From contig JANJTM010000038.1 of the NCBI GenBank assembly GCA_024711125.1, positions 1 to 64,000 of the forward strand: 64,000 bases of DNA, given 5' to 3'. The position numbers and the translations under genes were made by a program. This stretch comes from Rhodothermales bacterium. GTDB lineage: Bacteria; Bacteroidota; Rhodothermia; Rhodothermales; UBA10348. This document shows positions 1 to 64,000 of this stretch, in pieces; the stretch's first letter is position 1; every line of letters begins with the position of its first letter. Below the pieces are notes generated by a model that was not told the origin of the DNA, did not search any database, and was given only the letters and a program-made list of their open reading frames with translations.

Positions 1-1
1 T

Positions 2-286
2 CCCCTGCTCGATATCGCGAAGCAGCTCGAGCGCCACGCCCTCGAGGACCCGTACTTCGTGGAGCGCAAGCTGTATCCGAACGTCGACTTCTACAGCGGC
101 ATCCTGTACCGGGCGATGGGCATCCCGACGAACATGTTCACCGTCATGTTCGCGCTCGGACGCCTGCCGGGCTGGATCGCGCAGTGGCTCGAGATGAAGA
201 ACGATCCGGAAACCCGCATCAACCGCCCGCGTCAGATCTACACTGGAGCGACGGAACGTGCGTATCTTCCACTTTCGGCGCGTTGA
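2..286 (+). CDS. gltA: Citrate synthase, C-terminal fragment
   Basis: Only the last 94 codons are present because the gene runs off the left edge. The reading frame is open from base 2 to the TGA at 284-286. The translation carries the C-terminal signature of hexameric-type citrate synthases: a YPNVDFYSG segment, then [23 protein letters not shown], with the terminal [13 protein letters not shown]. In this family the FYSG region closes over the acetyl-CoA/oxaloacetate site, and the Arg in the PRQIYTG segment belongs to the end of the large domain. The enzyme makes citrate from oxaloacetate and acetyl-CoA in the cytoplasmic TCA cycle. The next gene starts about 100 bp downstream on the same strand with its own strong ribosome site. 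Confidence 0.93.
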
Positions 287-372
287 CCGCTGAGTGGTCC
301 CCGGTACTTCAGGGGGGGCCGCTCCACGGCCTCCCCTGTTTCCGTTTACCCACCACCCCCAGGTTCTAACCC

Positions 373-378
373 AGGAGG
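373..378 (+). promoter_or_regulatory. Strong Shine-Dalgarno site of the OmpA/PKD gene
   Basis: A perfect AGGAGG lies six bases before the ATG at 385. It is the clearest Shine-Dalgarno in the window. It fixes the start of the outer-membrane protein gene and fits the high expression expected of an abundant envelope protein. Many other genes here have weak or no such site. Confidence 0.8.
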
Positions 379-384
379 AAAACC

Positions 385-1944
385 ATGAAGTTTCGGCTTC
401 CGATCATCATGATGGCGGCGCTGTCCGTCATCCCGTGGCTGGGCCAGACCGCTGCGGCCCAGGACCGGGCCGAAGACGGCTGGTACCTGCGCCCCCGCGT
501 GGGCATGTCGTACTACCTCGGCGACAACGAGAAGTCTCCGTTCAACATGGACGGCGACCTCTTCGAGGACGGCTTTCCGTACCACTTCGGTCTCGAACTG
601 GGCAAGTACTTCAGCTCGCGGTACCAGGTGGGCCTGTCGGCCAGCTTCGCCAACATCCCGGGTATCGTCGAGTTCTACGACGAGGTGACCCCGGTCGAAG
701 GCGCGCCCAACACCCGCGGATTCGCCCAGCTCGTCGGGCGGCACTACTACGGCTCCGGCAAGGTCGCTCCCTACGCTGCCGGCGGCCTGAGCGTCGGCTG
801 GGGCGAGCGCTGGCACCTCGACATCACCGAGGGCGTGCCGGTCTGCGGCGCCACGGCGTTCGCCACCTGCCCGAAGGAGTCCAAGGTGTACCTGGGCCCG
901 AACCTCTCGTTCGGTCTCGACTTCGCGCTGTCGAAGAAGGCGTCGCTCTTCGTCGAAACCGGCTTCAACTACTTCCTCGAGATTTCTGACGTCGACGGAT
1001 CGGAGAACAACGGCTTCGGCCCCGGCGACCTCGTCGGCTGGCACGCCCTCGGCCTCCAGGTCAACCTCTCCGGCTTCACGCCGGTCGAGGTCACCGATCT
1101 CGTCTGCCCGGTGGGTGCCATCGACACCGGCGCCCCGGCCACGTTCACCGCGTCGGTCAATCCTGACGCCACCCTGCCCGTCAACGGCTCGTGGAACTTC
1201 GGTGACGGCGCCACCGCGTCGGGCCTCTCGGCTTCGCACGCGTTCTCCCGCGCCGGCAACTACGACGTGACGTTCACGGCGACCAACGGCAAGGGCAAGG
1301 GCACCTCGAGCCGGGTCTGCGCGGTGACCGTCAAGGATCCGTGCGTCAAGGCCGACATCGTATCGATGAGCGCATCGACGATGAGCCCGGACACCCGCAC
1401 CGCGATCACGTTCTCGGCGAACGTCCGGGGCTCGGATCCGAAGCAGTACCACTGGGACTTCGGTGACGGCCAGATGTCGATGTCGGCGTCGGGTACGCAC
1501 ACCTACTCGCAGCCCGGCACGTACACGGTCAAGCTGGTCGTGACGAACTGCGGCGGCACGGTCGAGAAGACGATGACCATCACCGTGGTGCCTTACGAGG
1601 CCGCCATCTGCCGCGAGATCACGGAGATGAACCCGGTGTTCTTCGACCGCAACTCGTCGACCCTCACCGCCGAGGCCCGCGAGAAGCTCCAGGAGAACCT
1701 GGCCATCCTCAAGGAGTGCCCGAACCTCAACGCGCGTCTCGAAGGCTGGGCCGCTCCGGGCGAGCGTCGTCCCGACCAGCTCGCCGCGGACCGCGCCAAG
1801 GCCGTCGAGCAGTTCTACGTGGACAACGGCATCGCGCTGAGCCGCCTCGTGACGGTCGGCATGGGCCGCGCGCAGGGCATGACCTCCAAGAAGGAGGGCG
1901 CCGCCGGCTACCGCCGCGTGGACACGATCCCGGTTCGCAACTGA
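385..1944 (+). CDS. Outer-membrane protein: beta-barrel, two PKD domains, OmpA C-domain
   Basis: 519 residues. A signal peptide (about 1-25, ending TAAAQ) is followed by a predicted barrel domain (about 30-230, rich in alternating aromatic strands). Two PKD/Ig-like repeats follow, each with a WNFGDG or HWDFGDG core (about 235-320 and 325-405). The OmpA-like peptidoglycan-binding domain (about 415-519) begins NPVFFDRNSSTLT and contains LAADRAKAV. The protein probably anchors the outer membrane to the cell wall, with the PKD repeats as a periplasmic or surface spacer. The usual OmpA Asn before LSxxRA is Gln here (PDQLAADRA). It is monocistronic, with its own Shine-Dalgarno and terminator. The domain assignment is from motifs; the exact barrel strand number cannot be judged by eye. 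Confidence 0.85.
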   Translation: MKFRLPIIMMAALSVIPWLGQTAAAQDRAEDGWYLRPRVGMSYYLGDNEKSPFNMDGDLFEDGFPYHFGLELGKYFSSRYQVGLSASFANIPGIVEFYDEVTPVEGAPNTRGFAQLVGRHYYGSGKVAPYAAGGLSVGWGERWHLDITEGVPVCGATAFATCPKESKVYLGPNLSFGLDFALSKKASLFVETGFNYFLEISDVDGSENNGFGPGDLVGWHALGLQVNLSGFTPVEVTDLVCPVGAIDTGAPATFTASVNPDATLPVNGSWNFGDGATASGLSASHAFSRAGNYDVTFTATNGKGKGTSSRVCAVTVKDPCVKADIVSMSASTMSPDTRTAITFSANVRGSDPKQYHWDFGDGQMSMSASGTHTYSQPGTYTVKLVVTNCGGTVEKTMTITVVPYEAAICREITEMNPVFFDRNSSTLTAEAREKLQENLAILKECPNLNARLEGWAAPGERRPDQLAADRAKAVEQFYVDNGIALSRLVTVGMGRAQGMTSKKEGAAGYRRVDTIPVRN

Positions 1945-1965
1945 TCGCCCTCGGGGCGTAAGGAC

Positions 1966-2006
1966 GAAGGGCGGCTCCGCAGACGCGGGGCCGCCCTTCT
2001 CTTTTT
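1966..2006 (+). terminator. Rho-independent terminator after the OmpA/PKD gene
   Basis: A perfect 10-bp stem, GAAGGGCGGC (1966-1975) with GCCGCCCTTC (1990-1999), encloses a 14-base loop and is followed by TCTTTTTCC. It begins 22 bases past the stop codon. The next gene is on the opposite strand and converges on it. Confidence 0.88.
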
Positions 2007-2069
2007 CCTGCGACGGAGCGCCCGGCCGGCCATTCCCGATCCGGACCGATCCCGGTGGGGAGTCCGCGT

Positions 2070-3236
2070 CTAGGCGCCGCGAAGGGCCAGGACCCCGGCG
2101 TTCACGAGGGACGTGATCAGCTCCGACTGGACCGGGTCGTTCATCGGTCCGGCCGCGCGGGCGGCATCGATGGGCTCGCTTCCGGCCAGGAGAGCGGCCA
2201 GCGCCGGCCCGCCGGAACGCACCGCGTACGCCTGACCTGACGCATACAGGGTAATACCGGCCTCCGCGTGGTCGACCCACGCGACCTGGGAACGCACCGA
2301 GGGTACGAGCACGGCCCCGGCCTCCAGGCGGCGCCTGATCGTCGCCGGAGGAATCCATCTCCTCGGCGGGGGGCCAGAATGCCCGCGAACCGGCTCGGTA
2401 ACGTACCGTGCGATCCACCGGTCGAGCGCCTCGTCGTCGGCCATTGCGCTCCGGATGCGGCTGCGCAGCGAGGCAAGGACTTCGGGGCGGATCCGGCCCG
2501 GGTCTCCATCCGGCTCGAGGTCGGGATCGGTGTGGCGGTCCTCGTCGGACCCCTCCTCGGCGACATAGGCCAGGATCCCCGACAGCATCTCGGACGTCGA
2601 CGGCGCCCGGCATCCGACCGAGAGCGTCAGGCAGGGCTCGAGTGCCACCCCGTTGTGCGGGATCATCGGCGGCAGGTACAGGACGTCGCCGGGCTCGAGT
2701 ACCCACGACTCATCGGGATGGAACGAGGCCAATTGGGCGACCTCGGAATCCTCCCGCCAGACCGGGTCATGGCGGGGCGTCGTCTCGATCTCCCATCGTC
2801 GCCGCCCGTGACCCTGCACGAGAAACACGTCGTACCGGTCGGTGTGGGCACCCACTCCACCACCCGGAGCCGCATAGCTCACCATGATGTCGTCGAGCCG
2901 CCAGTTGGGCAGGAATCGAAACCACCCGAGCAGTTCGGCGACCCGCGGGTCGAGTCGATCCACTTCCTGCACCAGGACCGTCCACTCCGTTTCGGGCAGG
3001 TCGCCCAGCTCGCCGTCCTCGAACGGACCGTGGTACAGCTCCACCGGCTCGGAACCGGTCAGAATCAGGCGCGAGTCGGCATCCTCGCGCGCGGCGAGCG
3101 CCAACAGTTCTTCCGGGGAGATCGGGCACGTCCAGTTCCCGAAGAGGCCGCGGATGAGAACGGGCTTCTTCTGCCAGTACTGAGACAGGAACCGGTCCAC
3201 GGTGAGCGCACCGAGGGGCGGAAACGGTATTGCCAT
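2070..3236 (-). CDS. roxA: JmjC/cupin 2-oxoglutarate oxygenase, RoxA (YcfD)-type ribosomal protein hydroxylase
   Basis: 388 residues, close to the length of E. coli YcfD, which hydroxylates an arginine of ribosomal protein L16 using Fe(II) and 2-oxoglutarate. The JmjC iron triad is visible: H131 and D133 in GAHTDRYDVF and H194 in LPPMIPHNGV. The N-terminus has the family's FLSQYWQKKPVLIRG segment. The C-terminal third should be the dimerisation and winged-helix part. It is the last gene of a minus-strand run, starting 3 bases after the zinc-ribbon gene stops. The sequence firmly shows the oxygenase family. The L16 substrate is transferred from the family and could differ (L27A-type enzymes exist). 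Confidence 0.85.
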   Translation of the reverse strand: MAIPFPPLGALTVDRFLSQYWQKKPVLIRGLFGNWTCPISPEELLALAAREDADSRLILTGSEPVELYHGPFEDGELGDLPETEWTVLVQEVDRLDPRVAELLGWFRFLPNWRLDDIMVSYAAPGGGVGAHTDRYDVFLVQGHGRRRWEIETTPRHDPVWREDSEVAQLASFHPDESWVLEPGDVLYLPPMIPHNGVALEPCLTLSVGCRAPSTSEMLSGILAYVAEEGSDEDRHTDPDLEPDGDPGRIRPEVLASLRSRIRSAMADDEALDRWIARYVTEPVRGHSGPPPRRWIPPATIRRRLEAGAVLVPSVRSQVAWVDHAEAGITLYASGQAYAVRSGGPALAALLAGSEPIDAARAAGPMNDPVQSELITSLVNAGVLALRGA

Positions 3237-3239
3237 GGC

Positions 3240-3428
3240 TCAGAACAGGTGGTCGATGAGTCGCAGGAGCGGCCACACGAGCAGGGCGGCGACGGCAAAT
3301 GCCGTCCATACCTGCCACCGCGGATGCGGCCCGGGGAATTCGTACCCGCAGTAGGGGCACTCGGACGCATCCGAGGGGCCCTCCAGCGCGCACGACGGGC
3401 ATTCTCTGGTCTTCTCGGCCATCGGCAT
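3240..3428 (-). CDS. Small zinc-ribbon membrane protein
   Basis: 62 residues. The N-terminal half has two CxxC knuckles (CPSC and CPYCGYEFPG) typical of a zinc ribbon. The C-terminal half is one hydrophobic segment (about residues 39-58), so it is likely a single-pass membrane protein with a cytoplasmic metal-binding head. A second ATG two codons later (3422) could be the real start; neither has a good ribosome site. It lies 47 bases after the TldD-like gene and 3 bases before roxA, so it is probably co-transcribed with both. The longer frame through this stop reads antisense to the TldD-like gene and is not believed. Function unknown. Confidence 0.65.
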   Translation of the reverse strand: MPMAEKTRECPSCALEGPSDASECPYCGYEFPGPHPRWQVWTAFAVAALLVWPLLRLIDHLF

Positions 3429-3475
3429 GTCGTTCGTTCGGAAGACTAACGCCGGGATCGCCGTGCCGTTCGACG

Positions 3476-4801
3476 TCAGCCGATCTCCAGCCCGGAAACG
3501 AGCAGCGAGGGACAGAAGTTGGCCGTCTCGACCACCTGGCCCCGCTTCACGCACATCCTGCGATACCAGGCCGACGGACTTTCGGCCGCCCGTTCCTCTC
3601 CGACCGCCTCCACGCCCCGGAGCACGGACGAGAGATCGCCCACGAGCCGCAGCCCCGCCGGCAGATTCGTTCGCTCCCGGCCGTTGCGAAGTTCTGCTCG
3701 CCCGAGATCCAGGCTGATCCTCCGGGACCGCGGATCGACATGCCCTGACAGGATCGACCGGACGTGGAGCACACGCGGATGCGCGTCCGGAGCCAACAAG
3801 GGGGCCCCTTCGACGCGCTCTGCCACGATCGCGCCGATACGGGGCAACACCGCATGACGGTAATCCTGGCGGCGCCCGTGTCCGGAGGACGGCAGTCCCG
3901 CCATCCCGGCATGGCGTGCGTCCCGCAGGCGCTCCCCACGATCGGACCCGGGACCCAGAAGGAGCACCCGCCGCTCCGGAGACCCTTCGTCGTCGGTCGA
4001 ACCGGGAAACAGCGGCACCGACCACGTGGCGAGCGGACATCCGGACCCTCCGTGCCCGGAAGGCAAGGCGCCGAAATCGGCTTCCGCGGTGTGCCCCACC
4101 GCCTCATGCAGCCATACGGACGCGGCGGGAGGAGCCATCCAGACGAGGACCGGGTACCGGCTGGGCAGGATGCCCGTTTCGTGCTCGAGTACCGACTCGG
4201 CGGCAGCGATCGCCCACGCCTCCGGCACGTCCGGCAGGACGGCCTCGGTCCACTCGTGGAATACGCCGGGGGCGTCGGGAACGATGCGCAGCCGCCAGCG
4301 CACGCCCTCCTCCCGGCGAGTCACCGTGTCGGACCCGCTCCGACAGACCAGGACGTCCCGGTGAAACCTGCGGACCTCGGCCTCTACGGCGCGGAATCGG
4401 CCGGCTGCCGAGGCGGCGTCCACCAGCCGCCGCACTGCGTGATCGTCATCGGCGAGGTCCCCGTGAAATGCCTCGCCCGGGAACGGGGCATCCGAGGCCC
4501 CACCCGCATCGGCTCCGTCGACCCGACGTACGGCATTCCATGCCGCGTCGTCGAGGCCGTCCCTCCACGTGTACCTGCGGTCCGAAGCCGCCAGGACTTC
4601 CGCTCGAACGCCGCACCATCGGGATTCCCATCGTGCGCCCTGTCCGCCGCGCCTCGTGAACGAGTACCCGGTCGAGCGCACCGACCCGGTCTCGGCGAAG
4701 ACGACGGCGTGCCGACCGGAGGCCTGCGCCACGCGCGACGCGGTATCCCGGGCCCGATCCCGGAGCGGGTCCAGGTCAGTATGCGTATATCGAGAAGTCA
4801 T
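3476..4801 (-). CDS. TldD/PmbA-family metallopeptidase
   Basis: 441 residues. The central WLHEAVGHTAEADF is the HExxxH zinc motif of TldD (H232, E233, H237), and the C-terminal part has the family's TNLPAGLRLVGDL-like strand. TldD/TldE form a heterodimeric protease that trims unfolded peptides such as microcin precursors and CcdA. Only one subunit is seen here, and it is the one with the intact zinc motif (TldD-like). It is slightly shorter than typical TldD. The start overlaps the end of rodA by 26 bases, implying translational coupling. A few in-frame starts further in are possible. Family call good, substrate unknown. Confidence 0.75.
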   Translation of the reverse strand: MTSRYTHTDLDPLRDRARDTASRVAQASGRHAVVFAETGSVRSTGYSFTRRGGQGARWESRWCGVRAEVLAASDRRYTWRDGLDDAAWNAVRRVDGADAGGASDAPFPGEAFHGDLADDDHAVRRLVDAASAAGRFRAVEAEVRRFHRDVLVCRSGSDTVTRREEGVRWRLRIVPDAPGVFHEWTEAVLPDVPEAWAIAAAESVLEHETGILPSRYPVLVWMAPPAASVWLHEAVGHTAEADFGALPSGHGGSGCPLATWSVPLFPGSTDDEGSPERRVLLLGPGSDRGERLRDARHAGMAGLPSSGHGRRQDYRHAVLPRIGAIVAERVEGAPLLAPDAHPRVLHVRSILSGHVDPRSRRISLDLGRAELRNGRERTNLPAGLRLVGDLSSVLRGVEAVGEERAAESPSAWYRRMCVKRGQVVETANFCPSLLVSGLEIG

Positions 4802-6035
4802 CCCGTCGCATGTGCAGCGCTACCACGGTGGCCAGGATCGCGCTGTGCGCCAGAAGCGCCGAGCCGCCGTACGAGATGAACGGCAGGGGGATTCCGATGA
4901 CCGGCAGCAGCGCCGTGGCCATGCCGATGTTCACGGTGAGATGGATCAGGTAGATGCCGACCGCTCCGGCCGCCACGATCACGCCGAACGGGTGCTTCAT
5001 CTGGGAGCCGAGCAGTACTAGGCGAACCAGGAGGCCCGCGAACAGCAGGAGAACGACCATCGAACCGACGAAACCGAATTCTTCGCCGATCACGCTGAAG
5101 ACGAAGTCGGTCGACTGCTCCGGCACGTATCGACCCTGGGTCTGCGTGCCCTGCATGAAACCCTTTCCGAAAAAGCCCCCGGAACCGATCGCGGCGAGCG
5201 ACTGCACGAGGTGAAAGCCCACGCCTGATCGGTATTCCGCGGCCTCGGGATTGGTGAACGAGAGGATTCGGGCTACCTGGTAAGGCTGCAGCACCTTGGT
5301 CAGCGCGATCCAGAGCGCGAAGACCGTGCCCCCGGAAAAAAGTCCGGCGACCACGGTCAGCCGCCGATCCCGCGTGCGGAAGTACATGAACCCGGTGAAG
5401 ACGATCGCGAAGAGGATCGCGGCCGGCTCGTACACGATCGCGAGGTACCCCGTCACCGCGGGCGCGAGCATCAGCATCAGCAGGTCCAGCTGGACGCCGG
5501 CCCAGAACAACATGACCGGTACCAGCGCAAGGAACACCAACGCGGTGCCCGTATCGTTCTGGAGAACGATCAGGACCGCCGGCAGGACCAGCAAGCCGAC
5601 CACCGTCAGCAGGAGCCTGAGGTCGGCCGATCCCGGCCTCCTCCGGGAAATGACGTGGGCCACGCCCAGCACGGCGCCGAACTTGGCCAACTCCGACACC
5701 TGGAAGTTCACGCCGCCGATCGGAATCCAGGATCGCGCGCCGTTGATCTCGCGTCCGAACAGGAGCGCCGCCACGAGGAGGAGGATCGAGCCCACATAGG
5801 CGACGGGCGCGACCTGCTGCACGAATCGTACGGGCACGAGCAACGCGACCCCGAACATCACGAGGCACAGCACGCCCCACACCAGCTGGCGATCGAAATT
5901 CCGCCGGACGCTCTCGAGCAGGAACTCGGCCGCTGGGCCATGGGTGGTGCTGTAGATGGCCACGAGACCGATGGTCACGAGGGCCAACCACAGCGCCAGG
6001 CTCACGTAGTCGAGGTTGTTGTACCAGGTACGCAC
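4776..6035 (-). CDS. rodA: Rod-shape SEDS peptidoglycan glycosyltransferase RodA
   Basis: A polytopic inner-membrane protein with about ten hydrophobic segments. SEDS hallmarks include QNDTGTALVF, EQSTDFVFSVIGEEFGF and the C-terminal PLPFISYGGSALL. RodA polymerises lipid II for side-wall growth in partnership with PBP2, which lies directly upstream. The chosen GTG start at 6035 gives 419 residues, begins VRTWYNNLDY, follows the pbp2 stop by 7 bases and has a GAGGAG about 10 bases upstream. An ATG at 6074 in the same frame would overlap pbp2 by 32 bases. The product is RodA rather than FtsW because of the PBP2 partner and because ftsW lies in the division cluster at 59.7 kb. Confidence 0.93.
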   Translation of the reverse strand: MRTWYNNLDYVSLALWLALVTIGLVAIYSTTHGPAAEFLLESVRRNFDRQLVWGVLCLVMFGVALLVPVRFVQQVAPVAYVGSILLLVAALLFGREINGARSWIPIGGVNFQVSELAKFGAVLGVAHVISRRRPGSADLRLLLTVVGLLVLPAVLIVLQNDTGTALVFLALVPVMLFWAGVQLDLLMLMLAPAVTGYLAIVYEPAAILFAIVFTGFMYFRTRDRRLTVVAGLFSGGTVFALWIALTKVLQPYQVARILSFTNPEAAEYRSGVGFHLVQSLAAIGSGGFFGKGFMQGTQTQGRYVPEQSTDFVFSVIGEEFGFVGSMVVLLLFAGLLVRLVLLGSQMKHPFGVIVAAGAVGIYLIHLTVNIGMATALLPVIGIPLPFISYGGSALLAHSAILATVVALHMRRDDFSIYAY

Positions 6036-6042
6036 CCTGCGC

Positions 6043-7890
6043 TCACTCCTCGACTTCGGTGAACACCGCGACACCGGTACTCGTGACCTGCATCACGCGC
6101 GCCATGCGCGCGCGGCTCTCCGGGGTCAGGGTTCCGGTGAGGTATTTCTCTGCCATCAGTGAAGCGATCGGACCCGCGGCGGTGGCTCCGAAACCGGCGT
6201 TCTCGACGATCACGCCGAGCGCGATGCGCGGGTTGTCGTACGGCGCGAACATGATGAACACGGAGTCGTCCTTGCCGCGGGGGTTCTGCGCGGTGCCCGT
6301 CTTTCCGCCCGAAGGAATGCCCGGGATCTGCAGGCTGCGCCCGGTACCCTCCTCCATCACCGCTTTCATGGCGTTCTTCACGATCGCGACGTTCCGGTAA
6401 TCGAACGGCATGGCCACCGGCTCGGGAAGGTCGGGTCGCACCATCTGCCCGCTGTCGGGATCCCGCAGCGCTTTCACTACGTGCGGCGCGTGGATCCAGC
6501 GGCCGTTGCCGATCGCCCCGACGTACCGCGCGAGCTGCAGCGGCGTGACACCCATGTCGCCCTGTCCGACCCCGAGCGAGATGGGAACGCCGACGTTCCA
6601 GCCCCTCGGATTGCGCTTGAGGAAATAGCTCGAGTCGGGAATGAGTCCGGTATCCTGTTCGAGTCCCTCGAGCGGCGCCTTCTCCCCGAAACCGAACGTG
6701 TGGGCGTACCGCGAGAACGTCTCGACGTCGACCCGCGTCATCATCTCGAAGAAGAACGTATTGCACGACTGCTGGATCGCGGAATGGACCGAGATCGTGC
6801 CGTGAACGTGCATGCACTTGAGAAAAGCGCCCCGCCCGATCGGGTGACCGCCGTTGCAGGTCACGGTACTGGTCGGACTGATGGCCCCCTCCTGCAGCGC
6901 CATGAGCGCCATGAACGGCTTCCACGTGGATCCGGGCGAGAGCAGGCTCTGGGTCGCCCGGTTGAACTGCGGCTTGTCGGCGCTCGACTGGAACCAGTTC
7001 CAGAGTTCCCGGGAGATGGGGCGCGACATGACGTCGGGATCGAAGTCCGGCTTCGAGACCAGCGCCAGGATCTCGCCCGTCTGCGGATCGATCGCCACCG
7101 CCGCGCCCCGCTTGCCGACGAACAGCGACTCGGCGAGCGCCTGGGTCTCGTAGTCGATCGTCAGCATGATGTCCCGGCCGCTGATCGGGGGAATGTCCTC
7201 GGCCCCCCGTTTGAACGCTTCCACCTCCTGGCCGTGCACGTTCACGAGGCGGAACGCGCTGCCCATCCTGCCCCGCAACTGCGACTCGTACCCCCTCTCG
7301 ACCCCCGCCAGGCCGATGAGATCGCCTGCGCGGTATCCTTCCTCCTGCCGTCGCTCGAGCATGCTGGGCGGAATCTCGCGCACGTAGCCGAGCACGTGGG
7401 CGGCGCGGAACGGGGCCACGTACCGCCTCTTCTGCTCCCATTCGTACGTGACCCCCGGCAGGCGGTCCCGGTGCTCGAGCAGTCGGGAGATCGCATCGAA
7501 GGGGACCGACCGGAAGGCGGGGCTGGGGCGATACGGACTCCAGCGGCGAGCCTCGGCGAGCTTGCGGGTCACGACCGAATCCGGGATCTCCAGCAGTCGT
7601 GCGAGCAGCCCGGCCCTGCTCTCGTCGAAGTACCTGGGGGCGATCAGCACCGTGTAGGCCGGCTCGTTGTCCACGATCAGCCGACCGTTGCGATCGGTGA
7701 TCGTGCCCCTTGCGGGGGTGATACGCAGTTCGCGCACCGCGTTGCTTCTCGATTCGCCGGTATACTCGCTGGCGTCGAGGATCTGGAGCTGCACGAGCCG
7801 CAGGGCGAGGATGCCGACGATGACGAGCACCACGACGCCGAATACCCGCGCCCGGTCGCCCGGGTCTTCCGCGAATCTGTCCTGGATCAT
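6043..7890 (-). CDS. mrdA: Penicillin-binding protein 2, elongasome transpeptidase
   Basis: 615 residues. An N-terminal membrane anchor (about 16-35) is followed by the PBP dimerisation/pedestal domain and the transpeptidase domain. Active-site motifs are all present: S321-T-W-K324, S375-C-N377 and K530-T-G. It cross-links side-wall peptidoglycan with RodA, the next gene. In many Bacteroidota mreB-mreC-mreD come just before this gene. Here the 313 bases upstream hold no mreD, and a divergent gene begins instead. The frame is complete and the start ATG gives MIQDRFAEDPGDRARVFG, normal for the family. Confidence 0.93.
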   Translation of the reverse strand: MIQDRFAEDPGDRARVFGVVVLVIVGILALRLVQLQILDASEYTGESRSNAVRELRITPARGTITDRNGRLIVDNEPAYTVLIAPRYFDESRAGLLARLLEIPDSVVTRKLAEARRWSPYRPSPAFRSVPFDAISRLLEHRDRLPGVTYEWEQKRRYVAPFRAAHVLGYVREIPPSMLERRQEEGYRAGDLIGLAGVERGYESQLRGRMGSAFRLVNVHGQEVEAFKRGAEDIPPISGRDIMLTIDYETQALAESLFVGKRGAAVAIDPQTGEILALVSKPDFDPDVMSRPISRELWNWFQSSADKPQFNRATQSLLSPGSTWKPFMALMALQEGAISPTSTVTCNGGHPIGRGAFLKCMHVHGTISVHSAIQQSCNTFFFEMMTRVDVETFSRYAHTFGFGEKAPLEGLEQDTGLIPDSSYFLKRNPRGWNVGVPISLGVGQGDMGVTPLQLARYVGAIGNGRWIHAPHVVKALRDPDSGQMVRPDLPEPVAMPFDYRNVAIVKNAMKAVMEEGTGRSLQIPGIPSGGKTGTAQNPRGKDDSVFIMFAPYDNPRIALGVIVENAGFGATAAGPIASLMAEKYLTGTLTPESRARMARVMQVTSTGVAVFTEVEE

Positions 7891-8203
7891 GGTCGGTATG
7901 CGTCCCGTTGGTTCGTCGGTCTGTCGATGGCCGCCCCTCCCGGTCCGGCGTCGGCCCTCCGTTCACGACGGTCGGCGTTCCGCTCGCGCGCCGACCTGCG
8001 CCGGTGAGGGGGTCCGGGCACGTCTTCGGTGTATTTCTTGCGGTTCGCGGCCGCTGAATGTCGTTTCTTACTCAAGGCAACCCATACCGGGGCTCGCGGT
8101 TTGACGCGAACCGGCCCGCCGGTCCCGGAACGCCGCGGACGGCGCCGGGGACCCGATCGAACCACGGAGCCCGATCGGACCGGTGCACAGGACCCACGAG
8201 ACC
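7891..8203. promoter_or_regulatory. Divergent intergenic region between mrdA and the protease-propeller protein gene
   Basis: 313 bases without a credible gene. It must hold promoters for the leftward pbp2-rodA-tldD run and for the rightward outer-membrane protein gene. A 92-codon minus-strand frame inside it is very arginine-rich and resembles no protein. No clear -10/-35 pair, terminator or repeat was recognised by eye. Confidence 0.4.
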
Positions 8204-11200
8204 ATGATACGGACCACCCTCCGCCCGCTCGTCGTAACCGCCCTTTTCTTCGGGATGTTCCTCCCGACGACGGCGACGAAGGCCCAGTATTTCGGCCGTA
8301 ACAAGGTCCAGTACAACCAGTTCGACTTCCGCTCCTTCCAGACGAAGAACTTCGAGTTCTACCTGTATCCGGAGGAGGAAGAGGCCGTCTCCGACGCGGC
8401 GCGCATGGCCGAGCGGTGGTACAGCCGGCACTCCCGCACCTTCCTGCGCGAGTTCACCGAGCGAAAGCCGATCATTTTCTACGCCAACGACGCCGATTTC
8501 CAGCAGACGAACGCGATCGGCGGCTCCATCGGCCAGGGAACGGGCGGCGTGACCGAGTCGCTCAAGGAGCGGGTCATCATGCCGCTCACCGGAAGCTACC
8601 GAGACACGGACCACGTGCTGGGGCATGAACTCGTGCACTCGTTCCAGTACGACATCGCTCTTTCCCGCGAGGATTCGACCCGGTTCGCGATGCAGCTGCT
8701 CCCCCTGTGGCTGGTAGAGGGCATGGCGGAGTACTTCAGTGTCGGGCGCGACGATCCGCACACCGCCATGTGGATGCGGGACGCCGCGCTGCGGGACGAC
8801 CTTCCGACCATCGAGAAGCTGTCGCGCGACTATCGCTACTTCCCGTACCGGTACGGCCAGGCCCTGCTTGCCTACGTGGGCGGAAAGTACGGGGACCAGG
8901 CCGTGGCCAACCTGTACAAGCTGGGGGGCCGTACCGGCCTCGATTCGGCCTTCGTCTATACGCTGGGCATCAAGCCCGACTCCCTGTCGAAGGAATGGAT
9001 CGCCGCCGTCAAGGAAGCCTATCTCCCGCTGATGGAAGGGCGCACGCCGGCCGACAGCGCGGGTCGCCGGGTGCTCGCCCCCGACCTGGACGCCGGCGAA
9101 ATGAACATCTCGCCGGCCGTGAGTCCGGACGGCAAGTACGTCGCGTTCCTTTCGGAGAAGGACCTGTTCAACATCAACCTCTTCATCGCCGACGCCGAGA
9201 CGGGTCGCGTCGTCCGACGGCTGAAGGAAACCACGTCGAACAGCCACTTCGACGCCATCCGGTTCATCAACTCGTCCGGCTCGTGGTCGCCCGACGGACG
9301 CCGGTTCGTCTTCGTGACGTTCGCCCAGGGCGACAACGAACTGTCGATCCTGGACTGGCGTTCCGGATCGATCGAGCGCCGGATCAAGGTCCAGGGGGTG
9401 AACGCGCTGTCGAACCCCGCGTGGTCGCCCGATGGGCGAACGATCGTCTTTTCGGGCATGGACGGAGGGATCAGCGACCTGTACCTGCTCGACCTGGGTT
9501 CCGGGAGCGTGCGACAGTTGACGGATGACCGGTATGCCGACCTCGCGCCCGCCTGGTCCCCGGACGGGCGCACCGTGGCGTTCGTGACGGACCGCGGGGA
9601 ACAGGGCACCGATTTCACCACGCTGACCTTCGGGGACGAGCGCATCGCGCTCCTGGACATCGAGTCCGGGGCGATACGGGTCGTGCGCCCGTTCGACGGC
9701 GTGCACCACAATCCGCAGTTCTCGCCCGACGGGCTGGACCTCTATTTCATCTCGGACCACGACGGGTTCAAGGATCTCTACCGGTACCGGCTGTCGGACG
9801 GCACGACCTTCCGCATCACGAACCTGCAGACCGGCGTGAGCGGCATCACGGATCTCTCGCCCGCGATGAGCGTCGCGTCGCAGAGCGGTCGCATGACCTT
9901 CTCGGTCTTCAGCGACGGCAAGTACACCGTTTTCGCGCTGGAGGCGTCGGAACTGGAGGGCACGCCGTACTCGGCCTCGGACTCGACGTCGTCGCTGGCC
10001 GGCATCCTGCCCCCCTTCCGCGACCCGGGCGAGGGCCTGGTCGGCAATTACCTCGGCGACGCCTTGACCGGGCTTCCGCCCATCACGCCCGCGCAGCTGC
10101 GCGGGTATTCGCCGCGGCTCAAGCTCGATTTCGTCGCACCGCCTTCGATCGGCGTCTCGGCCGGCGGACCGTTCGGATCCGGCGTCGTGGGCGGAATCGG
10201 CATGTTCTTCTCGGACATGCTCGGCGACCACCAGATGACGGTCGTCGCCCAGGCGAACGGCACGTTCAAGGACGTGGGGGCGCAGGTTTCGTACTTGAAC
10301 CGGGGGCACCGGTTCAACTACGGCGGAGGGCTCGGGCACATTCCGATCCTGTTCGTACAGTCTGGATACGAGGCCCAGGTCAATCCCGATACCGGCATCA
10401 TCGAGGACGTGCTCCTCCAGTACAAGCAGCGCATCTTCATCGACCAGCTCCAGGGCGTGGCCGCCTACCCCTTCACCCAGTCCCGACGGGTCGAGGTCTC
10501 GGCGGGCGCTACCCGTTACGGGTTCGACATCGAGATCGACCGTTACATCTTCAGCCCGTACGGCATCCGTCGCGAGCGCATCAACCGCGACGACCTGGAA
10601 CCCGATCCGGTCTATTTCGCTTCCGGGGGCCTCGCGCTGGTCAACGACTACTCGTTCTTCGGCTTCACGTCGCCGGTCAAGGGCGGTCGTTCGCGGTTCG
10701 AGGTCTCCCCGTTCATCGGCTCGTCGACGTTCCTCAGGGCATTGGTCGATTGGCGCCGGTACTTCGCGATCGGGCAATCGGCCCTCGCCGTGCGAGCGCT
10801 TCACGTCGGCAACTACGGCACGGGGCGCGGCGACCAGACCGACCAGCTGTTCATGGACGAATACCTCGGGTATGCCAACAGCCGGGGATTCGTGCGCGGG
10901 TACTCGTTCTACTCGTTCGACGATCTCGGCGAGTGCACACCGACGCCCGAGGGCTACTGCGCCGAACTCGACCGCCTGCAGGGCACACGCATCGGCGTGG
11001 CCTCGCTGGAGTTCCGTTTCCCGCTGCTCGGTACCGAGCGGTTCGGACTCATCAACTTCCCCTACCTCCCGACCGAGATCAGCCTGTTCGCCGACGCCGG
11101 CGTTTCCTGGACGGCCGACGAGAAGCCGGTCTGGAAATTCGAGCGCAGAAGCGCCGAGCGCATTCCCGTCTTCTCGACGGGCGTTTCGACGCGCTTCAAC

Positions 11201-11299
11201 CTCTTCGGCTACACGGTGCTCGAGATCTTCTACGCCAGGCCGTACCAACGGCCGGGCAAGGGCGCGCACTTCGGGTTCCAGATCGTTCCCGGCTGGTGA
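8204..11299 (+). CDS. Outer-membrane fusion: MA-type zinc protease, TolB-like propeller and Omp85-like barrel
   Basis: About 1031 residues. A signal peptide is followed by a protease-like domain with HELVHSFQYD (HExxH near residue 141) preceded by a GQGTGGVTES segment. Next come at least five WD40-like/TolB blades marked by WSPDGR or FSPDGL motifs (about 300-530). The C-terminal 380 residues are strand-rich, contain a RGY segment and end in an aromatic (FQIVPGW), as expected for an Omp85/surface-antigen barrel. The likely fold is a barrel in the outer membrane carrying a protease and propeller. The ATG at 8204 is chosen over a GTG at 8183 because the signal peptide then starts cleanly. Its substrate is unknown. 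pyrD follows 49 bases later. Confidence 0.75.
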   Translation: MIRTTLRPLVVTALFFGMFLPTTATKAQYFGRNKVQYNQFDFRSFQTKNFEFYLYPEEEEAVSDAARMAERWYSRHSRTFLREFTERKPIIFYANDADFQQTNAIGGSIGQGTGGVTESLKERVIMPLTGSYRDTDHVLGHELVHSFQYDIALSREDSTRFAMQLLPLWLVEGMAEYFSVGRDDPHTAMWMRDAALRDDLPTIEKLSRDYRYFPYRYGQALLAYVGGKYGDQAVANLYKLGGRTGLDSAFVYTLGIKPDSLSKEWIAAVKEAYLPLMEGRTPADSAGRRVLAPDLDAGEMNISPAVSPDGKYVAFLSEKDLFNINLFIADAETGRVVRRLKETTSNSHFDAIRFINSSGSWSPDGRRFVFVTFAQGDNELSILDWRSGSIERRIKVQGVNALSNPAWSPDGRTIVFSGMDGGISDLYLLDLGSGSVRQLTDDRYADLAPAWSPDGRTVAFVTDRGEQGTDFTTLTFGDERIALLDIESGAIRVVRPFDGVHHNPQFSPDGLDLYFISDHDGFKDLYRYRLSDGTTFRITNLQTGVSGITDLSPAMSVASQSGRMTFSVFSDGKYTVFALEASELEGTPYSASDSTSSLAGILPPFRDPGEGLVGNYLGDALTGLPPITPAQLRGYSPRLKLDFVAPPSIGVSAGGPFGSGVVGGIGMFFSDMLGDHQMTVVAQANGTFKDVGAQVSYLNRGHRFNYGGGLGHIPILFVQSGYEAQVNPDTGIIEDVLLQYKQRIFIDQLQGVAAYPFTQSRRVEVSAGATRYGFDIEIDRYIFSPYGIRRERINRDDLEPDPVYFASGGLALVNDYSFFGFTSPVKGGRSRFEVSPFIGSSTFLRALVDWRRYFAIGQSALAVRALHVGNYGTGRGDQTDQLFMDEYLGYANSRGFVRGYSFYSFDDLGECTPTPEGYCAELDRLQGTRIGVASLEFRFPLLGTERFGLINFPYLPTEISLFADAGVSWTADEKPVWKFERRSAERIPVFSTGVSTRFNLFGYTVLEIFYARPYQRPGKGAHFGFQIVPGW

Positions 11300-11348
11300 T
11301 CGGTCCTGCCCCGGGCTGCGGTACATTGGGACGAAGCGAAGCCCGTCC

Positions 11349-12443
11349 ATGTACGACTCGATCCGCCCGCTGCTTTTCCGCCTCGACCCCGAGCGGGCGC
11401 ACGGCCTCGGTTCCGCGGCAGGTCGCGTCGCCGCCCGGACCGTTCCCGGACTGCTCGAGCGATGGTACGCGTTCGAGTCGGAACGCCTGGCGGTCACGGC
11501 CTGGGACCTGCCGTTCGAAAACCCGATCGGGCTTGCGGCCGGTTTCGACAAGAACGCCGTCCTGGTACCCTTCTGGCGACGGGTCGGCATGGGGTTCACC
11601 GAGATCGGATCCGTTTCGGCGCGTCCGTGTCGCGGCAATCCCAGGCCCCGCGCCTTTCGCCTCCCCGCGGACGAGGCCCTGGTCAATCGCATGGGGCTGA
11701 ACAACCACGGGGCCGCGCGTATCGCGCGTCGGCTGGCCCGGTTGGATCGGTCGCGTCCGATCGGTGTGAACGTCGTCAAGACCCACGACGCGGCGATCGC
11801 CGGGGCCGCCGCGGTCGACGACTTCACCGCCTCGTTCGAGCGCCTCGCCCCCCTGGCGTCGTACGTGGTGCTCAACCTGTCGTGCCCCAATACGGCCGAG
11901 GGCAAGACCTTCGAAGACCCGAACGCGCTGGATGACCTGCTCTCGGCGGTGATGGCGACTCGAAACCGGGTGGCGCCCCGGGTTCCGGTCCTGCTCAAGC
12001 TGTCCCCGCCCGAGTCGGACCGGGTCGTGCTCGACAGCGCGGTCGACGAGATCCTTGCCGTGGGCTCGAACCACGGGGTGGCCGGGTACGTCGCCACGAA
12101 CACCGCCGCCGACCGCGAAGGGATCGATTCCGATTCCGACCTGGTCGTCCGGATCGGCGCGGGCGGGTTGAGCGGACGTCCGCTGGAGGCCCGATCGACG
12201 CGCCTCGTGCGGTACCTGTACCGGCGAACGGGCGGCCGCGTGCCCATCATCGGGGTCGGCGGCGTCTTCACCGCCGACGACGCGTATCGCAAGATCCGGG
12301 CGGGAGCAACCCTGGTACAACTCTACACGGGGTTGGTCTACGGGGGCCCGCTCGCCGTACGCCGCCTCAAGGAGGGCCTCGTGTCGCTTCTCGATCGGGA
12401 CGGTCTGCACACCATCGGAGAGGCCGTCGGCCTCGACGCCTGA
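11349..12443 (+). CDS. pyrD: Dihydroorotate dehydrogenase, class 2 architecture
   Basis: 364 residues. The enzyme oxidises dihydroorotate to orotate in pyrimidine synthesis using FMN and the quinone pool. The N-terminal helical extension (IRPLLFRLDPERAH) and GLAAGFDKNA are class 2 hallmarks, meaning membrane-associated and quinone-linked. NPRPRAFRLP and NRMGLNN also match class 2. The catalytic-base loop reads NLSCPNT with Cys179, where enterobacterial class 2 enzymes have Ser and class 1 enzymes have Cys. The open frame extends upstream to 10872 in the shadow of the preceding gene, but the family N-terminus begins at this ATG. It probably forms a plus-strand unit with the flanking genes. Confidence 0.93.
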   Translation: MYDSIRPLLFRLDPERAHGLGSAAGRVAARTVPGLLERWYAFESERLAVTAWDLPFENPIGLAAGFDKNAVLVPFWRRVGMGFTEIGSVSARPCRGNPRPRAFRLPADEALVNRMGLNNHGAARIARRLARLDRSRPIGVNVVKTHDAAIAGAAAVDDFTASFERLAPLASYVVLNLSCPNTAEGKTFEDPNALDDLLSAVMATRNRVAPRVPVLLKLSPPESDRVVLDSAVDEILAVGSNHGVAGYVATNTAADREGIDSDSDLVVRIGAGGLSGRPLEARSTRLVRYLYRRTGGRVPIIGVGGVFTADDAYRKIRAGATLVQLYTGLVYGGPLAVRRLKEGLVSLLDRDGLHTIGEAVGLDA

Positions 12444-12509
12444 TCGGCCCGGATTGCCTCTCTGGGGCCCCTCGGTTACCTTCAACGTCCGACCATCCGG
12501 CTTTTCGCC

Positions 12510-14384
12510 ATGCCCGCCCTGGTTCCGTTCGAGACCGCACCGGAGCTTTTCTCCCGCCTTTCCGCGCACTTCGCCGGCAAGGATCGCGTCGTGATGCAGT
12601 ACATGGATCGGAAGTCCAAGGCCTGGACCCCGATCACGTGGGACCAACTCGCCGGGCAGGTGCGCGCGATGGCCGGATTCCTGCACGCCCAGGGCGTCCG
12701 CCCGGGCGATCGCGTGGCCATCCTCAGCGAGAACCGGCCCGAGTGGGCGATCACGGACCTGGCAACCCAGTTGGTCGGCGCCGTGAACGTGTCGCTGTAC
12801 ACGTCCCTTCCGCCCGCGCAGGTCGCCTACATCGTGAAGGACTCCGGATCGCGCATCCTCGTCGTGTCGACGCACCTTCAGCTCAAGAAGGCCGAAGAGA
12901 TCTTCGACGAGTGCCCCGAGCTGACGCAGGTCGTCACGATGAGCGAGATGCGCAAGGATCACCCGCCGTCGGTACTCTCGTGGGAGGACGCGATGGAGTC
13001 GGGCGCGACCCACTATTCGGCCCATTCGACCGATATCGAAGCGCTCGGCGCGGGCGTGAAGCCCGACGACGTGGCCGCCCTCATCTACACCAGCGGAACC
13101 ACCGGTTTCCCCAAGGGCGTCATGCTGACGCACCGGAACTTCGCCTCGAACGTGCACGCGGCGCTCGACCGGGTCCCGTTCGGACCCGAGGATCACCACC
13201 TCTCGTTCCTTCCGCTCTGCCACTCGTTCGAGCGCACCGCGGGATACCATGCCGTGCTGGCCTGCGGCGCACGCATCACGTACGCCCAGAGCGTCGACAC
13301 CGTGAGCCGCGACCTGCCCGAGGTAAGGCCCACGGTCATGATCTCGGTGCCCCGCCTGTTCGAGAGGGTCTACAACGTCATCGCGAAGTCGGTCGAGGAG
13401 GGATCACCCGCCAAGAAGAAGATCTTCACGTGGGCGGTCGCCACGGGGCGCCGCTATGCCGAGGTCGCCCAATCCGGTACGCCGGGGCCGTTGCTTTCCG
13501 TCCAGAAGGCCCTCGCGCACAAGCTCGTATTCTCGAAACTCCACGAGAAACTGGGAGGAAACCTGCGGTTTGCGGTTTCGGGCGGCGCCGCGCTTCCCAA
13601 GGCGATCGGCGAGTTCTTCCTTTCGGCCGGCATCACCATCATCGAGGGATACGGGCTCACCGAAACCTCGCCGGTACTGACGATCAATCCGTTCGACCGC
13701 CCCCGCTACGGCACGGTAGGACACGTCATCGACGACGTCACCGTGGCCATCCAGGACGTGAATTCGCGGGAGATCATCGGACAGCTGGAAGGCCGGAACT
13801 ACCCGTCGACCCTGACTACCCGCGAGGGCGAAATCGTCGCGCGGGGTCCCAACATCATGAAGGGCTACTGGGGCAACGAGGAGGCGACGCGGGAGGCGAT
13901 CGACGCAGACGGTTGGTATCACACGGGGGACGTCGGGCGTTTCGACGGCGGCTACCTGGTGATCACCGACCGCATCAAGCACATGATCGTCAACAAGGGG
14001 GGCAAGAACATCTACCCCGGCCCGATCGAGGAGTTGTTCAAGACCGAGGCCCTCATCGATCAGATCATGGTGGTCGGCGAGGGCCGAGAATACCTCACCG
14101 CGCTCGTCGTGCCATCGGTCGATGCCATCACGAACCTGGCCAGGGCGGCCGGAGACGCCGGCGATCCGTTCGACGCGAAGGCCGTGCACGACGCGTTCAA
14201 CAAGGTATTCCGGGCCTATTCCAAGGATGCGGCGGCGCACGAGAAGATCCGCGATTTCCGCCTGGTGCGCGATCCGTTCACGGTCGACAACGGGTTGATG
14301 ACCCCGACCATGAAACTGCGGCGCAAGGCCATCGAGAAGCAGTACGCCGATCTCGTCGAGACGATGTACGAAGGCATCGTCTGA
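12510..14384 (+). CDS. Long-chain fatty acid-CoA ligase (AMP-binding family)
   Basis: 624 residues, the usual length for bacterial FadD15/long-chain acyl-CoA synthetases. The P-loop of the adenylate-forming superfamily is YTSGTTGFPKGVM. Further downstream are the GYGLTETSP motif and the WYHTGDVGRFDGGYL hinge, followed by RIKHMIVNKGGKNIYPGPIE. It activates fatty acids with ATP and CoA for beta-oxidation or lipid synthesis, probably at the inner face of the membrane. It starts 66 bases after pyrD on the same strand and converges on the hydroxyproline operon, leaving 16 bases between the two stop codons. Chain-length preference cannot be read from the sequence. Confidence 0.88.
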   Translation: MPALVPFETAPELFSRLSAHFAGKDRVVMQYMDRKSKAWTPITWDQLAGQVRAMAGFLHAQGVRPGDRVAILSENRPEWAITDLATQLVGAVNVSLYTSLPPAQVAYIVKDSGSRILVVSTHLQLKKAEEIFDECPELTQVVTMSEMRKDHPPSVLSWEDAMESGATHYSAHSTDIEALGAGVKPDDVAALIYTSGTTGFPKGVMLTHRNFASNVHAALDRVPFGPEDHHLSFLPLCHSFERTAGYHAVLACGARITYAQSVDTVSRDLPEVRPTVMISVPRLFERVYNVIAKSVEEGSPAKKKIFTWAVATGRRYAEVAQSGTPGPLLSVQKALAHKLVFSKLHEKLGGNLRFAVSGGAALPKAIGEFFLSAGITIIEGYGLTETSPVLTINPFDRPRYGTVGHVIDDVTVAIQDVNSREIIGQLEGRNYPSTLTTREGEIVARGPNIMKGYWGNEEATREAIDADGWYHTGDVGRFDGGYLVITDRIKHMIVNKGGKNIYPGPIEELFKTEALIDQIMVVGEGREYLTALVVPSVDAITNLARAAGDAGDPFDAKAVHDAFNKVFRAYSKDAAAHEKIRDFRLVRDPFTVDNGLMTPTMKLRRKAIEKQYADLVETMYEGIV

Positions 14385-14400
14385 GCGCTCGTCCCTTCCC

Positions 14401-15654
14401 TCAGAACCTGGCCGGATCGAAGGGCGCCGGATCGACGACCGGCGAAGTGCCGGCTGCGAGGTCGGCGACGAGCCTGCCCGTGACGGGGCCCAGGGTAATT
14501 CCCATCATGCCGTGCCCGGTCGCGAGTACGAGGCGCTCGTTCCCACGGACGGGGCCGACGATCGGAAGCCCGTCGGGCGACGCCGGTCGGAATCCTGACC
14601 ATGCCCTGTCAGCCGCAAGGTCTGCATCGGGCACCTCCGGGCCGTACGCGCGCGCCTGGTCCCGGATCGGCGCGTACCGGCGCGGATCGACGGACGGATC
14701 GAAGTCGCCGAGCGCCAGCGTTCCCCCGAACCGGATCCGCCCGGGCATCGGCGTCACGGTAACCTTGTCCTCCGAAAGGATCATCGGAATTCGCGGCGCC
14801 CCTTCGGACGGGGTCGGAATCGTGATCGAGTAGCCCTTGGCGGGCTGCACGGGGAGTCGCAGGCCCACGGTTCGCGCGAGGCGGGACGACCACGCACCGG
14901 CCGCGAGGACGACCCGGTCCGCTTCGTGAGCTCCGACCTTCGTGGAAACGCGCATTCCCGATGCCGTGCGCTCCAGCGACCGGACGTCGACGCCTTCCTC
15001 GATGCGCACGCCCGCGACCCGAAGCGCGGCGGCCAGGCGGGCGAGCAACGCGTCCGGGTCGACCCGGCCATCGTCCTCGTACAGGACCGAGCCCGTCACC
15101 CGGGAGCGGATGGCCGGCTCGATCGCCCGCGTGGCGGCTTCGTCGAGCCTGCGGATACGCAGCCCCAGGGCGGCGGCCACATCGGCGCCACGCTCGTTCT
15201 CCTCACGGTACTTCTCCGATCGGTAGACCATCATCAGGCCGGTCTGGAGCCAGCCGTAGTCCCCGATCGTGTCCTGCAGCTCGTCGTACAGGCGGACGCT
15301 CGCCAGGCTCAGTCCGGCCAGGATCGGGGCCGCGTAGGCCACGTGGCGGGAGGTACAGTGTGCGCGGAAGGTCCAGATCCATCGCAGGAGGTCGGGGTCG
15401 AGCCGCGCCTTGATGTAGAACGGACTGGCCGGGTTCAACAGCCATCGCAGGCCCTGCGAAATCACCCCGGGAGCCGAAAGCGGTACGACGTGGCTGGGCA
15501 CGATCATGCCGGCGTTTCCGGCCGAGGACCCGGTGGCCACGGGGTCGCGGGACAGTACGGCGACGGACGCGCCGGCTCGGCGCAGGTACCACGCGGTCGA
15601 GAGCCCCACGATTCCGCCCCCGATGACGAGGATGTCGCTGCGGTTGTCGCTCAT
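14401..15654 (-). CDS. FAD-dependent D-amino acid (D-hydroxyproline) dehydrogenase
   Basis: 417 residues of the DAO/DadA fold. The N-terminal Rossmann motif is DILVIGGGIVGLSTAWYLRRAG, and the ATGHGMMG...GRLVADL segment near the C-terminus closes the FAD site. In this operon it should oxidise cis-4-hydroxy-D-proline, made by the epimerase encoded just upstream, to 1-pyrroline-4-hydroxy-2-carboxylate. The electron acceptor is probably the respiratory chain. It is the last gene of the operon, starting 33 bases after the epimerase stop. The family is certain; the substrate is inferred from the neighbours. A general D-amino acid or sarcosine-type oxidase would look similar. Confidence 0.82.
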   Translation of the reverse strand: MSDNRSDILVIGGGIVGLSTAWYLRRAGASVAVLSRDPVATGSSAGNAGMIVPSHVVPLSAPGVISQGLRWLLNPASPFYIKARLDPDLLRWIWTFRAHCTSRHVAYAAPILAGLSLASVRLYDELQDTIGDYGWLQTGLMMVYRSEKYREENERGADVAAALGLRIRRLDEAATRAIEPAIRSRVTGSVLYEDDGRVDPDALLARLAAALRVAGVRIEEGVDVRSLERTASGMRVSTKVGAHEADRVVLAAGAWSSRLARTVGLRLPVQPAKGYSITIPTPSEGAPRIPMILSEDKVTVTPMPGRIRFGGTLALGDFDPSVDPRRYAPIRDQARAYGPEVPDADLAADRAWSGFRPASPDGLPIVGPVRGNERLVLATGHGMMGITLGPVTGRLVADLAAGTSPVVDPAPFDPARF

Positions 15655-15687
15655 GGTGTACCGTATCGGGAAAGGGGCACGTCGGAC

Positions 15688-16689
15688 CTACACGACCTGG
15701 AAACCGTGTGCGTACGGGTCGTCGTCATCGATGAACATCGTGTTGAAGCCCGTCACCCGGGCCCAACCCTCGATCGACGGAACGATCGCCGGCTTGTCGC
15801 CCACCGTCGTCTCGGCCTCGACCCGCCCGATGAACAGGCTTCCGATGATGGACTCGTGGACGAACGTATCGCCGACGCGCAGGAGCCCCCTGGCCGCCCA
15901 CTGCGCCATGCGGGACGAAGTGCCCGTTCCGCAGGGAGAACGGTCGATGGCCTTGTCCCCGTAGAAGACCGCGTTGCGGGCGGTGGCGCCTTCGACGGTC
16001 GGCGCACCGGTCCAGAGCAGGTGGCTGAGGCCGCAGATCATCCGCTGTTCGGGATGCTCGAAGGTATACTTCTCGTTCAGGCGGCGGCGCACGATCGGGC
16101 TCCACCGCACGAAATCGGCGGCCGTGTAGTCGGCCATGTCGCGGAAGTTCTCCTGCGCGTCCACGATCGCGTAGAAGTTGCCCCCGTAGCCGATGTCGAC
16201 GGTCAACGTTCCCAGTTCCGGGCACTCGACCTCCAGGCCCTCGTAGGCCAGGAAGCTCGGCACGTTTACCAGGCGCACCGAGTGCACGCGTCCGTCCCGC
16301 AGATCGTAGTAGGCGTCCACGCGGCCGGCCGGCGTGTCCAGGTGCACCACGCCCGGCTCCTTCGGGCGAACGAGCCCGTGCTCGATCATCACCGTAACGG
16401 TACCGATCGTCCCGTGCCCGCACATCGGCAGGCAGCCGCTCGTCTCGATGAAGAGGATCGCGACGTCGCAGTCCTCCCGCGTCGGCGGATACAGGATCGA
16501 ACCCGACATCATGTCGTGCCCGCGCGGCTCGAACATCAGGCCCGTGCGGATCCAGTCGTATTCCGCCAGGAAATGCATGCGGCGCTCGATCATCGAGGCG
16601 CCCTCGAGGCGGGGTCCGCCCCCGGTGACGACGCGCACGGGATTGCCGCAGGTATGCGCGTCCACCGCGAAGAAGGTATGGCGGGCCAT
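15688..16689 (-). CDS. 4-hydroxyproline 2-epimerase (proline racemase family)
   Basis: 333 residues. It has the two catalytic cysteines of the epimerase type: C90 in PMCGHGTIG and C253 in SPCGTGTSS. trans-3-Hydroxyproline dehydratases of the same fold have Thr at the second position, so the enzyme is an epimerase. It converts trans-4-hydroxy-L-proline to cis-4-hydroxy-D-proline, the first pathway step. Proline racemase is the other possibility, but neighbouring pathway genes favour hydroxyproline. The ATG at 16689 gives the family N-terminus FFAVDAHTCGNPVRVV. Five bases separate this start from the upstream aldehyde dehydrogenase stop at 16695, so they are one transcription unit. Confidence 0.9.
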   Translation of the reverse strand: MARHTFFAVDAHTCGNPVRVVTGGGPRLEGASMIERRMHFLAEYDWIRTGLMFEPRGHDMMSGSILYPPTREDCDVAILFIETSGCLPMCGHGTIGTVTVMIEHGLVRPKEPGVVHLDTPAGRVDAYYDLRDGRVHSVRLVNVPSFLAYEGLEVECPELGTLTVDIGYGGNFYAIVDAQENFRDMADYTAADFVRWSPIVRRRLNEKYTFEHPEQRMICGLSHLLWTGAPTVEGATARNAVFYGDKAIDRSPCGTGTSSRMAQWAARGLLRVGDTFVHESIIGSLFIGRVEAETTVGDKPAIVPSIEGWARVTGFNTMFIDDDDPYAHGFQVV

Positions 16690-16694
16690 TTCGT

Positions 16695-18287
16695 TCACAC
16701 GGGATCGGTCGTGGATACGCCGTCGATCAACCGACGGATGCCCAGCGGGTTCGCGTCCCTCAGTTCGGGCGGAAGCCGGTCCTCCGGGAAGCCCTGCCAG
16801 GTCACGGGACGGGCGAAGCGGAAGATGGCGGCCGTGCCCACCGAGGTCGATCGCGCATCGGTGGTCGCCGGCCACGGGCCGCCGTGGGTCATGGCCGGGC
16901 ATACCTCGACACCCGTCGGGTACCCGTTGAAGATCAGCCGGCCCACCCTCGTCTCGAGGAGCGCGACGAGATCGGCGAAACGGGCCAGGTCGTCGGGCGT
17001 GCCGTGTACCGTGGCCGTGAGGTTGCCCTCGAGCCGGCGTGCGGCGTCGAGCAGGGTCTCCCGGTCCTCGGCCTCCACGACGAGGGAGACGGGACCGAAG
17101 ATTTCTTCGTGCAGGTGCGGGTTGCCGATGAACGTGCGCGCGTCGGCCATCAGCATCGCGGCTTGGGCCACGGTCGCCGAGGCAGGATCGGTCGACGCTC
17201 CCTGGCCCAGCGTGCGCACGCCCGTCGTCGCGGTCCACCGGGAAATGCCGGATGCGTAAGCCGCCTTGATGCCGTCGTGCAGCATCGTGAGCGCCGGGCT
17301 CGCCGAAACGGCCTGTCCGGCCGCTGCGGCAAACCGATCGAGGCCCGTGCCCGCGATTCCAAATACCAGGCCCGGGTTCGTGCAGAACTGGCCCGAGCCC
17401 AGCGTCACCGACGAGACCAGTCCCGTTGCGATCGTGTCGGCCCGCTCGGCGAGCGCTCCGGGCAGCACGAACACCGGGTTCGTGGATCCCATTTCTGCGA
17501 ACACGGGGATCGGCTGCGGTCGGGCCGAAGCCGCGTCGTACAGCGCGCGCCCGGCGCGAAGCGACCCCGTGAAGCCCACGGCCTGGATGGCCGGGTGACA
17601 GACCAGTTCGAGGCTGACGTCCGGCTCGATCCCGTGCAGCAGCGAAAACATGCCGGGGTGGAAGCCGGTTTCGGCAATCGCCTCGGCGATCGCCGTCGCT
17701 ACCAGTTCCGACGTACCCGGATGGGCGGGATGCGCCTTGCAGACGACCGGACATCCGGCGGCGAGTGCAGACGCGGTGTCACCCCCGGCGACCGAAAACG
17801 CGAGCGGAAAATTGGAGGCGCCGAAGACGGCCACCGGTCCGATGCCGACCAGCATCCGCCGCAGGTCCGGGCGCGGAACCGGCGATCGTTCCGGTTGCGC
17901 CCGGTCGATGCGCGCGTCGACCCAGGAGCCGTCCCGCAGCAGGGCAGCGAACATGCGCAGTTGCCCGGTCGTGCGGCCCCGTTCTCCCTGCAGGCGGGCG
18001 CCCGGGAGGCCGGTTTCGGCCGTCGCCCGTTCGATGAGCGTTTCTCCGAGGGCCTCGATCCGGGTCGCAATCGCATCCAGGAGGCGCGCCCTGTCGGCGC
18101 CCGACCGCCGGCGCTCGACCTCGAACGCCATGCGGGCTGCATGGCAGGCGCCGGCGACTTCGGTCTGGGTGGCCTGGACGAAAGCCGGATCGAGCCGCAC
18201 GCCCGTCCTTGGGTCCGTTGCATGGAACGCGTGGTTTCCCTCGGCAGACGGTCTTCCCGCCACGTGGTTCTTTCCGGTGATGCTCAT
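16695..18287 (-). CDS. 2,5-dioxovalerate (alpha-ketoglutaric semialdehyde) dehydrogenase
   Basis: 530 residues from the chosen start. This aldehyde dehydrogenase subgroup oxidises 2,5-dioxopentanoate to 2-oxoglutarate with NAD(P), the last step of hydroxyproline (and pentose/glucarate) breakdown. The N-terminus ITGKNHVAG is characteristic of the subgroup. The active-site Cys lies in LGSGQFCTNPG (about 302) and the general-base Glu in FAEMGSTNP (about 265). The cofactor Asn lies in FGASNFPLAFSVAGGDTASAL. The ATG at 18287 overlaps the GntR stop as ATGA, suggesting coupled translation. An ATG two codons earlier (18293) is also possible. Confidence 0.9.
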   Translation of the reverse strand: MSITGKNHVAGRPSAEGNHAFHATDPRTGVRLDPAFVQATQTEVAGACHAARMAFEVERRRSGADRARLLDAIATRIEALGETLIERATAETGLPGARLQGERGRTTGQLRMFAALLRDGSWVDARIDRAQPERSPVPRPDLRRMLVGIGPVAVFGASNFPLAFSVAGGDTASALAAGCPVVCKAHPAHPGTSELVATAIAEAIAETGFHPGMFSLLHGIEPDVSLELVCHPAIQAVGFTGSLRAGRALYDAASARPQPIPVFAEMGSTNPVFVLPGALAERADTIATGLVSSVTLGSGQFCTNPGLVFGIAGTGLDRFAAAAGQAVSASPALTMLHDGIKAAYASGISRWTATTGVRTLGQGASTDPASATVAQAAMLMADARTFIGNPHLHEEIFGPVSLVVEAEDRETLLDAARRLEGNLTATVHGTPDDLARFADLVALLETRVGRLIFNGYPTGVEVCPAMTHGGPWPATTDARSTSVGTAAIFRFARPVTWQGFPEDRLPPELRDANPLGIRRLIDGVSTTDPV

Positions 18288-18973
18288 GCCCATGTGGTCT
18301 GTCTGCTTTCGAGCGTTTCGCGGGTGATCTGCTCGAGGTAGTCGATGAGAAGGTCCGAAGCACGAATCGCCGCCGTCTCGTCCCCGTCCGCCACGGCACG
18401 CAGCATGACGCCGTGCAGCAGGGCAGACCGGGCGACGTCTCCCTCGTGACGGTACTGCATCCAGAACCGTCGGCAGTGCGCGTGGAGCGGCGCCGTCGCG
18501 CTTACGGCGTATGGATTGTGCGCAGCGCGGGCCAGCAGGCGGTCGCCCTCGCGGTCAGCCTGCATGAAGGCGGCGACCGTCGTTTCGGAAGCGGCCCGTT
18601 CCATGGACTGCGCTACGCGGAATATCCGGTCTCGCTCGATGGCCGTCGCCCGGCGCGTCGCCGACGCCAGCACCAGGCGATCCAGGACGCGCCGGGCGTC
18701 GAGCAGTGCCAGGAAATCGACGAGATCGATGTCGGCGACGACCATGCCCCTCCTGGGCATGACGTGGATCAGCCGTTCCGCGGCCAGGCGCTGCAGGGCC
18801 TCACGAACCGGGGTGCGTCCCAGCCCCGTCAGCGCGACCGCCTCGGCCTCGGAAAAGACCGCCCCCGGCGGCAGCCGGAGCGTCACGATCAACTCCTCCA
18901 GGACTTCGTAGGCCGACTCGGCCAACGTAGGGCGTGCCGGAAGGACGGTCCCAGCGGAAACATCGACCGTCAT
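18284..18973 (-). CDS. GntR-family (FCD domain) transcriptional regulator of the hydroxyproline operon
   Basis: 229 residues. The N-terminal winged helix (about 15-75) reads AYEVLEELIVTLRLPPG and then GRTPVREALQRLAAERL, the GntR recognition-helix signature. The C-terminal two-thirds is an all-helical FCD effector domain, as in FadR/VanR-type members. It sits second in the operon, between the DapA-like and aldehyde dehydrogenase genes, so it very likely controls the pathway it is embedded in. A TGATATATCA palindrome lies 5 bases before its start and a near-copy lies in front of the first gene, so self-regulation is plausible. The effector is probably hydroxyproline or a pathway intermediate, which is inferred. 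Confidence 0.88.
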   Translation of the reverse strand: MTVDVSAGTVLPARPTLAESAYEVLEELIVTLRLPPGAVFSEAEAVALTGLGRTPVREALQRLAAERLIHVMPRRGMVVADIDLVDFLALLDARRVLDRLVLASATRRATAIERDRIFRVAQSMERAASETTVAAFMQADREGDRLLARAAHNPYAVSATAPLHAHCRRFWMQYRHEGDVARSALLHGVMLRAVADGDETAAIRASDLLIDYLEQITRETLESRQTTWA

Positions 18974-18978
18974 GAGGG

Positions 18979-18988
18979 TGATATATCA
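18979..18988. promoter_or_regulatory. Candidate GntR operator (internal, before the regulator gene)
   Basis: A perfect 10-base palindrome, TGATATATCA, overlaps the stop codon of the DapA-like gene and ends 5 bases before the GntR start. It is AT-rich in a GC-rich setting and nearly repeats the site at 19925-19934. The GntR/FCD family commonly binds short AT-centred palindromes near its own gene. Binding is inferred only. Confidence 0.5.
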
Positions 18989-19894
18989 GAGAGTCGGTAG
19001 GTCCGGACGCGAAGCGAGCGCGGTCCGGATGATCGCCTCGACGCGGTCTCGTTCGGCGCCGACGAGAGGGAGTCGGGGCGGACGCACGGTCTCGGTGCCC
19101 ATTCCCGTGTGGACCTCGGCCAGCTTGATGTTCTGCACGAGCTTGGTTGAAACGTCGAGGTGAAGGAGCGGCATGAACCATCGGTAGATCTCCACCGCTT
19201 CGGCCACGCGGCCCGCCTTTACCAGCTCGTAGATCACTACCGTTTCGCGGGGGAACGCGCAGACGAGACCGGCTACCCATCCGACGGCGCCCAGCACCAG
19301 CGCCTCGAGCGCGATGTCGTCCACGCCGCAGAAAATCCGGAAGCGATCCCCGACCCGGTTGCGGATATCGGTGATTCGCCGCACGTCGTCGGATGACTCC
19401 TTGATGGCCTCGAATTTCGGCTCGTCGGCCAGTTCCTCGAAACCGTCCGGCGTGATGTCCACCTTGTACGAAACCGGGTTGTTGTACACCATGATCGGCA
19501 GGTCGCTTGCGCGCGCCACCGTCTTCATGTACGTCACGGTTTCCCGGCGATCGCTCACGTACAGCATCGGCGGCAGCAGCATGATTCCGGCCGCGCCGGC
19601 CTCCTGCACCCGCTTCACGAACCGGCAGGCGTCGGCCGTGGAACGCTCGGCGACACCACACACCACGGGCACGCGACCCGCCGCCTCGCTTACGGCGATG
19701 CGAACCAACTCGATCTTCTCGTCGGGAGTCAGGGTCGAGGCCTCCCCGAGCGAACCGCTCACGATGATGCCATGCACGCCCGCGTCGATCTGGGCGGCGA
19801 TGTGCCGGCGATTCCAGGCCTCGTCCAGCGAGAGGTCATCTGCAAACTTGGTGGTAACGGCGGGAAACACTCCACGCCAGTCGATTCGCGTCAT
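18986..19894 (-). CDS. DapA-family lyase/deaminase, likely 1-pyrroline-4-hydroxy-2-carboxylate deaminase
   Basis: 302 residues of the DHDPS/NAL TIM-barrel family. The Schiff-base lysine is K165 in EAIKESSDD and the proton-relay tyrosine is Y137 in MVYNNPVSYKV. In hydroxyproline clusters this family member deaminates 1-pyrroline-4-hydroxy-2-carboxylate to 2,5-dioxopentanoate, the substrate of the aldehyde dehydrogenase here. It is the first gene of the operon and starts at ATG 19894. An open frame continues upstream as far as 20851 through the tRNA gene, but that extension is an artefact. It is not dihydrodipicolinate synthase by context; a KDG-aldolase-like activity cannot be excluded. Confidence 0.85.
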   Translation of the reverse strand: MTRIDWRGVFPAVTTKFADDLSLDEAWNRRHIAAQIDAGVHGIIVSGSLGEASTLTPDEKIELVRIAVSEAAGRVPVVCGVAERSTADACRFVKRVQEAGAAGIMLLPPMLYVSDRRETVTYMKTVARASDLPIMVYNNPVSYKVDITPDGFEELADEPKFEAIKESSDDVRRITDIRNRVGDRFRIFCGVDDIALEALVLGAVGWVAGLVCAFPRETVVIYELVKAGRVAEAVEIYRWFMPLLHLDVSTKLVQNIKLAEVHTGMGTETVRPPRLPLVGAERDRVEAIIRTALASRPDLPTL

Positions 19895-19924
19895 CGGGCG
19901 GTTGCCTTCCGGTTGATGTAGCAC

Positions 19925-19934
19925 TAATATATCA
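19925..19934. promoter_or_regulatory. Candidate GntR operator in the divergent promoter
   Basis: TAATATATCA differs by one base from the perfect palindrome at 18979. It lies between the DapA-like start (19894) and the TRIC-family start (19958), in a gap of only 63 bases. The TAATAT at its left edge could serve as a -10 element for the rightward gene. A repressor bound here could therefore control both directions. Inferred. Confidence 0.5.
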
Positions 19935-19957
19935 CCGCACCGATGCGGGAGCAACCC

Positions 19958-20560
19958 ATGCTTGAACTGCTGGACCTGGCCGGAACCTTCGTATTCGCTG
20001 TCGCCGGGGCCTTTCGCGCCGCTCGCCACGACCTCGATCTGTTGGGCATCATGGTCCTGGCCGTGATCACCGGGGTCGGCGGCGGACTGATCCGCGACAT
20101 GCTCATCGGCGCTACGCCCGCCGCTGCCCTGCAGGACGAGCGCTATCTCACCGTGTGCGCGCTGGGAGGGATCCTCGTGTTCTTCGCCGCCCCGCACGTG
20201 GAGGCGCGCTGGCGCGTCGTGATGCTGGCCGACGCGATCGGCCTTGGCGTCTTCGCCGCCGTTGGAGCGGCCAAGGGACTCGCCTTCGGCCTCGGTCCGA
20301 TCGGAGTGGTCATCATGGCGGCACTCACCGCGACCGGCGGTGGGGTCATCCGCGATCTGCTGGTCCAGGAGATTCCCGCGGTGATCCGGAACGACTTCTA
20401 CGCCACGGCCGCGCTCATCGGGGGCGGCGTCTATTTCCTGCTTGCCCGCATACCCGCGCCGGAGGCGGTCACGCTCTGGACGGCAGCCGTCGTCACGACG
20501 GGGGCGCGACTCTTCGCCATGTACCGCGGCGTCAACCTCCCGAGGGCGCGCACGCGGTAG
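19958..20560 (+). CDS. TRIC/YicG (UPF0126)-family membrane protein
   Basis: 200 residues with about seven membrane segments forming two inverted halves. Each half carries the family glycine signature: TGVGGGLIRDMLIG in the first and TATGGGVIRDLLVQEIP in the second. The family includes TRIC-type cation channels and E. coli YicG, reported as a glycine transporter. The ATG at 19958 is preferred over 19943 because GGGAG lies six bases upstream and the family usually begins near this point. It is divergent from the hydroxyproline operon and shares its promoter gap. It may therefore handle an amino acid or imino acid in that pathway, which is an inference from position only. Confidence 0.85.
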   Translation: MLELLDLAGTFVFAVAGAFRAARHDLDLLGIMVLAVITGVGGGLIRDMLIGATPAAALQDERYLTVCALGGILVFFAAPHVEARWRVVMLADAIGLGVFAAVGAAKGLAFGLGPIGVVIMAALTATGGGVIRDLLVQEIPAVIRNDFYATAALIGGGVYFLLARIPAPEAVTLWTAAVVTTGARLFAMYRGVNLPRARTR

Positions 20561-20572
20561 GGGCCTTGCACG

Positions 20573-20613
20573 AAAAAAGGGGAAGCCTGACGGCTCCCCC
20601 TTTTCCTTTTCCG
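20573..20613 (+). terminator. Terminator after the TRIC-family gene
   Basis: AAAAGGGGAAGCC and GGCTCCCCCTTTT form a stem with a small bulge around a TGAC loop, followed by CCTTTTCC. It begins just after the stop codon at 20560. The A-rich left side means it could also act on transcripts coming from the right. Confidence 0.75.
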
Positions 20614-20630
20614 TCGGGGTGGCGGGATTT
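20613..20630. repeat. Second copy of the tRNA-Pro 3' end
   Basis: The 18 bases GTCGGGGTGGCGGGATTT match 20744-20761 exactly. That segment holds the 3' acceptor strand and part of the T arm of the tRNA-Pro gene plus one flanking base. The copies are 131 bases apart in the same orientation. Beyond the match, similarity to the tRNA fades quickly, so this is a fragment and not a second intact tRNA gene. Confidence 0.8.
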
Positions 20631-20689
20631 ACGCGCGACCACCCACCCCGCCTCGTCCTCAGCCGCGCCGCGCGTGAATCCCGCTCGCA

Positions 20690-20740
20690 TACACAAAACG
20701 GGAGGCTGTCGGCCGTCTGCGGCTTCGACACCCTCCCGTT
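20690..20740 (-). terminator. Terminator of the tRNA-Pro transcript
   Basis: A long hairpin pairs AACGGGAGG-TGTCG (20697-20711) with CGACA-CCTCCCGTT (20726-20740). On the minus strand it is followed by TTTTGTGT. It lies 5 bases downstream of the tRNA 3' end. Confidence 0.8.
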
Positions 20741-20744
20741 CCAG

Positions 20745-20818
<74 letters not shown>

Positions 20819-20932
20819 AATGAGTGCGTCCGACGTGGTCGGTCGACCCAAAGAGTATCAAAATACGGCCTCGAGCCCCCGCGCGCCAACAACCTGTCGC
20901 GCATCACGCAGGCTTCATGGCCCGATTCCCGC

Positions 20933-21313
20933 TCAGGACAGCCCCGTGAGCTCCCGGATCTTTCCCTTCAGCTGCTCGAAATCGATGGGCTTGGCCACGT
21001 AGCCGTCGCACTCGAGGTCCTCGGCCTGGCCGCGGAAATGGTCGTTGTCGTACGCGGTCATCATGCAGACCGGCACCGGCGGGGGCTCGGCCTTGATGCG
21101 CCGAAGCAGTTCGAAGCCCGTCATGCCGGGCATGTTGATGTCTGACAGCACGAGCACGACATCGGCCTTTCCGCTCTGTTCGAGCACGTCCAGGGCTTCC
21201 TCACCCGAGAACGCGAACACCAGGTCGATTTCGCCGCGCGCGATTTCCCGACGGAAGCGCAGGCGGAAGAGCTGTTCGACGTCGCGCTCGTCGTCGACTA
21301 CGAGAACTTTCAT
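20933..21313 (-). CDS. Stand-alone response regulator receiver (CheY-like)
   Basis: 126 residues consisting of a single receiver domain. The acidic pocket is D7/D8, the phosphoacceptor is D58 in [10 protein letters not shown] and the conserved lysine is K108 in YVAKPIDF. There is no output domain, so it should act by protein contact or as a phosphorelay carrier. Its first helix region ([19 protein letters not shown] followed by [11 protein letters not shown]) closely resembles the receiver inside the neighbouring kinase fusion ([19 protein letters not shown] then [11 protein letters not shown]). They are likely paralogues. It is divergently oriented to that kinase, with 188 bases between the two starts. 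Confidence 0.9.
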
Positions 21314-21501
21314 GGTTCCGGGAGGGCTGGGGGGCGCACGAATGTACGAGAAGATCCCGTCTGCCGCACGACGCGCCGCCAGGTCTGCCGAGCGTGGTCG
21401 GCACGGCCGAAATACCGCCGCGGACTGGCAATTGGCCTACGCGGTCCGTTACTTGGCGCGCCCTTCCGGATTGCCCCCACCGGAGCCCGCAACCCTCACC
21501 C

Positions 21502-23595
21502 ATGGCAGCATCGCACTTTTCGCAGGACCCGTCCTCGCTCGTCGGCCGTGACATCGCGCAGTACACCGTCGTCGAGTACATCGGCGGCGGCGGCATGGGC
21601 GTCGTGTACAAGGCGGAAGACCGTCGCCTCGGCCGGTTCGCCGCGTTGAAATTCCTTCCGACCGCGGTCGGATTCGATCCGGCCGCACGCGAACGATTCC
21701 TCCGGGAAGCCCGGTCTGCTTCGGCGCTGGATCACGCGAACATCTGCACGATCTACGAGACCGCCGAGACCGATACCGGGGATGTCTACATCGCGATGGC
21801 CTATTACGAGGGCTCGACCCTCGACGCCGTCATTGAACGGGGCGCGGCGGAGGTGGACCGGGTCCTCGATCTCGCGATCCAGGTGGCCGACGGCCTCGCC
21901 GCGGCGCACGCCCGCGGGATCGTGCACCGCGACATGAAGCCCGCCAACGTCTTCGTGACCCGGGAGGGCATCGTCAAGATCCTCGACTTCGGCCTGGCGA
22001 AATCCGGGGAATCGGGCGTGGTGACCCAGCAGGGGGCCATCGTGGGCACGGCGGCCTACATGGCGCCGGAGCAGGCCTCCGGGGCCCGGGTCGACCACAG
22101 GGCCGACATCTGGGCGGTCGGCACGATCCTGTACGAGATGCTGGCCGGGGAGCGGCCCTTTCCGGGTTCGTATCCGCAGGCGATCGTCTACGGAATCCTG
22201 AATTCCGACCCCGAACCGTTGTCCGGGCGGCGCGCCGGGCTCCCGCTCCAATTGGTCCAGATCGTCGAGAGGTGCCTCGCCAAAGACCCGGACCGGCGGT
22301 ATTCGCGCGTCGCCGACGTGCGGGATGCCCTGGTCGCGGTACGCGAGCGCCGCACGGCCCGTGACCAGGCCCGGGACCTGGTGACCGAGCCGGAGGAGCG
22401 CACCCAGCCGACGCCCACCACCCCGTCCGCACCCGTGGACGAGGGCGGGCCGCTGCACGTGCTGTGCGTCGACGACGAACCGGAGGTCGAGCTCCTCGTC
22501 CAGCAGCGATTCCGCAAGCGTATCCGGGCCGGCGAGTGGACGTTCTCCTTCGCCACCGACGGGCGGGACGCCCTGCGCAAGCTCGCCGCCTCTCCCGACA
22601 TCGGGATCGTGCTGACCGACCTCAACATGCCGGGCATGGACGGCCTGGCCCTGCTTGCCGAATTGTCGGAACTGGACCGCGTCATCCGGACGGTCGTGGT
22701 CTCGGCCTACGGCGACATGGGCAAGATCCGGACCGCGATGAACCGAGGCGCCTTCGACTTCATCACCAAGCCCGTCGACTTCCAGGATCTCGAGGCCACG
22801 GTGCTCAAGGCGCAGAAGGACCTCGACATCTACCGAAGGGCGCTCCGGTCGCAGGAGCAGCTCGTGTCCATCCGGCAGGAACTCGACATCGCGAGCCGCA
22901 TCCAGGAGGCGATCCTGCCCGTGACGTTTCCGCAGATGGCCGGTCTCGAGGTCTACGGCTTCAGCGCACCGGCGCAGGAAGTGAGCGGAACGTTTTACGA
23001 CGCGTTTCCGATCGACGGAAAGCGGATCGGGCTCATCGTCGGCGATGCGGCGTCCCGCGGAGTGACCGCCGCCCTGCTCATGGCCATGGGGCAGACCTTC
23101 GTCAAGGGTTTCCTGCAGCAGGGCCAGGCACCCCACGCGGCGCTGATGCAACTCAACCGGCTCCTGTTCGCCGACGGACTGCCCACCGTGTCGCTCCAGG
23201 TCGTCGCGGCCGTCGCCGATCCGGACGCCGGCACGCTCACCTATGCCAACGCCGGCCACTCGGCGCCGCTCCTTCGTCGCGCCGACGGCGACGTGCGCCT
23301 GCTGGCACCGAAGTTCGCCTCGATCTGGTCTTCGGGAGATTCGCTGCTCGACTCCACCACGATCGATTTCGCCATCGGTGACGCGGTCCTCTTGCCCACC
23401 CGCGGAGTCACCGAGACCGCGAACGGCGCCGGATCGCCGTTTACCGAGGAGCGGCTGGCGACGACGGTCCGGGAGATTTCGGATACACGGCCGAGCCAGA
23501 TGATCCGGCACGTGGTGCGCACCGTCCACGACTTCGCCGACGACGCGGATCCGAAGGAGGATCTCACGCTGCTCGCGGTTCGCCGGACGGGGTGA
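21502..23595 (+). CDS. Ser/Thr protein kinase - receiver - degenerate PP2C (RsbU/SpoIIE-like) fusion
   Basis: 697 residues. The Hanks kinase (about 20-285) is complete: GGGGMGVV loop, K50, E69, HRD with D144, DFG with D162, and APE at 188-190. A receiver follows (about 318-435) with D373 in [11 protein letters not shown] and K423 in ITKPVDF. After a helical linker comes an RsbU-like phosphatase domain (about 475-697). There, GGDxYD has become SGTFYD (Thr497) and YTDGVTE has become PTRGVTE (Arg634), while D515 and D687 remain. Two metal ligands are therefore lost and phosphatase activity is doubtful. The ATG at 21502 directly precedes the kinase; an upstream extension to 21394 is ignored. It converges on the kinase gene at 23602, with only 6 bases between stops. 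Confidence 0.88.
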
Positions 23596-23601
23596 AGGCC
23601 G

Positions 23602-26600
23602 TCACCCCGCGGGCAGCCGGATCGTGAACTCGGCGCCACCTCCGGGCGCCTCGCCGACCGTGAGGCTTCCGCCGTGGCCCTGCGTCACGATCTCGTGGCT
23701 GAGCGACAACCCCAGCCCGGTGCCCTCCCCGGTCGCCTTCGTGGTGAAGAACGGCTCGAAGATCTTCTCGCGCAGGTGGGGCGGAATGCCGTTTCCGTTG
23801 TCGGCCACGCGGATCTCGACGTGCCCCCCCTCGCGGCGCGACGTGACGGTGACCGCCGGAGCGTAGGCCGGGCCCGCGAATTCCGCCTTCTCCTGTACGG
23901 CGTGGAAGGCGTTGTTCAGGAGGTTGAGTACGACGCGGCCGACTTCCTGGGGCTGGACCGAGACGCTGCCGGCGTCGGGCGCGAACCGGCGCACGACCTC
24001 GGCCGTGAACCCGTGGTCGCGGGCGCGCATCCCGTGCCAGGCGAGGTTGACGTACTCCTCGAGGAATTCGTTCACCGCAACGACCTCGCGCTCGGTGGTC
24101 TCGCCGCGCGCGTGCTGCATCATGGAGCGCACGATCGAGTCGGCCCGCTTGCCGTGCTTCGCGATCTGGGTCGCGTTGCCGCGAAGGTCCGAGAGCACGG
24201 CGCGGGCGCCGTCGATGTCTCCCTTCGCGATCGCCTCTTCCAGCTCGTCGGCCAGTTCGGCGTTCACCTCGGCGAAGTTGTTGACGAAGTTGAGCGGGTT
24301 CTTGATCTCGTGGGCGATCCCGGCGGTGAGCGATCCGAGCGAGGCCAGCTTCTCCTGCTGCACGAGCTGTTCCTTCGTCTGCTGCAGCTGGTTGTAGGCC
24401 GTCTCGATCTCCTTGGCGTGCTCGAGCTCCTGTTCCTGCAGCTTCTCCCGCTGCCGGCGCGCGATGCGGGCGCGCTGCGTCCTGTCCACCCCGAATACCG
24501 ACCCGGTCAGCGCGCAGGCGTACAGGAGGTAGGCCCACCACGTGCGCCACCAGGGCGGCAGCACGACGACCTTCAGGGACGCCCCTTCCTCGTTCCAGAC
24601 CCCGTCCGAATTGGCGGCGATCACGCGGAACGTGTACTCCCCGGGCTCGAGGTTGGTATAGGACGCCTCGTGGATGTCGTGGGCGTCGATCCACTGCGGC
24701 TGCAGCGGCTCGAGGCGGTACCGCACCTGGTTCGATTCGGGCCGCTTGAAGTGCAGGGCGGCGAAGCGGAAGGTCGGGGCGTTCTGGTCGTGCCGAAGCC
24801 TGATTTCCTTCGCGTCGGCAATGCCTGTTTCGAGCGGTGAGTCCGGTCCGGGAAGGACCCGCTCGTTGAACAGGAGGAAATCCGTGATCGCGACGTCCGG
24901 CGGTACGGCATTGGACCGCAATTGGGACGGAAAGAACGCGTTGAACCCGTTGACCCCACCGAAGAACAGCTCCCCGGAGGCCGATTTCGCGACCGAACCG
25001 CCGTTGAATTCGAGCGATTGCAGGCCGTATTCGACCCCGTACCGCTGGAACCGCTCCTGCTTCCGGTCGAAGCTGAAGAGCCCGCTGTTGGTCGGAATCC
25101 AGAGCAGGCCGTCGTTGTCGAAGATCGCCTGGTAGGCGTCCACGTTGGCGAGACCGTCGGCGACGCCGAAATGCCGGAACGACCCGGCCGCGACATCGAG
25201 CCGGCTGAGGCCACCTCCGTACGAGGTGAACCATATGACTCCGTCGTCATCCGGATCGACGAGGATACCCGTCGGGCTGATGCCCGTCCACGACGTCCGG
25301 TCGCCCGGTACGTGCGGAAAGCTCGAGAAACGGTCGGCCGCCGGATCGTACGACACGACAGCCGATCGACCTCCGGCGTCCTGGACCACCCACCAGATGC
25401 GACCGCTGCGGTCCTCGGTCGGATAGCGGGCGTACCGGTCCGACAGGAGCGCTGCCGCGTCGGCGCGCTCGTCGAATCGTTCGGCCGCGCCCCGTCCGCC
25501 CCGAATCCTCGCGGTCGCGCGGAAGGCACTGACCCAGAGGTCTCCCCGCGAGTCCTCGAAGAGGTGCCGGACCCGTCCGTCCTTCAGCGCTGCCGGGTCC
25601 TGCGCATCGACCCGCCAGGTCGTGCGCGCCCCGCTGTCGCCGTCCACGCGCACGAGCCCGCCGTCGGTCCCGACCCAGAGCGCGCCGTCACGGGCTTCCA
25701 GCATGTCCCACACGATATCGTTCGGAAGCGACCCGTTGGCGACGTTGAGCGCCGGCACGAGCGCGTTCCGCCCCTCGTCGTACCGGAGCACGCCTCCGCC
25801 GAGATCGGCCCAGGGGGCAGGACGGGTGCCGAACCAGGCGCGGCCGCGGCGGTCCACCACGATCGGGGCGCGGGTGACGGCGTTGGTCTTCCAGGAGCGC
25901 GCGGTGCCCGCCGCGCGATCGATCCGGTTGATATACCACGCCGGATCGCCCGTTTCGGACCCACCCGCGACGACCCAGACGACCGGGCTCTGCGCCGTGT
26001 TGATTCTCCACACCGCCGCGCCCCGCATGGCGTCCGGGCTGTCTGCCACCTCGGATTCCTTGGAGAACCCGATGGCCGACGGGTCGAACCGCGAGACGCC
26101 CGAACCCATCGCCGTCACCCACACGATGCCTCCGCGGTCGGCAAACACGCGCGCGGCCTGGTTTCCGATGAGCGAGTTCGGATCGCCGGCGTTCGAGCGG
26201 TAGACGCGGTACGCGCCCGTCGCCTTCTCCATGCGCACCAGGCCTTCACCCGTCGAGGCCCACAGGATTCCCCGCTCGACGGGATCGGTTACGCACTCCA
26301 CGACTTCGTCGTACGCGCCGGCCGTGACGTCGAACACCCTCGATTCTCCCGTCGTGAGGTCCATCCGCACGACGCCCTGCCGCGAACCGCCCCAGATCAC
26401 CGACGGCTCGTCGGGGTCGAACGTCGGCAGGATGGGTGCCAGGTCGCTCAGCTTCTCGAACCGCGAGGCGTCCGCATCGAAGCGATAGGTGCCGCCCAGG
26501 AAGATGGCGTAGCGATTCCCTTCCGCATCCGTGATGAGCTCGCCCGCACCCTCGATCGGCCCGCCGTTCCACGGCGCCGACCCGAAACGGGTCACCTTGC

Positions 26601-27129
26601 CGGTGTTCCGATCCAGGCGCTGGACCCCCGGCGTGGGGCCCTCGGTCATGACCCAGACGTGATCGCCTTCGGGAGCGACGTCGTACGCCGCCCCGGGCGC
26701 CAGTGCGGTCGAGTCGGTGGGGTCAGACCGGTAGTTACGGGACCTTCCGGTCGCCGGGTCGAAGCGCCCCACGCTGCCGTTGTTGTAGGCGAGCCAGAGG
26801 TGCCCCTCCTCGTCCTCCCTGATCTGCCAGATATAGGCGGGCAGCACAGCCGTCGAATCGAAGGGATCCGGGCGGAAAACCTCGATGCGCGTGCCGTCGT
26901 AGCGGTTCAGACCCGACTGGGTGCCGAACCACATGAACCCCTTGTGGTCCTGGGCGATCGAGTAGACGGTGGACTGGGAGAGCCCGTCCTCGAGCGAGAG
27001 ATTCTCGAACCGGATCGGCAGGTCCTGGCCGCCGGGCCGGAGCGGCATTTCGTCGTTGCGCACGGGCTGCGCGACGATCGGCGGGACCTGCAGGAGCACG
27101 ACGAGTGCGGCCGCGACGGCGAAACGCAT
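23602..27129 (-). CDS. Two-component-regulator-propeller / Y_Y_Y sensor histidine kinase
   Basis: 1175 residues. A signal peptide (1-25) is followed by a large periplasmic sensor of repeated propeller blades (the first reads LSQSTVYSIAQDHKGFMWFG). A Y_Y_Y domain comes next (about 790-870, ending GEYTFRVIAANSDGVW), then one membrane helix and a coiled coil. HisKA follows with H940 in [14 protein letters not shown], and HATPase with LLNNAFHAV and VADNGNGIPP. It lacks the receiver and AraC domains usual in Bacteroidota hybrid systems of this type, so it needs an external partner. The ATG at 27129 starts the signal peptide; an upstream ATG would overlap the preceding gene. It is 61 bases downstream of the second kinase and likely co-transcribed. 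Confidence 0.88.
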   Translation of the reverse strand: MRFAVAAALVVLLQVPPIVAQPVRNDEMPLRPGGQDLPIRFENLSLEDGLSQSTVYSIAQDHKGFMWFGTQSGLNRYDGTRIEVFRPDPFDSTAVLPAYIWQIREDEEGHLWLAYNNGSVGRFDPATGRSRNYRSDPTDSTALAPGAAYDVAPEGDHVWVMTEGPTPGVQRLDRNTGKVTRFGSAPWNGGPIEGAGELITDAEGNRYAIFLGGTYRFDADASRFEKLSDLAPILPTFDPDEPSVIWGGSRQGVVRMDLTTGESRVFDVTAGAYDEVVECVTDPVERGILWASTGEGLVRMEKATGAYRVYRSNAGDPNSLIGNQAARVFADRGGIVWVTAMGSGVSRFDPSAIGFSKESEVADSPDAMRGAAVWRINTAQSPVVWVVAGGSETGDPAWYINRIDRAAGTARSWKTNAVTRAPIVVDRRGRAWFGTRPAPWADLGGGVLRYDEGRNALVPALNVANGSLPNDIVWDMLEARDGALWVGTDGGLVRVDGDSGARTTWRVDAQDPAALKDGRVRHLFEDSRGDLWVSAFRATARIRGGRGAAERFDERADAAALLSDRYARYPTEDRSGRIWWVVQDAGGRSAVVSYDPAADRFSSFPHVPGDRTSWTGISPTGILVDPDDDGVIWFTSYGGGLSRLDVAAGSFRHFGVADGLANVDAYQAIFDNDGLLWIPTNSGLFSFDRKQERFQRYGVEYGLQSLEFNGGSVAKSASGELFFGGVNGFNAFFPSQLRSNAVPPDVAITDFLLFNERVLPGPDSPLETGIADAKEIRLRHDQNAPTFRFAALHFKRPESNQVRYRLEPLQPQWIDAHDIHEASYTNLEPGEYTFRVIAANSDGVWNEEGASLKVVVLPPWWRTWWAYLLYACALTGSVFGVDRTQRARIARRQREKLQEQELEHAKEIETAYNQLQQTKEQLVQQEKLASLGSLTAGIAHEIKNPLNFVNNFAEVNAELADELEEAIAKGDIDGARAVLSDLRGNATQIAKHGKRADSIVRSMMQHARGETTEREVVAVNEFLEEYVNLAWHGMRARDHGFTAEVVRRFAPDAGSVSVQPQEVGRVVLNLLNNAFHAVQEKAEFAGPAYAPAVTVTSRREGGHVEIRVADNGNGIPPHLREKIFEPFFTTKATGEGTGLGLSLSHEIVTQGHGGSLTVGEAPGGGAEFTIRLPAG

Positions 27130-27190
27130 GGAGGGCGCGCGGAATGGGGATAGCGGACGCACGATACGAAGAAATCGCGAACCGGCGGCC

Positions 27191-30004
27191 TCACGCCGGC
27201 AGCGCCAGCACAAACCGTGCGCCACCGCCCGGCCTCTCCTCGACTGTCATCATCCCGGCGTGGCCCTTGGTCACGATGTCGTAAGACAGCGACAGCCCGA
27301 GCCCCGTCCCTTCGCCCGTCGGCTTCGTCGTGAAGAACGGCTCGAAGATCTTATCGCGGATCGCGGGGGGGATGCCGGGACCGTTGTCGCTCACGGTGAT
27401 CTCGACGCCGGCATCCATGCGGTGCGACGTGAGGGTCACCTGCGGTCCGGACACGCCCTTCAGCGCGTCGAAGGCGTTGCCCAACAGGTTCAGCACCACC
27501 CGGCCCAGGTCCTGCGGCATCGCGCGGATCGTGCCCGCATCCGGGTCGAAATCGCGCAGCACCTCCGCCTGAAACGACGCATCCCGCGCCCGCATGCCGT
27601 GCCAGGCCAGCGCCGCGTACTCGTCGAGAAACGCGTTCACGTCGACCGTTTCCTTCTCCGAAGCGCCACCGCGCGCGTGCTGCATCATGGCGCGCACGAT
27701 CGAATCGGCCCGCTTGCCGTGTTTGGCAATCTGGGTGGCGTTTTCCTCGAGATCGGCCAGGGCTTGCCGCGCGCCGTCGAGATCACCCGAGGCGAGCGCG
27801 TCGCGAGCCTCTTCGGCCAGCTCGGCGTTCACCTCGGCAAAGTTGTTGACGAAGTTGAGCGGGTTCTTGATCTCGTGGGCGATGCCGGCGGTGAGCGAGC
27901 CGAGCGAGGCGAGCTTCTCCTGCTGCACGAGTTGGGCCTGGGTGGCTCGAAGCTCGGCCAGCGTCCGCTCCGTGAGCGCTTTTTCCTCCTTCAGGAGGCG
28001 AAGGTCCTCGCGGGCCCGCTGCAGGTCCTGGAACCGCGAATACGCCAGTTCGAACACGCCGGCGCCACGGCGAAGTACGTCCCACGACTCGTCGGAGAGG
28101 TCACCGGGGGTCGCCGCGGCGATGGCGCCCGACGAGAATCGCCGGAGGTGGTAGGTCCGGTCCGGGATTTCGCCTCCGTAGAAGCCCGACAGCTTCGTGG
28201 AGAGCGCGTAGCAGTACTCGATCCATTCCCGCCTCGCGGCGCCCGTCATGGGGATGGACACCCTGGGGTCTGACCCTCCGAAGAATGCGCCGATGGCCCG
28301 GCTCACGGCGGTCCGTTCGAACTCGATCAGGATGTCGTCCGAGATCCTGCCGTCTACCGCGGCAATGCAGAACCAGCACCGGGCCGAGGCGTCTCCCTCG
28401 CGCAGGAAGAGACTGGCCGTTTCCAGATCCTCCAGTTCCAATCGGCCGAACTCGTCGCGCAGGAGGTTCACGACGTCGTCGAGTTCCTCCGGCTCCATCA
28501 TGGCCATGGCGCGGGCCCGCACGCGCTCCATCGACGCCTCGATCCGTGCCTCCCGCGCGGCGGCTTCGGCGGCCTGCAGATCCGCATGGCGCGTCATGGC
28601 CAGGTCCACGATGCGGACGAAGCGCTCGAGCAACACGGTCGCCCGGACGCTCACGGACTCCTTCGCCACGGCGTCGAGGAAGCACCGACGATGGATGGCC
28701 TCGGTGGAAACGGCCGACGGCTGCTCCCGCAGGAACGCCTTCATGGCCTCCGGGAGCCGTATCCAGTCGGACTCCTCGAAGAGCGTCGCGTCGAGGCCCT
28801 TCAGTTCGGCGTAGAGATACTCGATGACGCCGCGCACGTCCTCGGGCTTCTGCATGCCCATCGCCCGGGACCGCACGCGTTCGAGCGCGGCCTCGATCTG
28901 CGCCTCCCGCGCCTGGGCTTCGGCCTGGCGCAGATCCTCGAAGCGCCGATACGCCAGATCGAAGACCGCGGCGAAACGCGTCAGCGTCTCCAGATCGGCC
29001 GGCGGCGGGTGAGGTACTTCGCCCGGCAGGCTGTAGCCGATTTCGCCGTGCGTGGTGCGCGCCATGACGAAGGTGATGCCCCCGATGTGGCGGATGTCGT
29101 CGTCGGTGGGCGGGTTCGGATCGATCTGGTCGAATCGCCCGGTGGTGACCATCTTGTGGACGTAGTCGATCGCGCCTTCGGCATCGAACGGAAATACTCC
29201 GATGGGCTCCTTCGACCGCTCCCAGGCATCCATCGCCGCGACCCCATGGAAGCCTCGCGGAAGCGTCATGACCATGCCGATCCGCGTTCCGTCCCCGGAA
29301 GTCAGGGCCTTCTCATAGGTGGTTTCGAGCCACCGCATGTGCCAGAAATAGTGCGCCTCGTGACCCAGCGCCGTGAACTCGCTGCGCATGGTGACCACGA
29401 TGTCGAGCAGGTCGCTCGACTCCTGCATGGCCATCGCCTGCGCGCGGATGCGTTCCAGCGCCAGGTTCAGCCGGCTCGCGCGCACGATTTCGGCGGTGCG
29501 CTCGGCGACCTGGCGTTCCAGTTCCTGCGTCCTGGCGCGCAGTGCGTCGATCGGCCACGCTTCCCCTTCCACCTGCTCCGCAATGGGCACAGACACGTGC
29601 CAATGCGTTACGAGCCACGGTCCACCCTCGGCGCGATGCACGTTCAGGCTCATGCGACCGTAGATCGACGGGATCGCGGGCTCCACGACCGGCGTGATCT
29701 CGAGTTCGACGAGGGCGTTTGCCGTTCCGGGCGCGATCACGTCGATGGTCCGCGAGAGGACGTGCATGTCGACGCCGCGTGGCAGCTGCGCCACTTCGCG
29801 TCCCAGAAACCGCAGCATGTCCTCCGCATTGCTGCGGACGATCTCGTCCCGCCCGGTGCCCACGGCCGAGAGGCCCGGGTGGATCACCCGCCTGAATTCC
29901 TCGATCACGTCGGGATCGCGGAGCGTCCACAGGTACAGGACTCTGTCCACGAACAGGGAAACCTCGGACTCCATGCGGGACCGTTCTCCGGGAGAAAGCG
30001 ACAT
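27191..30004 (-). CDS. Cytoplasmic sensor histidine kinase with NTF2-like domain and three repeated sensor modules
   Basis: 937 residues with no signal peptide or obvious membrane helix. The N-terminus (about 12-140) resembles an NTF2/SnoaL-like fold. A pattern [13 protein letters not shown] / [13 protein letters not shown] / [13 protein letters not shown] recurs near 182, 373 and 491, each followed by a DLAY-type segment and a coiled linker. These look like repeated GAF-like modules. The C-terminal kinase (H710 in [23 protein letters not shown]) is almost identical to that of the next gene. ATG 30004 and ATG 29974 are both possible starts. No receiver is attached. The ligand is unknown. Confidence 0.82.
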
Positions 30005-30112
30005 CGAGCGGGACTCCGGGTGGCTGCGAAGGGCCCACGATACGGAATTCGCGGTTTCGGGACAGGATCGTCGCCGCTCGGCTATCTTCGTGACAGCACG
30101 CCCAAGCACGCC

Positions 30113-31825
30113 ATGAGTCGTATGCGACCGTTCTCCCTGGTCATTGCCCTCGCGCTATCCGGGCTCCCTGCCTCGGCGCAGGTCCTCACTCCGGGCCACC
30201 GCATCCCCGGCAGCCTCTCGGCCCTTTCGAAGGCCGCCTACACGCTGGACGTCGGCAAGGACGTCTACGTGTACGGTTTCGTCGACCAGCTTTCGGTCGA
30301 CGTCGTCGTCCGCATCCTCGCCCCGGACTCCACCGAGATCGCCTCGTTCGACAGTCCCGCCCGCGGGCCGGAGCCGTTCCAGTTCACCTCGAAGGTCGAA
30401 GGCACGTACACGATCGAGGTCCGGCCGTTCGAGGGCGCCGAGGGGGACTACGTCATGGTGCTGGTCGCCTCCGAACCCAAGGCGACCGATCCCGCCGCGC
30501 TCGTCGACCAGTTGATGACGCCCTTCACGGGCGACGACCGTCCAGGGGCGGTCATCTCCGTCGTGAAGGAGGGACGGGTCGTCCTGGCGAAGGGCTACGG
30601 GATGGCGAACCTGGCCTACGGCATCCCGATGACTCCGGAAACCGGCATGAGCATCGCCTCGGTTTCGAAGCATTTCACCGCCATGGCGCTCGTGCTTCTC
30701 GAGCAGGACGGCAGGCTGTCGCTCGACGATGACGTGCGCACCCATCTTCCCGAACTGAAGGATTTCGGCACGCCGGTCACGCTGCGCAACATGCTCAACC
30801 ACACCTCGGGCTACCGCGAGATCCTCAACTTCCTGCCCATGCAGGGTTCGATCGGAACCGACTTCATGCCGCGCGAGGAGATCTTCCGCGTGGTCCAGCG
30901 GCAGCCGGCGCTGCAGAATGCCCCGGGCTCCGAGTACAACTACAACAACACCACGTTCGCGCTGCTCGCGAGCGTCGTCGAGCGCGTGTCCGGTCAGCCG
31001 TTCGACGTCTTCCTGAGGGAGCGTGTCTTCGATCCGCTCGGCATGGAGCGGACCCGCGTCAAGATGCGCCAGGGGCAGGTCATCCCGGGCTCGTCGCAGG
31101 GCTACGAGGCGGCAAAGGATGGTACGTTCGACGCCGTCATGGACTTCGCATCGATCTACGGGGCCAGTTCCGTCAACTCCACGGCGCTCGACATGACGCG
31201 CTGGATGGCCAATTTCAGGGACGGCACGGTCGGCGGGCCCGAGGCCGTCGCGTCGCTCACGACGAAGGGCATCCTGACGAGCGGCGACACGCTGAACTAC
31301 GCGCTCGGCCTCACGGTGCGAAAGTGGCGCGGACGCACGCTCTTCACGCACACGGGGGGCGAAACCAGCCACCGCACCTGGTTCGGCTACTTCCCCGAGA
31401 TCGACGGAGGCGTCTTCTTCTCGTCGAACCACCCTTCCTTCTCGCTCGCGATCTGGACCGACATCGCCGGCGAGTTCTTCGCCGACCGCCTGGGGCCGGA
31501 CGCTCCTGTCGAAGCCACTCCCGAAGTCGCGGACACCACGTCCACGCCGCCCCTCACGGTAGAGCAGCTCGGCGCCTACGCCGGCCGGTACTACAACGAG
31601 GAACTCGAGACCCGGTACACGCTCTACGTGGAGGGCGGAAAGCTGATGGGCCGACATCGCCGTGTCGATCCCTTCCCCATCACGCACGAGAAGGGAGAGT
31701 CCTTCAAGGGCGGCGCCTGGTTCTTCTCGTCACTCACTTTCGACCGCGACCCGGCCGGCGCGGTGACCGGGTTCATGGCCGCAAACAGCCGCACCCGGGG
31801 CGTGTGGTTCCGCAAGATCGAGTGA
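30113..31825 (+). CDS. Secreted serine hydrolase, beta-lactamase/S12 family
   Basis: 570 residues. A signal peptide (to ASAQ, about residue 23) is followed by a small beta-rich N-terminal domain (about 25-125). The class C beta-lactamase/D-Ala-D-Ala peptidase-like domain follows, with S-V-S-K in SIASVSKHFTAM, the Y-x-N element in EYNYNNTTF and HTGGETSHR in place of KTG. A C-terminal lipocalin-like extension (about 480-570) is common in this family. It may cleave D-amino acid peptides, esters or beta-lactams in the periplasm; the true substrate is unknown. It is divergent from the kinase pair with a 108-base gap. Starts at 30113 or 30122 are equally possible. Confidence 0.85.
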   Translation: MSRMRPFSLVIALALSGLPASAQVLTPGHRIPGSLSALSKAAYTLDVGKDVYVYGFVDQLSVDVVVRILAPDSTEIASFDSPARGPEPFQFTSKVEGTYTIEVRPFEGAEGDYVMVLVASEPKATDPAALVDQLMTPFTGDDRPGAVISVVKEGRVVLAKGYGMANLAYGIPMTPETGMSIASVSKHFTAMALVLLEQDGRLSLDDDVRTHLPELKDFGTPVTLRNMLNHTSGYREILNFLPMQGSIGTDFMPREEIFRVVQRQPALQNAPGSEYNYNNTTFALLASVVERVSGQPFDVFLRERVFDPLGMERTRVKMRQGQVIPGSSQGYEAAKDGTFDAVMDFASIYGASSVNSTALDMTRWMANFRDGTVGGPEAVASLTTKGILTSGDTLNYALGLTVRKWRGRTLFTHTGGETSHRTWFGYFPEIDGGVFFSSNHPSFSLAIWTDIAGEFFADRLGPDAPVEATPEVADTTSTPPLTVEQLGAYAGRYYNEELETRYTLYVEGGKLMGRHRRVDPFPITHEKGESFKGGAWFFSSLTFDRDPAGAVTGFMAANSRTRGVWFRKIE

Positions 31826-31860
31826 CGGCCCGGTCCGCTGGTGCGCAATGCGGCGCGGGG

Positions 31861-31888
31861 TCGTGCGGGGTCGTGCGGGGTCGTGCGG
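31861..31888. repeat. Short tandem repeat, 10-base unit
   Basis: Two full copies of TCGTGCGGGG and a third truncated to TCGTGCGG follow one another, about 35 bases after the serine hydrolase stop. Too short and too regular for CRISPR; possibly slippage-prone. Confidence 0.8.
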
Positions 31889-31937
31889 AAATGGAATTTC
31901 GGCCGATTTGCGACATATTGACACCGAAAAGCGACCG

Positions 31938-31971
31938 AAAACATCGACAAATGCCCCTTTTTCGATGTTTT
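31938..31971. repeat. AT-rich hairpin
   Basis: AAAACATCGA (31938-31947) and TCGATGTTTT (31962-31971) pair perfectly around a 14-base loop. There is no long T run on the plus strand. On the minus strand the hairpin is followed by CGGTCGCTTTTC, so it could be a weak terminator for the carbonic anhydrase or a protein-binding site. Confidence 0.6.
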
Positions 31972-32023
31972 GACCCTGAAAACCGGGCAAATACGTAGGA
32001 AACAGGCCTGATTTTCCACGCCC

Positions 32024-32123
32024 GGGCACCTGCCGGTCGGGCCGACCCCCCGCGCCGAGGCACCTGCCGGCCGGCCCCCCCCCCGCGCCCGGCCACCCGC
32101 CGGTCGGGCCCACCCCCGGGCAC
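32024..32123. repeat. Three imperfect 33-34-base GC-rich tandem repeats
   Basis: The copies start near 32024, 32057 and 32090. Each reads approximately GGCACCTGCCGGTCGGGCC followed by a C-rich run. They lie just beyond the 3' end of the carbonic anhydrase gene. Confidence 0.7.
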
Positions 32124-32166
32124 GGGCACGCGGCAGACAGATCTTCGTCCGTCGTGAAAACAGGCC

Positions 32167-32946
32167 TCAGTCGAGCACTCCGGCAGCGACGACCCGGTCG
32201 CCCAGCGGTTGCACCGGCCGGTTCGACACGCCGGTGACCGCCGCGAACGCGTCGATCTGGCCTTTCGACAGGTCGATCGGCGCATCCATGACGAACCACT
32301 GCACGCCCTCGGAACACGGCGGCGTCGTCAGCGATCCCGAATAGGCCCGGTAGCCCCCTTCGGGCACCAGGTCGTCCGGGTCGATCGTCGCCTCGAGAGC
32401 GACGGTGACGCCCTCGACCAGCCCCGCGAGGCCCGCCACGGCGGGCGCCAGGACAGGGTTTTCCGGCCCCTCGGCCACGAGCACGCCGACTACGGCCAGC
32501 GCGCCGGACGAATCGGCGTGCACGAAATGGATCTCGCCGGGGTATGACTGCCCGGCCACGTGGTGTTCCGACGGGAAATGCACGTGGAACTGCTTCAACG
32601 CGTACGACCTGCCGTCGACCGTAATGCCCCCGCCTTCCGACCCGTCAAACTGCACGGTATGCCCGTTGAACAGGTAGCGCACGGGTACCGGGGCGTGGTC
32701 CGACTCCAGCGCCGGGGGCGCTCCCTCGGCCGCGACCGGCAGGTCGACGGGTGATTGGGCTCCCCCGATCGTGCAGTTTTCGAAGTCGGCCGCAAGGGCT
32801 CCCCATGTATCCGGTCCCCCCTCTCCCGCGTAGGTCCAGTGGGGAGTCGCTTCGTGCGTGGCGCTGTCCGCATGGCCTCGGCCACCCTTGCCGCACGCAG
32901 ACGTGAGGACGAGGAGGGCGGTGAGAGGCAGGGCGAGGCGCATCAT
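32167..32946 (-). CDS. Alpha-type carbonic anhydrase lipoprotein
   Basis: 259 residues. The N-terminus is a lipoprotein signal with lipobox LTSAC (Cys18), so the enzyme is exported and lipid-anchored. Zinc ligands of alpha carbonic anhydrases are present: H121 and H123 in KQFHVHFPSEH and H140 in GEIHFVHAD. HWTYAGEGGPDTW and QSPVDLP also match the family. It interconverts CO2 and bicarbonate in the periplasm or at the outer membrane. Start 32946 (Met-Met-Arg) begins the signal; the open frame further upstream is not coding. It lies 43 bases after the barrel-protein stop on the same strand and may be co-transcribed. Confidence 0.92.
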   Translation of the reverse strand: MMRLALPLTALLVLTSACGKGGRGHADSATHEATPHWTYAGEGGPDTWGALAADFENCTIGGAQSPVDLPVAAEGAPPALESDHAPVPVRYLFNGHTVQFDGSEGGGITVDGRSYALKQFHVHFPSEHHVAGQSYPGEIHFVHADSSGALAVVGVLVAEGPENPVLAPAVAGLAGLVEGVTVALEATIDPDDLVPEGGYRAYSGSLTTPPCSEGVQWFVMDAPIDLSKGQIDAFAAVTGVSNRPVQPLGDRVVAAGVLD

Positions 32947-32989
32947 CGGTATGGCGACGGGAGTTCGTGTATGGCGGGGCGGTCGGAAC

Positions 32990-33991
32990 TCAGCCTTCCG
33001 AGAACGCGGCGTCGAACGCCCGGTCCGACGGCGGGAAGTCCACCGAACGAACGAAATCGCAGGCCTCCTCGGCGCCGTGCTCCCGATCCATCCCGATGTC
33101 TTCCCACTCGACCGAGAGGGGACCGGCATACCCGGCACGGTTGAGCGCGCGCACGATCTCCTCGAAGTCGATCGACCCGCGTCCGAGCGAGCGGAAGTCC
33201 CAGAACCGCCGACGGTCGCCGAAATCGGTGTGCCCGCCGAAAACGCCGGCCTCGGAGTGGTTGGGCGACCACCAGACGTCCTTCATGTGCACGTGATAGA
33301 TGCGTTCGGCGAAGCGCTCGATGAAGCCGACGTAGTCGACGCCCTGGTAGCCGAAGTGGCTCGGGTCGTAGTTGAAACCGAAGGCCTTGCGCCCTCCCAC
33401 CGCGTCGACCGCGCGCTGCGCGGAGGCCACGTCGAACGCGATCTCGGTCGGATGTACCTCGAGTCCGAACCGGACGCCCACCTCGTCGAACACGTCGAGG
33501 ATCGGATTCCAGCGATCGGCGAAGTCCCTGAATCCTGCCTCGATCATGGCCGGCGTGACCGGCGGAAACGAGTAGATGAGGTGCCAGATGGACGATCCGG
33601 TGAAACCGTTCACGACCTTGACGCCGAGCTTCGCCGCGGCGCGGGCCGTGTCCTTCATTTCCTGCGCGGCGCGCCGCCGCACGCCCTCGGGATCGCCGTC
33701 GCCCCAGACGTGGGGCGGAAGGATCGCCTGGTGCCGCTCGTCGATGCGGTCGCAGACGGCCTGGCCGACGAGGTGGTTCGACACGGCCCAGACCTTCAGC
33801 CCGTACTTCGCCAGCAGGTCGTGGCGGCCCTGGCAGTAGGCGGGGTCGGAGAGCGCCTTCCGGACGTCGAAATGATCGCCCCAGCAGGCCAGTTCGAGGC
33901 CGTCATAGCCCCAGGCCGCCGCCTTCTTCGCGATGGTTTCGAGGGTGAGGTCGGCCCACTGGCCGGTGAAGAGGGTGACGGGACGTGCCAT
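32990..33991 (-). CDS. Xylose isomerase-like TIM-barrel protein (sugar phosphate isomerase/epimerase)
   Basis: 333 residues of the AP endonuclease 2/xylose isomerase-like family. Candidate metal-site residues include the Glu/His of [11 protein letters not shown], the Asp/His of [20 protein letters not shown] and a C-terminal SVEWED. Such proteins isomerise or epimerise sugars, keto-sugars or inositols. The gene follows a Gfo/Idh/MocA oxidoreductase by 66 bases on the same strand. That pairing is typical of sugar or inositol catabolism, where an oxidised sugar is passed to an isomerase. The specific substrate cannot be told from sequence. Start ATG 33991 gives [15 protein letters not shown], standard for the group. 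Confidence 0.85.
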
Positions 33992-34057
33992 GGTCGGTTT
34001 CGGTCGGGTCGGGTGCGGTGACGGGCTCGTGTGTCCGGAGGGCGGGCGGCGGGCGGA

Positions 34058-35224
34058 TCACGCCGGGGGCGTGTAACGGGCGTCCACCCACGCACGCTCG
34101 CGCCCGCTGCGCACGGCCGTGTGGATGAAGTGCACGCCGATGGCGCCGTCCTGCACGGTCGGAAAATCGGTGTCGAACGGTCCCGGCGCCTCCCCGGCGA
34201 TCCTGGCGGCGATCGTGCGGCCGGCGTTCACGTAAATGTTCGCGAAGGCCTCGATGAAGGCCTCCGGGTGTCCCCACGGAAGGCGGGTGTGGTGCGCGGC
34301 GACGGGCGCGAGGTACGGATTTCCGCGCTTCAGGACCTGCTCGACTCCTTCATGGCGTCGCACGTGGAGCCAGTTCGGATGCTCCTGGTGCCACTCGATC
34401 GACGCCTCGGATCCGTAGACCCGGATCTTGAGATTGTTTTCGTCGCCCACGGATACCTGGGAGCAGGTCAGGATACCCCGCACTCCGTGCTCCCAATGGA
34501 CCAGGATGTTGGCGTCGTCCTCGAGCCGTCGTCCCGGAACGAAGGCCGTCAGGTCGGCGCAGAGCGCCTCGAGCCGGAGCCCCGTGACGTAGCGCGCCAG
34601 GTTTTCGGCGTGGGATCCGATGTCGGCGAGCGCCGAGGAGACGCCGGCCCGCGCGGGGTCGAGTCTCCAGTCGGCCTGCTTCGAGTCGGTATCCTCCATG
34701 CGCGTGGCCAGCCAACCCTGCGGGTATTCCACGACGATCTTGCGCACGGTTCCGATCTCGCCGGCGGCCACCATGTGCCGCGCGTGCTTGACCATCGGGT
34801 ACCCGGTGTAGTTGTGCGTCAGCGCGAAGACCACGTCGTGCCGTGAAACCAGGCGGCAGAGGTCCTCGGCCTCTTCCAGCGTGTTGGCCAGGGGCTTGTC
34901 ACACACGACATGGATGCCGGCCTCGATGAACGCCTTCGCCGCCGGGTGATGCACGTGGTTGGGCGTGACGATGGCCACGAAATCGATGCCGTCGTCGCGC
35001 GAGGCCTCCTTTTCGGCCATCTCGCCGAACGATCCGTACACCCGGTCCGGATCGAGAAACAGCTCGGCCCCGGTCTTCCGGGACTTCTCCGGGTCGGAAG
35101 AGAAGACGCCGGCGACCAGGTCCATGCCGCCGTCCAAAGCGGCCGCCTTCCGGTGCACGGCGCCGATGAACGCGCCGGGACCTCCGCCAACCATGCCGTA
35201 CCTGAGTTTTCTCGCGAGTGCCAT
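34058..35224 (-). CDS. Gfo/Idh/MocA-family NAD(P)-dependent oxidoreductase
   Basis: 388 residues. The Rossmann domain opens YGMVGGGPGAFIGAVHRKA, and the family signature EAGIHVVCDKPLANTLEEAEDL contains the catalytic Lys of the CDKP motif. The C-terminal alpha/beta domain contains DIGSHAENLARYVTG, whose Asp/His usually complete the active site. It oxidises or reduces a sugar, inositol or related polyol. ATG 35224 fits the family N-terminus; the open frame to 35338 runs into the promoter region and is not used. It is the first gene of a minus-strand unit with the barrel protein and carbonic anhydrase. The 119 bases to the divergent regulator gene hold its promoter. Confidence 0.88.
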   Translation of the reverse strand: MALARKLRYGMVGGGPGAFIGAVHRKAAALDGGMDLVAGVFSSDPEKSRKTGAELFLDPDRVYGSFGEMAEKEASRDDGIDFVAIVTPNHVHHPAAKAFIEAGIHVVCDKPLANTLEEAEDLCRLVSRHDVVFALTHNYTGYPMVKHARHMVAAGEIGTVRKIVVEYPQGWLATRMEDTDSKQADWRLDPARAGVSSALADIGSHAENLARYVTGLRLEALCADLTAFVPGRRLEDDANILVHWEHGVRGILTCSQVSVGDENNLKIRVYGSEASIEWHQEHPNWLHVRRHEGVEQVLKRGNPYLAPVAAHHTRLPWGHPEAFIEAFANIYVNAGRTIAARIAGEAPGPFDTDFPTVQDGAIGVHFIHTAVRSGRERAWVDARYTPPA

Positions 35225-35343
35225 GTACGTGGAGCCGATCGTTGCCCCGGGAAAGTACGAACGGGGCGGGACACGGGACTTTCCGGGCGTATGCGTCGTA
35301 ATGTTTAGGTAACGGCCCGGTAATAGATTCGTCGGCACATCGG

Positions 35344-36045
35344 ATGGAAACAGCCGAAATCATGGCGAAAGCCCGCATCCTTGTCGTCGACGATGAGGAA
35401 GACATCCTGCAGCTCCTGCGCTACAACCTCGAACGCGCCGGTTACGAGGTCGTGGAGGCCGGGGACGGCGCGGCGGCGATGGCCATCGCGCAGCGGGAAC
35501 CCCCCGACCTCTTCGTGCTCGACGTGATGATGCCTCGCATGGACGGCATCGATACCTGTCGGCGGATCCGGGAGCACGCGACGCTGCGCAAGATCCCCGT
35601 CCTCATGCTGACGGCCCGAAGCGCCGAGGAGGACCACGTACGGGGCCTGGACGTGGGTGCCGACATCTACCTGACGAAGCCGATCTCGATTCCGCTCCTG
35701 CTGTCCCAGGTGCGGGCGATGCTGCGCTCGACGCAGCGCGGAGACGATCTGCCGGAGATCGTGCGGGTGCTCGACCTGGAAATCGACCGGTTGCGCTACG
35801 TGGTTCGCAGGGCCGGGCAGGACGAACCCATCCGGATGCCGCGCAAGGAGTTCGAACTGCTGCGCTTCCTCGCTTCCACTCCGGGTCGCGTATACTCGCG
35901 ACAGGACCTGCTCGACGAGGTGTGGGGGCGCGACGTGTTCGTCGTGGATCGAACCGTGGACGTACACGTTCGAAAGCTCCGGGAGAAGATCGGCGACGAC
36001 TACATCGAGACCGTCAAAGGTGTTGGATACCGCTTCCGGGACTGA
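35344..36045 (+). CDS. OmpR/PhoB-family response regulator
   Basis: 233 residues. The receiver has D60 in FVLDVMMPRMDG and K112 in YLTKPIS. The winged-helix output domain contains RKEFELLRFLASTPGRVYSRQDLLDEVW and DVHVRKLREKIG, ending ETVKGVGYRF. It resembles PhoB and related regulators. The partner kinase overlaps it at the 3' end. ATG 35344 or ATG 35362 (MAKARIL) may start it; neither has a strong Shine-Dalgarno. Phosphate as the stimulus is only a guess from similarity: no pst or phoU genes are in the window. Confidence 0.88.
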   Translation: METAEIMAKARILVVDDEEDILQLLRYNLERAGYEVVEAGDGAAAMAIAQREPPDLFVLDVMMPRMDGIDTCRRIREHATLRKIPVLMLTARSAEEDHVRGLDVGADIYLTKPISIPLLLSQVRAMLRSTQRGDDLPEIVRVLDLEIDRLRYVVRRAGQDEPIRMPRKEFELLRFLASTPGRVYSRQDLLDEVWGRDVFVVDRTVDVHVRKLREKIGDDYIETVKGVGYRFRD

Positions 36046-37213
36046 CGCGGCGCGGCCGGCCGCCGTCGGCCCATCGCATCCCGTGCCCGCCGCGACGGAG
36101 GCCCCGAACCCGGTTCCTGCGGCAGACCGCGAGGCCGCCACACAGGCGGTGGGTGCAGGACTGAGGTTCTTTCCTCACCGCGTCGCCCTCAAGCTGGCGG
36201 GGGCGGCCTTCGTGATGTCGGCCATACCGGCGGCATTCGTCGGAATGCGCCACGGGTTCGACCTGCTGCTCGTCCTGATCCCGATCGTGGATTTCGCCGG
36301 CGTGTATGCAGCGACCATGTGGATCGTCGGACGCCGCATCGACCTGGCGCGCACCGTGCTGCGACAGATTCGCAAGCACCGGTTCGAGAATCTCGAGGCC
36401 GCCCACCTGCCGCGCGGCGACGAACTCAACGACCTCGTCTGGCAGGTCTACCGCACCGGGCAGGTTCTGGAGGCCGAAATGCGCGACCTGCGCCAGGTGG
36501 AGAGCTACCGCAAGGAGTTCCTCGGCAACGTCTCGCACGAACTCAAGACCCCGATCTTCGCGATCCGCGGCTTCACCGAGACCCTGCTCGGTGGCGCGAT
36601 CGACGATCCCCAGGTCAATCGCGCGTTCCTGGACAAGATCCTGCGCAATGCCGACCGACTGTCGAACCTCGCGAAGGACCTGGGCGAGATCTCCCGGATC
36701 GAGACGGGGGAACTGAAGATGGAGATGGTCCCGTTCCGATTGGCCGAACTCGTCCACGAGATCCTGGAGTCGCTCGATCCGATCGCGTCGGCCAAGGGCA
36801 TCCGGCTCGGCTCGTCGGGCATCGACGGCGTTCCCGAGGTCGTCGGGGACGTCGAGCGGCTGCGCCAGGTACTCACGAACCTCGTGGACAACGCGGTCAA
36901 GTACAACAATACCGACGGCACGGTCGAGGTCGTGGCCCGCCTCCTCCCCGACGGATCGGTCAAGATCTCCGTGGTGGACAACGGCATCGGCATTCCGCAG
37001 GAGCACCTTCCGCGCATCACGGAACGGTTCTATCGCGTCGATCGCAGCCGATCGCGCTCGCAGGGCGGGACCGGGCTGGGCCTGGCCATCGTCAAGCACA
37101 TCCTCGCGGCCCACGGTACCGCGCTCAAGGTCGAGAGCCGACCCGGATCCGGTTCGACATTCGGCTTCACGCTTCCGAGCGCCGAACGGAACGGACCCGG
37201 ACGCCGGCGGTAG
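36020..37213 (+). CDS. PhoR-like membrane sensor histidine kinase
   Basis: 397 residues. After an Ala/Pro-rich start there are two membrane helices (about 55-100), a HAMP-like linker, HisKA with H173 in GNVSHELKTPIFAIRGF, and HATPase with NLVDNAVKYNN and VVDNGIGIPQEHL plus GGTGLGLAIV. There is no extracellular sensor of note between the helices. The GTG start at 36020 lies inside the last codons of the regulator gene (26-base overlap), so translation is coupled. It should phosphorylate the regulator just upstream. The TTG one codon later, or a GTG further in, could be the true start. Confidence 0.87.
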   Translation: MLDTASGTDAARPAAVGPSHPVPAATEAPNPVPAADREAATQAVGAGLRFFPHRVALKLAGAAFVMSAIPAAFVGMRHGFDLLLVLIPIVDFAGVYAATMWIVGRRIDLARTVLRQIRKHRFENLEAAHLPRGDELNDLVWQVYRTGQVLEAEMRDLRQVESYRKEFLGNVSHELKTPIFAIRGFTETLLGGAIDDPQVNRAFLDKILRNADRLSNLAKDLGEISRIETGELKMEMVPFRLAELVHEILESLDPIASAKGIRLGSSGIDGVPEVVGDVERLRQVLTNLVDNAVKYNNTDGTVEVVARLLPDGSVKISVVDNGIGIPQEHLPRITERFYRVDRSRSRSQGGTGLGLAIVKHILAAHGTALKVESRPGSGSTFGFTLPSAERNGPGRRR

Positions 37214-37214
37214 C

Positions 37215-37234
37215 AAGGTCGTTTCAACGACCTT
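37215..37234. promoter_or_regulatory. Perfect 20-base palindrome before the MarR gene
   Basis: AAGGTCGTT and AACGACCTT flank a central TC. It starts 2 bases after the phoR-like stop and ends 15 bases before the likely MarR start. The position fits a self-regulatory operator of the MarR protein. Alternatively it could form a 9-bp hairpin followed by TT, acting as a weak terminator of the kinase transcript. Confidence 0.55.
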
Positions 37235-37249
37235 TTGCCGGTCTCCATC

Positions 37250-37714
37250 GTGAAGCTCTCGGAACTCATCCGCCAGGACCGGTTTGCGTCGCCCGGCCAC
37301 GAGGCCCTGTTGAACGTGCTGGTCACGGCCTCCTGGCTCGACTCCATGATGGCTTCGACGATGGCGCCCTTCGACATCACGCCTGCGCAGTACAACGTGC
37401 TGCGCATCCTGCGGGGCAGTCACCCGGAGAAGATGACCTGCTCAGACATCGGCAGCCGGCTGCTCGACCGCACGCCCGACGTAACGAGATTGCTCAATCG
37501 TCTCGAGAAGGCGGGTTTCATCACGCGCGGGAGATCCCGGACCGATCGCCGCGTGGTGCAGGTGGCGATCTCGGCCGCCGGCCGTGACCTCCTGGACCGG
37601 CTTCAGCCGGCGGTAGACGACGTGCAGCGGCGGCTTTCCCGGCATCTCGGGGATGACGAACTTGCGCACCTCAGCGCGCTGCTCGAGCGCCTTCGCACCG
37701 ACCAGGTCGCCTGA
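37250..37714 (+). CDS. MarR-family transcriptional regulator
   Basis: 154 residues from the GTG at 37250. A TTG at 37235 would add five residues. The winged helix shows the MarR pattern ITPAQYNVLRILRG, CSDIGSRLLDRTPDVTRLLNRLEKAGFI and the wing RSRTDRRVVQVAIS. The flanking helices provide dimerisation. It probably represses a target in response to a small molecule or oxidant; no Cys suggests it is not a thiol sensor of OhrR type. It lies between the phoR-like gene and the YhhQ transporter, and the palindrome at 37215 sits directly before it. The regulated gene may be itself or the downstream transporter. Confidence 0.85.
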   Translation: MKLSELIRQDRFASPGHEALLNVLVTASWLDSMMASTMAPFDITPAQYNVLRILRGSHPEKMTCSDIGSRLLDRTPDVTRLLNRLEKAGFITRGRSRTDRRVVQVAISAAGRDLLDRLQPAVDDVQRRLSRHLGDDELAHLSALLERLRTDQVA

Positions 37715-37755
37715 CCCCCGGCCCTGGTGTCGGGACATCGCCACCACCCAGGCCC

Positions 37756-38514
37756 ATGACCTCCCGCTCGTACCAACTGACGAAGCCGCAGAAGCTCTAC
37801 GTCGTCTGCGCCGGCATCTTCCTCACGGCCCTGGTGGTCGCCGAAGCCACCGCCTCGAAGCTGTTCACGGTCGTGAAGCTGCCGTTCACGCTGAACATCC
37901 TCGGTCAGTCGTTCGACGAGGTCGTCATGACGGCGGGCGTGATCGCGTTTCCGATCACGTTCATCATCACCGACCTGCTCAACGAGTACTTCGGCAAGCC
38001 GGGCATCCGGTTCGTGACGTGGCTCGGCATGGTCATGATCATCTTCGAGTTCGCCCTCCTTCAGATCGCCATCGGCGTGCCCGTGGCGTCGATTTCCCCG
38101 GTTCCGCAGGAGGCGTTCCAGACGGTTTTCGGCGCGTCGGGTCGCATCATCCTCGGCAGCCTCGTCGCCTACGTCATCGGCCAGCTCGTCGACATCAGCC
38201 TCTTCCACTGGATCCGCCAGCGTACGGGCGGAAAGCACCTTTGGCTGCGCGCCACCGGCTCGACGTTCGGGTCGCAGTTCATCGACACGTTCGTCGTTCT
38301 TTTCGTCGCCTTCTACGGGCCGATGACGCTGCAGACGATCGTGGCCGTGACGCTGTTCAACTACCTGTACAAGTTCCTCGTAGCCATCGTCATCACGCCC
38401 GTCATCTACGGCGCGCACTGGGCGATCGATCGGTACCTCGGCCACGACACGGCCGAGGCGCTCGTCGAAGGCGCGACGACGGACGAACCGTTCCGCCCCG
38501 TGGAAGCACGGTAG
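37756..38514 (+). CDS. Queuosine precursor transporter, YhhQ family
   Basis: 252 residues with about six membrane segments. Family hallmarks include LVVAEATASKLF near the N-terminus and FPITFIITDLLNEYFGK (a conserved TD-L-NE-YG-like motif). The STFGSQFIDTFVV segment lies in the second half. YhhQ imports preQ0/preQ1, precursors of the tRNA modification queuosine, so a cell that has it can salvage rather than synthesise the base. No que genes are visible nearby. It starts 41 bases after the MarR stop and ends 3 bases from the convergent ilvE. Confidence 0.88.
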   Translation: MTSRSYQLTKPQKLYVVCAGIFLTALVVAEATASKLFTVVKLPFTLNILGQSFDEVVMTAGVIAFPITFIITDLLNEYFGKPGIRFVTWLGMVMIIFEFALLQIAIGVPVASISPVPQEAFQTVFGASGRIILGSLVAYVIGQLVDISLFHWIRQRTGGKHLWLRATGSTFGSQFIDTFVVLFVAFYGPMTLQTIVAVTLFNYLYKFLVAIVITPVIYGAHWAIDRYLGHDTAEALVEGATTDEPFRPVEAR

Positions 38515-38517
38515 CGG

Positions 38518-39438
38518 TCAGCGTCGCGGGGTGACCGGGGTGAGCCAGCCGTAGGGGTCGTTGCCCTCTCGAATCACGTCGAAATAGGCTTCCTGGATCG
38601 CCGCCGTGATGGGCCCACGGCTTCCCGACCCGATCACGTAGTGGTCGATCTCCCGCACCGGCGTGATCTCGGCGGCCGTACCGGTGAAAAACACCTCGTC
38701 GGCGATGTAGAGCGCTTCGCGCGGAATCAGTGCCGATTCGATGCCGTAACCCAGTTCGCGCGCGATGCGGATGACGCAGTCCCGCGTGATGCCCGGAAGG
38801 ATCGACAGTGCCGTCGGGGCCGTGAACAGGCGTCCGTCCCGTACGACGAAGAGATTCTCGCCCGAACCTTCGGCCACGTAGCCGCTGGTCGAGAGCATGA
38901 TGCCCTCGGTGAACCCGTTGAGCACCGCGTCCATCTTCACGAGGCCGGCATTGAGGTAGTTGCCGCCGGCCTTGGCCATCGAAGGGAAGGTGTTCGGCGC
39001 CATGCGCTGCCACGAGGCGACCTCCACCGACACCCCTTTCTCCAGCGCGTCCTGGCCCAGGTAGGCGCCCCAATCCCATACCGCGATGACGGTCTCCACA
39101 GAGTGCTTCAGCGGATTGACGCCGAGCGTACCCGCTCCCCGGAAGACGAGCGGACGGATGTAGCACGCGTCCATGCCCGACGCCTCGACGGTCTGGATTA
39201 CCGCGGCTTCAAGCTCGTCGAGCGTGTAGGGCACCTCCATGCGGTAGATGCGCGCCGAATCCAGCAGGCGCTGCATGTGCTCGCGCAGACGAAGGATGGC
39301 GCTGCCCCGCTTCGTGCGATAGGACCGGATGCCCTCGAAAACCGACGTTCCGTAGTGCAGCGCATGCGTCAGTACGTGGACGTTCGCTTCCTCGTGCTTG
39401 ACGAGCCTGCCGTTGAACCAGATGTCGGGATGCGCCAT
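38518..39438 (-). CDS. ilvE: Branched-chain amino acid aminotransferase
   Basis: 306 residues, typical for bacterial IlvE (fold-type IV PLP enzymes). The Schiff-base lysine is K156 in SMAKAGGNYLNAG. The substrate-side segment HYGTSVFEGIRSY and the signature GYVAEGSGENLFVV followed by LPGITR are present. It catalyses the last step of leucine, isoleucine and valine synthesis and the first step of their breakdown. ATG 39438 matches the family start MAHPDIWFNGRLV; a frame open to 39552 is not used. No other ilv genes are in the window, so it is a stand-alone gene. Confidence 0.93.
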   Translation of the reverse strand: MAHPDIWFNGRLVKHEEANVHVLTHALHYGTSVFEGIRSYRTKRGSAILRLREHMQRLLDSARIYRMEVPYTLDELEAAVIQTVEASGMDACYIRPLVFRGAGTLGVNPLKHSVETVIAVWDWGAYLGQDALEKGVSVEVASWQRMAPNTFPSMAKAGGNYLNAGLVKMDAVLNGFTEGIMLSTSGYVAEGSGENLFVVRDGRLFTAPTALSILPGITRDCVIRIARELGYGIESALIPREALYIADEVFFTGTAAEITPVREIDHYVIGSGSRGPITAAIQEAYFDVIREGNDPYGWLTPVTPRR

Positions 39439-39565
39439 GATGGTCTGCGCGGGATTGAATTGCCGTGACGTTCGGGACCTAGTGTATCGGACGCGAGGGC
39501 CCGGATCAACCGTCGAAACGCCGGGGCGGGCTAATTCGTGGCTTTTCCGCAAGGGTAGGCGGCGA

Positions 39566-40432
39566 TCATCGCCCCTTTCCCGCCCCCTGCGCGTCCAGCC
39601 ATCCCAGGGCAGTCACGGCCCCTGGCGACAGCCTCCAGGGGACTTCGTATACCCCGCGCGACGCGAAAAAGCCGTGCCCGGATCGTATGCCGGGGTCCGG
39701 ACCGCGATAGGACCACTCCGGGGACAGCAGCGAGTACTCCACCGCCATGCCCTCGAGCGTCACGCCCCGGGTATCCTGCGGAACCGACAGGCGGAACAGC
39801 AACTCGCTTCGGTCCCGGCTCGGGTAGACCGTCACCACGAATCGCCCTCCCTCGATGGCCGGCACTTCGCCGTATTCGACGGCGAGGCGACGCGACTCGG
39901 CCGAGCCGGGCGCCCGGAGCCGATAGACGATGCGGACCTGTTGCGGAGACCCCTCGGCCCCCGAGAACAGAAGTCGCTGCGCCACGAACGTTCCGTCGCC
40001 CGTATCGGCGGGAGGCACATCGAGCGTCGCCGACGGAGGCACCCGGGTCTCGCCGACTGCACCGATGACGCCGTCACGGGCGATTTCCACCCGGTAGGTT
40101 TCCCCCTCGACGGGGCGGAAAATCGCCCGGTACGCCGATACCGGGTTGCCGTCGGCATCGGTCCGGTCAACCGGCTCCCACCGTTCCCGTGTACCGGTGC
40201 CCAGGTGCACGGACTCCACCGTGACCCCGTCGGCCTGGCGCGGACCCGGTCCCACCAGCGGCCGCAGCGGTTCGACGCGCACCCACTGGGTATCGGCCGC
40301 CGCGTCCAGGTACCCGTGAACGGAGAAAAGCGACCGCCCGTCGGTCGTCAGCAGGTCGACGGACGTATCGCAGCCTGGGATCGCGATCAGTGCGGCCACA
40401 AGCCCGGCAAGTGGTGCCCGGCGACGCCTCAT
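39566..40432 (-). CDS. DUF4249-like lipoprotein paired with the TonB receptor
   Basis: 288 residues from the ATG at 40432. The lipobox is IAIPGC, so it is an outer-membrane lipoprotein. The rest is beta-rich with an early SLFSVHGYLDAAADTQWVRVEPLRP segment, resembling the DUF4249 proteins that Bacteroidota encode next to TonB-dependent receptors. The start overlaps the receptor stop as ATGA, so the two are translationally coupled. It may cap the receptor or bind its ligand, in the manner of SusD, but this is inference. A GTG two codons earlier (40438) is an alternative start. The DUF assignment rests on context and general appearance. Confidence 0.7.
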   Translation of the reverse strand: MRRRRAPLAGLVAALIAIPGCDTSVDLLTTDGRSLFSVHGYLDAAADTQWVRVEPLRPLVGPGPRQADGVTVESVHLGTGTRERWEPVDRTDADGNPVSAYRAIFRPVEGETYRVEIARDGVIGAVGETRVPPSATLDVPPADTGDGTFVAQRLLFSGAEGSPQQVRIVYRLRAPGSAESRRLAVEYGEVPAIEGGRFVVTVYPSRDRSELLFRLSVPQDTRGVTLEGMAVEYSLLSPEWSYRGPDPGIRSGHGFFASRGVYEVPWRLSPGAVTALGWLDAQGAGKGR

Positions 40433-42771
40433 GGCCACTCCACGCTGATCCCGACCGACGGCACGAGCGGAAGCTGGTCGATGCGTTCCCCGGTCACGAA
40501 GTTGTACTGGAACAGGTTCTCCCGGTCATAGGCGTTCATCAGGCCCACCTGCACCGTCGCAAGCGCCCGGCCCAGGCGAAGGTCGCGTTCGATCGACGCG
40601 TCCAGACGATGGTACGCCGGCAGGCGCGCGGCCCCCGGCTCGGCCCGGGATATGCGCAGGTCCCCGTCCGCTTCGAGGTACCCCAGCCCGTCGGGCCGCA
40701 CCGTGTACGAATCCCAGAAGCCGTTGACCTGGGTGAACGGGAATCCGGAACCGTACACCCAGCGCGTCGACAGGCGCCACGGACCTCGAACGAGCTGGAG
40801 CATCGCCTGCGCCTGGTGGCGCCGGTCGTGGGGCGGATGGAACCTCGTTCCTACCGGTACGCGCGCCGGGTCCAGCCCGGGGATGACCGGCGTGCGCTCG
40901 TCGAGGTCCACCCATTCGTACTCGACCTCGGCCAGGCTGTATCCCACGCTGGCGTTCCACCATGGGCGTACGAGGTCGAGCCGGGCGTCCACGCCCCGGG
41001 CCAGTCCGTCGACTCGCGAAAACCCGTCCCGGTCGGTCGGGTCGGTCACGAATACCGGGAACGCGATGTGCTGCTGGTGCTTCCGGTATCCTTCGACCGC
41101 GACTTCCAGCCACGGGGCGAGTCGCGCGCGCACCCCGACGAGTACGTGTTCCGACCTCGGTACGTCGAGATCGCGCGGCGTGGCGGCCCAGACCGTGAAC
41201 ACGTCCGAGAGATCCTGCTCGTTGTTCAGCCCGACGAACTGCTGGTGGTAGGTGCCCCACGCGGCCGATGTCTCCAGGGCCCCCGAGAAGAGGCGGAGCG
41301 AGGCCCTCACGCGCGGATCGATCGACGTGGTCACCCCTCGCGCAAACGTCTCCAGCCGTATGCCCGGCTCGATCGTGAAGACGCGCGCGACGTCGAGACG
41401 CGTGTCGACGTACGCTCCACCGCTCGTGACCCCGGACCGGTTCACGCCCCGGGAATTGTCGAGATCGTACCGGAATCGGTTCAGCGAGCCGAATATGCCG
41501 AAGCGCGCCCTTCCGACCGGGTACAGGTAGGTCAGATCGAGCTCCATCGTATAGCCGGACACCGACGCGTCCTGGCGTCGTCCCCCGGCCGGCCGGTACT
41601 TCGACGCCAGGCTCGACACGTACATGGCGAACTGCGCCACCACCGGGTAATCGGGTGGAAGGTAGGTGTAGCGATATCCGAGCGCCCGGTTCTGCCAGCT
41701 CGACGGCGCTTCCCCGGATCCGGTGTCGTCGGCCGCGGAAGCCCGCGCCGACAGATCCCCTTCGTCCCATGTCTGCAGGCCGGTGACCGAGAGGCTGCTC
41801 GTCTGCGACAGGAATGCGTGCACCTTGGCGAACCGGTCGCCGAACCGGAAGGGCAGCCGATATCCCAGGAGATCCGGAGAGAGCCGGTCGATGAGGGATT
41901 CCCGCATCGAGACGACCATCGAGACCTTGTCCTTCGCGAGGGGCGCATCCACGCGCACCGAGGCCAGGAAAGGCGCCACCGAGGCGTACGGGCGTACCCT
42001 GCGCTTGTCCCCGTTCCGCGTGCCGATATCGATCACCGAGGAGATCCGGCCTCCGTACCGGGACGAAAAACCGCCCGCGTACACGTCGGCCCAGGCCACC
42101 AGGTCGGCCGGAAAGGCCGAATAGAAACCCACGATGTGGAACGGTTGGTAGATGGGGATGCCGTCGAGCAGCACCAGGTTCTGCGTCGGGGTTCCACCCC
42201 GCACGAAGAGCTGTCCTCCCCGGTCGCCGAGCTGGCTGATGCCGGGAATCGTGACCAGGTAGGCGGCGAGGTCGCGCGAAACGTCGGGCATCGGCACCCT
42301 CGCGAGATCCGTCGGTCTTATCCGGGACAGCCCGGCCCCGTCTTCCCGTTCGGCGGCGTCGGCCTCGACGACGACCTCGTCGATCGCGGCCGCGTCGGGG
42401 CGCAGCAGGATCTTCACGTCGAGCGTGGCGCCGAAGTCCACCTCCAGCGTATCGACCGACTCGGCGAAACCGAGAAAGCGCACCGACAGGATCCACGATC
42501 CGGGCGGAATCCGGGACATGACGAATCGCCCTTCCTGCCCGGTCACTTCGCCCCGGGTCATCCCTTCGGAACCCAGCGCCACGGTTGCCCCCGCCAACGG
42601 CTGCCCCGACTCCGCATCGAGAACCTGCCCCCGAATCGTGGCCAACTGGGCCCTTGCGGGCATGGCCCAGAGGACCGCCATCGCTGCCACGACGAACCAT
42701 GACCCGGACCCACGGGGCCGTCCCTCGCGAGACGAACCCGGGTCGCGTCCGTTTACGTTTGACGGGGTCAT
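40429..42771 (-). CDS. TonB-dependent receptor with carboxypeptidase-like N-terminal domain
   Basis: 780 residues. A signal peptide (to ARAQ, about residue 42) is followed by a CarboxypepD-reg-like domain starting IRGQVLDAESGQPLAGATV (about 45-130). The plug domain contains LVTIPGISQLGDRGGQLFVRGG and NLVLLDGIPIYQP, and a large beta-barrel runs to an aromatic C-terminus (SVEWP). It imports a ligand across the outer membrane with energy from TonB/ExbBD. The ligand is unknown: no siderophore, vitamin or glycan genes adjoin. Its lipoprotein partner is encoded directly downstream. It lacks an N-terminal secretin/STN domain and anti-sigma neighbours. Confidence 0.9.
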   Translation of the reverse strand: MTPSNVNGRDPGSSREGRPRGSGSWFVVAAMAVLWAMPARAQLATIRGQVLDAESGQPLAGATVALGSEGMTRGEVTGQEGRFVMSRIPPGSWILSVRFLGFAESVDTLEVDFGATLDVKILLRPDAAAIDEVVVEADAAEREDGAGLSRIRPTDLARVPMPDVSRDLAAYLVTIPGISQLGDRGGQLFVRGGTPTQNLVLLDGIPIYQPFHIVGFYSAFPADLVAWADVYAGGFSSRYGGRISSVIDIGTRNGDKRRVRPYASVAPFLASVRVDAPLAKDKVSMVVSMRESLIDRLSPDLLGYRLPFRFGDRFAKVHAFLSQTSSLSVTGLQTWDEGDLSARASAADDTGSGEAPSSWQNRALGYRYTYLPPDYPVVAQFAMYVSSLASKYRPAGGRRQDASVSGYTMELDLTYLYPVGRARFGIFGSLNRFRYDLDNSRGVNRSGVTSGGAYVDTRLDVARVFTIEPGIRLETFARGVTTSIDPRVRASLRLFSGALETSAAWGTYHQQFVGLNNEQDLSDVFTVWAATPRDLDVPRSEHVLVGVRARLAPWLEVAVEGYRKHQQHIAFPVFVTDPTDRDGFSRVDGLARGVDARLDLVRPWWNASVGYSLAEVEYEWVDLDERTPVIPGLDPARVPVGTRFHPPHDRRHQAQAMLQLVRGPWRLSTRWVYGSGFPFTQVNGFWDSYTVRPDGLGYLEADGDLRISRAEPGAARLPAYHRLDASIERDLRLGRALATVQVGLMNAYDRENLFQYNFVTGERIDQLPLVPSVGISVEWP

Positions 42772-42917
42772 GGATCGGTGAGCGGACCGCCGACCGGTTT
42801 CGGGTCGCGGACACCGCGTGATGGAGCGGCGAATTTGCGGCAGGCCGGAAACCGACGCATCACGGGTTTGTAGTTTTCGCCGACCTGAACAGGCTCCTCC
42901 TGACTCCCGGCGACGAC

Positions 42918-43181
42918 ATGAGCACCTCGAAGCGCACCCGGAACGTCCTGATCGGGATCGTCTCGATCTTCTTATTCATCGCGTTCCTCGAGTCGTTGGG
43001 CGCGTTCGACAACAAGTCATGGATCGAGATCCCGCACGGCAGTCATTCGCACTACCTGCCTAAGGACTACAAGAACTGCAATCCGCCGATGGAAGTCACC
43101 GGCGGTACGCAGACTCGGCCGGGGCCGGGACAGACCGTGGATTGCCAGGGCAACATCGTATCGGAGCCGGTCGCCGAGTAA
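42918..43181 (+). CDS. Small single-pass membrane protein, unknown
   Basis: 87 residues. Basic N-terminus (STSKRTRN), one hydrophobic helix (about 10-30), then a polar exported tail containing HGSHSHYLPKDYKNC and a second Cys near the C-terminus (VDCQGN). The two cysteines could form a disulphide in the periplasm. No recognised domain. Codon use looks coding and the frame is free of antisense genes. It stands alone, divergent from the TonB receptor (146-base gap) and convergent with the GNAT gene (7 bases between stops). Confidence 0.6.
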   Translation: MSTSKRTRNVLIGIVSIFLFIAFLESLGAFDNKSWIEIPHGSHSHYLPKDYKNCNPPMEVTGGTQTRPGPGQTVDCQGNIVSEPVAE

Positions 43182-43188
43182 CGGGCCG

Positions 43189-43677
43189 TCAGCCGTCTGC
43201 GAGGCTCCGAAGCGCGTCTCCCGTGACGCGCATCGTGCGCCAGTCGTCCATTCGCCTGGCGCCGAGTCCCTCGTAGAATCCGATCGCCCCGGTGTTCCAG
43301 TCGAGTACGCTCCAGTCGAGCCGGCGCGCGCCCCGGTCCACCGCAAACCGGGCCACGGCGTTCAGCAGGGCCTTCCCGACGCCACTTCCGCGGTACTCAG
43401 GAAGCACGAATAGATCCTCGAGATAGACGCCCCACGAAGTCAGGAACGTGGAGTAGTTGCGAAAGAAGAGCGCGAACCCGACGGCGGCGCCGTCGGCATT
43501 TTCGGCCAGCACCGCGTGACACCGCGGATTGGCGTCATCGGCCAGGTGTCGCGCGAGCGCCTCGGCGTCGGGACTGGACTCGTGCGAAAGGCGTTCGAAC
43601 GCCGCGAGACCGTCGATGAGCCGGGCAAGTACCGGAGCGTCGGCCGGAACGGCCTCTCGAAGCGTGAATCCGGGCAT
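43189..43677 (-). CDS. GNAT acetyltransferase, spermidine/thialysine-acetyltransferase-like
   Basis: 162 residues. The acetyl-CoA loop is VLPEYRGSGVGKALLNAVA, preceded by YLEDLF and followed by DWSVLDWNTGAIGFYEGLGAR, an arrangement like diamine (SAT1) and thialysine acetyltransferases. The substrate is probably a small amine or amino acid. ATG 43677 follows the M1 peptidase stop by one base, making it the last gene of a tightly packed operon. The frame open to 43719 overlaps the peptidase and is not used. Confidence 0.85.
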   Translation of the reverse strand: MPGFTLREAVPADAPVLARLIDGLAAFERLSHESSPDAEALARHLADDANPRCHAVLAENADGAAVGFALFFRNYSTFLTSWGVYLEDLFVLPEYRGSGVGKALLNAVARFAVDRGARRLDWSVLDWNTGAIGFYEGLGARRMDDWRTMRVTGDALRSLADG

Positions 43678-43678
43678 G

Positions 43679-45751
43679 TCAGCGTGCAACGTGGACCACC
43701 GTGCGGGAAACCGACCCACGGTCCGTCACGAGGCGAAGCACGTACGGACCCGACGCCAGGCCCCCCAGGTCGACCGATACCGTGCGGCGCCCGGGAGGAG
43801 TCGGTCCGGACCGCACGACGTCGCGCCGGCGACCTTCCAGGTCATAGACTTCGATCGACCATGCGGAACTGTCGGGGAGGTCCACCGCGACCGTGACGCG
43901 GTCCGTCGACGGAACCGGGTACACGTCGGCGAACCGTGGGCGGGCAGGCAGGTCGAACGGCGCGTCGCTCTTCGTCACGATCACGTTCTCCCCACGCAGG
44001 ATCTTTTTTCCGGGGTCCACCGACAACCCGACAGGCTCGCTCGGAACGGTGAACGTGAACACCTGCTCCCTCTCGGTCTGGTCGGCAACGTAGGTGACCG
44101 CGTCCGACACGGTGGCCACGACCAGTTCGACCGGCATTTCGAAGGCCTCGACTCCCGTGGCCTCCGCGTCGTGGCGTTGGGCGAGCCGGACGGTGACCTC
44201 CCAGGCGCCCGATATCGACCGGGCCTTCGACCACGAGGCCTCGTAAACGGGGTAGCCGCTTCCGTGGGTCACCCACTGGCGGAAAAAGGTCGAAAAATCG
44301 CGCCCGGTGACCGATTCGACATGTCGCTCCAGGTCGGCCGTCGTCCCGGTGCGGTATCGGCGGTCGGGATCGTCCGCCCACGTCCTCAGAATCGTTCGCA
44401 TCGATTCGGGACCGACCAGGGACTCCAACATGTCGAGTACGATCCCGCCCTTCGCGTAGACGCGGGGGCCCGCAAACATGTCGTTTACGCTGGACGTGTC
44501 TTGGAGGACCAGCGTACCCCGGGCATCCCTGGCCCGGCCGTAGTATAGGTTCCGGATGAGTTCATACTGGCCGGGATACCAATCGGCCCGCGCACGCCAC
44601 CAGACCAGTTCGGAATAGGTGGCAAAGCCCTCGTTGAGCCACAGCTCCGGCCACCCGTGCGGGCCCACGGCGTCACCGTACCATTGGTGAGCCAATTCAT
44701 GCGCCACGGTGCCGACGTACGCGCCCGTCATCGAGCTCATGGTCTGGTGCTCCATCGCCCCTCCCCACGAAAAATGCGCGTGACCGTACTTCTCCGTCGG
44801 GAACGGGTAGGGACCGAACCAGTGCTCGAATACCGGCAGGATGTCGGTGACCCACTTCCAGCCCTGGATCCGATTCGTTCCGGAAACGCTTCCCTCGAAC
44901 GCCCCCGTCCCCCGGTAGGCGTAGTGCAGCAGCGGAAGCCGCAGCGGGCCGTACCGCGCGGCCAGCGAATCGGGCCGCACGTATTCCTGGGTGGAGACGT
45001 CGTACACGCCTGCGGCCACCGAGACGAGATAGGTCGAAATCGGATACCGGTGCTTCCACGTGTAGGTGGTGGTTCCGTCCGGATGCGCGGTCTCCTCCGC
45101 CAGGAGCCCGTTCGAGCCGAGGCGCATCGTGGAGGGCAGCCTCATGGACACGACGACCGAATCGGCCTTGTCGGCCGGATGGTCCTTCGAAGGCCACCAC
45201 TCCCGGGCCCCGTAGGGTTCGGAGAGGCTCCAGACGTAGGGATCCCCGTTCGATCGCGTTCCCGCACCGAAGGACCCGAATCCGGATCCCGGCGGCGTGC
45301 CGGAATAATCGATGTCCACCGCCACCGCGGCGCCCAGCGGCGCGGGTGCGGGTAGACTTATCGACAGGACGTCGCCGACGTGGGTCCACGCCAGGGACTG
45401 CCCGCCGGCCGTGCGCACCGCACCGACGACCATGGCCCCGTCGAGATCGAGGTCCAATCGCGAAAGCGAAGGCACGATGACACGCCCCTCGACGCGGGTA
45501 CGACCCGAAATCGCCGGGGACGGCAGGTTGGTCATGCGCAGCTCGAGCCCGTAGAACGTGGCATCGAATCCGGCCGAGGCCCCGGACGATTTTCCGGCGG
45601 CGATCGACCGGGCCGGCGTCAACGCCCTCGATTTTCCGATCGCGCACTCGGCACCCCCGTCGACCGACCCGGGGTCGGACAGGACCTGCGCGGCGGTCGG
45701 AAGGGCGATGGTCAGCGCGGCCAGCGCCAAGCTCAGGAGTCTTCTTCCCAT
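43679..45751 (-). CDS. Secreted M1-family aminopeptidase with T9SS-type C-terminal sorting domain
   Basis: 690 residues. A signal peptide (1-22) precedes the M1 catalytic region: substrate loop GGAMEHQ (331-335), HELAHQWYGD with H351, E352 and H355, and the third zinc ligand E374 in NEGFATYSE. The last 80 residues (from FADVYPVPSTDRVTVAVDL to GPYVLRLVTDRGSVSRTVVHVA) form the Ig-like sorting domain recognised by type IX secretion. The enzyme is thus likely exported to the cell surface or medium to digest peptides. Its start overlaps the upstream ATPase gene by 19 bases. T9SS export implies a Bacteroidota-type envelope; secretion genes themselves are not in the window. Confidence 0.9.
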   Translation of the reverse strand: MGRRLLSLALAALTIALPTAAQVLSDPGSVDGGAECAIGKSRALTPARSIAAGKSSGASAGFDATFYGLELRMTNLPSPAISGRTRVEGRVIVPSLSRLDLDLDGAMVVGAVRTAGGQSLAWTHVGDVLSISLPAPAPLGAAVAVDIDYSGTPPGSGFGSFGAGTRSNGDPYVWSLSEPYGAREWWPSKDHPADKADSVVVSMRLPSTMRLGSNGLLAEETAHPDGTTTYTWKHRYPISTYLVSVAAGVYDVSTQEYVRPDSLAARYGPLRLPLLHYAYRGTGAFEGSVSGTNRIQGWKWVTDILPVFEHWFGPYPFPTEKYGHAHFSWGGAMEHQTMSSMTGAYVGTVAHELAHQWYGDAVGPHGWPELWLNEGFATYSELVWWRARADWYPGQYELIRNLYYGRARDARGTLVLQDTSSVNDMFAGPRVYAKGGIVLDMLESLVGPESMRTILRTWADDPDRRYRTGTTADLERHVESVTGRDFSTFFRQWVTHGSGYPVYEASWSKARSISGAWEVTVRLAQRHDAEATGVEAFEMPVELVVATVSDAVTYVADQTEREQVFTFTVPSEPVGLSVDPGKKILRGENVIVTKSDAPFDLPARPRFADVYPVPSTDRVTVAVDLPDSSAWSIEVYDLEGRRRDVVRSGPTPPGRRTVSVDLGGLASGPYVLRLVTDRGSVSRTVVHVAR

Positions 45752-47241
45752 GATCCCGTCTCCTCCGGATCCTCCGACTCGGATCCGGACAGCATCGAGC
45801 CCATCATGTCGGCGAATCGTACGCCCACGGTGCCGGCCTGCTTCCCGAGCAGCGAATGCTGGTGCAGGGCCTCGAGCAGAAGTTCGGCCATCGCCGGACG
45901 CTCCTCCGAGCCGACGTCGCCGGCGTGTGCCGCCACCAGGTCGAGAAGTCCCGGTACGGCCGAGAGCGCCTGCTCGTACGCAGCGTCGGCCATGTCATGG
46001 TGGAGGGACACGGTCGATCCGGCGGCGAACCACTGGAGCAGGCCCGCATACGTCGACTTCGCCCGGCGTCGCTTCGGGTCGGGGAATCGCCTTCCGAAGA
46101 TCGCCTTCACGGCCCGCCCGACGAGCAGCCGCGCGACGGCCTGGGCGCCCTCCTGTTCGCCCTCGTAGACCAATTCGACCTTTCCCGTGATCGCGGGCTC
46201 CACGAACCACAGGTCGGCGGGACGGGCGACCGTGCGCTTCTCTCCGTTGATCAGCGCCCTCCGTTCGGCGGCCGACACGAGGTTCTCCATGGCGGCGCGT
46301 GTCAGGCGGGCCGAGACGCCCGATTTCTGATCCACGTACTCGCTCGCCCGGGCTTCGAACGCGATCTGTTCCACGACCTCACGAAGCAGGAACGGCACGA
46401 CGACCGAGACCGGGCCGCCCCGCTCCTCCCAGGCTTCCTGGCGCGTGATCTCGATGCCGGTCTCGAGCGTCCTGGGGTAGTGCGTGATGATCTGGCTGTC
46501 GATGCGGTCCTTGAGCGGCGTGATGATCGCTCCCCGGTTCGTGTAATCCTCCGGGTTGGCCGAAAAGACCATCAACAGGTCCAGCGGAAACCGGATGTTG
46601 AACCCCCGGATCTGGATGTCCTGCTCCTCGAGGATGTTCAACAGGCCCACCTGAATGCGCGGCTGCAGGTCCGGGACCTCGTTGATCGCGAAGATGCCCC
46701 GGTTCGTGCGCGGAATGATGCCGAAGTGGATGACCTCCTCGTCGGCGAAGGTCAACCGGTGGTGGGCCGCCTTGATGGGATCGATGTCACCGATCAGGTC
46801 GGCGATGGACGTGTCGGGCGTGGCGAGCTTTTCGCCGTACCGGGCCGATCGATGGAGCCAATCGATCTCCACCGCGTCCCCCTTCGCCGCCACGAGGTCC
46901 CGTCCGTACTTCGAGATGGGCGCGAACGGATCGTCGTTCAGATCGGAACCGGCGATCACCGGCACGACCTCGTCGAGCAGGGCCGGCAACTGCCGGATGA
47001 GCCGGCTCTTCGCCTGACCGCGAAGCCCGAGCAGGATGAAATCGTGACGTCCGAGAATGGCGCCGACGAGCTGGGGAATCACCGTGTCGTCGAACCCGAC
47101 GATGCCGGGAAAGAGCGGCGTACCCTCGCGCAGGCGCGCGACGAGGTTCGATCGCATCTCGTCCTTCACCGTGCGCGTCCGGTACCCCGCGCGTTTCAGG
47201 TCACCGATCGTGCGCAGGCCGCGCCGCGTCGCTTCATCCAT
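45733..47241 (-). CDS. MoxR/magnesium-chelatase-like AAA+ ATPase
   Basis: 502 residues. The ATPase core has Walker A GLRGQAKS (72-79), a Walker B-like GIFAINEVPDL, sensor 1 LMVFSANPEDY and an arginine-containing ITPLKDRIDSQIITHYP segment. These match the ChlI/MoxR branch of AAA+ proteins, which usually remodel partners with a VWA domain. The C-terminal 200 residues are helical and less conserved. No VWA-domain gene is adjacent, which is unusual for MoxR systems. It overlaps the MFS gene by 8 bases upstream and the M1 peptidase by 19 bases downstream. Specific function unknown. Confidence 0.82.
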   Translation of the reverse strand: MDEATRRGLRTIGDLKRAGYRTRTVKDEMRSNLVARLREGTPLFPGIVGFDDTVIPQLVGAILGRHDFILLGLRGQAKSRLIRQLPALLDEVVPVIAGSDLNDDPFAPISKYGRDLVAAKGDAVEIDWLHRSARYGEKLATPDTSIADLIGDIDPIKAAHHRLTFADEEVIHFGIIPRTNRGIFAINEVPDLQPRIQVGLLNILEEQDIQIRGFNIRFPLDLLMVFSANPEDYTNRGAIITPLKDRIDSQIITHYPRTLETGIEITRQEAWEERGGPVSVVVPFLLREVVEQIAFEARASEYVDQKSGVSARLTRAAMENLVSAAERRALINGEKRTVARPADLWFVEPAITGKVELVYEGEQEGAQAVARLLVGRAVKAIFGRRFPDPKRRRAKSTYAGLLQWFAAGSTVSLHHDMADAAYEQALSAVPGLLDLVAAHAGDVGSEERPAMAELLLEALHQHSLLGKQAGTVGVRFADMMGSMLSGSESEDPEETGSWEEDS

Positions 47242-48490
47242 CGTCTGCTCGGTCTCGATGCGTACCCGGTGCCACGCTACCCGGCCGGGACGGTTCCTCC
47301 GATCCAGGCGCCTCCTTTCCCGCGGCCGCCGCCATCACGGCGGCGGCGATCGCCGTGCCGGCCGCCGCGTAGGCAAACGCCGCATGCATTCCGAACGTCT
47401 CCCAGACTAGCCCGAAAGCCGCTGCGCCCGGCAGGGCCGCGATTCCGATGGCCATATGGTACCGGCCGAAGGCACGGCCCGCAGTCCTCAGCGCCGAGCA
47501 ATCGGCCACCAGCGCACGCTCCACCCCCTCGGTCGAAGCGCCCGTAGCGGCCCACACGATGAACAGGGCCACCGTTCCCGTCACCGTGTCGGGGGCCAGG
47601 GCCAACGCGGCGAGCGCGGCGACCCGCGCGACCCATCCGGCCGTCACCACCACCGTGCGCCGCCGACCGTCGGACCATGCGCCGAGCCACCGGACGACGG
47701 CCGACCGCGCCGCGTGCGCCGCGGCCCATACCAGCGGTATGGCCTCGGTAGCGATCCCCCTCCTCGCGGCCCAGAGTACGAGAAATGCGTCCGGAACCGC
47801 CACGAAGGACTGCAGGACAAGGGCGGGAGCCGCACGACGGACGACCCCGGCCGACAGGACCGGGGCGGCGGCAAGGGTGTGGGGCGTCGCGGCCTCGGTC
47901 GGCTCCCGCAGCCGGAGAAGCAGCAGGGCGACGAGAAACGCCCCGGGTACCGCGGAGGCCAGGAAGACCTGTTCGAAGGACAACCCGATCGAGAGCAGTC
48001 CGAAGGCCGCAAGGGGGCCGATCGTGGCTCCCAGGTGATCCATGGCCCGGTGGAAGCCGAACGCCCGACCCCGGAATGCCGGCTCGCTCGTGCGCTGGAT
48101 GAGCGCGTCGCGCGGAGCGGTGCGCAATCCCTTTCCGACCCGATCCGTGAAACGCAGGACGAGCACGACGGGCCAGGAAGCGGCGAGTGCGATGAGGGGG
48201 CGCACGGCATTCGACACGGCGTAGCCACCCACCACGAGGATCCGCGAGCGCCCGGAACGGTCGGCTACCCGACCGGAAAAGCCCTTCAGAAGGCTCGACG
48301 CGGCCTCCGCAACGCCCTCAACGAGCCCGACCGCGGCGGGTCCGGCCCCCAGCCGCGTCGTCAGGAAGAGCGGCAGCACCGGCGTGATCATCTCGCTGGC
48401 GACGTCGTTCAGGAACGAGGCGGCGCCCAGCAGCCTCACGGTCGGCGAGAGACGGCCGCCCCGCGGTTCAGGGCTCGTCGGGGCCGTCAT
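47234..48490 (-). CDS. MFS transporter
   Basis: 418 residues with about twelve hydrophobic segments. The N-terminus LLGAASFLNDVASEMITPVLPLFLTTRLG and the loop GRVADRSGRSRILVVGG (MFS motif A-like) place it in the major facilitator superfamily, in a subgroup often annotated as multidrug or sugar-like efflux. RFTDRVGKGLRTAPRDALI is a second conserved loop of this subgroup. Substrate unknown. It overlaps the ferredoxin-like gene by 23 bases and the ATPase gene by 8, so the genes are translated together. Confidence 0.85.
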   Translation of the reverse strand: MTAPTSPEPRGGRLSPTVRLLGAASFLNDVASEMITPVLPLFLTTRLGAGPAAVGLVEGVAEAASSLLKGFSGRVADRSGRSRILVVGGYAVSNAVRPLIALAASWPVVLVLRFTDRVGKGLRTAPRDALIQRTSEPAFRGRAFGFHRAMDHLGATIGPLAAFGLLSIGLSFEQVFLASAVPGAFLVALLLLRLREPTEAATPHTLAAAPVLSAGVVRRAAPALVLQSFVAVPDAFLVLWAARRGIATEAIPLVWAAAHAARSAVVRWLGAWSDGRRRTVVVTAGWVARVAALAALALAPDTVTGTVALFIVWAATGASTEGVERALVADCSALRTAGRAFGRYHMAIGIAALPGAAAFGLVWETFGMHAAFAYAAAGTAIAAAVMAAAAGKEAPGSEEPSRPGSVAPGTHRDRADDG

Positions 48491-48686
48491 CGTCGGTCAG
48501 AACGTGGTGGAACACGATTTCGCCGGTTCGCAGGGATCGCCGAACGTAGGGCAGGCACAGGCCGCAATTCAACCCGAACGGGACGCGTTCCTGCAGTTCG
48601 GAGACCTCGGCGATCCGACCCGACCGCGCCGTTTCGAGCAGTTCCCCGAAGGAACGGCCGAAACAGATGCAACGGTCGATGCGCAT
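48468..48686 (-). CDS. BFD-like [2Fe-2S]-binding protein
   Basis: 72 residues. Four cysteines in the pattern C-x-C (RCICFG) and C-x-x-C (GLNCGLCLPYVR) match the BFD-like [2Fe-2S] fold of bacterioferritin-associated ferredoxin and nitrite reductase domains. BFD proteins transfer electrons, for instance to release iron from bacterioferritin. No bacterioferritin is nearby. It is the first gene of a five-gene operon running leftward and is divergent from the TolC-like gene. The protein is small but the motif is specific. Confidence 0.8.
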   Translation of the reverse strand: MRIDRCICFGRSFGELLETARSGRIAEVSELQERVPFGLNCGLCLPYVRRSLRTGEIVFHHVLTDDDGPDEP

Positions 48687-48714
48687 GGGCGGCGGTTCAG
48701 CGGGAACGTTCGGC

Positions 48715-50202
48715 GTGCGATGTCGTGATTCGACCGCACCGCCATTCGGATCCTACTTGGAAGCGAACTCGAAGCACCCGCGACGGACCGTCCCGTTCCC
48801 GTCCATCGCCGCGCTCGTCGCGGTCCTCGGCGCGACCGCTGCCGTCGCGCCGACTGCACGGGCGCAGGCGACGCCCGATACGCTGCGCCTGACGCTCATG
48901 GCCGCCATGCAGCGCGTGCTCGAAACCAGCCCCGACGTGCGGGCCCAGGAGTCGGTCGAGCGCTTCGCCGAAGCCCGGCACGATCTCGCCCGCGCGAGTC
49001 GTTTCGTGACCGAGTTCTCGGCACAGTCGGCGCACGCGGTCGCTCCCGGTCTCGAGAACCCGAACGGAACGCCGGTGGATAGGCTCTGGTCCGATCCGGA
49101 CGTACGCAACGACTGGGACGACCTGAGTCCGTTCAACCGCCTCGAGATTTCGGCCGTCCAGCCGATCTGGACCGCCGGCGAACTGTCGGGCAACATCGCC
49201 GCGGCGCGCAGCGCGGTCGAGGTCGAGCGGCAGGGCGTGCGGGCACGCCGCATCGAGGCCGCCGTGCGTACCGCCGAACTCTGGTATGGGCTCTCGCTGG
49301 CGAAGGCCCTGGACCGGCTCACCGGAGAAGCCGGCGACATCGTCGACCGGGCGCTGCGCGAAATCGACGATCTGCTGGCCGAAGGCGCCGAGGATGTCGA
49401 CGAGGCCGACCGCTTCCAGGTGCTCATCACCCGGCAGGAATTCCTGCGTCGCGTCGTGGAAGTACGCGAGCGGCTGGAAACCGTGCGCACCGGGCTCCGG
49501 CGACAATTGCTGCTCCCGGACGACCAGGTCCCCGACGTGACCGGACTCACGCTCGATCCCCTCACGCTGGCGCTCGATTCGCTCGACTTCTACCTCGAGG
49601 CCGCGACCGCAAACCGGCCCGAGCCGCTCCAGGCCGATGCCGGGGTTTCAGCCCGGTCGGCGCTCGTCCGGGTGGCGCGCAGCGCTTCGTACCCGAAACT
49701 CTTCCTCGGCGTGGAGGCGCGGTACTCCTGGGCCGAGGGCCGTTTCCGCCAGTTCAACCCGTACCTGGGCGATCCCTTCCTGTCCCGCTCGGTGCGTGCG
49801 GGTTTCGGGCTTCGCATGGATCTCAACGTCCTGCAGACGCGCGCCCGCGTCGAGCAGGCGCGCGCCCAGCTCGCCGAGGTCTCCTTCCAGGCCGAAGCCG
49901 CCCGCGCCGTGGTGCTGTACGAGGCCGAGGCGGCGTGGCGCGCGGTCCGGGTCAAGCGTGCCTCGCTCGACGCGGCCGAGGAAGCGCTGAAACTGTCCAA
50001 GGACTGGCTCCGCAGCGAGGAAATCAGCTTCGACCTCGATTACGGCAGCACCGAGAACCTCGTGGATGCCGTCCGCGTGAACCTGGAGCAGCAGGCGGCC
50101 CGTCACCAGGCGGTATTCGATTACAACATGGCCGTCGTCCGCCTGTTGGCGGCGACGGGCATGCTGGACCGCGCCGCCGATTTCGGCATGCAACTTGACT
50201 GA
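48715..50202 (+). CDS. TolC-family outer-membrane channel protein
   Basis: About 495 residues from the chosen GTG. A signal sequence ends at TARAQ. The mature protein is helical with two repeats of the outer membrane efflux protein family (about residues 75-260 and 290-480), with coiled-coil heptads and the segment SPFNRLEISAVQPIWTAGELSGNIAAAR. It forms the outer-membrane tunnel of an efflux or type I secretion pump; the pump partners are not encoded here. Start choice is uncertain: ATGs at 48667-48685 would overlap the divergent ferredoxin gene, and a TTG at 48757 is also possible. Confidence 0.85.
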   Translation: MRCRDSTAPPFGSYLEANSKHPRRTVPFPSIAALVAVLGATAAVAPTARAQATPDTLRLTLMAAMQRVLETSPDVRAQESVERFAEARHDLARASRFVTEFSAQSAHAVAPGLENPNGTPVDRLWSDPDVRNDWDDLSPFNRLEISAVQPIWTAGELSGNIAAARSAVEVERQGVRARRIEAAVRTAELWYGLSLAKALDRLTGEAGDIVDRALREIDDLLAEGAEDVDEADRFQVLITRQEFLRRVVEVRERLETVRTGLRRQLLLPDDQVPDVTGLTLDPLTLALDSLDFYLEAATANRPEPLQADAGVSARSALVRVARSASYPKLFLGVEARYSWAEGRFRQFNPYLGDPFLSRSVRAGFGLRMDLNVLQTRARVEQARAQLAEVSFQAEAARAVVLYEAEAAWRAVRVKRASLDAAEEALKLSKDWLRSEEISFDLDYGSTENLVDAVRVNLEQQAARHQAVFDYNMAVVRLLAATGMLDRAADFGMQLD

Positions 50203-50232
50203 ACCCGGGAAACACACGATCGAATCCACGAA

Positions 50233-50862
50233 GTGACCCGTCTATCCCCCTCTCGCACCCTCGCGGTGTCCATCTTCCTGTACACGGCGGCCGCGTTCGG
50301 CTTCCTGGCCCCGGTCGATTCCGCCTCGGCGCAGGATCGGCGGCAGGAGATCCGCACGATGCTCGAGTCGCGTGACGCCGAGATCAAGCGCCTGCTCGGA
50401 CGCGACGACGCATCCGTGACGCCCGCCCAGAAGGAGCGCCTGCGCGCTGTGATCAACGACGTCATCGACTTCCGCGCCATGGGCCGCGCGGCGCTGGGGC
50501 CACACTGGGAGGGGCTTTCGGCCGCCCAGCAGAACGACTTCGTTACGGTATTCACCGACATCGTGCGCGGCCAGTCTCTGGCCAATCTCGATCCGTACCG
50601 GGCGCGGGTGACCTACGAGACCATCACGGTCAACGGCACCAGCGCTCGCGTGGTCACGAGCACGGTCGTGAAAGACGTGCCGCTGCGAATCGAATACGAA
50701 CTCGCCCTGCAGGGATCGAACTGGCGGGCCACCGACATCGTGCTCGACGACGTGTCGACCGTCGAGGGCTACGCCCGTTCGTTCCAGTCGCTCGTGCGGA
50801 AGCGCGGATTCGACGCCCTCATGGAACGCCTGCGCAAGAAACAGGCAGAAACCGTCAGTTGA
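50233..50862 (+). CDS. MlaC-family periplasmic lipid-binding protein
   Basis: 209 residues. A signal peptide ends SASAQ (about residue 34). The mature part has the MlaC/Ttg2D pattern: RAVINDVIDFRAMGRAALGPHWEGLSAAQQNDFVTVF near the N-terminus and a YELALQGSNWRATDIVLDDVS core. MlaC ferries phospholipids between the inner-membrane MlaFEDB complex and the outer membrane. The other mla genes are not adjacent. It starts 31 bases after the TolC-like gene with a GTG and is probably co-transcribed with it. Confidence 0.86.
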   Translation: MTRLSPSRTLAVSIFLYTAAAFGFLAPVDSASAQDRRQEIRTMLESRDAEIKRLLGRDDASVTPAQKERLRAVINDVIDFRAMGRAALGPHWEGLSAAQQNDFVTVFTDIVRGQSLANLDPYRARVTYETITVNGTSARVVTSTVVKDVPLRIEYELALQGSNWRATDIVLDDVSTVEGYARSFQSLVRKRGFDALMERLRKKQAETVS

Positions 50863-50912
50863 ACCGGTCGACGCGGAGGGCGTTTACAGCGGCTTAACGT
50901 CGTTGAGCCGCG

Positions 50913-51923
50913 ATGGTCGAAGGCTACGTCCTGCACGCATACGGTGCGCCCCGCTACGTCAAGCAGGCGGTCGCTTCGGTCGTCTCCCTTCGACGACACG
51001 ACAAGGAACGGCCCGTCGCGCTCTACGCCCCGGCCGAGCACCTGGAGCTTCTCCGTCAGAACGGGCTCGACACCCTGTTCGAAGTGCTGGACGTGCTGCC
51101 TCCCGAGCACTGTTCCATCGTGGGGTTCAAGCACCACGTAGACCGGTTCATGCCGTTCGACCGGTGCCTGTACGTGGATGCCGACATGATCTGGTGCCGG
51201 AGCCCCGATCCCCTCTGGCGACAGCTCTCCGCGTATTCCTTCACCGCGACGGGGCTCGAGCGCAGCGATTTCTGGTTCGGAGGGCCCAAGGGAGCCGGAA
51301 TCCTGCTCGACTTCTTCCTGGACCGCCGTCGCAAGACGATGCGTCGCTTCGGACTCACGTACCTGCCCCGGGTGCAGGCCGGCATGATCTACTCGGCCGA
51401 CCGCGATCTCGCGGCGCGGGTATGCCGCCTGGCGGGTTCCTACCTGGCCCGCCGCGCGGAAACCCATTTCCGGAGCCGGCTCGACGAGGGCCGCAGCGAA
51501 GAGACCTGCGAGTGGAGCCTCGCGATGGCGTTCAGCTCCCTCGACCTTCCGGTCTTCCCGTGGTACCAGGCGCAGATGAGCCCCCAGCTCGATTACGTGC
51601 ACGGCCTGGTCGAGCACGACCCGGACTTCCACTCGGTCCGCTGCGTCTACTACACGCGTCACTCGGTTTACGGTCTCCGGGGGTTCCCGCTACCGGCTCT
51701 GCGCGATTTCGCGATTCGCGTGCTGGAGCGGCTTCCGGGTCGTGGCGACCGCATGCTGGTGACCCCCTTCGTGCTTCACTTCGCGTGGCTTCAGCACAAG
51801 AAGCCGTATCTCGAGTTTGCCGAGCGCTGCTGGGAGGCCGAGACCGCCGATTCCGCACGTCGCAGCCGGTCGCACCCGGTCCACGATGTCGCGCCCGGGG
51901 CACTCGCGGGCGAACCCGCTTGA
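50913..51923 (+). CDS. Glycosyltransferase family 8-like protein
   Basis: 336 residues without a signal peptide. The N-terminus HAYGAPRYVKQAVASVVSL and the DxD motif in RCLYVDADMIWCRSP (metal/sugar-nucleotide binding) suggest a GT-A fold, near GT8. The C-terminal half has aromatic clusters but no transmembrane segment. The acceptor may be a surface polysaccharide or protein. No other glycan genes adjoin. It lies 51 bases after the MlaC gene, in the same direction, and faces the next gene tail to tail. Confidence 0.65.
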   Translation: MVEGYVLHAYGAPRYVKQAVASVVSLRRHDKERPVALYAPAEHLELLRQNGLDTLFEVLDVLPPEHCSIVGFKHHVDRFMPFDRCLYVDADMIWCRSPDPLWRQLSAYSFTATGLERSDFWFGGPKGAGILLDFFLDRRRKTMRRFGLTYLPRVQAGMIYSADRDLAARVCRLAGSYLARRAETHFRSRLDEGRSEETCEWSLAMAFSSLDLPVFPWYQAQMSPQLDYVHGLVEHDPDFHSVRCVYYTRHSVYGLRGFPLPALRDFAIRVLERLPGRGDRMLVTPFVLHFAWLQHKKPYLEFAERCWEAETADSARRSRSHPVHDVAPGALAGEPA

Positions 51924-51945
51924 CGTCCGGCCGGGAGAGCCGGGG

Positions 51946-53568
51946 TCACCTTCCGAGCAGTTCGCGGTAGAGCCCTGCGGCCTCGGGATCCAGCGCCTGC
52001 ACCGCGAGCGCAAGCACCGTCAGCAGGACCACCGGGCTCAGGAGCCAGTAGAGCACCATCACGAGGGCGTTGACCCGCGAGACACGGGCGAGATCGAGGC
52101 TTCCGCGAACGGTGCCCCATGCCGCCGACCCGTACCACGCCATCACGATCCACTCGATTTCGCGGGTCCTTCCGCCGAGGCCCGCCGCGACGATCAGCAT
52201 GGCCGCCAGCAGGAGGATCAACATGGGCCAACGCGGCCAGGTTGCGAGCAGAAGCGCCTGGGGAGCGCGCAACTTCGATCGTCGAGACGCGGCAAAGCTC
52301 CACGCCGACAACCAGAACACGAGCGCGAAGAGTCCGACCGAGCCCGCCAGCACGGCGAACAACACGGGATTCGCCGCCAGCGCGTCCATTGCGCCCCGAG
52401 CGCCCGGTCCGGATCGGTACCAGAGGCCGTGCACCGCGAGGCCGTCCATGGCCGAGAGGAATACCATCCACGAGAGCAGGCCGATGACCACGCCGAGCAG
52501 CACGGCAAGCACCGATGCCACGTATCCCGGCGCCTCCCGGCCGTCCTGCACTGCGGACCGGTAGAATCCGTGGGCGACGAAGTAGCGTGGCGCCATGGCC
52601 CGGAAGCGTGGGGAAACACCCAGCATCACCGCGATGCCCAGGAACACCAGCAGACCGAAGAGCACGAAAACGCTGTTCCGATCGTCGGCTCCCTGGCCCT
52701 CGGACAGCGCGAACGCGGTCTGTCCGACGGTCAGCGCGCGCGCCGCGACGTCGCGCGCCGGACGGGCACGCCCCGTCTCGTCGTGCAGGCCGTGGACCCG
52801 GCGCAGCGGGGCCGGGTGGAAGGCTCCCTCGTCCACCGGGTCCTGCCAGCGGTAGAGGAACACCACCTCGGCACGGGACGCGCGGAGCTGCGGCAGCACA
52901 TCGGCCAGGAAAAGGGCCTGTCGCTCCTCCGAATGCAGGTTGCGCACTCCCGGAGATGCCCCGGGATCGATCCAGCGACCCACCGCGGCGAGCCCTACGG
53001 GACCCGAATCCCGCCAGGCCGCCAACAACGCGGTCGGACGATCGTGAGCGGCGTCGTCGAGCAGGACCAGGTCGACGACGTCAGAGCACCGGTCCCGCCC
53101 CGGAAACCACGAAACGTAATAGAATCGCGTTCCCGGCGCGGCCCGGGGCCTGGCGTAGTCGACGAGCTGCCGCAGGGCCCGGCAAGCGTCTTCCCGGTAC
53201 GTTGCGGGGGCGTATGCCAGGCCGAACCACGTCGCCGACGGGTGCCCGTCGGAGGTCGCCAACGCCCTCGACAACTCCTCCCGGAGTCTCGGAACGGCGG
53301 CAGACACCTCCGATGCGGTCGCGACGTCCAGCGAAAGCTCCTGGTAGACCGAGATCCCCAGCGAATCGGCGATCGAGAGCAGCGATCCGTCCTCCACGAT
53401 CCCGGTGCGGACCGCCGAGAACCCCATCGCCCGCATGGCGGTGAGGTCGGCCTCGGCTTCCAGCCGGTCCGCCGGCGGATTCCACACCACGCCGAACCGG
53501 ACCTGCGACGCCGCCGGGGCGACCGTCATCGCAGCCAGCAATACCGGGAGGAGCGCCTTCGGGTACAC
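51946..53568 (-). CDS. Exported glycoside-hydrolase-like barrel fused to a membrane domain
   Basis: About 540 residues from the GTG at 53568, which starts a signal-like segment ending AAS. Residues about 22-300 look like a TIM-barrel glycosidase-type domain (RFGVVWNPP, AMRAMGFSAVRTG, SLGISVYQELSLD, FYYVSWFPG), but no catalytic Glu pair could be identified with confidence. The C-terminal half contains about five membrane helices (about 325-540). The combination suggests an exported domain tethered to the inner membrane. An ATG at 53664 would extend it through the hairpin upstream. Function unknown. Confidence 0.55.
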   Translation of the reverse strand: MYPKALLPVLLAAMTVAPAASQVRFGVVWNPPADRLEAEADLTAMRAMGFSAVRTGIVEDGSLLSIADSLGISVYQELSLDVATASEVSAAVPRLREELSRALATSDGHPSATWFGLAYAPATYREDACRALRQLVDYARPRAAPGTRFYYVSWFPGRDRCSDVVDLVLLDDAAHDRPTALLAAWRDSGPVGLAAVGRWIDPGASPGVRNLHSEERQALFLADVLPQLRASRAEVVFLYRWQDPVDEGAFHPAPLRRVHGLHDETGRARPARDVAARALTVGQTAFALSEGQGADDRNSVFVLFGLLVFLGIAVMLGVSPRFRAMAPRYFVAHGFYRSAVQDGREAPGYVASVLAVLLGVVIGLLSWMVFLSAMDGLAVHGLWYRSGPGARGAMDALAANPVLFAVLAGSVGLFALVFWLSAWSFAASRRSKLRAPQALLLATWPRWPMLILLLAAMLIVAAGLGGRTREIEWIVMAWYGSAAWGTVRGSLDLARVSRVNALVMVLYWLLSPVVLLTVLALAVQALDPEAAGLYRELLGR

Positions 53569-53614
53569 GAACGGATTCGGGGATCTTGCGGAAGGTACGA
53601 CGGGCTCAAAGGGC

Positions 53615-53648
53615 GCGGCCGCGCCCCGGATCACCGGGACGCGGCCGC
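53615..53648 (-). terminator. Strong stem-loop downstream of ftsZ
   Basis: GCGGCCGCG (53615-53623) pairs with CGCGGCCGC (53640-53648). Inside, CCCGG pairs with CCGGG around an ATCA loop, after one mismatch. On the minus strand it is followed by CCCTTTGAGC, a weak T tract. It lies about 120 bases past the ftsZ stop and may end the division operon, or fold in the 5' leader of the next gene. Confidence 0.5.
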
Positions 53649-53770
53649 TCCGCACCGAACCCACCCGATCTCGTGCCGACAGCCTGCGGCACCCGGTCGT
53701 CTCGGCCTTGCTCAGGGGCCGACCGGCGATCGGAGGTTCCAGGGCCTGCAGCCCGTGACCCGCTCCGGGG

Positions 53771-55051
53771 TCAGTCGAGCATCTTCTTGAGGAATGCGGG
53801 CATTTCGTCGGACTGGGGCACGGCGCGACCGGCGCGCTCGACCATTTCCTCCCGCGCGATGCGCCGAACCTTGGGCGGCAGGCCCAGCGCGGCGCCGTCT
53901 CCGGTCGCGTTCGCCGGCGGTTGCACCGAGACCGGCGCCGCGGGACGACGCTGGAACGCGGGTACGTCCAGCTTGTCGAGCGCGTCGTGACCCTTGTACT
54001 CGACCGGGGGCGGGGGCTGTTCGAGCGGAAGCTGCTTGCGGATCTTCTTGCCCGTCTCGATCGCCTGCCGCTGTTCGGCGTCGAACCCGGTCGCGATGAC
54101 CGTGATGCGCAGCTCGTCGCCCATGTCGTCGTCGATGACCGTACCGAAGATCACCTCCACGTCGGGACCCGCCTCCTTCTGGATGATGCTCGTTGCGGCC
54201 GTCGCTTCGCGGATGCCCAGTGAACGGCCGGCCGTGATGTTGACGAGGACGTTCCGGGCACCGTGAATCGAGAGGCCGTCGAGCAGCGGGCTCGAGAGCG
54301 CTTCGCGCGCCGCCTTTTCCGCCCGTCCCTCGCCGGACGCGGTAGCCGCACCCATCAGCGCGGTACCGCCGTTCTTCATCGTCGTCCGCACGTCGGCGAA
54401 GTCGAGATTGATGAGCCCGTGTACGGTGATGAGGTCGCTGATGCCCCGGGTCGCGTTGTAGAGCACTTCGTCAGCCCGTCCGAACGCATCCATGAGCGTC
54501 GTATTGGCCTCGGCGATGTCGAGCAACCGCTCGTTCGGAATCACGATCAGCGTATCGACCGTGTCGCGCATGAGCGCGATCCCGGCCTCGGCCGACTGCA
54601 AGCGGCGGCGTCCCTCGCAGTCGAACGGCTTGGTCACGATCGCCACCGACAGGATTCCGAGCTCCTTCGCGATGGCCGCCACGATGGGTGCGCCCCCGGT
54701 GCCGGTGCCACCGCCCATGCCCGCCGTGATGAACACCATGTCGAAGCCCTTCAACGCGCCCGCGATCTCCTCGCGGTTCTGCTCGACGGCCTCGGCTCCG
54801 ACGTGCGGTCGGGCGCCGGCACCGAGTCCCTTCGTCAGGTCGTTGCCGGCCTGGATCTTGTTGGGCGCCAGGTTGGCCTGCAGGGCCTGGGAATCCGTGT
54901 TGATGGCGTAGAACTCCACGCCGTGGATTCCCTTGAGGATCATGTTGTTGATGGCGTTTCCGCCCCCTCCTCCTACGCCTACGACGCAGATCTTGGCTTC
55001 CTCGTTGAGCGAGTCGTCGAACGAGAAGGTGCTGCTGAAGCTTTGACTCAT
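53771..55051 (-). CDS. ftsZ: Cell division GTPase FtsZ
   Basis: 426 residues. The tubulin signature GMGGGTGTGG lies at about 111-120, after VVGVGGGGGNAINNM at 23-37. The T7-loop region and the conserved C-terminal peptide (MPAFLKKMLD) that binds FtsA are present. A flexible linker rich in Pro and Ala (about 330-415) separates the core from this tail. FtsZ forms the cytokinetic ring. It is the last gene of the division cluster, 57 bases after ftsA. A hairpin about 120 bases downstream may terminate the transcript. Confidence 0.97.
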   Translation of the reverse strand: MSQSFSSTFSFDDSLNEEAKICVVGVGGGGGNAINNMILKGIHGVEFYAINTDSQALQANLAPNKIQAGNDLTKGLGAGARPHVGAEAVEQNREEIAGALKGFDMVFITAGMGGGTGTGGAPIVAAIAKELGILSVAIVTKPFDCEGRRRLQSAEAGIALMRDTVDTLIVIPNERLLDIAEANTTLMDAFGRADEVLYNATRGISDLITVHGLINLDFADVRTTMKNGGTALMGAATASGEGRAEKAAREALSSPLLDGLSIHGARNVLVNITAGRSLGIREATAATSIIQKEAGPDVEVIFGTVIDDDMGDELRITVIATGFDAEQRQAIETGKKIRKQLPLEQPPPPVEYKGHDALDKLDVPAFQRRPAAPVSVQPPANATGDGAALGLPPKVRRIAREEMVERAGRAVPQSDEMPAFLKKMLD

Positions 55052-55108
55052 GGCTGTTGTGGTACGATACGGTGGGTGTGATGCCCGGGTTGAGCGGCCC
55101 GGGCGGTG

Positions 55109-56377
55109 TCAGAGTTCGTCAAACCAGGATTTCATCCGGGATGCGAGGCGGCCGACGAGGCCCGTTCCCTCACCGCCCGCCAGGGTCTCGCGTGAGCCCA
55201 TTTCGTGGCGGAACGGGGTTCCGCCGATCATCTCGGGGCGCAGTCCGTACAGGACGAGCCCGACGGCCGTGGCAAACTTCGGGTCGTCGACTTCCTTCAC
55301 GAGGCCGCCGTAGAGGCCCATCGGCACCCCGATGCGGGCTTCCATTCCCAGCACCTCCGAGGCAAGCTCCTCGGTGCCGGGGACGAGCGACCCTCCGCCC
55401 GTCAACACGACGCCGGCGCCGAGATGGCGGGCGTATCCGCTCCGCTTGATCTCGATGGCCGCGATCTCGAGGATTTCCTCCATCCGCGGCTGGATGATCT
55501 GGGCGAGGGTCGATCGCCCGATGCGCTTTTCGGTCCGCCCTCCGATGCCGGGTATGGCAATTTCTTCGGCGTCGGAGGCCATATCGGCCACCGCAATACC
55601 GTAGGAGCACTTCAGTTTCTCGGCCTGGTCCCGCATGAGGCCGAGCCCCTTGCGGATGTCGTCGGTGACCTTGTTGCCCGCGACCGCGACCACCGCGGTG
55701 TGCCGGATCGTATTGTCCTCGAAAACGGCGATGTCCGTGGTGCCCCCGCCGATGTCGATCAGCGCGACGCCGATCTCCTTCTCGTCGGGGTGCAGCACGG
55801 CGAAGGAGGAGCCCAGGGGCTCGAGTACGATGTCGGCGACCTGGTATCCGGCCTTCTCGACGCAGCGGTAGATGTTCTTGGCGGCCGAGACCAGGCCGGT
55901 GATGATGTGCACGTTGGCCTCGAGACGAACCCCGCTCATTCCGACCGGATCGGCCACGCCGTCCTGCCCGTCCACGATGAATGCCTGCGGAATCACGTGC
56001 AGGATCTCGCGGTCGACGGGCATCGCCACGTGGGTGGTATCCTCGAGCAGGCGCTGCACGTCCCGGTCGGTGATCTCTCCCTCGCGGTGGGCGATCGTGA
56101 CCACCCCGCGGCTCTGGAAGCTCTGGACGTGATCGCCCGCGATGCCGACGACCACGCTGCGCACCGAGACGCCGGCCATGCGCTCGGCTTCGCCGACCGC
56201 GACCTTCACGGCCGCAACGGTCTTGTCGATGTTGACGACGACCCCGCGACTCAGTCCGTCGTTCTCGGCGACACCCACGCCGAGCACGTTGATGCGGCCC
56301 GTCTCATCGGCCGTGGCGACCACGGCGCAGACCTTGGTCGTGCCGATGTCGAGACCGACGACGATGCGTTCGCTCAT
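55109..56377 (-). CDS. ftsA: Cell division protein FtsA
   Basis: 422 residues of the actin-like ATPase fold. VVGLDIGTTKVCAVV is the first phosphate loop, VALIDIGGGTTDIAVF the second, and VLTGGGSLVPG the adenosine motif. The SHS2 (1C) domain lies in between. The C-terminal amphipathic helix GLVGRLASRMKSWF should bind the membrane. It tethers FtsZ filaments to the inner membrane. ATG 56377 starts the canonical N-terminus; a frame open to 56407 would overlap ftsQ. It follows ftsQ by 26 bases. Confidence 0.96.
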   Translation of the reverse strand: MSERIVVGLDIGTTKVCAVVATADETGRINVLGVGVAENDGLSRGVVVNIDKTVAAVKVAVGEAERMAGVSVRSVVVGIAGDHVQSFQSRGVVTIAHREGEITDRDVQRLLEDTTHVAMPVDREILHVIPQAFIVDGQDGVADPVGMSGVRLEANVHIITGLVSAAKNIYRCVEKAGYQVADIVLEPLGSSFAVLHPDEKEIGVALIDIGGGTTDIAVFEDNTIRHTAVVAVAGNKVTDDIRKGLGLMRDQAEKLKCSYGIAVADMASDAEEIAIPGIGGRTEKRIGRSTLAQIIQPRMEEILEIAAIEIKRSGYARHLGAGVVLTGGGSLVPGTEELASEVLGMEARIGVPMGLYGGLVKEVDDPKFATAVGLVLYGLRPEMIGGTPFRHEMGSRETLAGGEGTGLVGRLASRMKSWFDEL

Positions 56378-56403
56378 GGATGGTTGGTGTTCGATAGGAT
56401 GCT

Positions 56404-57237
56404 TCATCCTCCCTCCGGGGAGGATTCCCGCGTGATGATCTGGCCTTCAAAACGGAGGTCCACCGAGGCGAACCGGACCTCGGGCCGCGTCAGTACGGCC
56501 TGGTCCCAGAATTCCCTGAGCCGGGCAAGACGCCTGGCGAACCCGTCCCTGCCGAGGCGTACCCGTAACGTCTGCCCTCCCGACGCGGGCGTCGTGACGA
56601 GCACGATTCCGCCGTCTTCGCCGACCACGAATTCCGAGACCAGCGCATCGACGTCCGGGTCGAGCCCGTCGAGCGCGGCGGCAAGCTCGCGCACCGCGGG
56701 CTGCTGCACCGGCCGCACCGGGTGGTACGATTCCTCCAGGCCCCGCAGCACCGGGACCATGAACGCATGACCCGGAACGAACGGCATGCGCCGCCCCTCC
56801 CGGTCGATGTAGTGGTAGGGCCGGCCCGAAGCGCCGATCACGAGCAGGACCGGCCGGCGCTCGCGCACGCGGATCGCGACCGTTCCGTCCGGCAGACGAC
56901 GGGTCGACGCCGAGGCCACCCACGGGTGCCGACGCACGCGGTCGTCCACCAGCGACGGTGCGATCGAAACGAGCAGCGTGTCCGCATCGATGCGGGCCGC
57001 TTTCCTGACGTCCTCGACCGCCGCGAGCACGGCGCCCTCGACACGGATGTCGGCGACCCGGATCCGTGCGATGCGACCCCAGCCCACCCACGAAAGCGCC
57101 ACGACGATCGCCAGGGCGCCCAGCCAGGCGGCCGACTTCCAGGCAGGGTACGATTCGGGCAGGTCCCGCCCCACCTCGTCCGACCCCCGGTCCCGGGTTA
57201 CCCGTGCCGATCGGCGCGTGGATCCATTCGTCTTCAT
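56404..57237 (-). CDS. ftsQ: Division protein FtsQ/DivIB-like
   Basis: 277 residues. A basic cytoplasmic tail precedes a single membrane helix (about 35-52). A POTRA-like stretch follows (about 58-125: IRVADIRVEGAVLAAVEDVRKAA and then VRRHPWVASASTRRLPDGTVAIRVRERRP). FtsQ is a weakly conserved bridge between cytoplasmic and periplasmic divisome proteins, and position between murC and ftsA supports the call. The ATG at 57237 overlaps the murC stop as ATGA. The longer open frame to 58824 is antisense-like noise over murC. Confidence 0.88.
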   Translation of the reverse strand: MKTNGSTRRSARVTRDRGSDEVGRDLPESYPAWKSAAWLGALAIVVALSWVGWGRIARIRVADIRVEGAVLAAVEDVRKAARIDADTLLVSIAPSLVDDRVRRHPWVASASTRRLPDGTVAIRVRERRPVLLVIGASGRPYHYIDREGRRMPFVPGHAFMVPVLRGLEESYHPVRPVQQPAVRELAAALDGLDPDVDALVSEFVVGEDGGIVLVTTPASGGQTLRVRLGRDGFARRLARLREFWDQAVLTRPEVRFASVDLRFEGQIITRESSPEGG

Positions 57238-58646
57238 GGACCGCCCTCCGCACCCAACCGCTCGAGCAGCGCGCGGCTGATGCGCCAGATGTCTCCCGCC
57301 CCGAGCGTAATGACCACGTCCCCCGGTCGGCAGATTCCGGCGACGAGATCTGCCAGGCGCCCCTTGTCCGCTTCGTACTCGACCGATCGGTGCCCGAAGG
57401 CCAGCGCCCGCTCGGCGATGAGGCCGCCGTGCACTTCGTCGATGCGCTGCTCGCGCGCCCCGTACACGTCCGTGACGATCAGGACATCGGCGTCGAAGAA
57501 CGCCCGGGCGAAGCCGTCGAGGAAATCCCGCGTACGGGAATAGAGGTGCGGCTGGAAAACCGCGACGATACGCCGGTCGGGCCAGGCCGCGGCCGCCGTC
57601 TCCAGCGTCGCCCGTACCTCGGTAGGATGGTGCGCGTAGTCGTCCACGACCAGCACCCCCCCTGCTTCGCCGATCACGTGCAGCCTGCGCTGAACGCCGG
57701 AGAATCGCGCCAGGCCCGCCCGGATGCGGTCGAACGGAATCTCGAGTTCCAGTCCGACGGCAACCGCCGCCAGCGCGTTGCGCACGTTGTGCTGCCCGGG
57801 CACGGCCAATTGGACGCGGCCGAGACGCTCGCCGAGGTGTACGACGTCGAAGGATGACGTCGTGCCTTCCTGTTTCCACCGGTCGGCCCTCACGTCGGCC
57901 TGCCGCGTGAGCCCGTAGGTGACGACTCGCCGGTCGATCCTCGACACGATGCGCTGCACGTTGGGATCGTCGAGGCAGCAGATCGCGGCCCCGAAGAACG
58001 GCACGCTGCCCGCGAACTGCGTGAAGGCGGCCAGCAGATCGTCGAGCCCCGAGTAGATGTCGAGGTGCTCTTCCTCGATGTTCGTGATGACCGCCAGCGA
58101 CGGCGTCAGCCGGAGGAACGTGCGGTCGTATTCGTCGGCCTCGACGAGGATGATGTCCCCTTCGCCCGCGACCGCGTTCGAACCGAAGACCGACACTTTC
58201 CCGCCCACGATGATCGTGGGATCGAACCCTCCTTCCGACACGACCAGCCCGGCCATCGAAGTGGTCGTGGTCTTGCCGTGGGTCCCGGCGATGCCGATGC
58301 CGAACTTCATGCGCATCAACTCGCCGAGCATCACCGAGCGAGGGATGATCGGAATGTGCTGCCGTGCGGCTTCCACGGTCTCGGGATTGGTCGACGCATC
58401 GACGGCGGACGAATGCACGACGAGATCGGCTCCGGCCACGTTTTCCGCGGCGTGACCCTCCACGATCGTGGCGCCGAGCGACTCGAGCCGCTCGGTCACG
58501 TCGCTCTTCTGCAGGTCGCTGCCCGAGACGCGGTACCCGCGCACGAGAAGCACCTCGGCGATCGAGCTCATGCCGATACCGCCGATTCCGACCATGTGAA
58601 TGTGTCGGATGCGACCGAAAGTGGGTTGGCGTCGGGTCTGGGTCAT
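57234..58646 (-). CDS. murC: UDP-N-acetylmuramate-L-alanine ligase MurC
   Basis: 470 residues. The N-terminal UDP-binding domain has HMVGIGGIGMSSIAE and SGSDLQKSDVTERL. The ATP site is GIAGTHGKTTTTSM, and the C-terminal domain contains VDDYAHHPTEVRATL. It adds the first amino acid, L-alanine, to UDP-MurNAc in the cytoplasm. Four-base overlaps on both sides (murG and ftsQ) imply coupled translation. murB and ddl, which often follow murC in Proteobacteria, are absent here. Confidence 0.96.
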   Translation of the reverse strand: MTQTRRQPTFGRIRHIHMVGIGGIGMSSIAEVLLVRGYRVSGSDLQKSDVTERLESLGATIVEGHAAENVAGADLVVHSSAVDASTNPETVEAARQHIPIIPRSVMLGELMRMKFGIGIAGTHGKTTTTSMAGLVVSEGGFDPTIIVGGKVSVFGSNAVAGEGDIILVEADEYDRTFLRLTPSLAVITNIEEEHLDIYSGLDDLLAAFTQFAGSVPFFGAAICCLDDPNVQRIVSRIDRRVVTYGLTRQADVRADRWKQEGTTSSFDVVHLGERLGRVQLAVPGQHNVRNALAAVAVGLELEIPFDRIRAGLARFSGVQRRLHVIGEAGGVLVVDDYAHHPTEVRATLETAAAAWPDRRIVAVFQPHLYSRTRDFLDGFARAFFDADVLIVTDVYGAREQRIDEVHGGLIAERALAFGHRSVEYEADKGRLADLVAGICRPGDVVITLGAGDIWRISRALLERLGAEGGP

Positions 58647-59737
58647 GTTCGGGAAGCGGCGAGGTCCAGCACGTCGCGGGCGATGCGCTCGGCGACGTCA
58701 GCCGGCGCGTTCGCCCGCGCGGCGGCCCGCATGGCGGAACGGGCAGGTTCGTCGTGCAGCAGGCTGCCGACCAACGCGGCGATTTCGTCGTGGAGACGGG
58801 ATTCCGGGAGCAGTCGCGCGGCACCGACGCGCTCGAGACTGCGTGCGTTGTGGGTCTGGTGGTCCTCGGCCACGTTGGGCGAAGGGACCAGCACCGACGG
58901 CGATGCGCTCGCGAGGAGTTCGCTGCACGTGCTGGCCCCTGCGCGGGAGAGCACGAGGTCTGCCGCGGCGTAGGCGAGATCCATGCGGTCGAGGTACTTG
59001 TGCACCTGCACCCGGTCGCCGGCGGCGTGGACCAGCCGGTCGTGGTACCTCGGGCCGGTCTGCCAGACCACGTGCACCCGTGGATCCTCGAGCCAGTGCG
59101 GCAGGCCGCGTTCCACCGCGTCGTTGAGGGCCTGGCTTCCCAGCGATCCCCCGATCACGAGGAGCGTCAGCGCGTCGTCGGGCAGGTGGAACCCGCGCCG
59201 ACCTTCGGCTCGCGAAGCGCCGGCAATGCCGGAACGCACCGGGTTGCCCGAAACGACCACCTCCCGGCCTCCGAATGCGGCGGCAGCTTCCGGAAACGCC
59301 GCGTGGATCCGGCGAGCGAAGCGGGCAAGCCATCGGTTCGTCACGCCGGCATGGGCGTTCTGCTCCTGGATGACCAGCGGCCGACGGCGAAGAGCCGCCG
59401 CGAGCCCCACCGGCCCGGTGACGAAGCCGCCGGTTGCCACCACGACGTCCGCATCGAAATCGGCCACGAGTTGCCACGCCCGCCAGGCGCCACGCGCCAC
59501 GGTGAAGGGGATCCCGAGGTTCGCCATCGGTCTGCGCCGGTCGAACCCTGCCGCCTCGATCGCGTGGATGGCATATCCCGCGCGCGGCACGGCTTCCCAT
59601 TCCATGCGGTGTCTCGTTCCCGCGAACTCGATGACCGAACGGGGCTCTGCGGCCCGGATCGCGTCGGCGATCGCGAGGGCCGGGTACACGTGCCCTCCGG
59701 TCCCGCCGGCCGCGAAGAGGATGCGCGGGATCTTCAT
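58643..59737 (-). CDS. murG: MurG N-acetylglucosaminyltransferase
   Basis: 364 residues of the GT-B fold. The first glycine loop is FAAGGTGGHVYPALAIADAI, the second lies in VVVATGGFVTGPVGLAA, and the UDP-GlcNAc site includes VIGGSLGSQALND and SRAGASTCSELLA. MurG transfers GlcNAc to lipid I, forming lipid II at the inner face of the cytoplasmic membrane. The ATG at 59737 overlaps the ftsW stop as ATGA. The open frame that continues to 60553 is the shadow of ftsW. Confidence 0.96.
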   Translation of the reverse strand: MKIPRILFAAGGTGGHVYPALAIADAIRAAEPRSVIEFAGTRHRMEWEAVPRAGYAIHAIEAAGFDRRRPMANLGIPFTVARGAWRAWQLVADFDADVVVATGGFVTGPVGLAAALRRRPLVIQEQNAHAGVTNRWLARFARRIHAAFPEAAAAFGGREVVVSGNPVRSGIAGASRAEGRRGFHLPDDALTLLVIGGSLGSQALNDAVERGLPHWLEDPRVHVVWQTGPRYHDRLVHAAGDRVQVHKYLDRMDLAYAAADLVLSRAGASTCSELLASASPSVLVPSPNVAEDHQTHNARSLERVGAARLLPESRLHDEIAALVGSLLHDEPARSAMRAAARANAPADVAERIARDVLDLAASRT

Positions 59738-60879
59738 CGCCGCACCCCCCTCGAGATGTTGAGCAGGATGCCCGCGGCGATCCCGTTGGTGATCATCGAG
59801 GTGCCGCCGTACGAAACGAACGGCATCGGAAGCCCGGTGACGGGGAGCAGCCCGGACGCGACCCCCGCGTGAACGAACCCGTACACGACGATCATGGTGG
59901 TGATGCCCACCGCGAGCAGCAATCCCAGCGGGTCCGGCGCGGGCCTCGCCACGTACAGGTACCCGCGCAGGAGAATCGCCGTGAGCGCCGCCAGCAGCAC
60001 GAAGGCGCCCACCATGCCGTATTCCTCGGCGACGATCGCGAAGATGAAGTCGTTGTACGGCGCGGGCAGGAAATCGCGCTGCACGCTTTTTCCGGGACCC
60101 GTGCCGGTGAGACCGCCCATGGCGAAGGCGATTCGGGCCTGTCGTGCCTGGTAACCCTCGGCATCGTCCGAGAAGACCTCGGCGGCGTCGGTATTCGGGA
60201 AGAGTTTGAGCCCGGTATAGGCCTCGATGCGGGCCGCGCGACCCGGCGAGCCGAGCAGCATCAGGTAGGCGAGCAGGGCACCCGCCGAGGCGACACCGAC
60301 GAGGTGCGGAATGCGCACGCGGCCCACGAAACACATCAGGGAAACCACGAGCAGCGTGACCGCTGCCGTCGAGAGGTTTTCGACGCCGATGAGTACGGTC
60401 GTGAGCAGCATCCAGAGGAGAACCGGCGCGAACCCGCGCGAGAAGTCCCGGATATAGGCCTGCTTCGATGCCAGCAGCGAGGCCAGGAACACGACGAGCG
60501 ACACCCGCGCGAGGTCCGAGGGCTGGAAACCGACACCGCCCAGCGTGAGCCATCGCGTCGCTCCCCCGGTCGTCGTCCCTACCACCCGGACCGCGACGAG
60601 CAGGACCAGCGAGCCCAGCAGGGCATACCGGCTGTACCGCGCGACCTTGTGGTAGTCGATCACGCTGAATACGCCCAGGAGGACCAGCGAGACCACGAGT
60701 TTCGATACGTGGCGGAACAGGTATCGCTCGGTATCGCCGTCGGCCTTCGTGGCCGCAAGGAAGGCAATGGCACTGTACACGGCCACCACGCCTCCTGCGG
60801 CGAGCAGGATCACCATCCAGAGGATCACCTTGTCGGCGGGCCTCCGGGCAGAAGGGGCGTGGGCGGCGTGGGATGCCAT
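59734..60879 (-). CDS. ftsW: SEDS division glycosyltransferase FtsW
   Basis: 381 residues with about ten membrane segments. SEDS motifs are visible: GGVGFQPSDLARVSLVVFLA near the middle, PAPYNDFIFAIVAEEYGMVG, and LPMPFVSYGGTSMITN near the end. FtsW polymerises septal peptidoglycan with its PBP3/FtsI partner, which would lie beyond the right edge. The division cluster context separates it from rodA at 4.8-6.0 kb. It starts 18 bases after murD. Confidence 0.95.
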   Translation of the reverse strand: MASHAAHAPSARRPADKVILWMVILLAAGGVVAVYSAIAFLAATKADGDTERYLFRHVSKLVVSLVLLGVFSVIDYHKVARYSRYALLGSLVLLVAVRVVGTTTGGATRWLTLGGVGFQPSDLARVSLVVFLASLLASKQAYIRDFSRGFAPVLLWMLLTTVLIGVENLSTAAVTLLVVSLMCFVGRVRIPHLVGVASAGALLAYLMLLGSPGRAARIEAYTGLKLFPNTDAAEVFSDDAEGYQARQARIAFAMGGLTGTGPGKSVQRDFLPAPYNDFIFAIVAEEYGMVGAFVLLAALTAILLRGYLYVARPAPDPLGLLLAVGITTMIVVYGFVHAGVASGLLPVTGLPMPFVSYGGTSMITNGIAAGILLNISRGVRR

Positions 60880-60897
60880 GGATGAGCGATCCGGGCG

Positions 60898-62286
60898 TCA
60901 GAGGTCGGCGACGAGCCGGCGGAAGGTGTCCCCCCGGTGTTCGTAGTTCTCGAACTGGTCGAACGAGGCACAGGCCGGGCTCAGCAGCACGACGTCACCG
61001 GGGCGCGCCACCCGCCGGGCCAGGTGGACCGCCTCGGCCATCGAGCGGGCCCGCATCGCCTCCTCGGCGCAGGGTCCGAGCTCGTGCTCCACCGTGGCGG
61101 CGCTTTCGCCGATCGCGATCACCGCGCGGACCTTTCCGCGCACCAGCGGCTTGAGCGGCTCGTAGTCGTTACCCTTGTCGCGCCCTCCCGCGATCAGGAT
61201 CACCGGCTCGCGGAACGACTCCAGCGCATACCAGACCGCGTTCACGTTGGTCGCCTTCGAGTCGTTCACCCAGCGCACGCCGTCGAGCTCCCGCACCGTC
61301 TCGAGGCGGTGCGGAACCCCCTCGAACGACTGCAGGCTTTCCCGCACCAGGTCGCTGCGCACTTCGGTCACCCGGGCCGCCACGGCTGCCGCCAGCGAAT
61401 TGTACAGGTTGTGTCGGCCCTTCAGGGCCAGCTCTTCGGCTCGCATGAGGTGCTCTTCCGAGTCGTGGATACGAAGGATGAGGGAGGAGTCCCGGACGAA
61501 TCCGGCGTCGGTCGAGCCGGGCTCGCCGAGCGTGATCGCGAGAGGGGTCGGACCGGCGCCGGGACGCAGCCTGTCCGCGAAGGCGGCCAGGCGCTCGTCG
61601 TCCCGGTTGTAGACCACGAAGTCCCCGGGACCCTGCGCCGCGCACAGGCGCAGCTTGGCCCGGGCGTAGGCTTCGAAATCGTGCCCGTACCGGTCCAGGT
61701 GGTCGGGCGTGATGTTCAGCTGGATGGCGACGTGCGGGCGGAATCGTTCGACGTGGTCGAGCTGGAAACTCGACACCTCGAGGACGACGACGTCGTCGTT
61801 CCGGGTCCGCTCCACGATCGCCGAGAGCGGCGTTCCGATGTTGCCCGCGACCCACGTCGTGCGGCCCGAGGCGGCCATGACGTGCCCCAGGAGCGACGTC
61901 GTCGTGGTCTTCCCGTTCGACCCCGTCACCGCGAGGATCGTGGCGTCGCAGAACCAGGAGGCGACCTCGAGTTCCGACCGGACCGGGATGCCCTGGCGCA
62001 GGGCCCGGGCGACCACCGGCGACGAGTCGGGCACGCCCGGCGACACCACGACGAGGTCGGCGCGCAGCGCGCGGTCCGTGTGGCCCCGGTCCTCGAACAG
62101 GATGTCCTGCTCCACGAGGAGGGCTTCCGTCGCTTCCGGAATGGCATCGCGCTCGGTGAGGAATACGTGCGCCCCGGCGCGGCGAAGCAGGGCCGCGGCG
62201 GCGAGCCCGCTCCGGGCGGCCCCGACCACCGTGATCGCGCGGTCGCGCACGGTATGTCCATCGAGCGGAAGGGACAACACGGTCAC
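60898..62286 (-). CDS. murD: UDP-N-acetylmuramoylalanine-D-glutamate ligase MurD
   Basis: 462 residues. The N-terminal uridine-binding domain has VVGAARSGLAAAALLRRAGA. The ATP site is VTGSNGKTTTTSLLGHVMA, and the C-terminal ligase domain contains WVNDSKATNVNAVWYAL and LIAGGRDKGNDY. It adds D-glutamate to UDP-MurNAc-L-Ala. It starts one base after the mraY stop, so translation is coupled. Confidence 0.95.
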   Translation of the reverse strand: MTVLSLPLDGHTVRDRAITVVGAARSGLAAAALLRRAGAHVFLTERDAIPEATEALLVEQDILFEDRGHTDRALRADLVVVSPGVPDSSPVVARALRQGIPVRSELEVASWFCDATILAVTGSNGKTTTTSLLGHVMAASGRTTWVAGNIGTPLSAIVERTRNDDVVVLEVSSFQLDHVERFRPHVAIQLNITPDHLDRYGHDFEAYARAKLRLCAAQGPGDFVVYNRDDERLAAFADRLRPGAGPTPLAITLGEPGSTDAGFVRDSSLILRIHDSEEHLMRAEELALKGRHNLYNSLAAAVAARVTEVRSDLVRESLQSFEGVPHRLETVRELDGVRWVNDSKATNVNAVWYALESFREPVILIAGGRDKGNDYEPLKPLVRGKVRAVIAIGESAATVEHELGPCAEEAMRARSMAEAVHLARRVARPGDVVLLSPACASFDQFENYEHRGDTFRRLVADL

Positions 62287-62287
62287 G

Positions 62288-63445
62288 TCAGCGGATGCGA
62301 AGGATGAGGAGGGTCATGACCACCGTGAGCGCCGTCACCAGCCAGAACCGCATCACGATCTTGGCCTCGTGCGTTCCGCCGGCTTCGAAGTGGTGGTGTA
62401 TGGGGGCCATTCGGAAGACCCGGCGCCCGGTGCCGGTCTTGCGGCGCGTGTACTTGAACCACGAGGTCTGGATGATCACCGAAACCGACTCGAGGAAGAA
62501 CACCGCGCAGAGCAGTGGAAGCAGGAGTTCCTTCTTGATCATCAGGGCCATCGTGCCGACGGCCGCTCCGAGCGAAAGCGCACCGGTGTCGCCCATGAAG
62601 ACCTGGGCGGGGTACCCGTTGTACCATAGAAACCCGAAGCACGCGGCCGCGAGCGCCGTTCCGAATACGGTGAGTTCACCGGCGCCGGGCAGGAACATCT
62701 CGTTGAGGAAATCCGAGAAGACGACGTTGCCGGCGACGTAGGCCAATGCGGTCAGGCCGACCGCCACGATGCCGGTGACCCCGGCGGCGAGCCCGTCCAG
62801 CCCGTCGGTGAGATTCACCGCGTTCGAGAGCGCCGTGACGATGAAGACGACGACCGGGATGTAGATGACCCACCCGAGGTCCACGCCTTCGATCAGGTCG
62901 CCCAGCCAGTTGTAGTCGAGCGTCTCGTCGGCCACGAACGGCAGGTAGGTCAGGTTGTGGAAGGACGAGAAGTCCGGGTGGAAATAGATGACCGAGCCGA
63001 CGAAGAGACCCAACGTGATCTGCCCGATCAGCTTGATGCGGGCCGGAAGCCCGCTCTTGTCGCGCTTGACGACCTTGATGTAGTCGTCCGCGAACCCGAA
63101 AGCGCCCATCCAGGCGGTGGCCACGAGGATCAGCCAGACGTAGACCTCGGCGATCGCGCCCCAGAGCAGCGTCGATCCGAGGACCGCGAAGAGGATGATG
63201 AGCCCGCCCATGGTCGGGGTACCGGCCTTGTGCGAGTGGTCGACCACCCCGGCGGCCTGTCCTTCGCGCACCCGCTCGCCCAGCTGCTGGGTCGCGAGCC
63301 ACGCGATGATCCGTCGGCCTACGATCAGGGACAGGAACAGCGCCGTCAACGCCGCGAGCGACGCCCGGACGGTGATGAACTGGATCACCTGGAAGCCGGG
63401 CGGCTCGAAACGCGCTTCAAGGTACTGGATGAGGTAGTACAGCAT
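62288..63445 (-). CDS. mraY: Phospho-MurNAc-pentapeptide translocase MraY
   Basis: 385 residues with ten or so membrane helices. Catalytic features are the Asp-Asp of AFGFADDYIKV, NAVNLTDGLDGLAAGV and the HHH motif in APIHHHFEAGG. MraY makes lipid I from UDP-MurNAc-pentapeptide and undecaprenyl phosphate. Residues about 155-190 form a periplasmic insertion (FHPDFSSFHNLTYLPFVADE and onward) that is longer than in E. coli and is common in Bacteroidota. It lies 9 bases after murE with no murF between them. Confidence 0.96.
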   Translation of the reverse strand: MLYYLIQYLEARFEPPGFQVIQFITVRASLAALTALFLSLIVGRRIIAWLATQQLGERVREGQAAGVVDHSHKAGTPTMGGLIILFAVLGSTLLWGAIAEVYVWLILVATAWMGAFGFADDYIKVVKRDKSGLPARIKLIGQITLGLFVGSVIYFHPDFSSFHNLTYLPFVADETLDYNWLGDLIEGVDLGWVIYIPVVVFIVTALSNAVNLTDGLDGLAAGVTGIVAVGLTALAYVAGNVVFSDFLNEMFLPGAGELTVFGTALAAACFGFLWYNGYPAQVFMGDTGALSLGAAVGTMALMIKKELLLPLLCAVFFLESVSVIIQTSWFKYTRRKTGTGRRVFRMAPIHHHFEAGGTHEAKIVMRFWLVTALTVVMTLLILRIR

Positions 63446-63454
63446 GGGATCGGA

Positions 63455-64000
63455 TCAGTGCGCGAGCGGTGCATCCATGATTTCCCGGCGGTCGTCGAAC
63501 GGAAGGTGCTCCGTGCCGACCACCTGGTACGGTTCGTGGCCCTTGCCCGCCACGAGCACGACGTCGCCGGGCCCGGCCGCCCCGAGCGCGGAGCGGATCG
63601 CTTCACGCCGGTCGACCAGCCACGCGGCCGAATCGGGTCGCGCCATGCCGGCGCGGATGTCGAACAGGATCGCTTCCGGATCCTCGGTACGGGGATTGTC
63701 GCTCGTGACGACCACGGCATCGGCGAGCGTCTCGGCGATGCGGCCCATGATGGGGCGCTTTCCGCGGTCCCGGTCGCCGCCGCAGCCGAAGACGCACCAG
63801 AGCCGGGCGGAACCGGTGACCAGCGGCCGCGCCGCGCGCAGCACGTTCTTGAGCGCGTCGGGCGTGTGGGCGTAGTCGACGATGGCGAAGCGGTCGTCGG
63901 GCCGGCGGATGACCTCGAACCGCCCCGGCGCGGGGCGGGCGTGGGAGAGCGCCGAAAGGGCCTCCCCGGCGGAAACGCCCAGGGCCCGCAGCGCCGAGTA
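63455..64000 (-). CDS. murE: MurE ligase, C-terminal fragment
   Basis: 182 codons including the stop; the gene continues past the right edge. The visible part begins YSALRALGVSAGEA and includes RFAIVDYAHTPDALKNVLR, CVFGCGGDRDRGKRPIMGRIAE, VVTSDNPRTEDPEAI and GKGHEPYQVV. The DNPR segment belongs to the meso-diaminopimelate-binding MurE subtype (lysine-adding enzymes differ there), so the cell wall is probably of the meso-DAP type. MurE adds the third amino acid to the UDP-MurNAc dipeptide. It is the first visible gene of the cluster and lies directly before mraY. Confidence 0.95.
   Translation of the reverse strand, partial: YSALRALGVSAGEALSALSHARPAPGRFEVIRRPDDRFAIVDYAHTPDALKNVLRAARPLVTGSARLWCVFGCGGDRDRGKRPIMGRIAETLADAVVVTSDNPRTEDPEAILFDIRAGMARPDSAAWLVDRREAIRSALGAAGPGDVVLVAGKGHEPYQVVGTEHLPFDDRREIMDAPLAH

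Follow-up and report, generated by a model that had tools for sequence, protein, structure and literature searches.

The AT-rich block between a serine hydrolase gene and a carbonic anhydrase gene belongs to a multicopy, non-coding repeat family, here called family A, that is scattered between genes and private to its source genome among the genomes searched. The window, a stretch of 64,000 nucleotides, corresponds to C49:1-64000 in a genome of 3.79 Mb (81 contigs, 99.3% complete). The family-A element is about 145 bp long and as a rule carries two 36-nt palindromes 52 nt apart. We favor the view that it is a REP/BIME-like element made of half-sites that a putative sequence-specific protein reads as duplex DNA, and we consider this view about evenly poised between right and wrong.

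The serine hydrolase and carbonic anhydrase genes are convergent. Between them, GC content falls to 44.5% over 31889-32016, as compared with 81% and 89% on the two sides of this block and 67.5% in the window. A first-pass annotation of the region had listed a 10-base tandem repeat, an AT-rich patch with a perfect 10-bp hairpin, three GC-rich repeats of 33-34 bases, and a pair of AAACAGGCCT copies, the second at the carbonic anhydrase stop codon. All of these are present. The tandem repeat, GCGGGGTCGT, has 3.4 copies of its 10-nt unit with 100% matches. The hairpin arms (31938-31951 and 31958-31971) are 14 nt long and 93% complementary, including the perfect 10-bp stem, and the inner hairpin sequence has one match in the window at ≤3 mismatches and none in 100 shuffles. 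The three GC-rich copies lie at 32016-32117 (TRF score 135). The window has exactly two copies of AAACAGGCCT, at 32000 and 32158, and the second touches the stop codon (ORF end at 32167). Carbonic anhydrase homologues in relatives are only 34-43% identical, and neither the hydrolase nor the TIM-barrel neighbor is present at any of the nine carbonic anhydrase loci taken from relatives (L180-L188, ≤3.8 kb each).

Table 1. Features of the intergenic region and its flanking genes, in window coordinates.
Feature	Coordinates	Strand	Basis
Serine hydrolase gene (Pfam Beta-lactamase PF00144), start approximate	30122..31825	+	
10-nt tandem repeat entering left element end (local satellite)	31855..31888	+	flank survey
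Family-A dispersed element	31883..32027	+	model R1, E 9.1e-28, 97.1 bits; alignment A1
Left terminal half-site GTGCGGAAATGGAATTTCGGCCG, family-B-arm-like	31883..31905	+	alignment A1 vs A2
Palindromic unit 1, CGACATATT-N18-AAAACATCG	31911..31946	+	pattern match, no mismatch
Hairpin of the first-pass annotation (unit 1 right arm + spacer + unit 2 left arm)	31938..31971	.	
16-nt spacer between units, GGCC-type centre (GCCC in window copy)	31947..31962	+	
Palindromic unit 2 (52-nt offset from unit 1)	31963..31998	+	17/18 arm positions
Right terminal half-site, GGCC centre, contains first AAACAGGCCT (32000-32009)	31999..32020	+	alignment A1
GC-rich local satellite, tandem units of 33-34 nt; search gave no dispersed copies	32019..32129	+	
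Second AAACAGGCCT at carbonic anhydrase stop, judged coincidental	32158..32167	+	
Alpha-type carbonic anhydrase gene (PF00194), start approximate	32167..32946	-	

The annotation had also taken the region for an inserted element or a dispersed repeat rather than ordinary spacer. It is indeed a dispersed repeat, neither lacking further copies nor standing as unique spacer conserved across relatives, but the repeat is the AT-rich block and not a GC-rich insert bounded by AAACAGGCCT. When the region was used as a DNA query against its own genome, 25 other places were found at E < 0.01, and almost all of them align to query positions 51-228, which cover the AT-rich block and its edge. The 36-nt palindrome CGAYRTWTT-N18-AAWAYRTCG has 79 matches in the genome at ≤2 mismatches, against none for the reversed pattern. 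Profile R1, built from 39 copies with the window copy (C49:31883-32027) among them, finds 43 genomic places above 60 bits, each place counted once. The 33-34-nt unit, which had been proposed for the same search, gave a best match of E 0.025 over 31 nt, and we rejected it as a dispersed repeat.

We dissected 41 of the 43 places; C68:7031 and C33:10276, both found by the model, are not among them. Exactly two units are listed in 36 of the 41 copies. The copies that list more are L010, L037, L038, L079, and L081; L010 and L081 each have a weak third unit that is out of register, and L038 and L079 (one 35-nt unit each) were excluded from alignment A1 and from the covariation counts. In some copies (L072, L073, and L075-L078), which form a subfamily, a different palindrome, CACGTTGAAACGTTTCAA, replaces the left half of the first unit. 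This subfamily is found in G000 at C19:8333, C68:7060, C69:11599, C80:52346, C81:153135, C33:340, and C33:10371, and its 18-mer, at ≤2 mismatches, appears only where the element profile also matches. Four copies, L014, L038, L045, and L048, sit close to the starts of contigs C78, C33, C71, and C23, respectively, at a distance of about 170-250 nt. Assembly breaks at such contig ends may hide further, more similar copies of family A.

Outside this genome the element is not found among the sequences covered. The motif, at ≤1 mismatch, is absent from 118 relatives, 26 of them from the same family. A scan for the exact palindrome across 84,980 species, one genome per species and with the source genome possibly excluded, gave a single match on a Flavobacteriales contig, which is about the chance level when reckoned by hand. 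Viral contigs held no motif matches, and a plasmid search in distant mode gave none. In the available portions of the literature on dispersed palindromic or tandem intergenic repeats, including REP, REPIN, BOX, and mycobacterial typing, the CGAYRTWTT motif does not appear.

Alignment of the copies explains what AAACAGGCCT is. The first-pass annotation had asked whether the pair might be a target duplication, and the alternative that follows is an inserted element with the GC-rich stretch as its insert. Two exact 10-mers do flank the GC-rich repeats. However, the first of them is part of an internal, GGCC-centered third palindrome, homologous across copies within the AT-rich element (A1); AAACAGGCCT cannot be a target duplication because this copy lies within the element. 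Nor is there a signal of target-site duplication in the 41 copies, where no offset beats permuted flanks at k = 3, 4, 5, 6, or 8. Shared 10-mers are also common: in 8 of the 41 copies an exact one recurs in the copy's own flanks of 200 nt, with the position varying. The pair is thus unremarkable. With the GC-rich unit not being dispersed, we rejected the insert bounded by AAACAGGCCT and regard it as extremely improbable.

The elements keep their geometry to a high degree. In-register units are spaced by 52 nt, or by 51 nt in two copies; 52 bp makes five turns of B-DNA at 10.4 bp per turn. A degenerate half-site stands at each element end (GTGCGGAANTGGNATTTCGGCC ... GGCCNNNTTTTCCANTNC), and these ends resemble the half-sites of a second family, B, described below. 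The order within the loop, from C-rich through an A-run to G-rich, gives the element an orientation, which we defined by the strand of the A-rich loop. An 88-nt core is identical in length in 39 of the 41 copies, and length changes are almost absent, whereas the sequences of those 39 cores differ by a mean distance of 0.318 (smallest, 0.114). Twelve of the 88 core columns are invariant in the 39 copies. Only 5.3% of the fixed-arm cells are off consensus; in the other columns, 28.2% of cells depart from the majority letter. Constraint of this kind is what recognition of half-sites on duplex DNA, in a fixed helical phase, would give. The two units within one copy are more alike than expected by chance (z 4.7); therefore, family A has subfamilies or undergoes homogenization.

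The palindromes might instead act in RNA, folding in transcripts as terminators or as stabilizers of mRNA 3′ ends, and the placing of family A lends some support to this. We called genes with a home-made caller whose training set was the window, and none of the 41 copies overlaps a called gene. Sixteen copies lie between tandem genes, 12 between convergent genes, and 6 between divergent genes; the remaining 7 are at contig edges and were excluded from these counts (n = 34). The 67 background gaps of ≥150 nt comprise 32 tandem, 4 convergent, and 31 divergent ones. Convergent gaps are therefore in excess among the copies (12/34 versus 4/67; Fisher p 0.0003), and divergent gaps are underrepresented (6/34 versus 31/67; p 0.005). 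Yet six copies do lie between divergent genes, and the distance from a copy to the end of a flanking gene often exceeds 100 nt. Rfam has no match at the locus, and over nine loci it reports one tRNA alone. This tRNA gene, at L007:1298-1369, is about 120 nt from one element copy, and no other was seen in the nine loci.

The sequence of the arms bears on the RNA explanation directly. If hairpins were under selection, the variable positions of one arm should track those of its partner. In family A, the 9-bp loop-centered, GGCC-centered, and outer pairings are Watson-Crick in 0.76-0.80 of cases versus 0.75-0.79 after row shuffling (z 0.35 to 0.97), and in family B 26 of 37 palindromes are paired at the variable position versus 25.6 expected. 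The terminal flanks pair slightly above shuffles, at a value reached by 1 of 2,000 shuffles. Predicted folds are stable, but this is true of both strands, which beat shuffles alike (mean z, -3.7 and -3.5). G-T mismatches outnumber A-C mismatches in two helices (37:5 and 27:6) and not in the third (11:19), the counts not being independent; the excess in two helices is as pairing in one-strand RNA would allow. Without covariation between arms in either family, and with both strands folding alike, selection for an RNA hairpin is not supported, and we think an RNA-level element unlikely.

We return to recognition on duplex DNA. The array can be described as a series of mirror-image half-sites, two 36-nt palindromes 52 bp apart plus a degenerate half-site at each end, which a putative sequence-specific protein, dimeric or oligomeric, would recognize on the duplex. 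Such recognition would select the half-sites and their 52-bp phasing, not base pairing between particular arms. The protein might be the enzyme that spread the element, a DNA-binding protein of the host that maintains it, or both in succession. Counting against this reading, the genes beside the copies include no recurrent family, the largest cluster having 4 of 253 neighboring proteins.

The same genome contains a sister family with the same frame. Family B has the arms GGAAGTGKAA/TTMCACTTCC, a GGCC center, a period of 51-52 nt, and a C-rich/A-run/G-rich linker. A de novo scan for tandem repeats found that lags of 51-52 recur: C30 and C10 have four such arrays in 400 kb, including one family-A copy, and the relative G009 has four in 200 kb; G013 and G028, scanned over 100 kb apiece, have none. 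At E ≤ 0.001, the family-B profile matches 4 of 60 genomes, namely the source genome and all three of genus g10. Arms in the g10 arrays are distinct, such as the AATAGGTTGAA/TTGAACCTAAT-like ones in G009. The family-B matches together with these arrays indicate, therefore, that two genera share a class of array in which frame and period are constant and the arms are exchanged. The family-A profile, at a laxer E of 0.1, matches 16 of 60 genomes, but the hits outside g1 and g10 are weak and cover short stretches, with a best E of 0.004. Two single arrays may be mentioned here. One, L164 (G009 C1:101544-101889), from a relative in a different genus, is a long array of 51-nt period with GGTTGCATA/GGAACCTC arms and repeats up to 98% alike. 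The other, L140 (G000 C30:27850-28050), has a 52-nt period and other arms, CTTCGATT...AATCGAAG, and is perhaps a third family in the source genome. Five family-B members (L128-L132; G000 C12, C35, C7, C55, and C49:135332) have near-identical right halves followed by a common GGCGCCCCACC, and this likeness in sequence suggests recent copying.

Sister families with different arms, like the several REP families of one genome, and signs of recent copying in family B are what purely selfish mobile DNA of a REP- or MITE-like type might leave behind. A transposase would act in trans, recognition would constrain the element during propagation only, and the host would gain nothing. Dispersal within a single genome and the possible, degenerate terminal inverted repeats fit this as well, and the fixed geometry could stem from selection during propagation rather than after insertion. 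The 41 copies have no target-site duplication, though, and a search with PF01797 for the RAYT-type transposase domain Y1_Tnp found none in the source genome, while 5 of 14 control genomes were positive. There are no near-identical family-A copies either, although a fragmented assembly may lose identical ones, and indels are almost absent despite the large divergence. We regard selfish propagation alone as possible but rather doubtful.

What made the region look composite recurs elsewhere, in a way that the first-pass annotation had not foreseen: short tandem repeats that are unrelated to the element, and specific to each locus, adjoin 21 of the 41 copies. We scanned flanks to 200 nt and excluded 10 of the 82 for having <60 nt of intergenic DNA; 25 of the remaining 72 contain such satellites. 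Among 112 other intergenic segments, only 6 have tandem repeats; 3 of these lie beside family-A copies, and another is itself an array of 52-nt period. This background replaced one of random segments (63/2,000 with tandem repeats), which were mostly coding. In terms of coverage, satellites make up 11-17% of intergenic bases within 200 nt of family A, versus 111 of 27,331 bases (0.4%) elsewhere, where the gaps just named for their family-A copies or 52-nt array, plus two further 52-nt-array gaps, were left out. As in the window, a ten-base repeat at C10:16755 (L050) enters the element end. Around family B, in comparable gaps, none of 29 flanks has a satellite (A versus B, p 7e-5); here the scan reached 300 nt and ignored periods of 49-54, and the loci surveyed are those found by the family-A model, minus 3 of the 20 (L119-L138) that have no family-B cluster.

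A palindromic array might promote local tandem duplication in its host gap and so give the locus its composite look. Satellite coverage is rather even to about 200 nt, without decay beside the element; no satellites were seen past 300 nt. Because this coverage stays level over those 200 nt, we can only infer a causal link between element and satellite. The gaps that host family A are long (median, 439 nt), and it may be that elements and satellites simply share permissive, expanded gaps, neither causing the other, which is compatible with any of the readings of the element itself. Family B in comparable gaps has no satellites, and tandem repeats are rare in other intergenic DNA, both of which count against this. 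We rate shared gaps as a serious contender that falls somewhat short of an even chance.

A broader proposal combines these observations. Clade-private, intergenic DNA-binding arrays in two genera may exchange their arms as sets while family A seeds minisatellites, the whole amounting to a new repeat type with its own, non-RAYT protein; we put this forward tentatively and would not expect it to hold in full. The constant frame in this proposal, a 52-bp phase with a GGCC center and a C-rich/A-run/G-rich linker, is offered just as cautiously. Little explanation exists for dispersed palindromic repeats that lack a RAYT. Family A keeps its geometry while its sequence diverges by a third, its sister families swap arms and keep the frame, and together they provide a natural test of upkeep as duplex-DNA binding sites. 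With satellites around A and none around B, the idea that a dispersed repeat can seed minisatellites becomes open to test.

Several known systems resemble family A in part. BOX and RUP of pneumococcus and the Correia-type MITEs are intergenic modules of about 100-200 bp that have terminal inverted repeats and are built internally from repeated modules. Family A has degenerate half-sites at its ends that pair slightly more than shuffles and may correspond to such inverted repeats; unlike these elements, it has no target duplication in 41 copies, its copies are divergent, and no known transposase partner was found. The MIRU/VNTR loci of mycobacteria consist of tandem units of roughly 50 nt across tens of intergenic loci, and family A, too, has units of about 50 nt at tens of intergenic loci. 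MIRU are not known to carry a dyad pattern of this kind, whereas family A has palindromic half-sites, alternating centers, and a nearly fixed number of two copies (36/41). We also rejected a CRISPR array, since the 16-nt spacer between the units is itself conserved across copies and not unique. A RAYT-driven REPIN is rejected as far as PF01797 goes, the domain being absent from the genome. In the available part of PMC3733652, CGTC-type REPs are tagged stem-loops with an 8-9-bp stem and a 4-5-nt loop, and REPs show a similar preference for tandem and convergent gaps. Compared by eye with that text, alignment A1 has no short stem-loop tagged with GTAG or CGTC. Its units differ further from REP, BIME, and REPIN in being 36 nt long, with 9-nt arms, an 18-nt middle, and a fixed 52-nt period, and in following each other in direct order rather than head to head. 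Like those elements, family A consists of short palindromic intergenic units in arrays with linkers, belongs to a genome with several families, has a high copy number, is lineage specific, and lies mostly between tandem and convergent genes. Its general kind is that of REP/BIME, but it falls outside their defining features.
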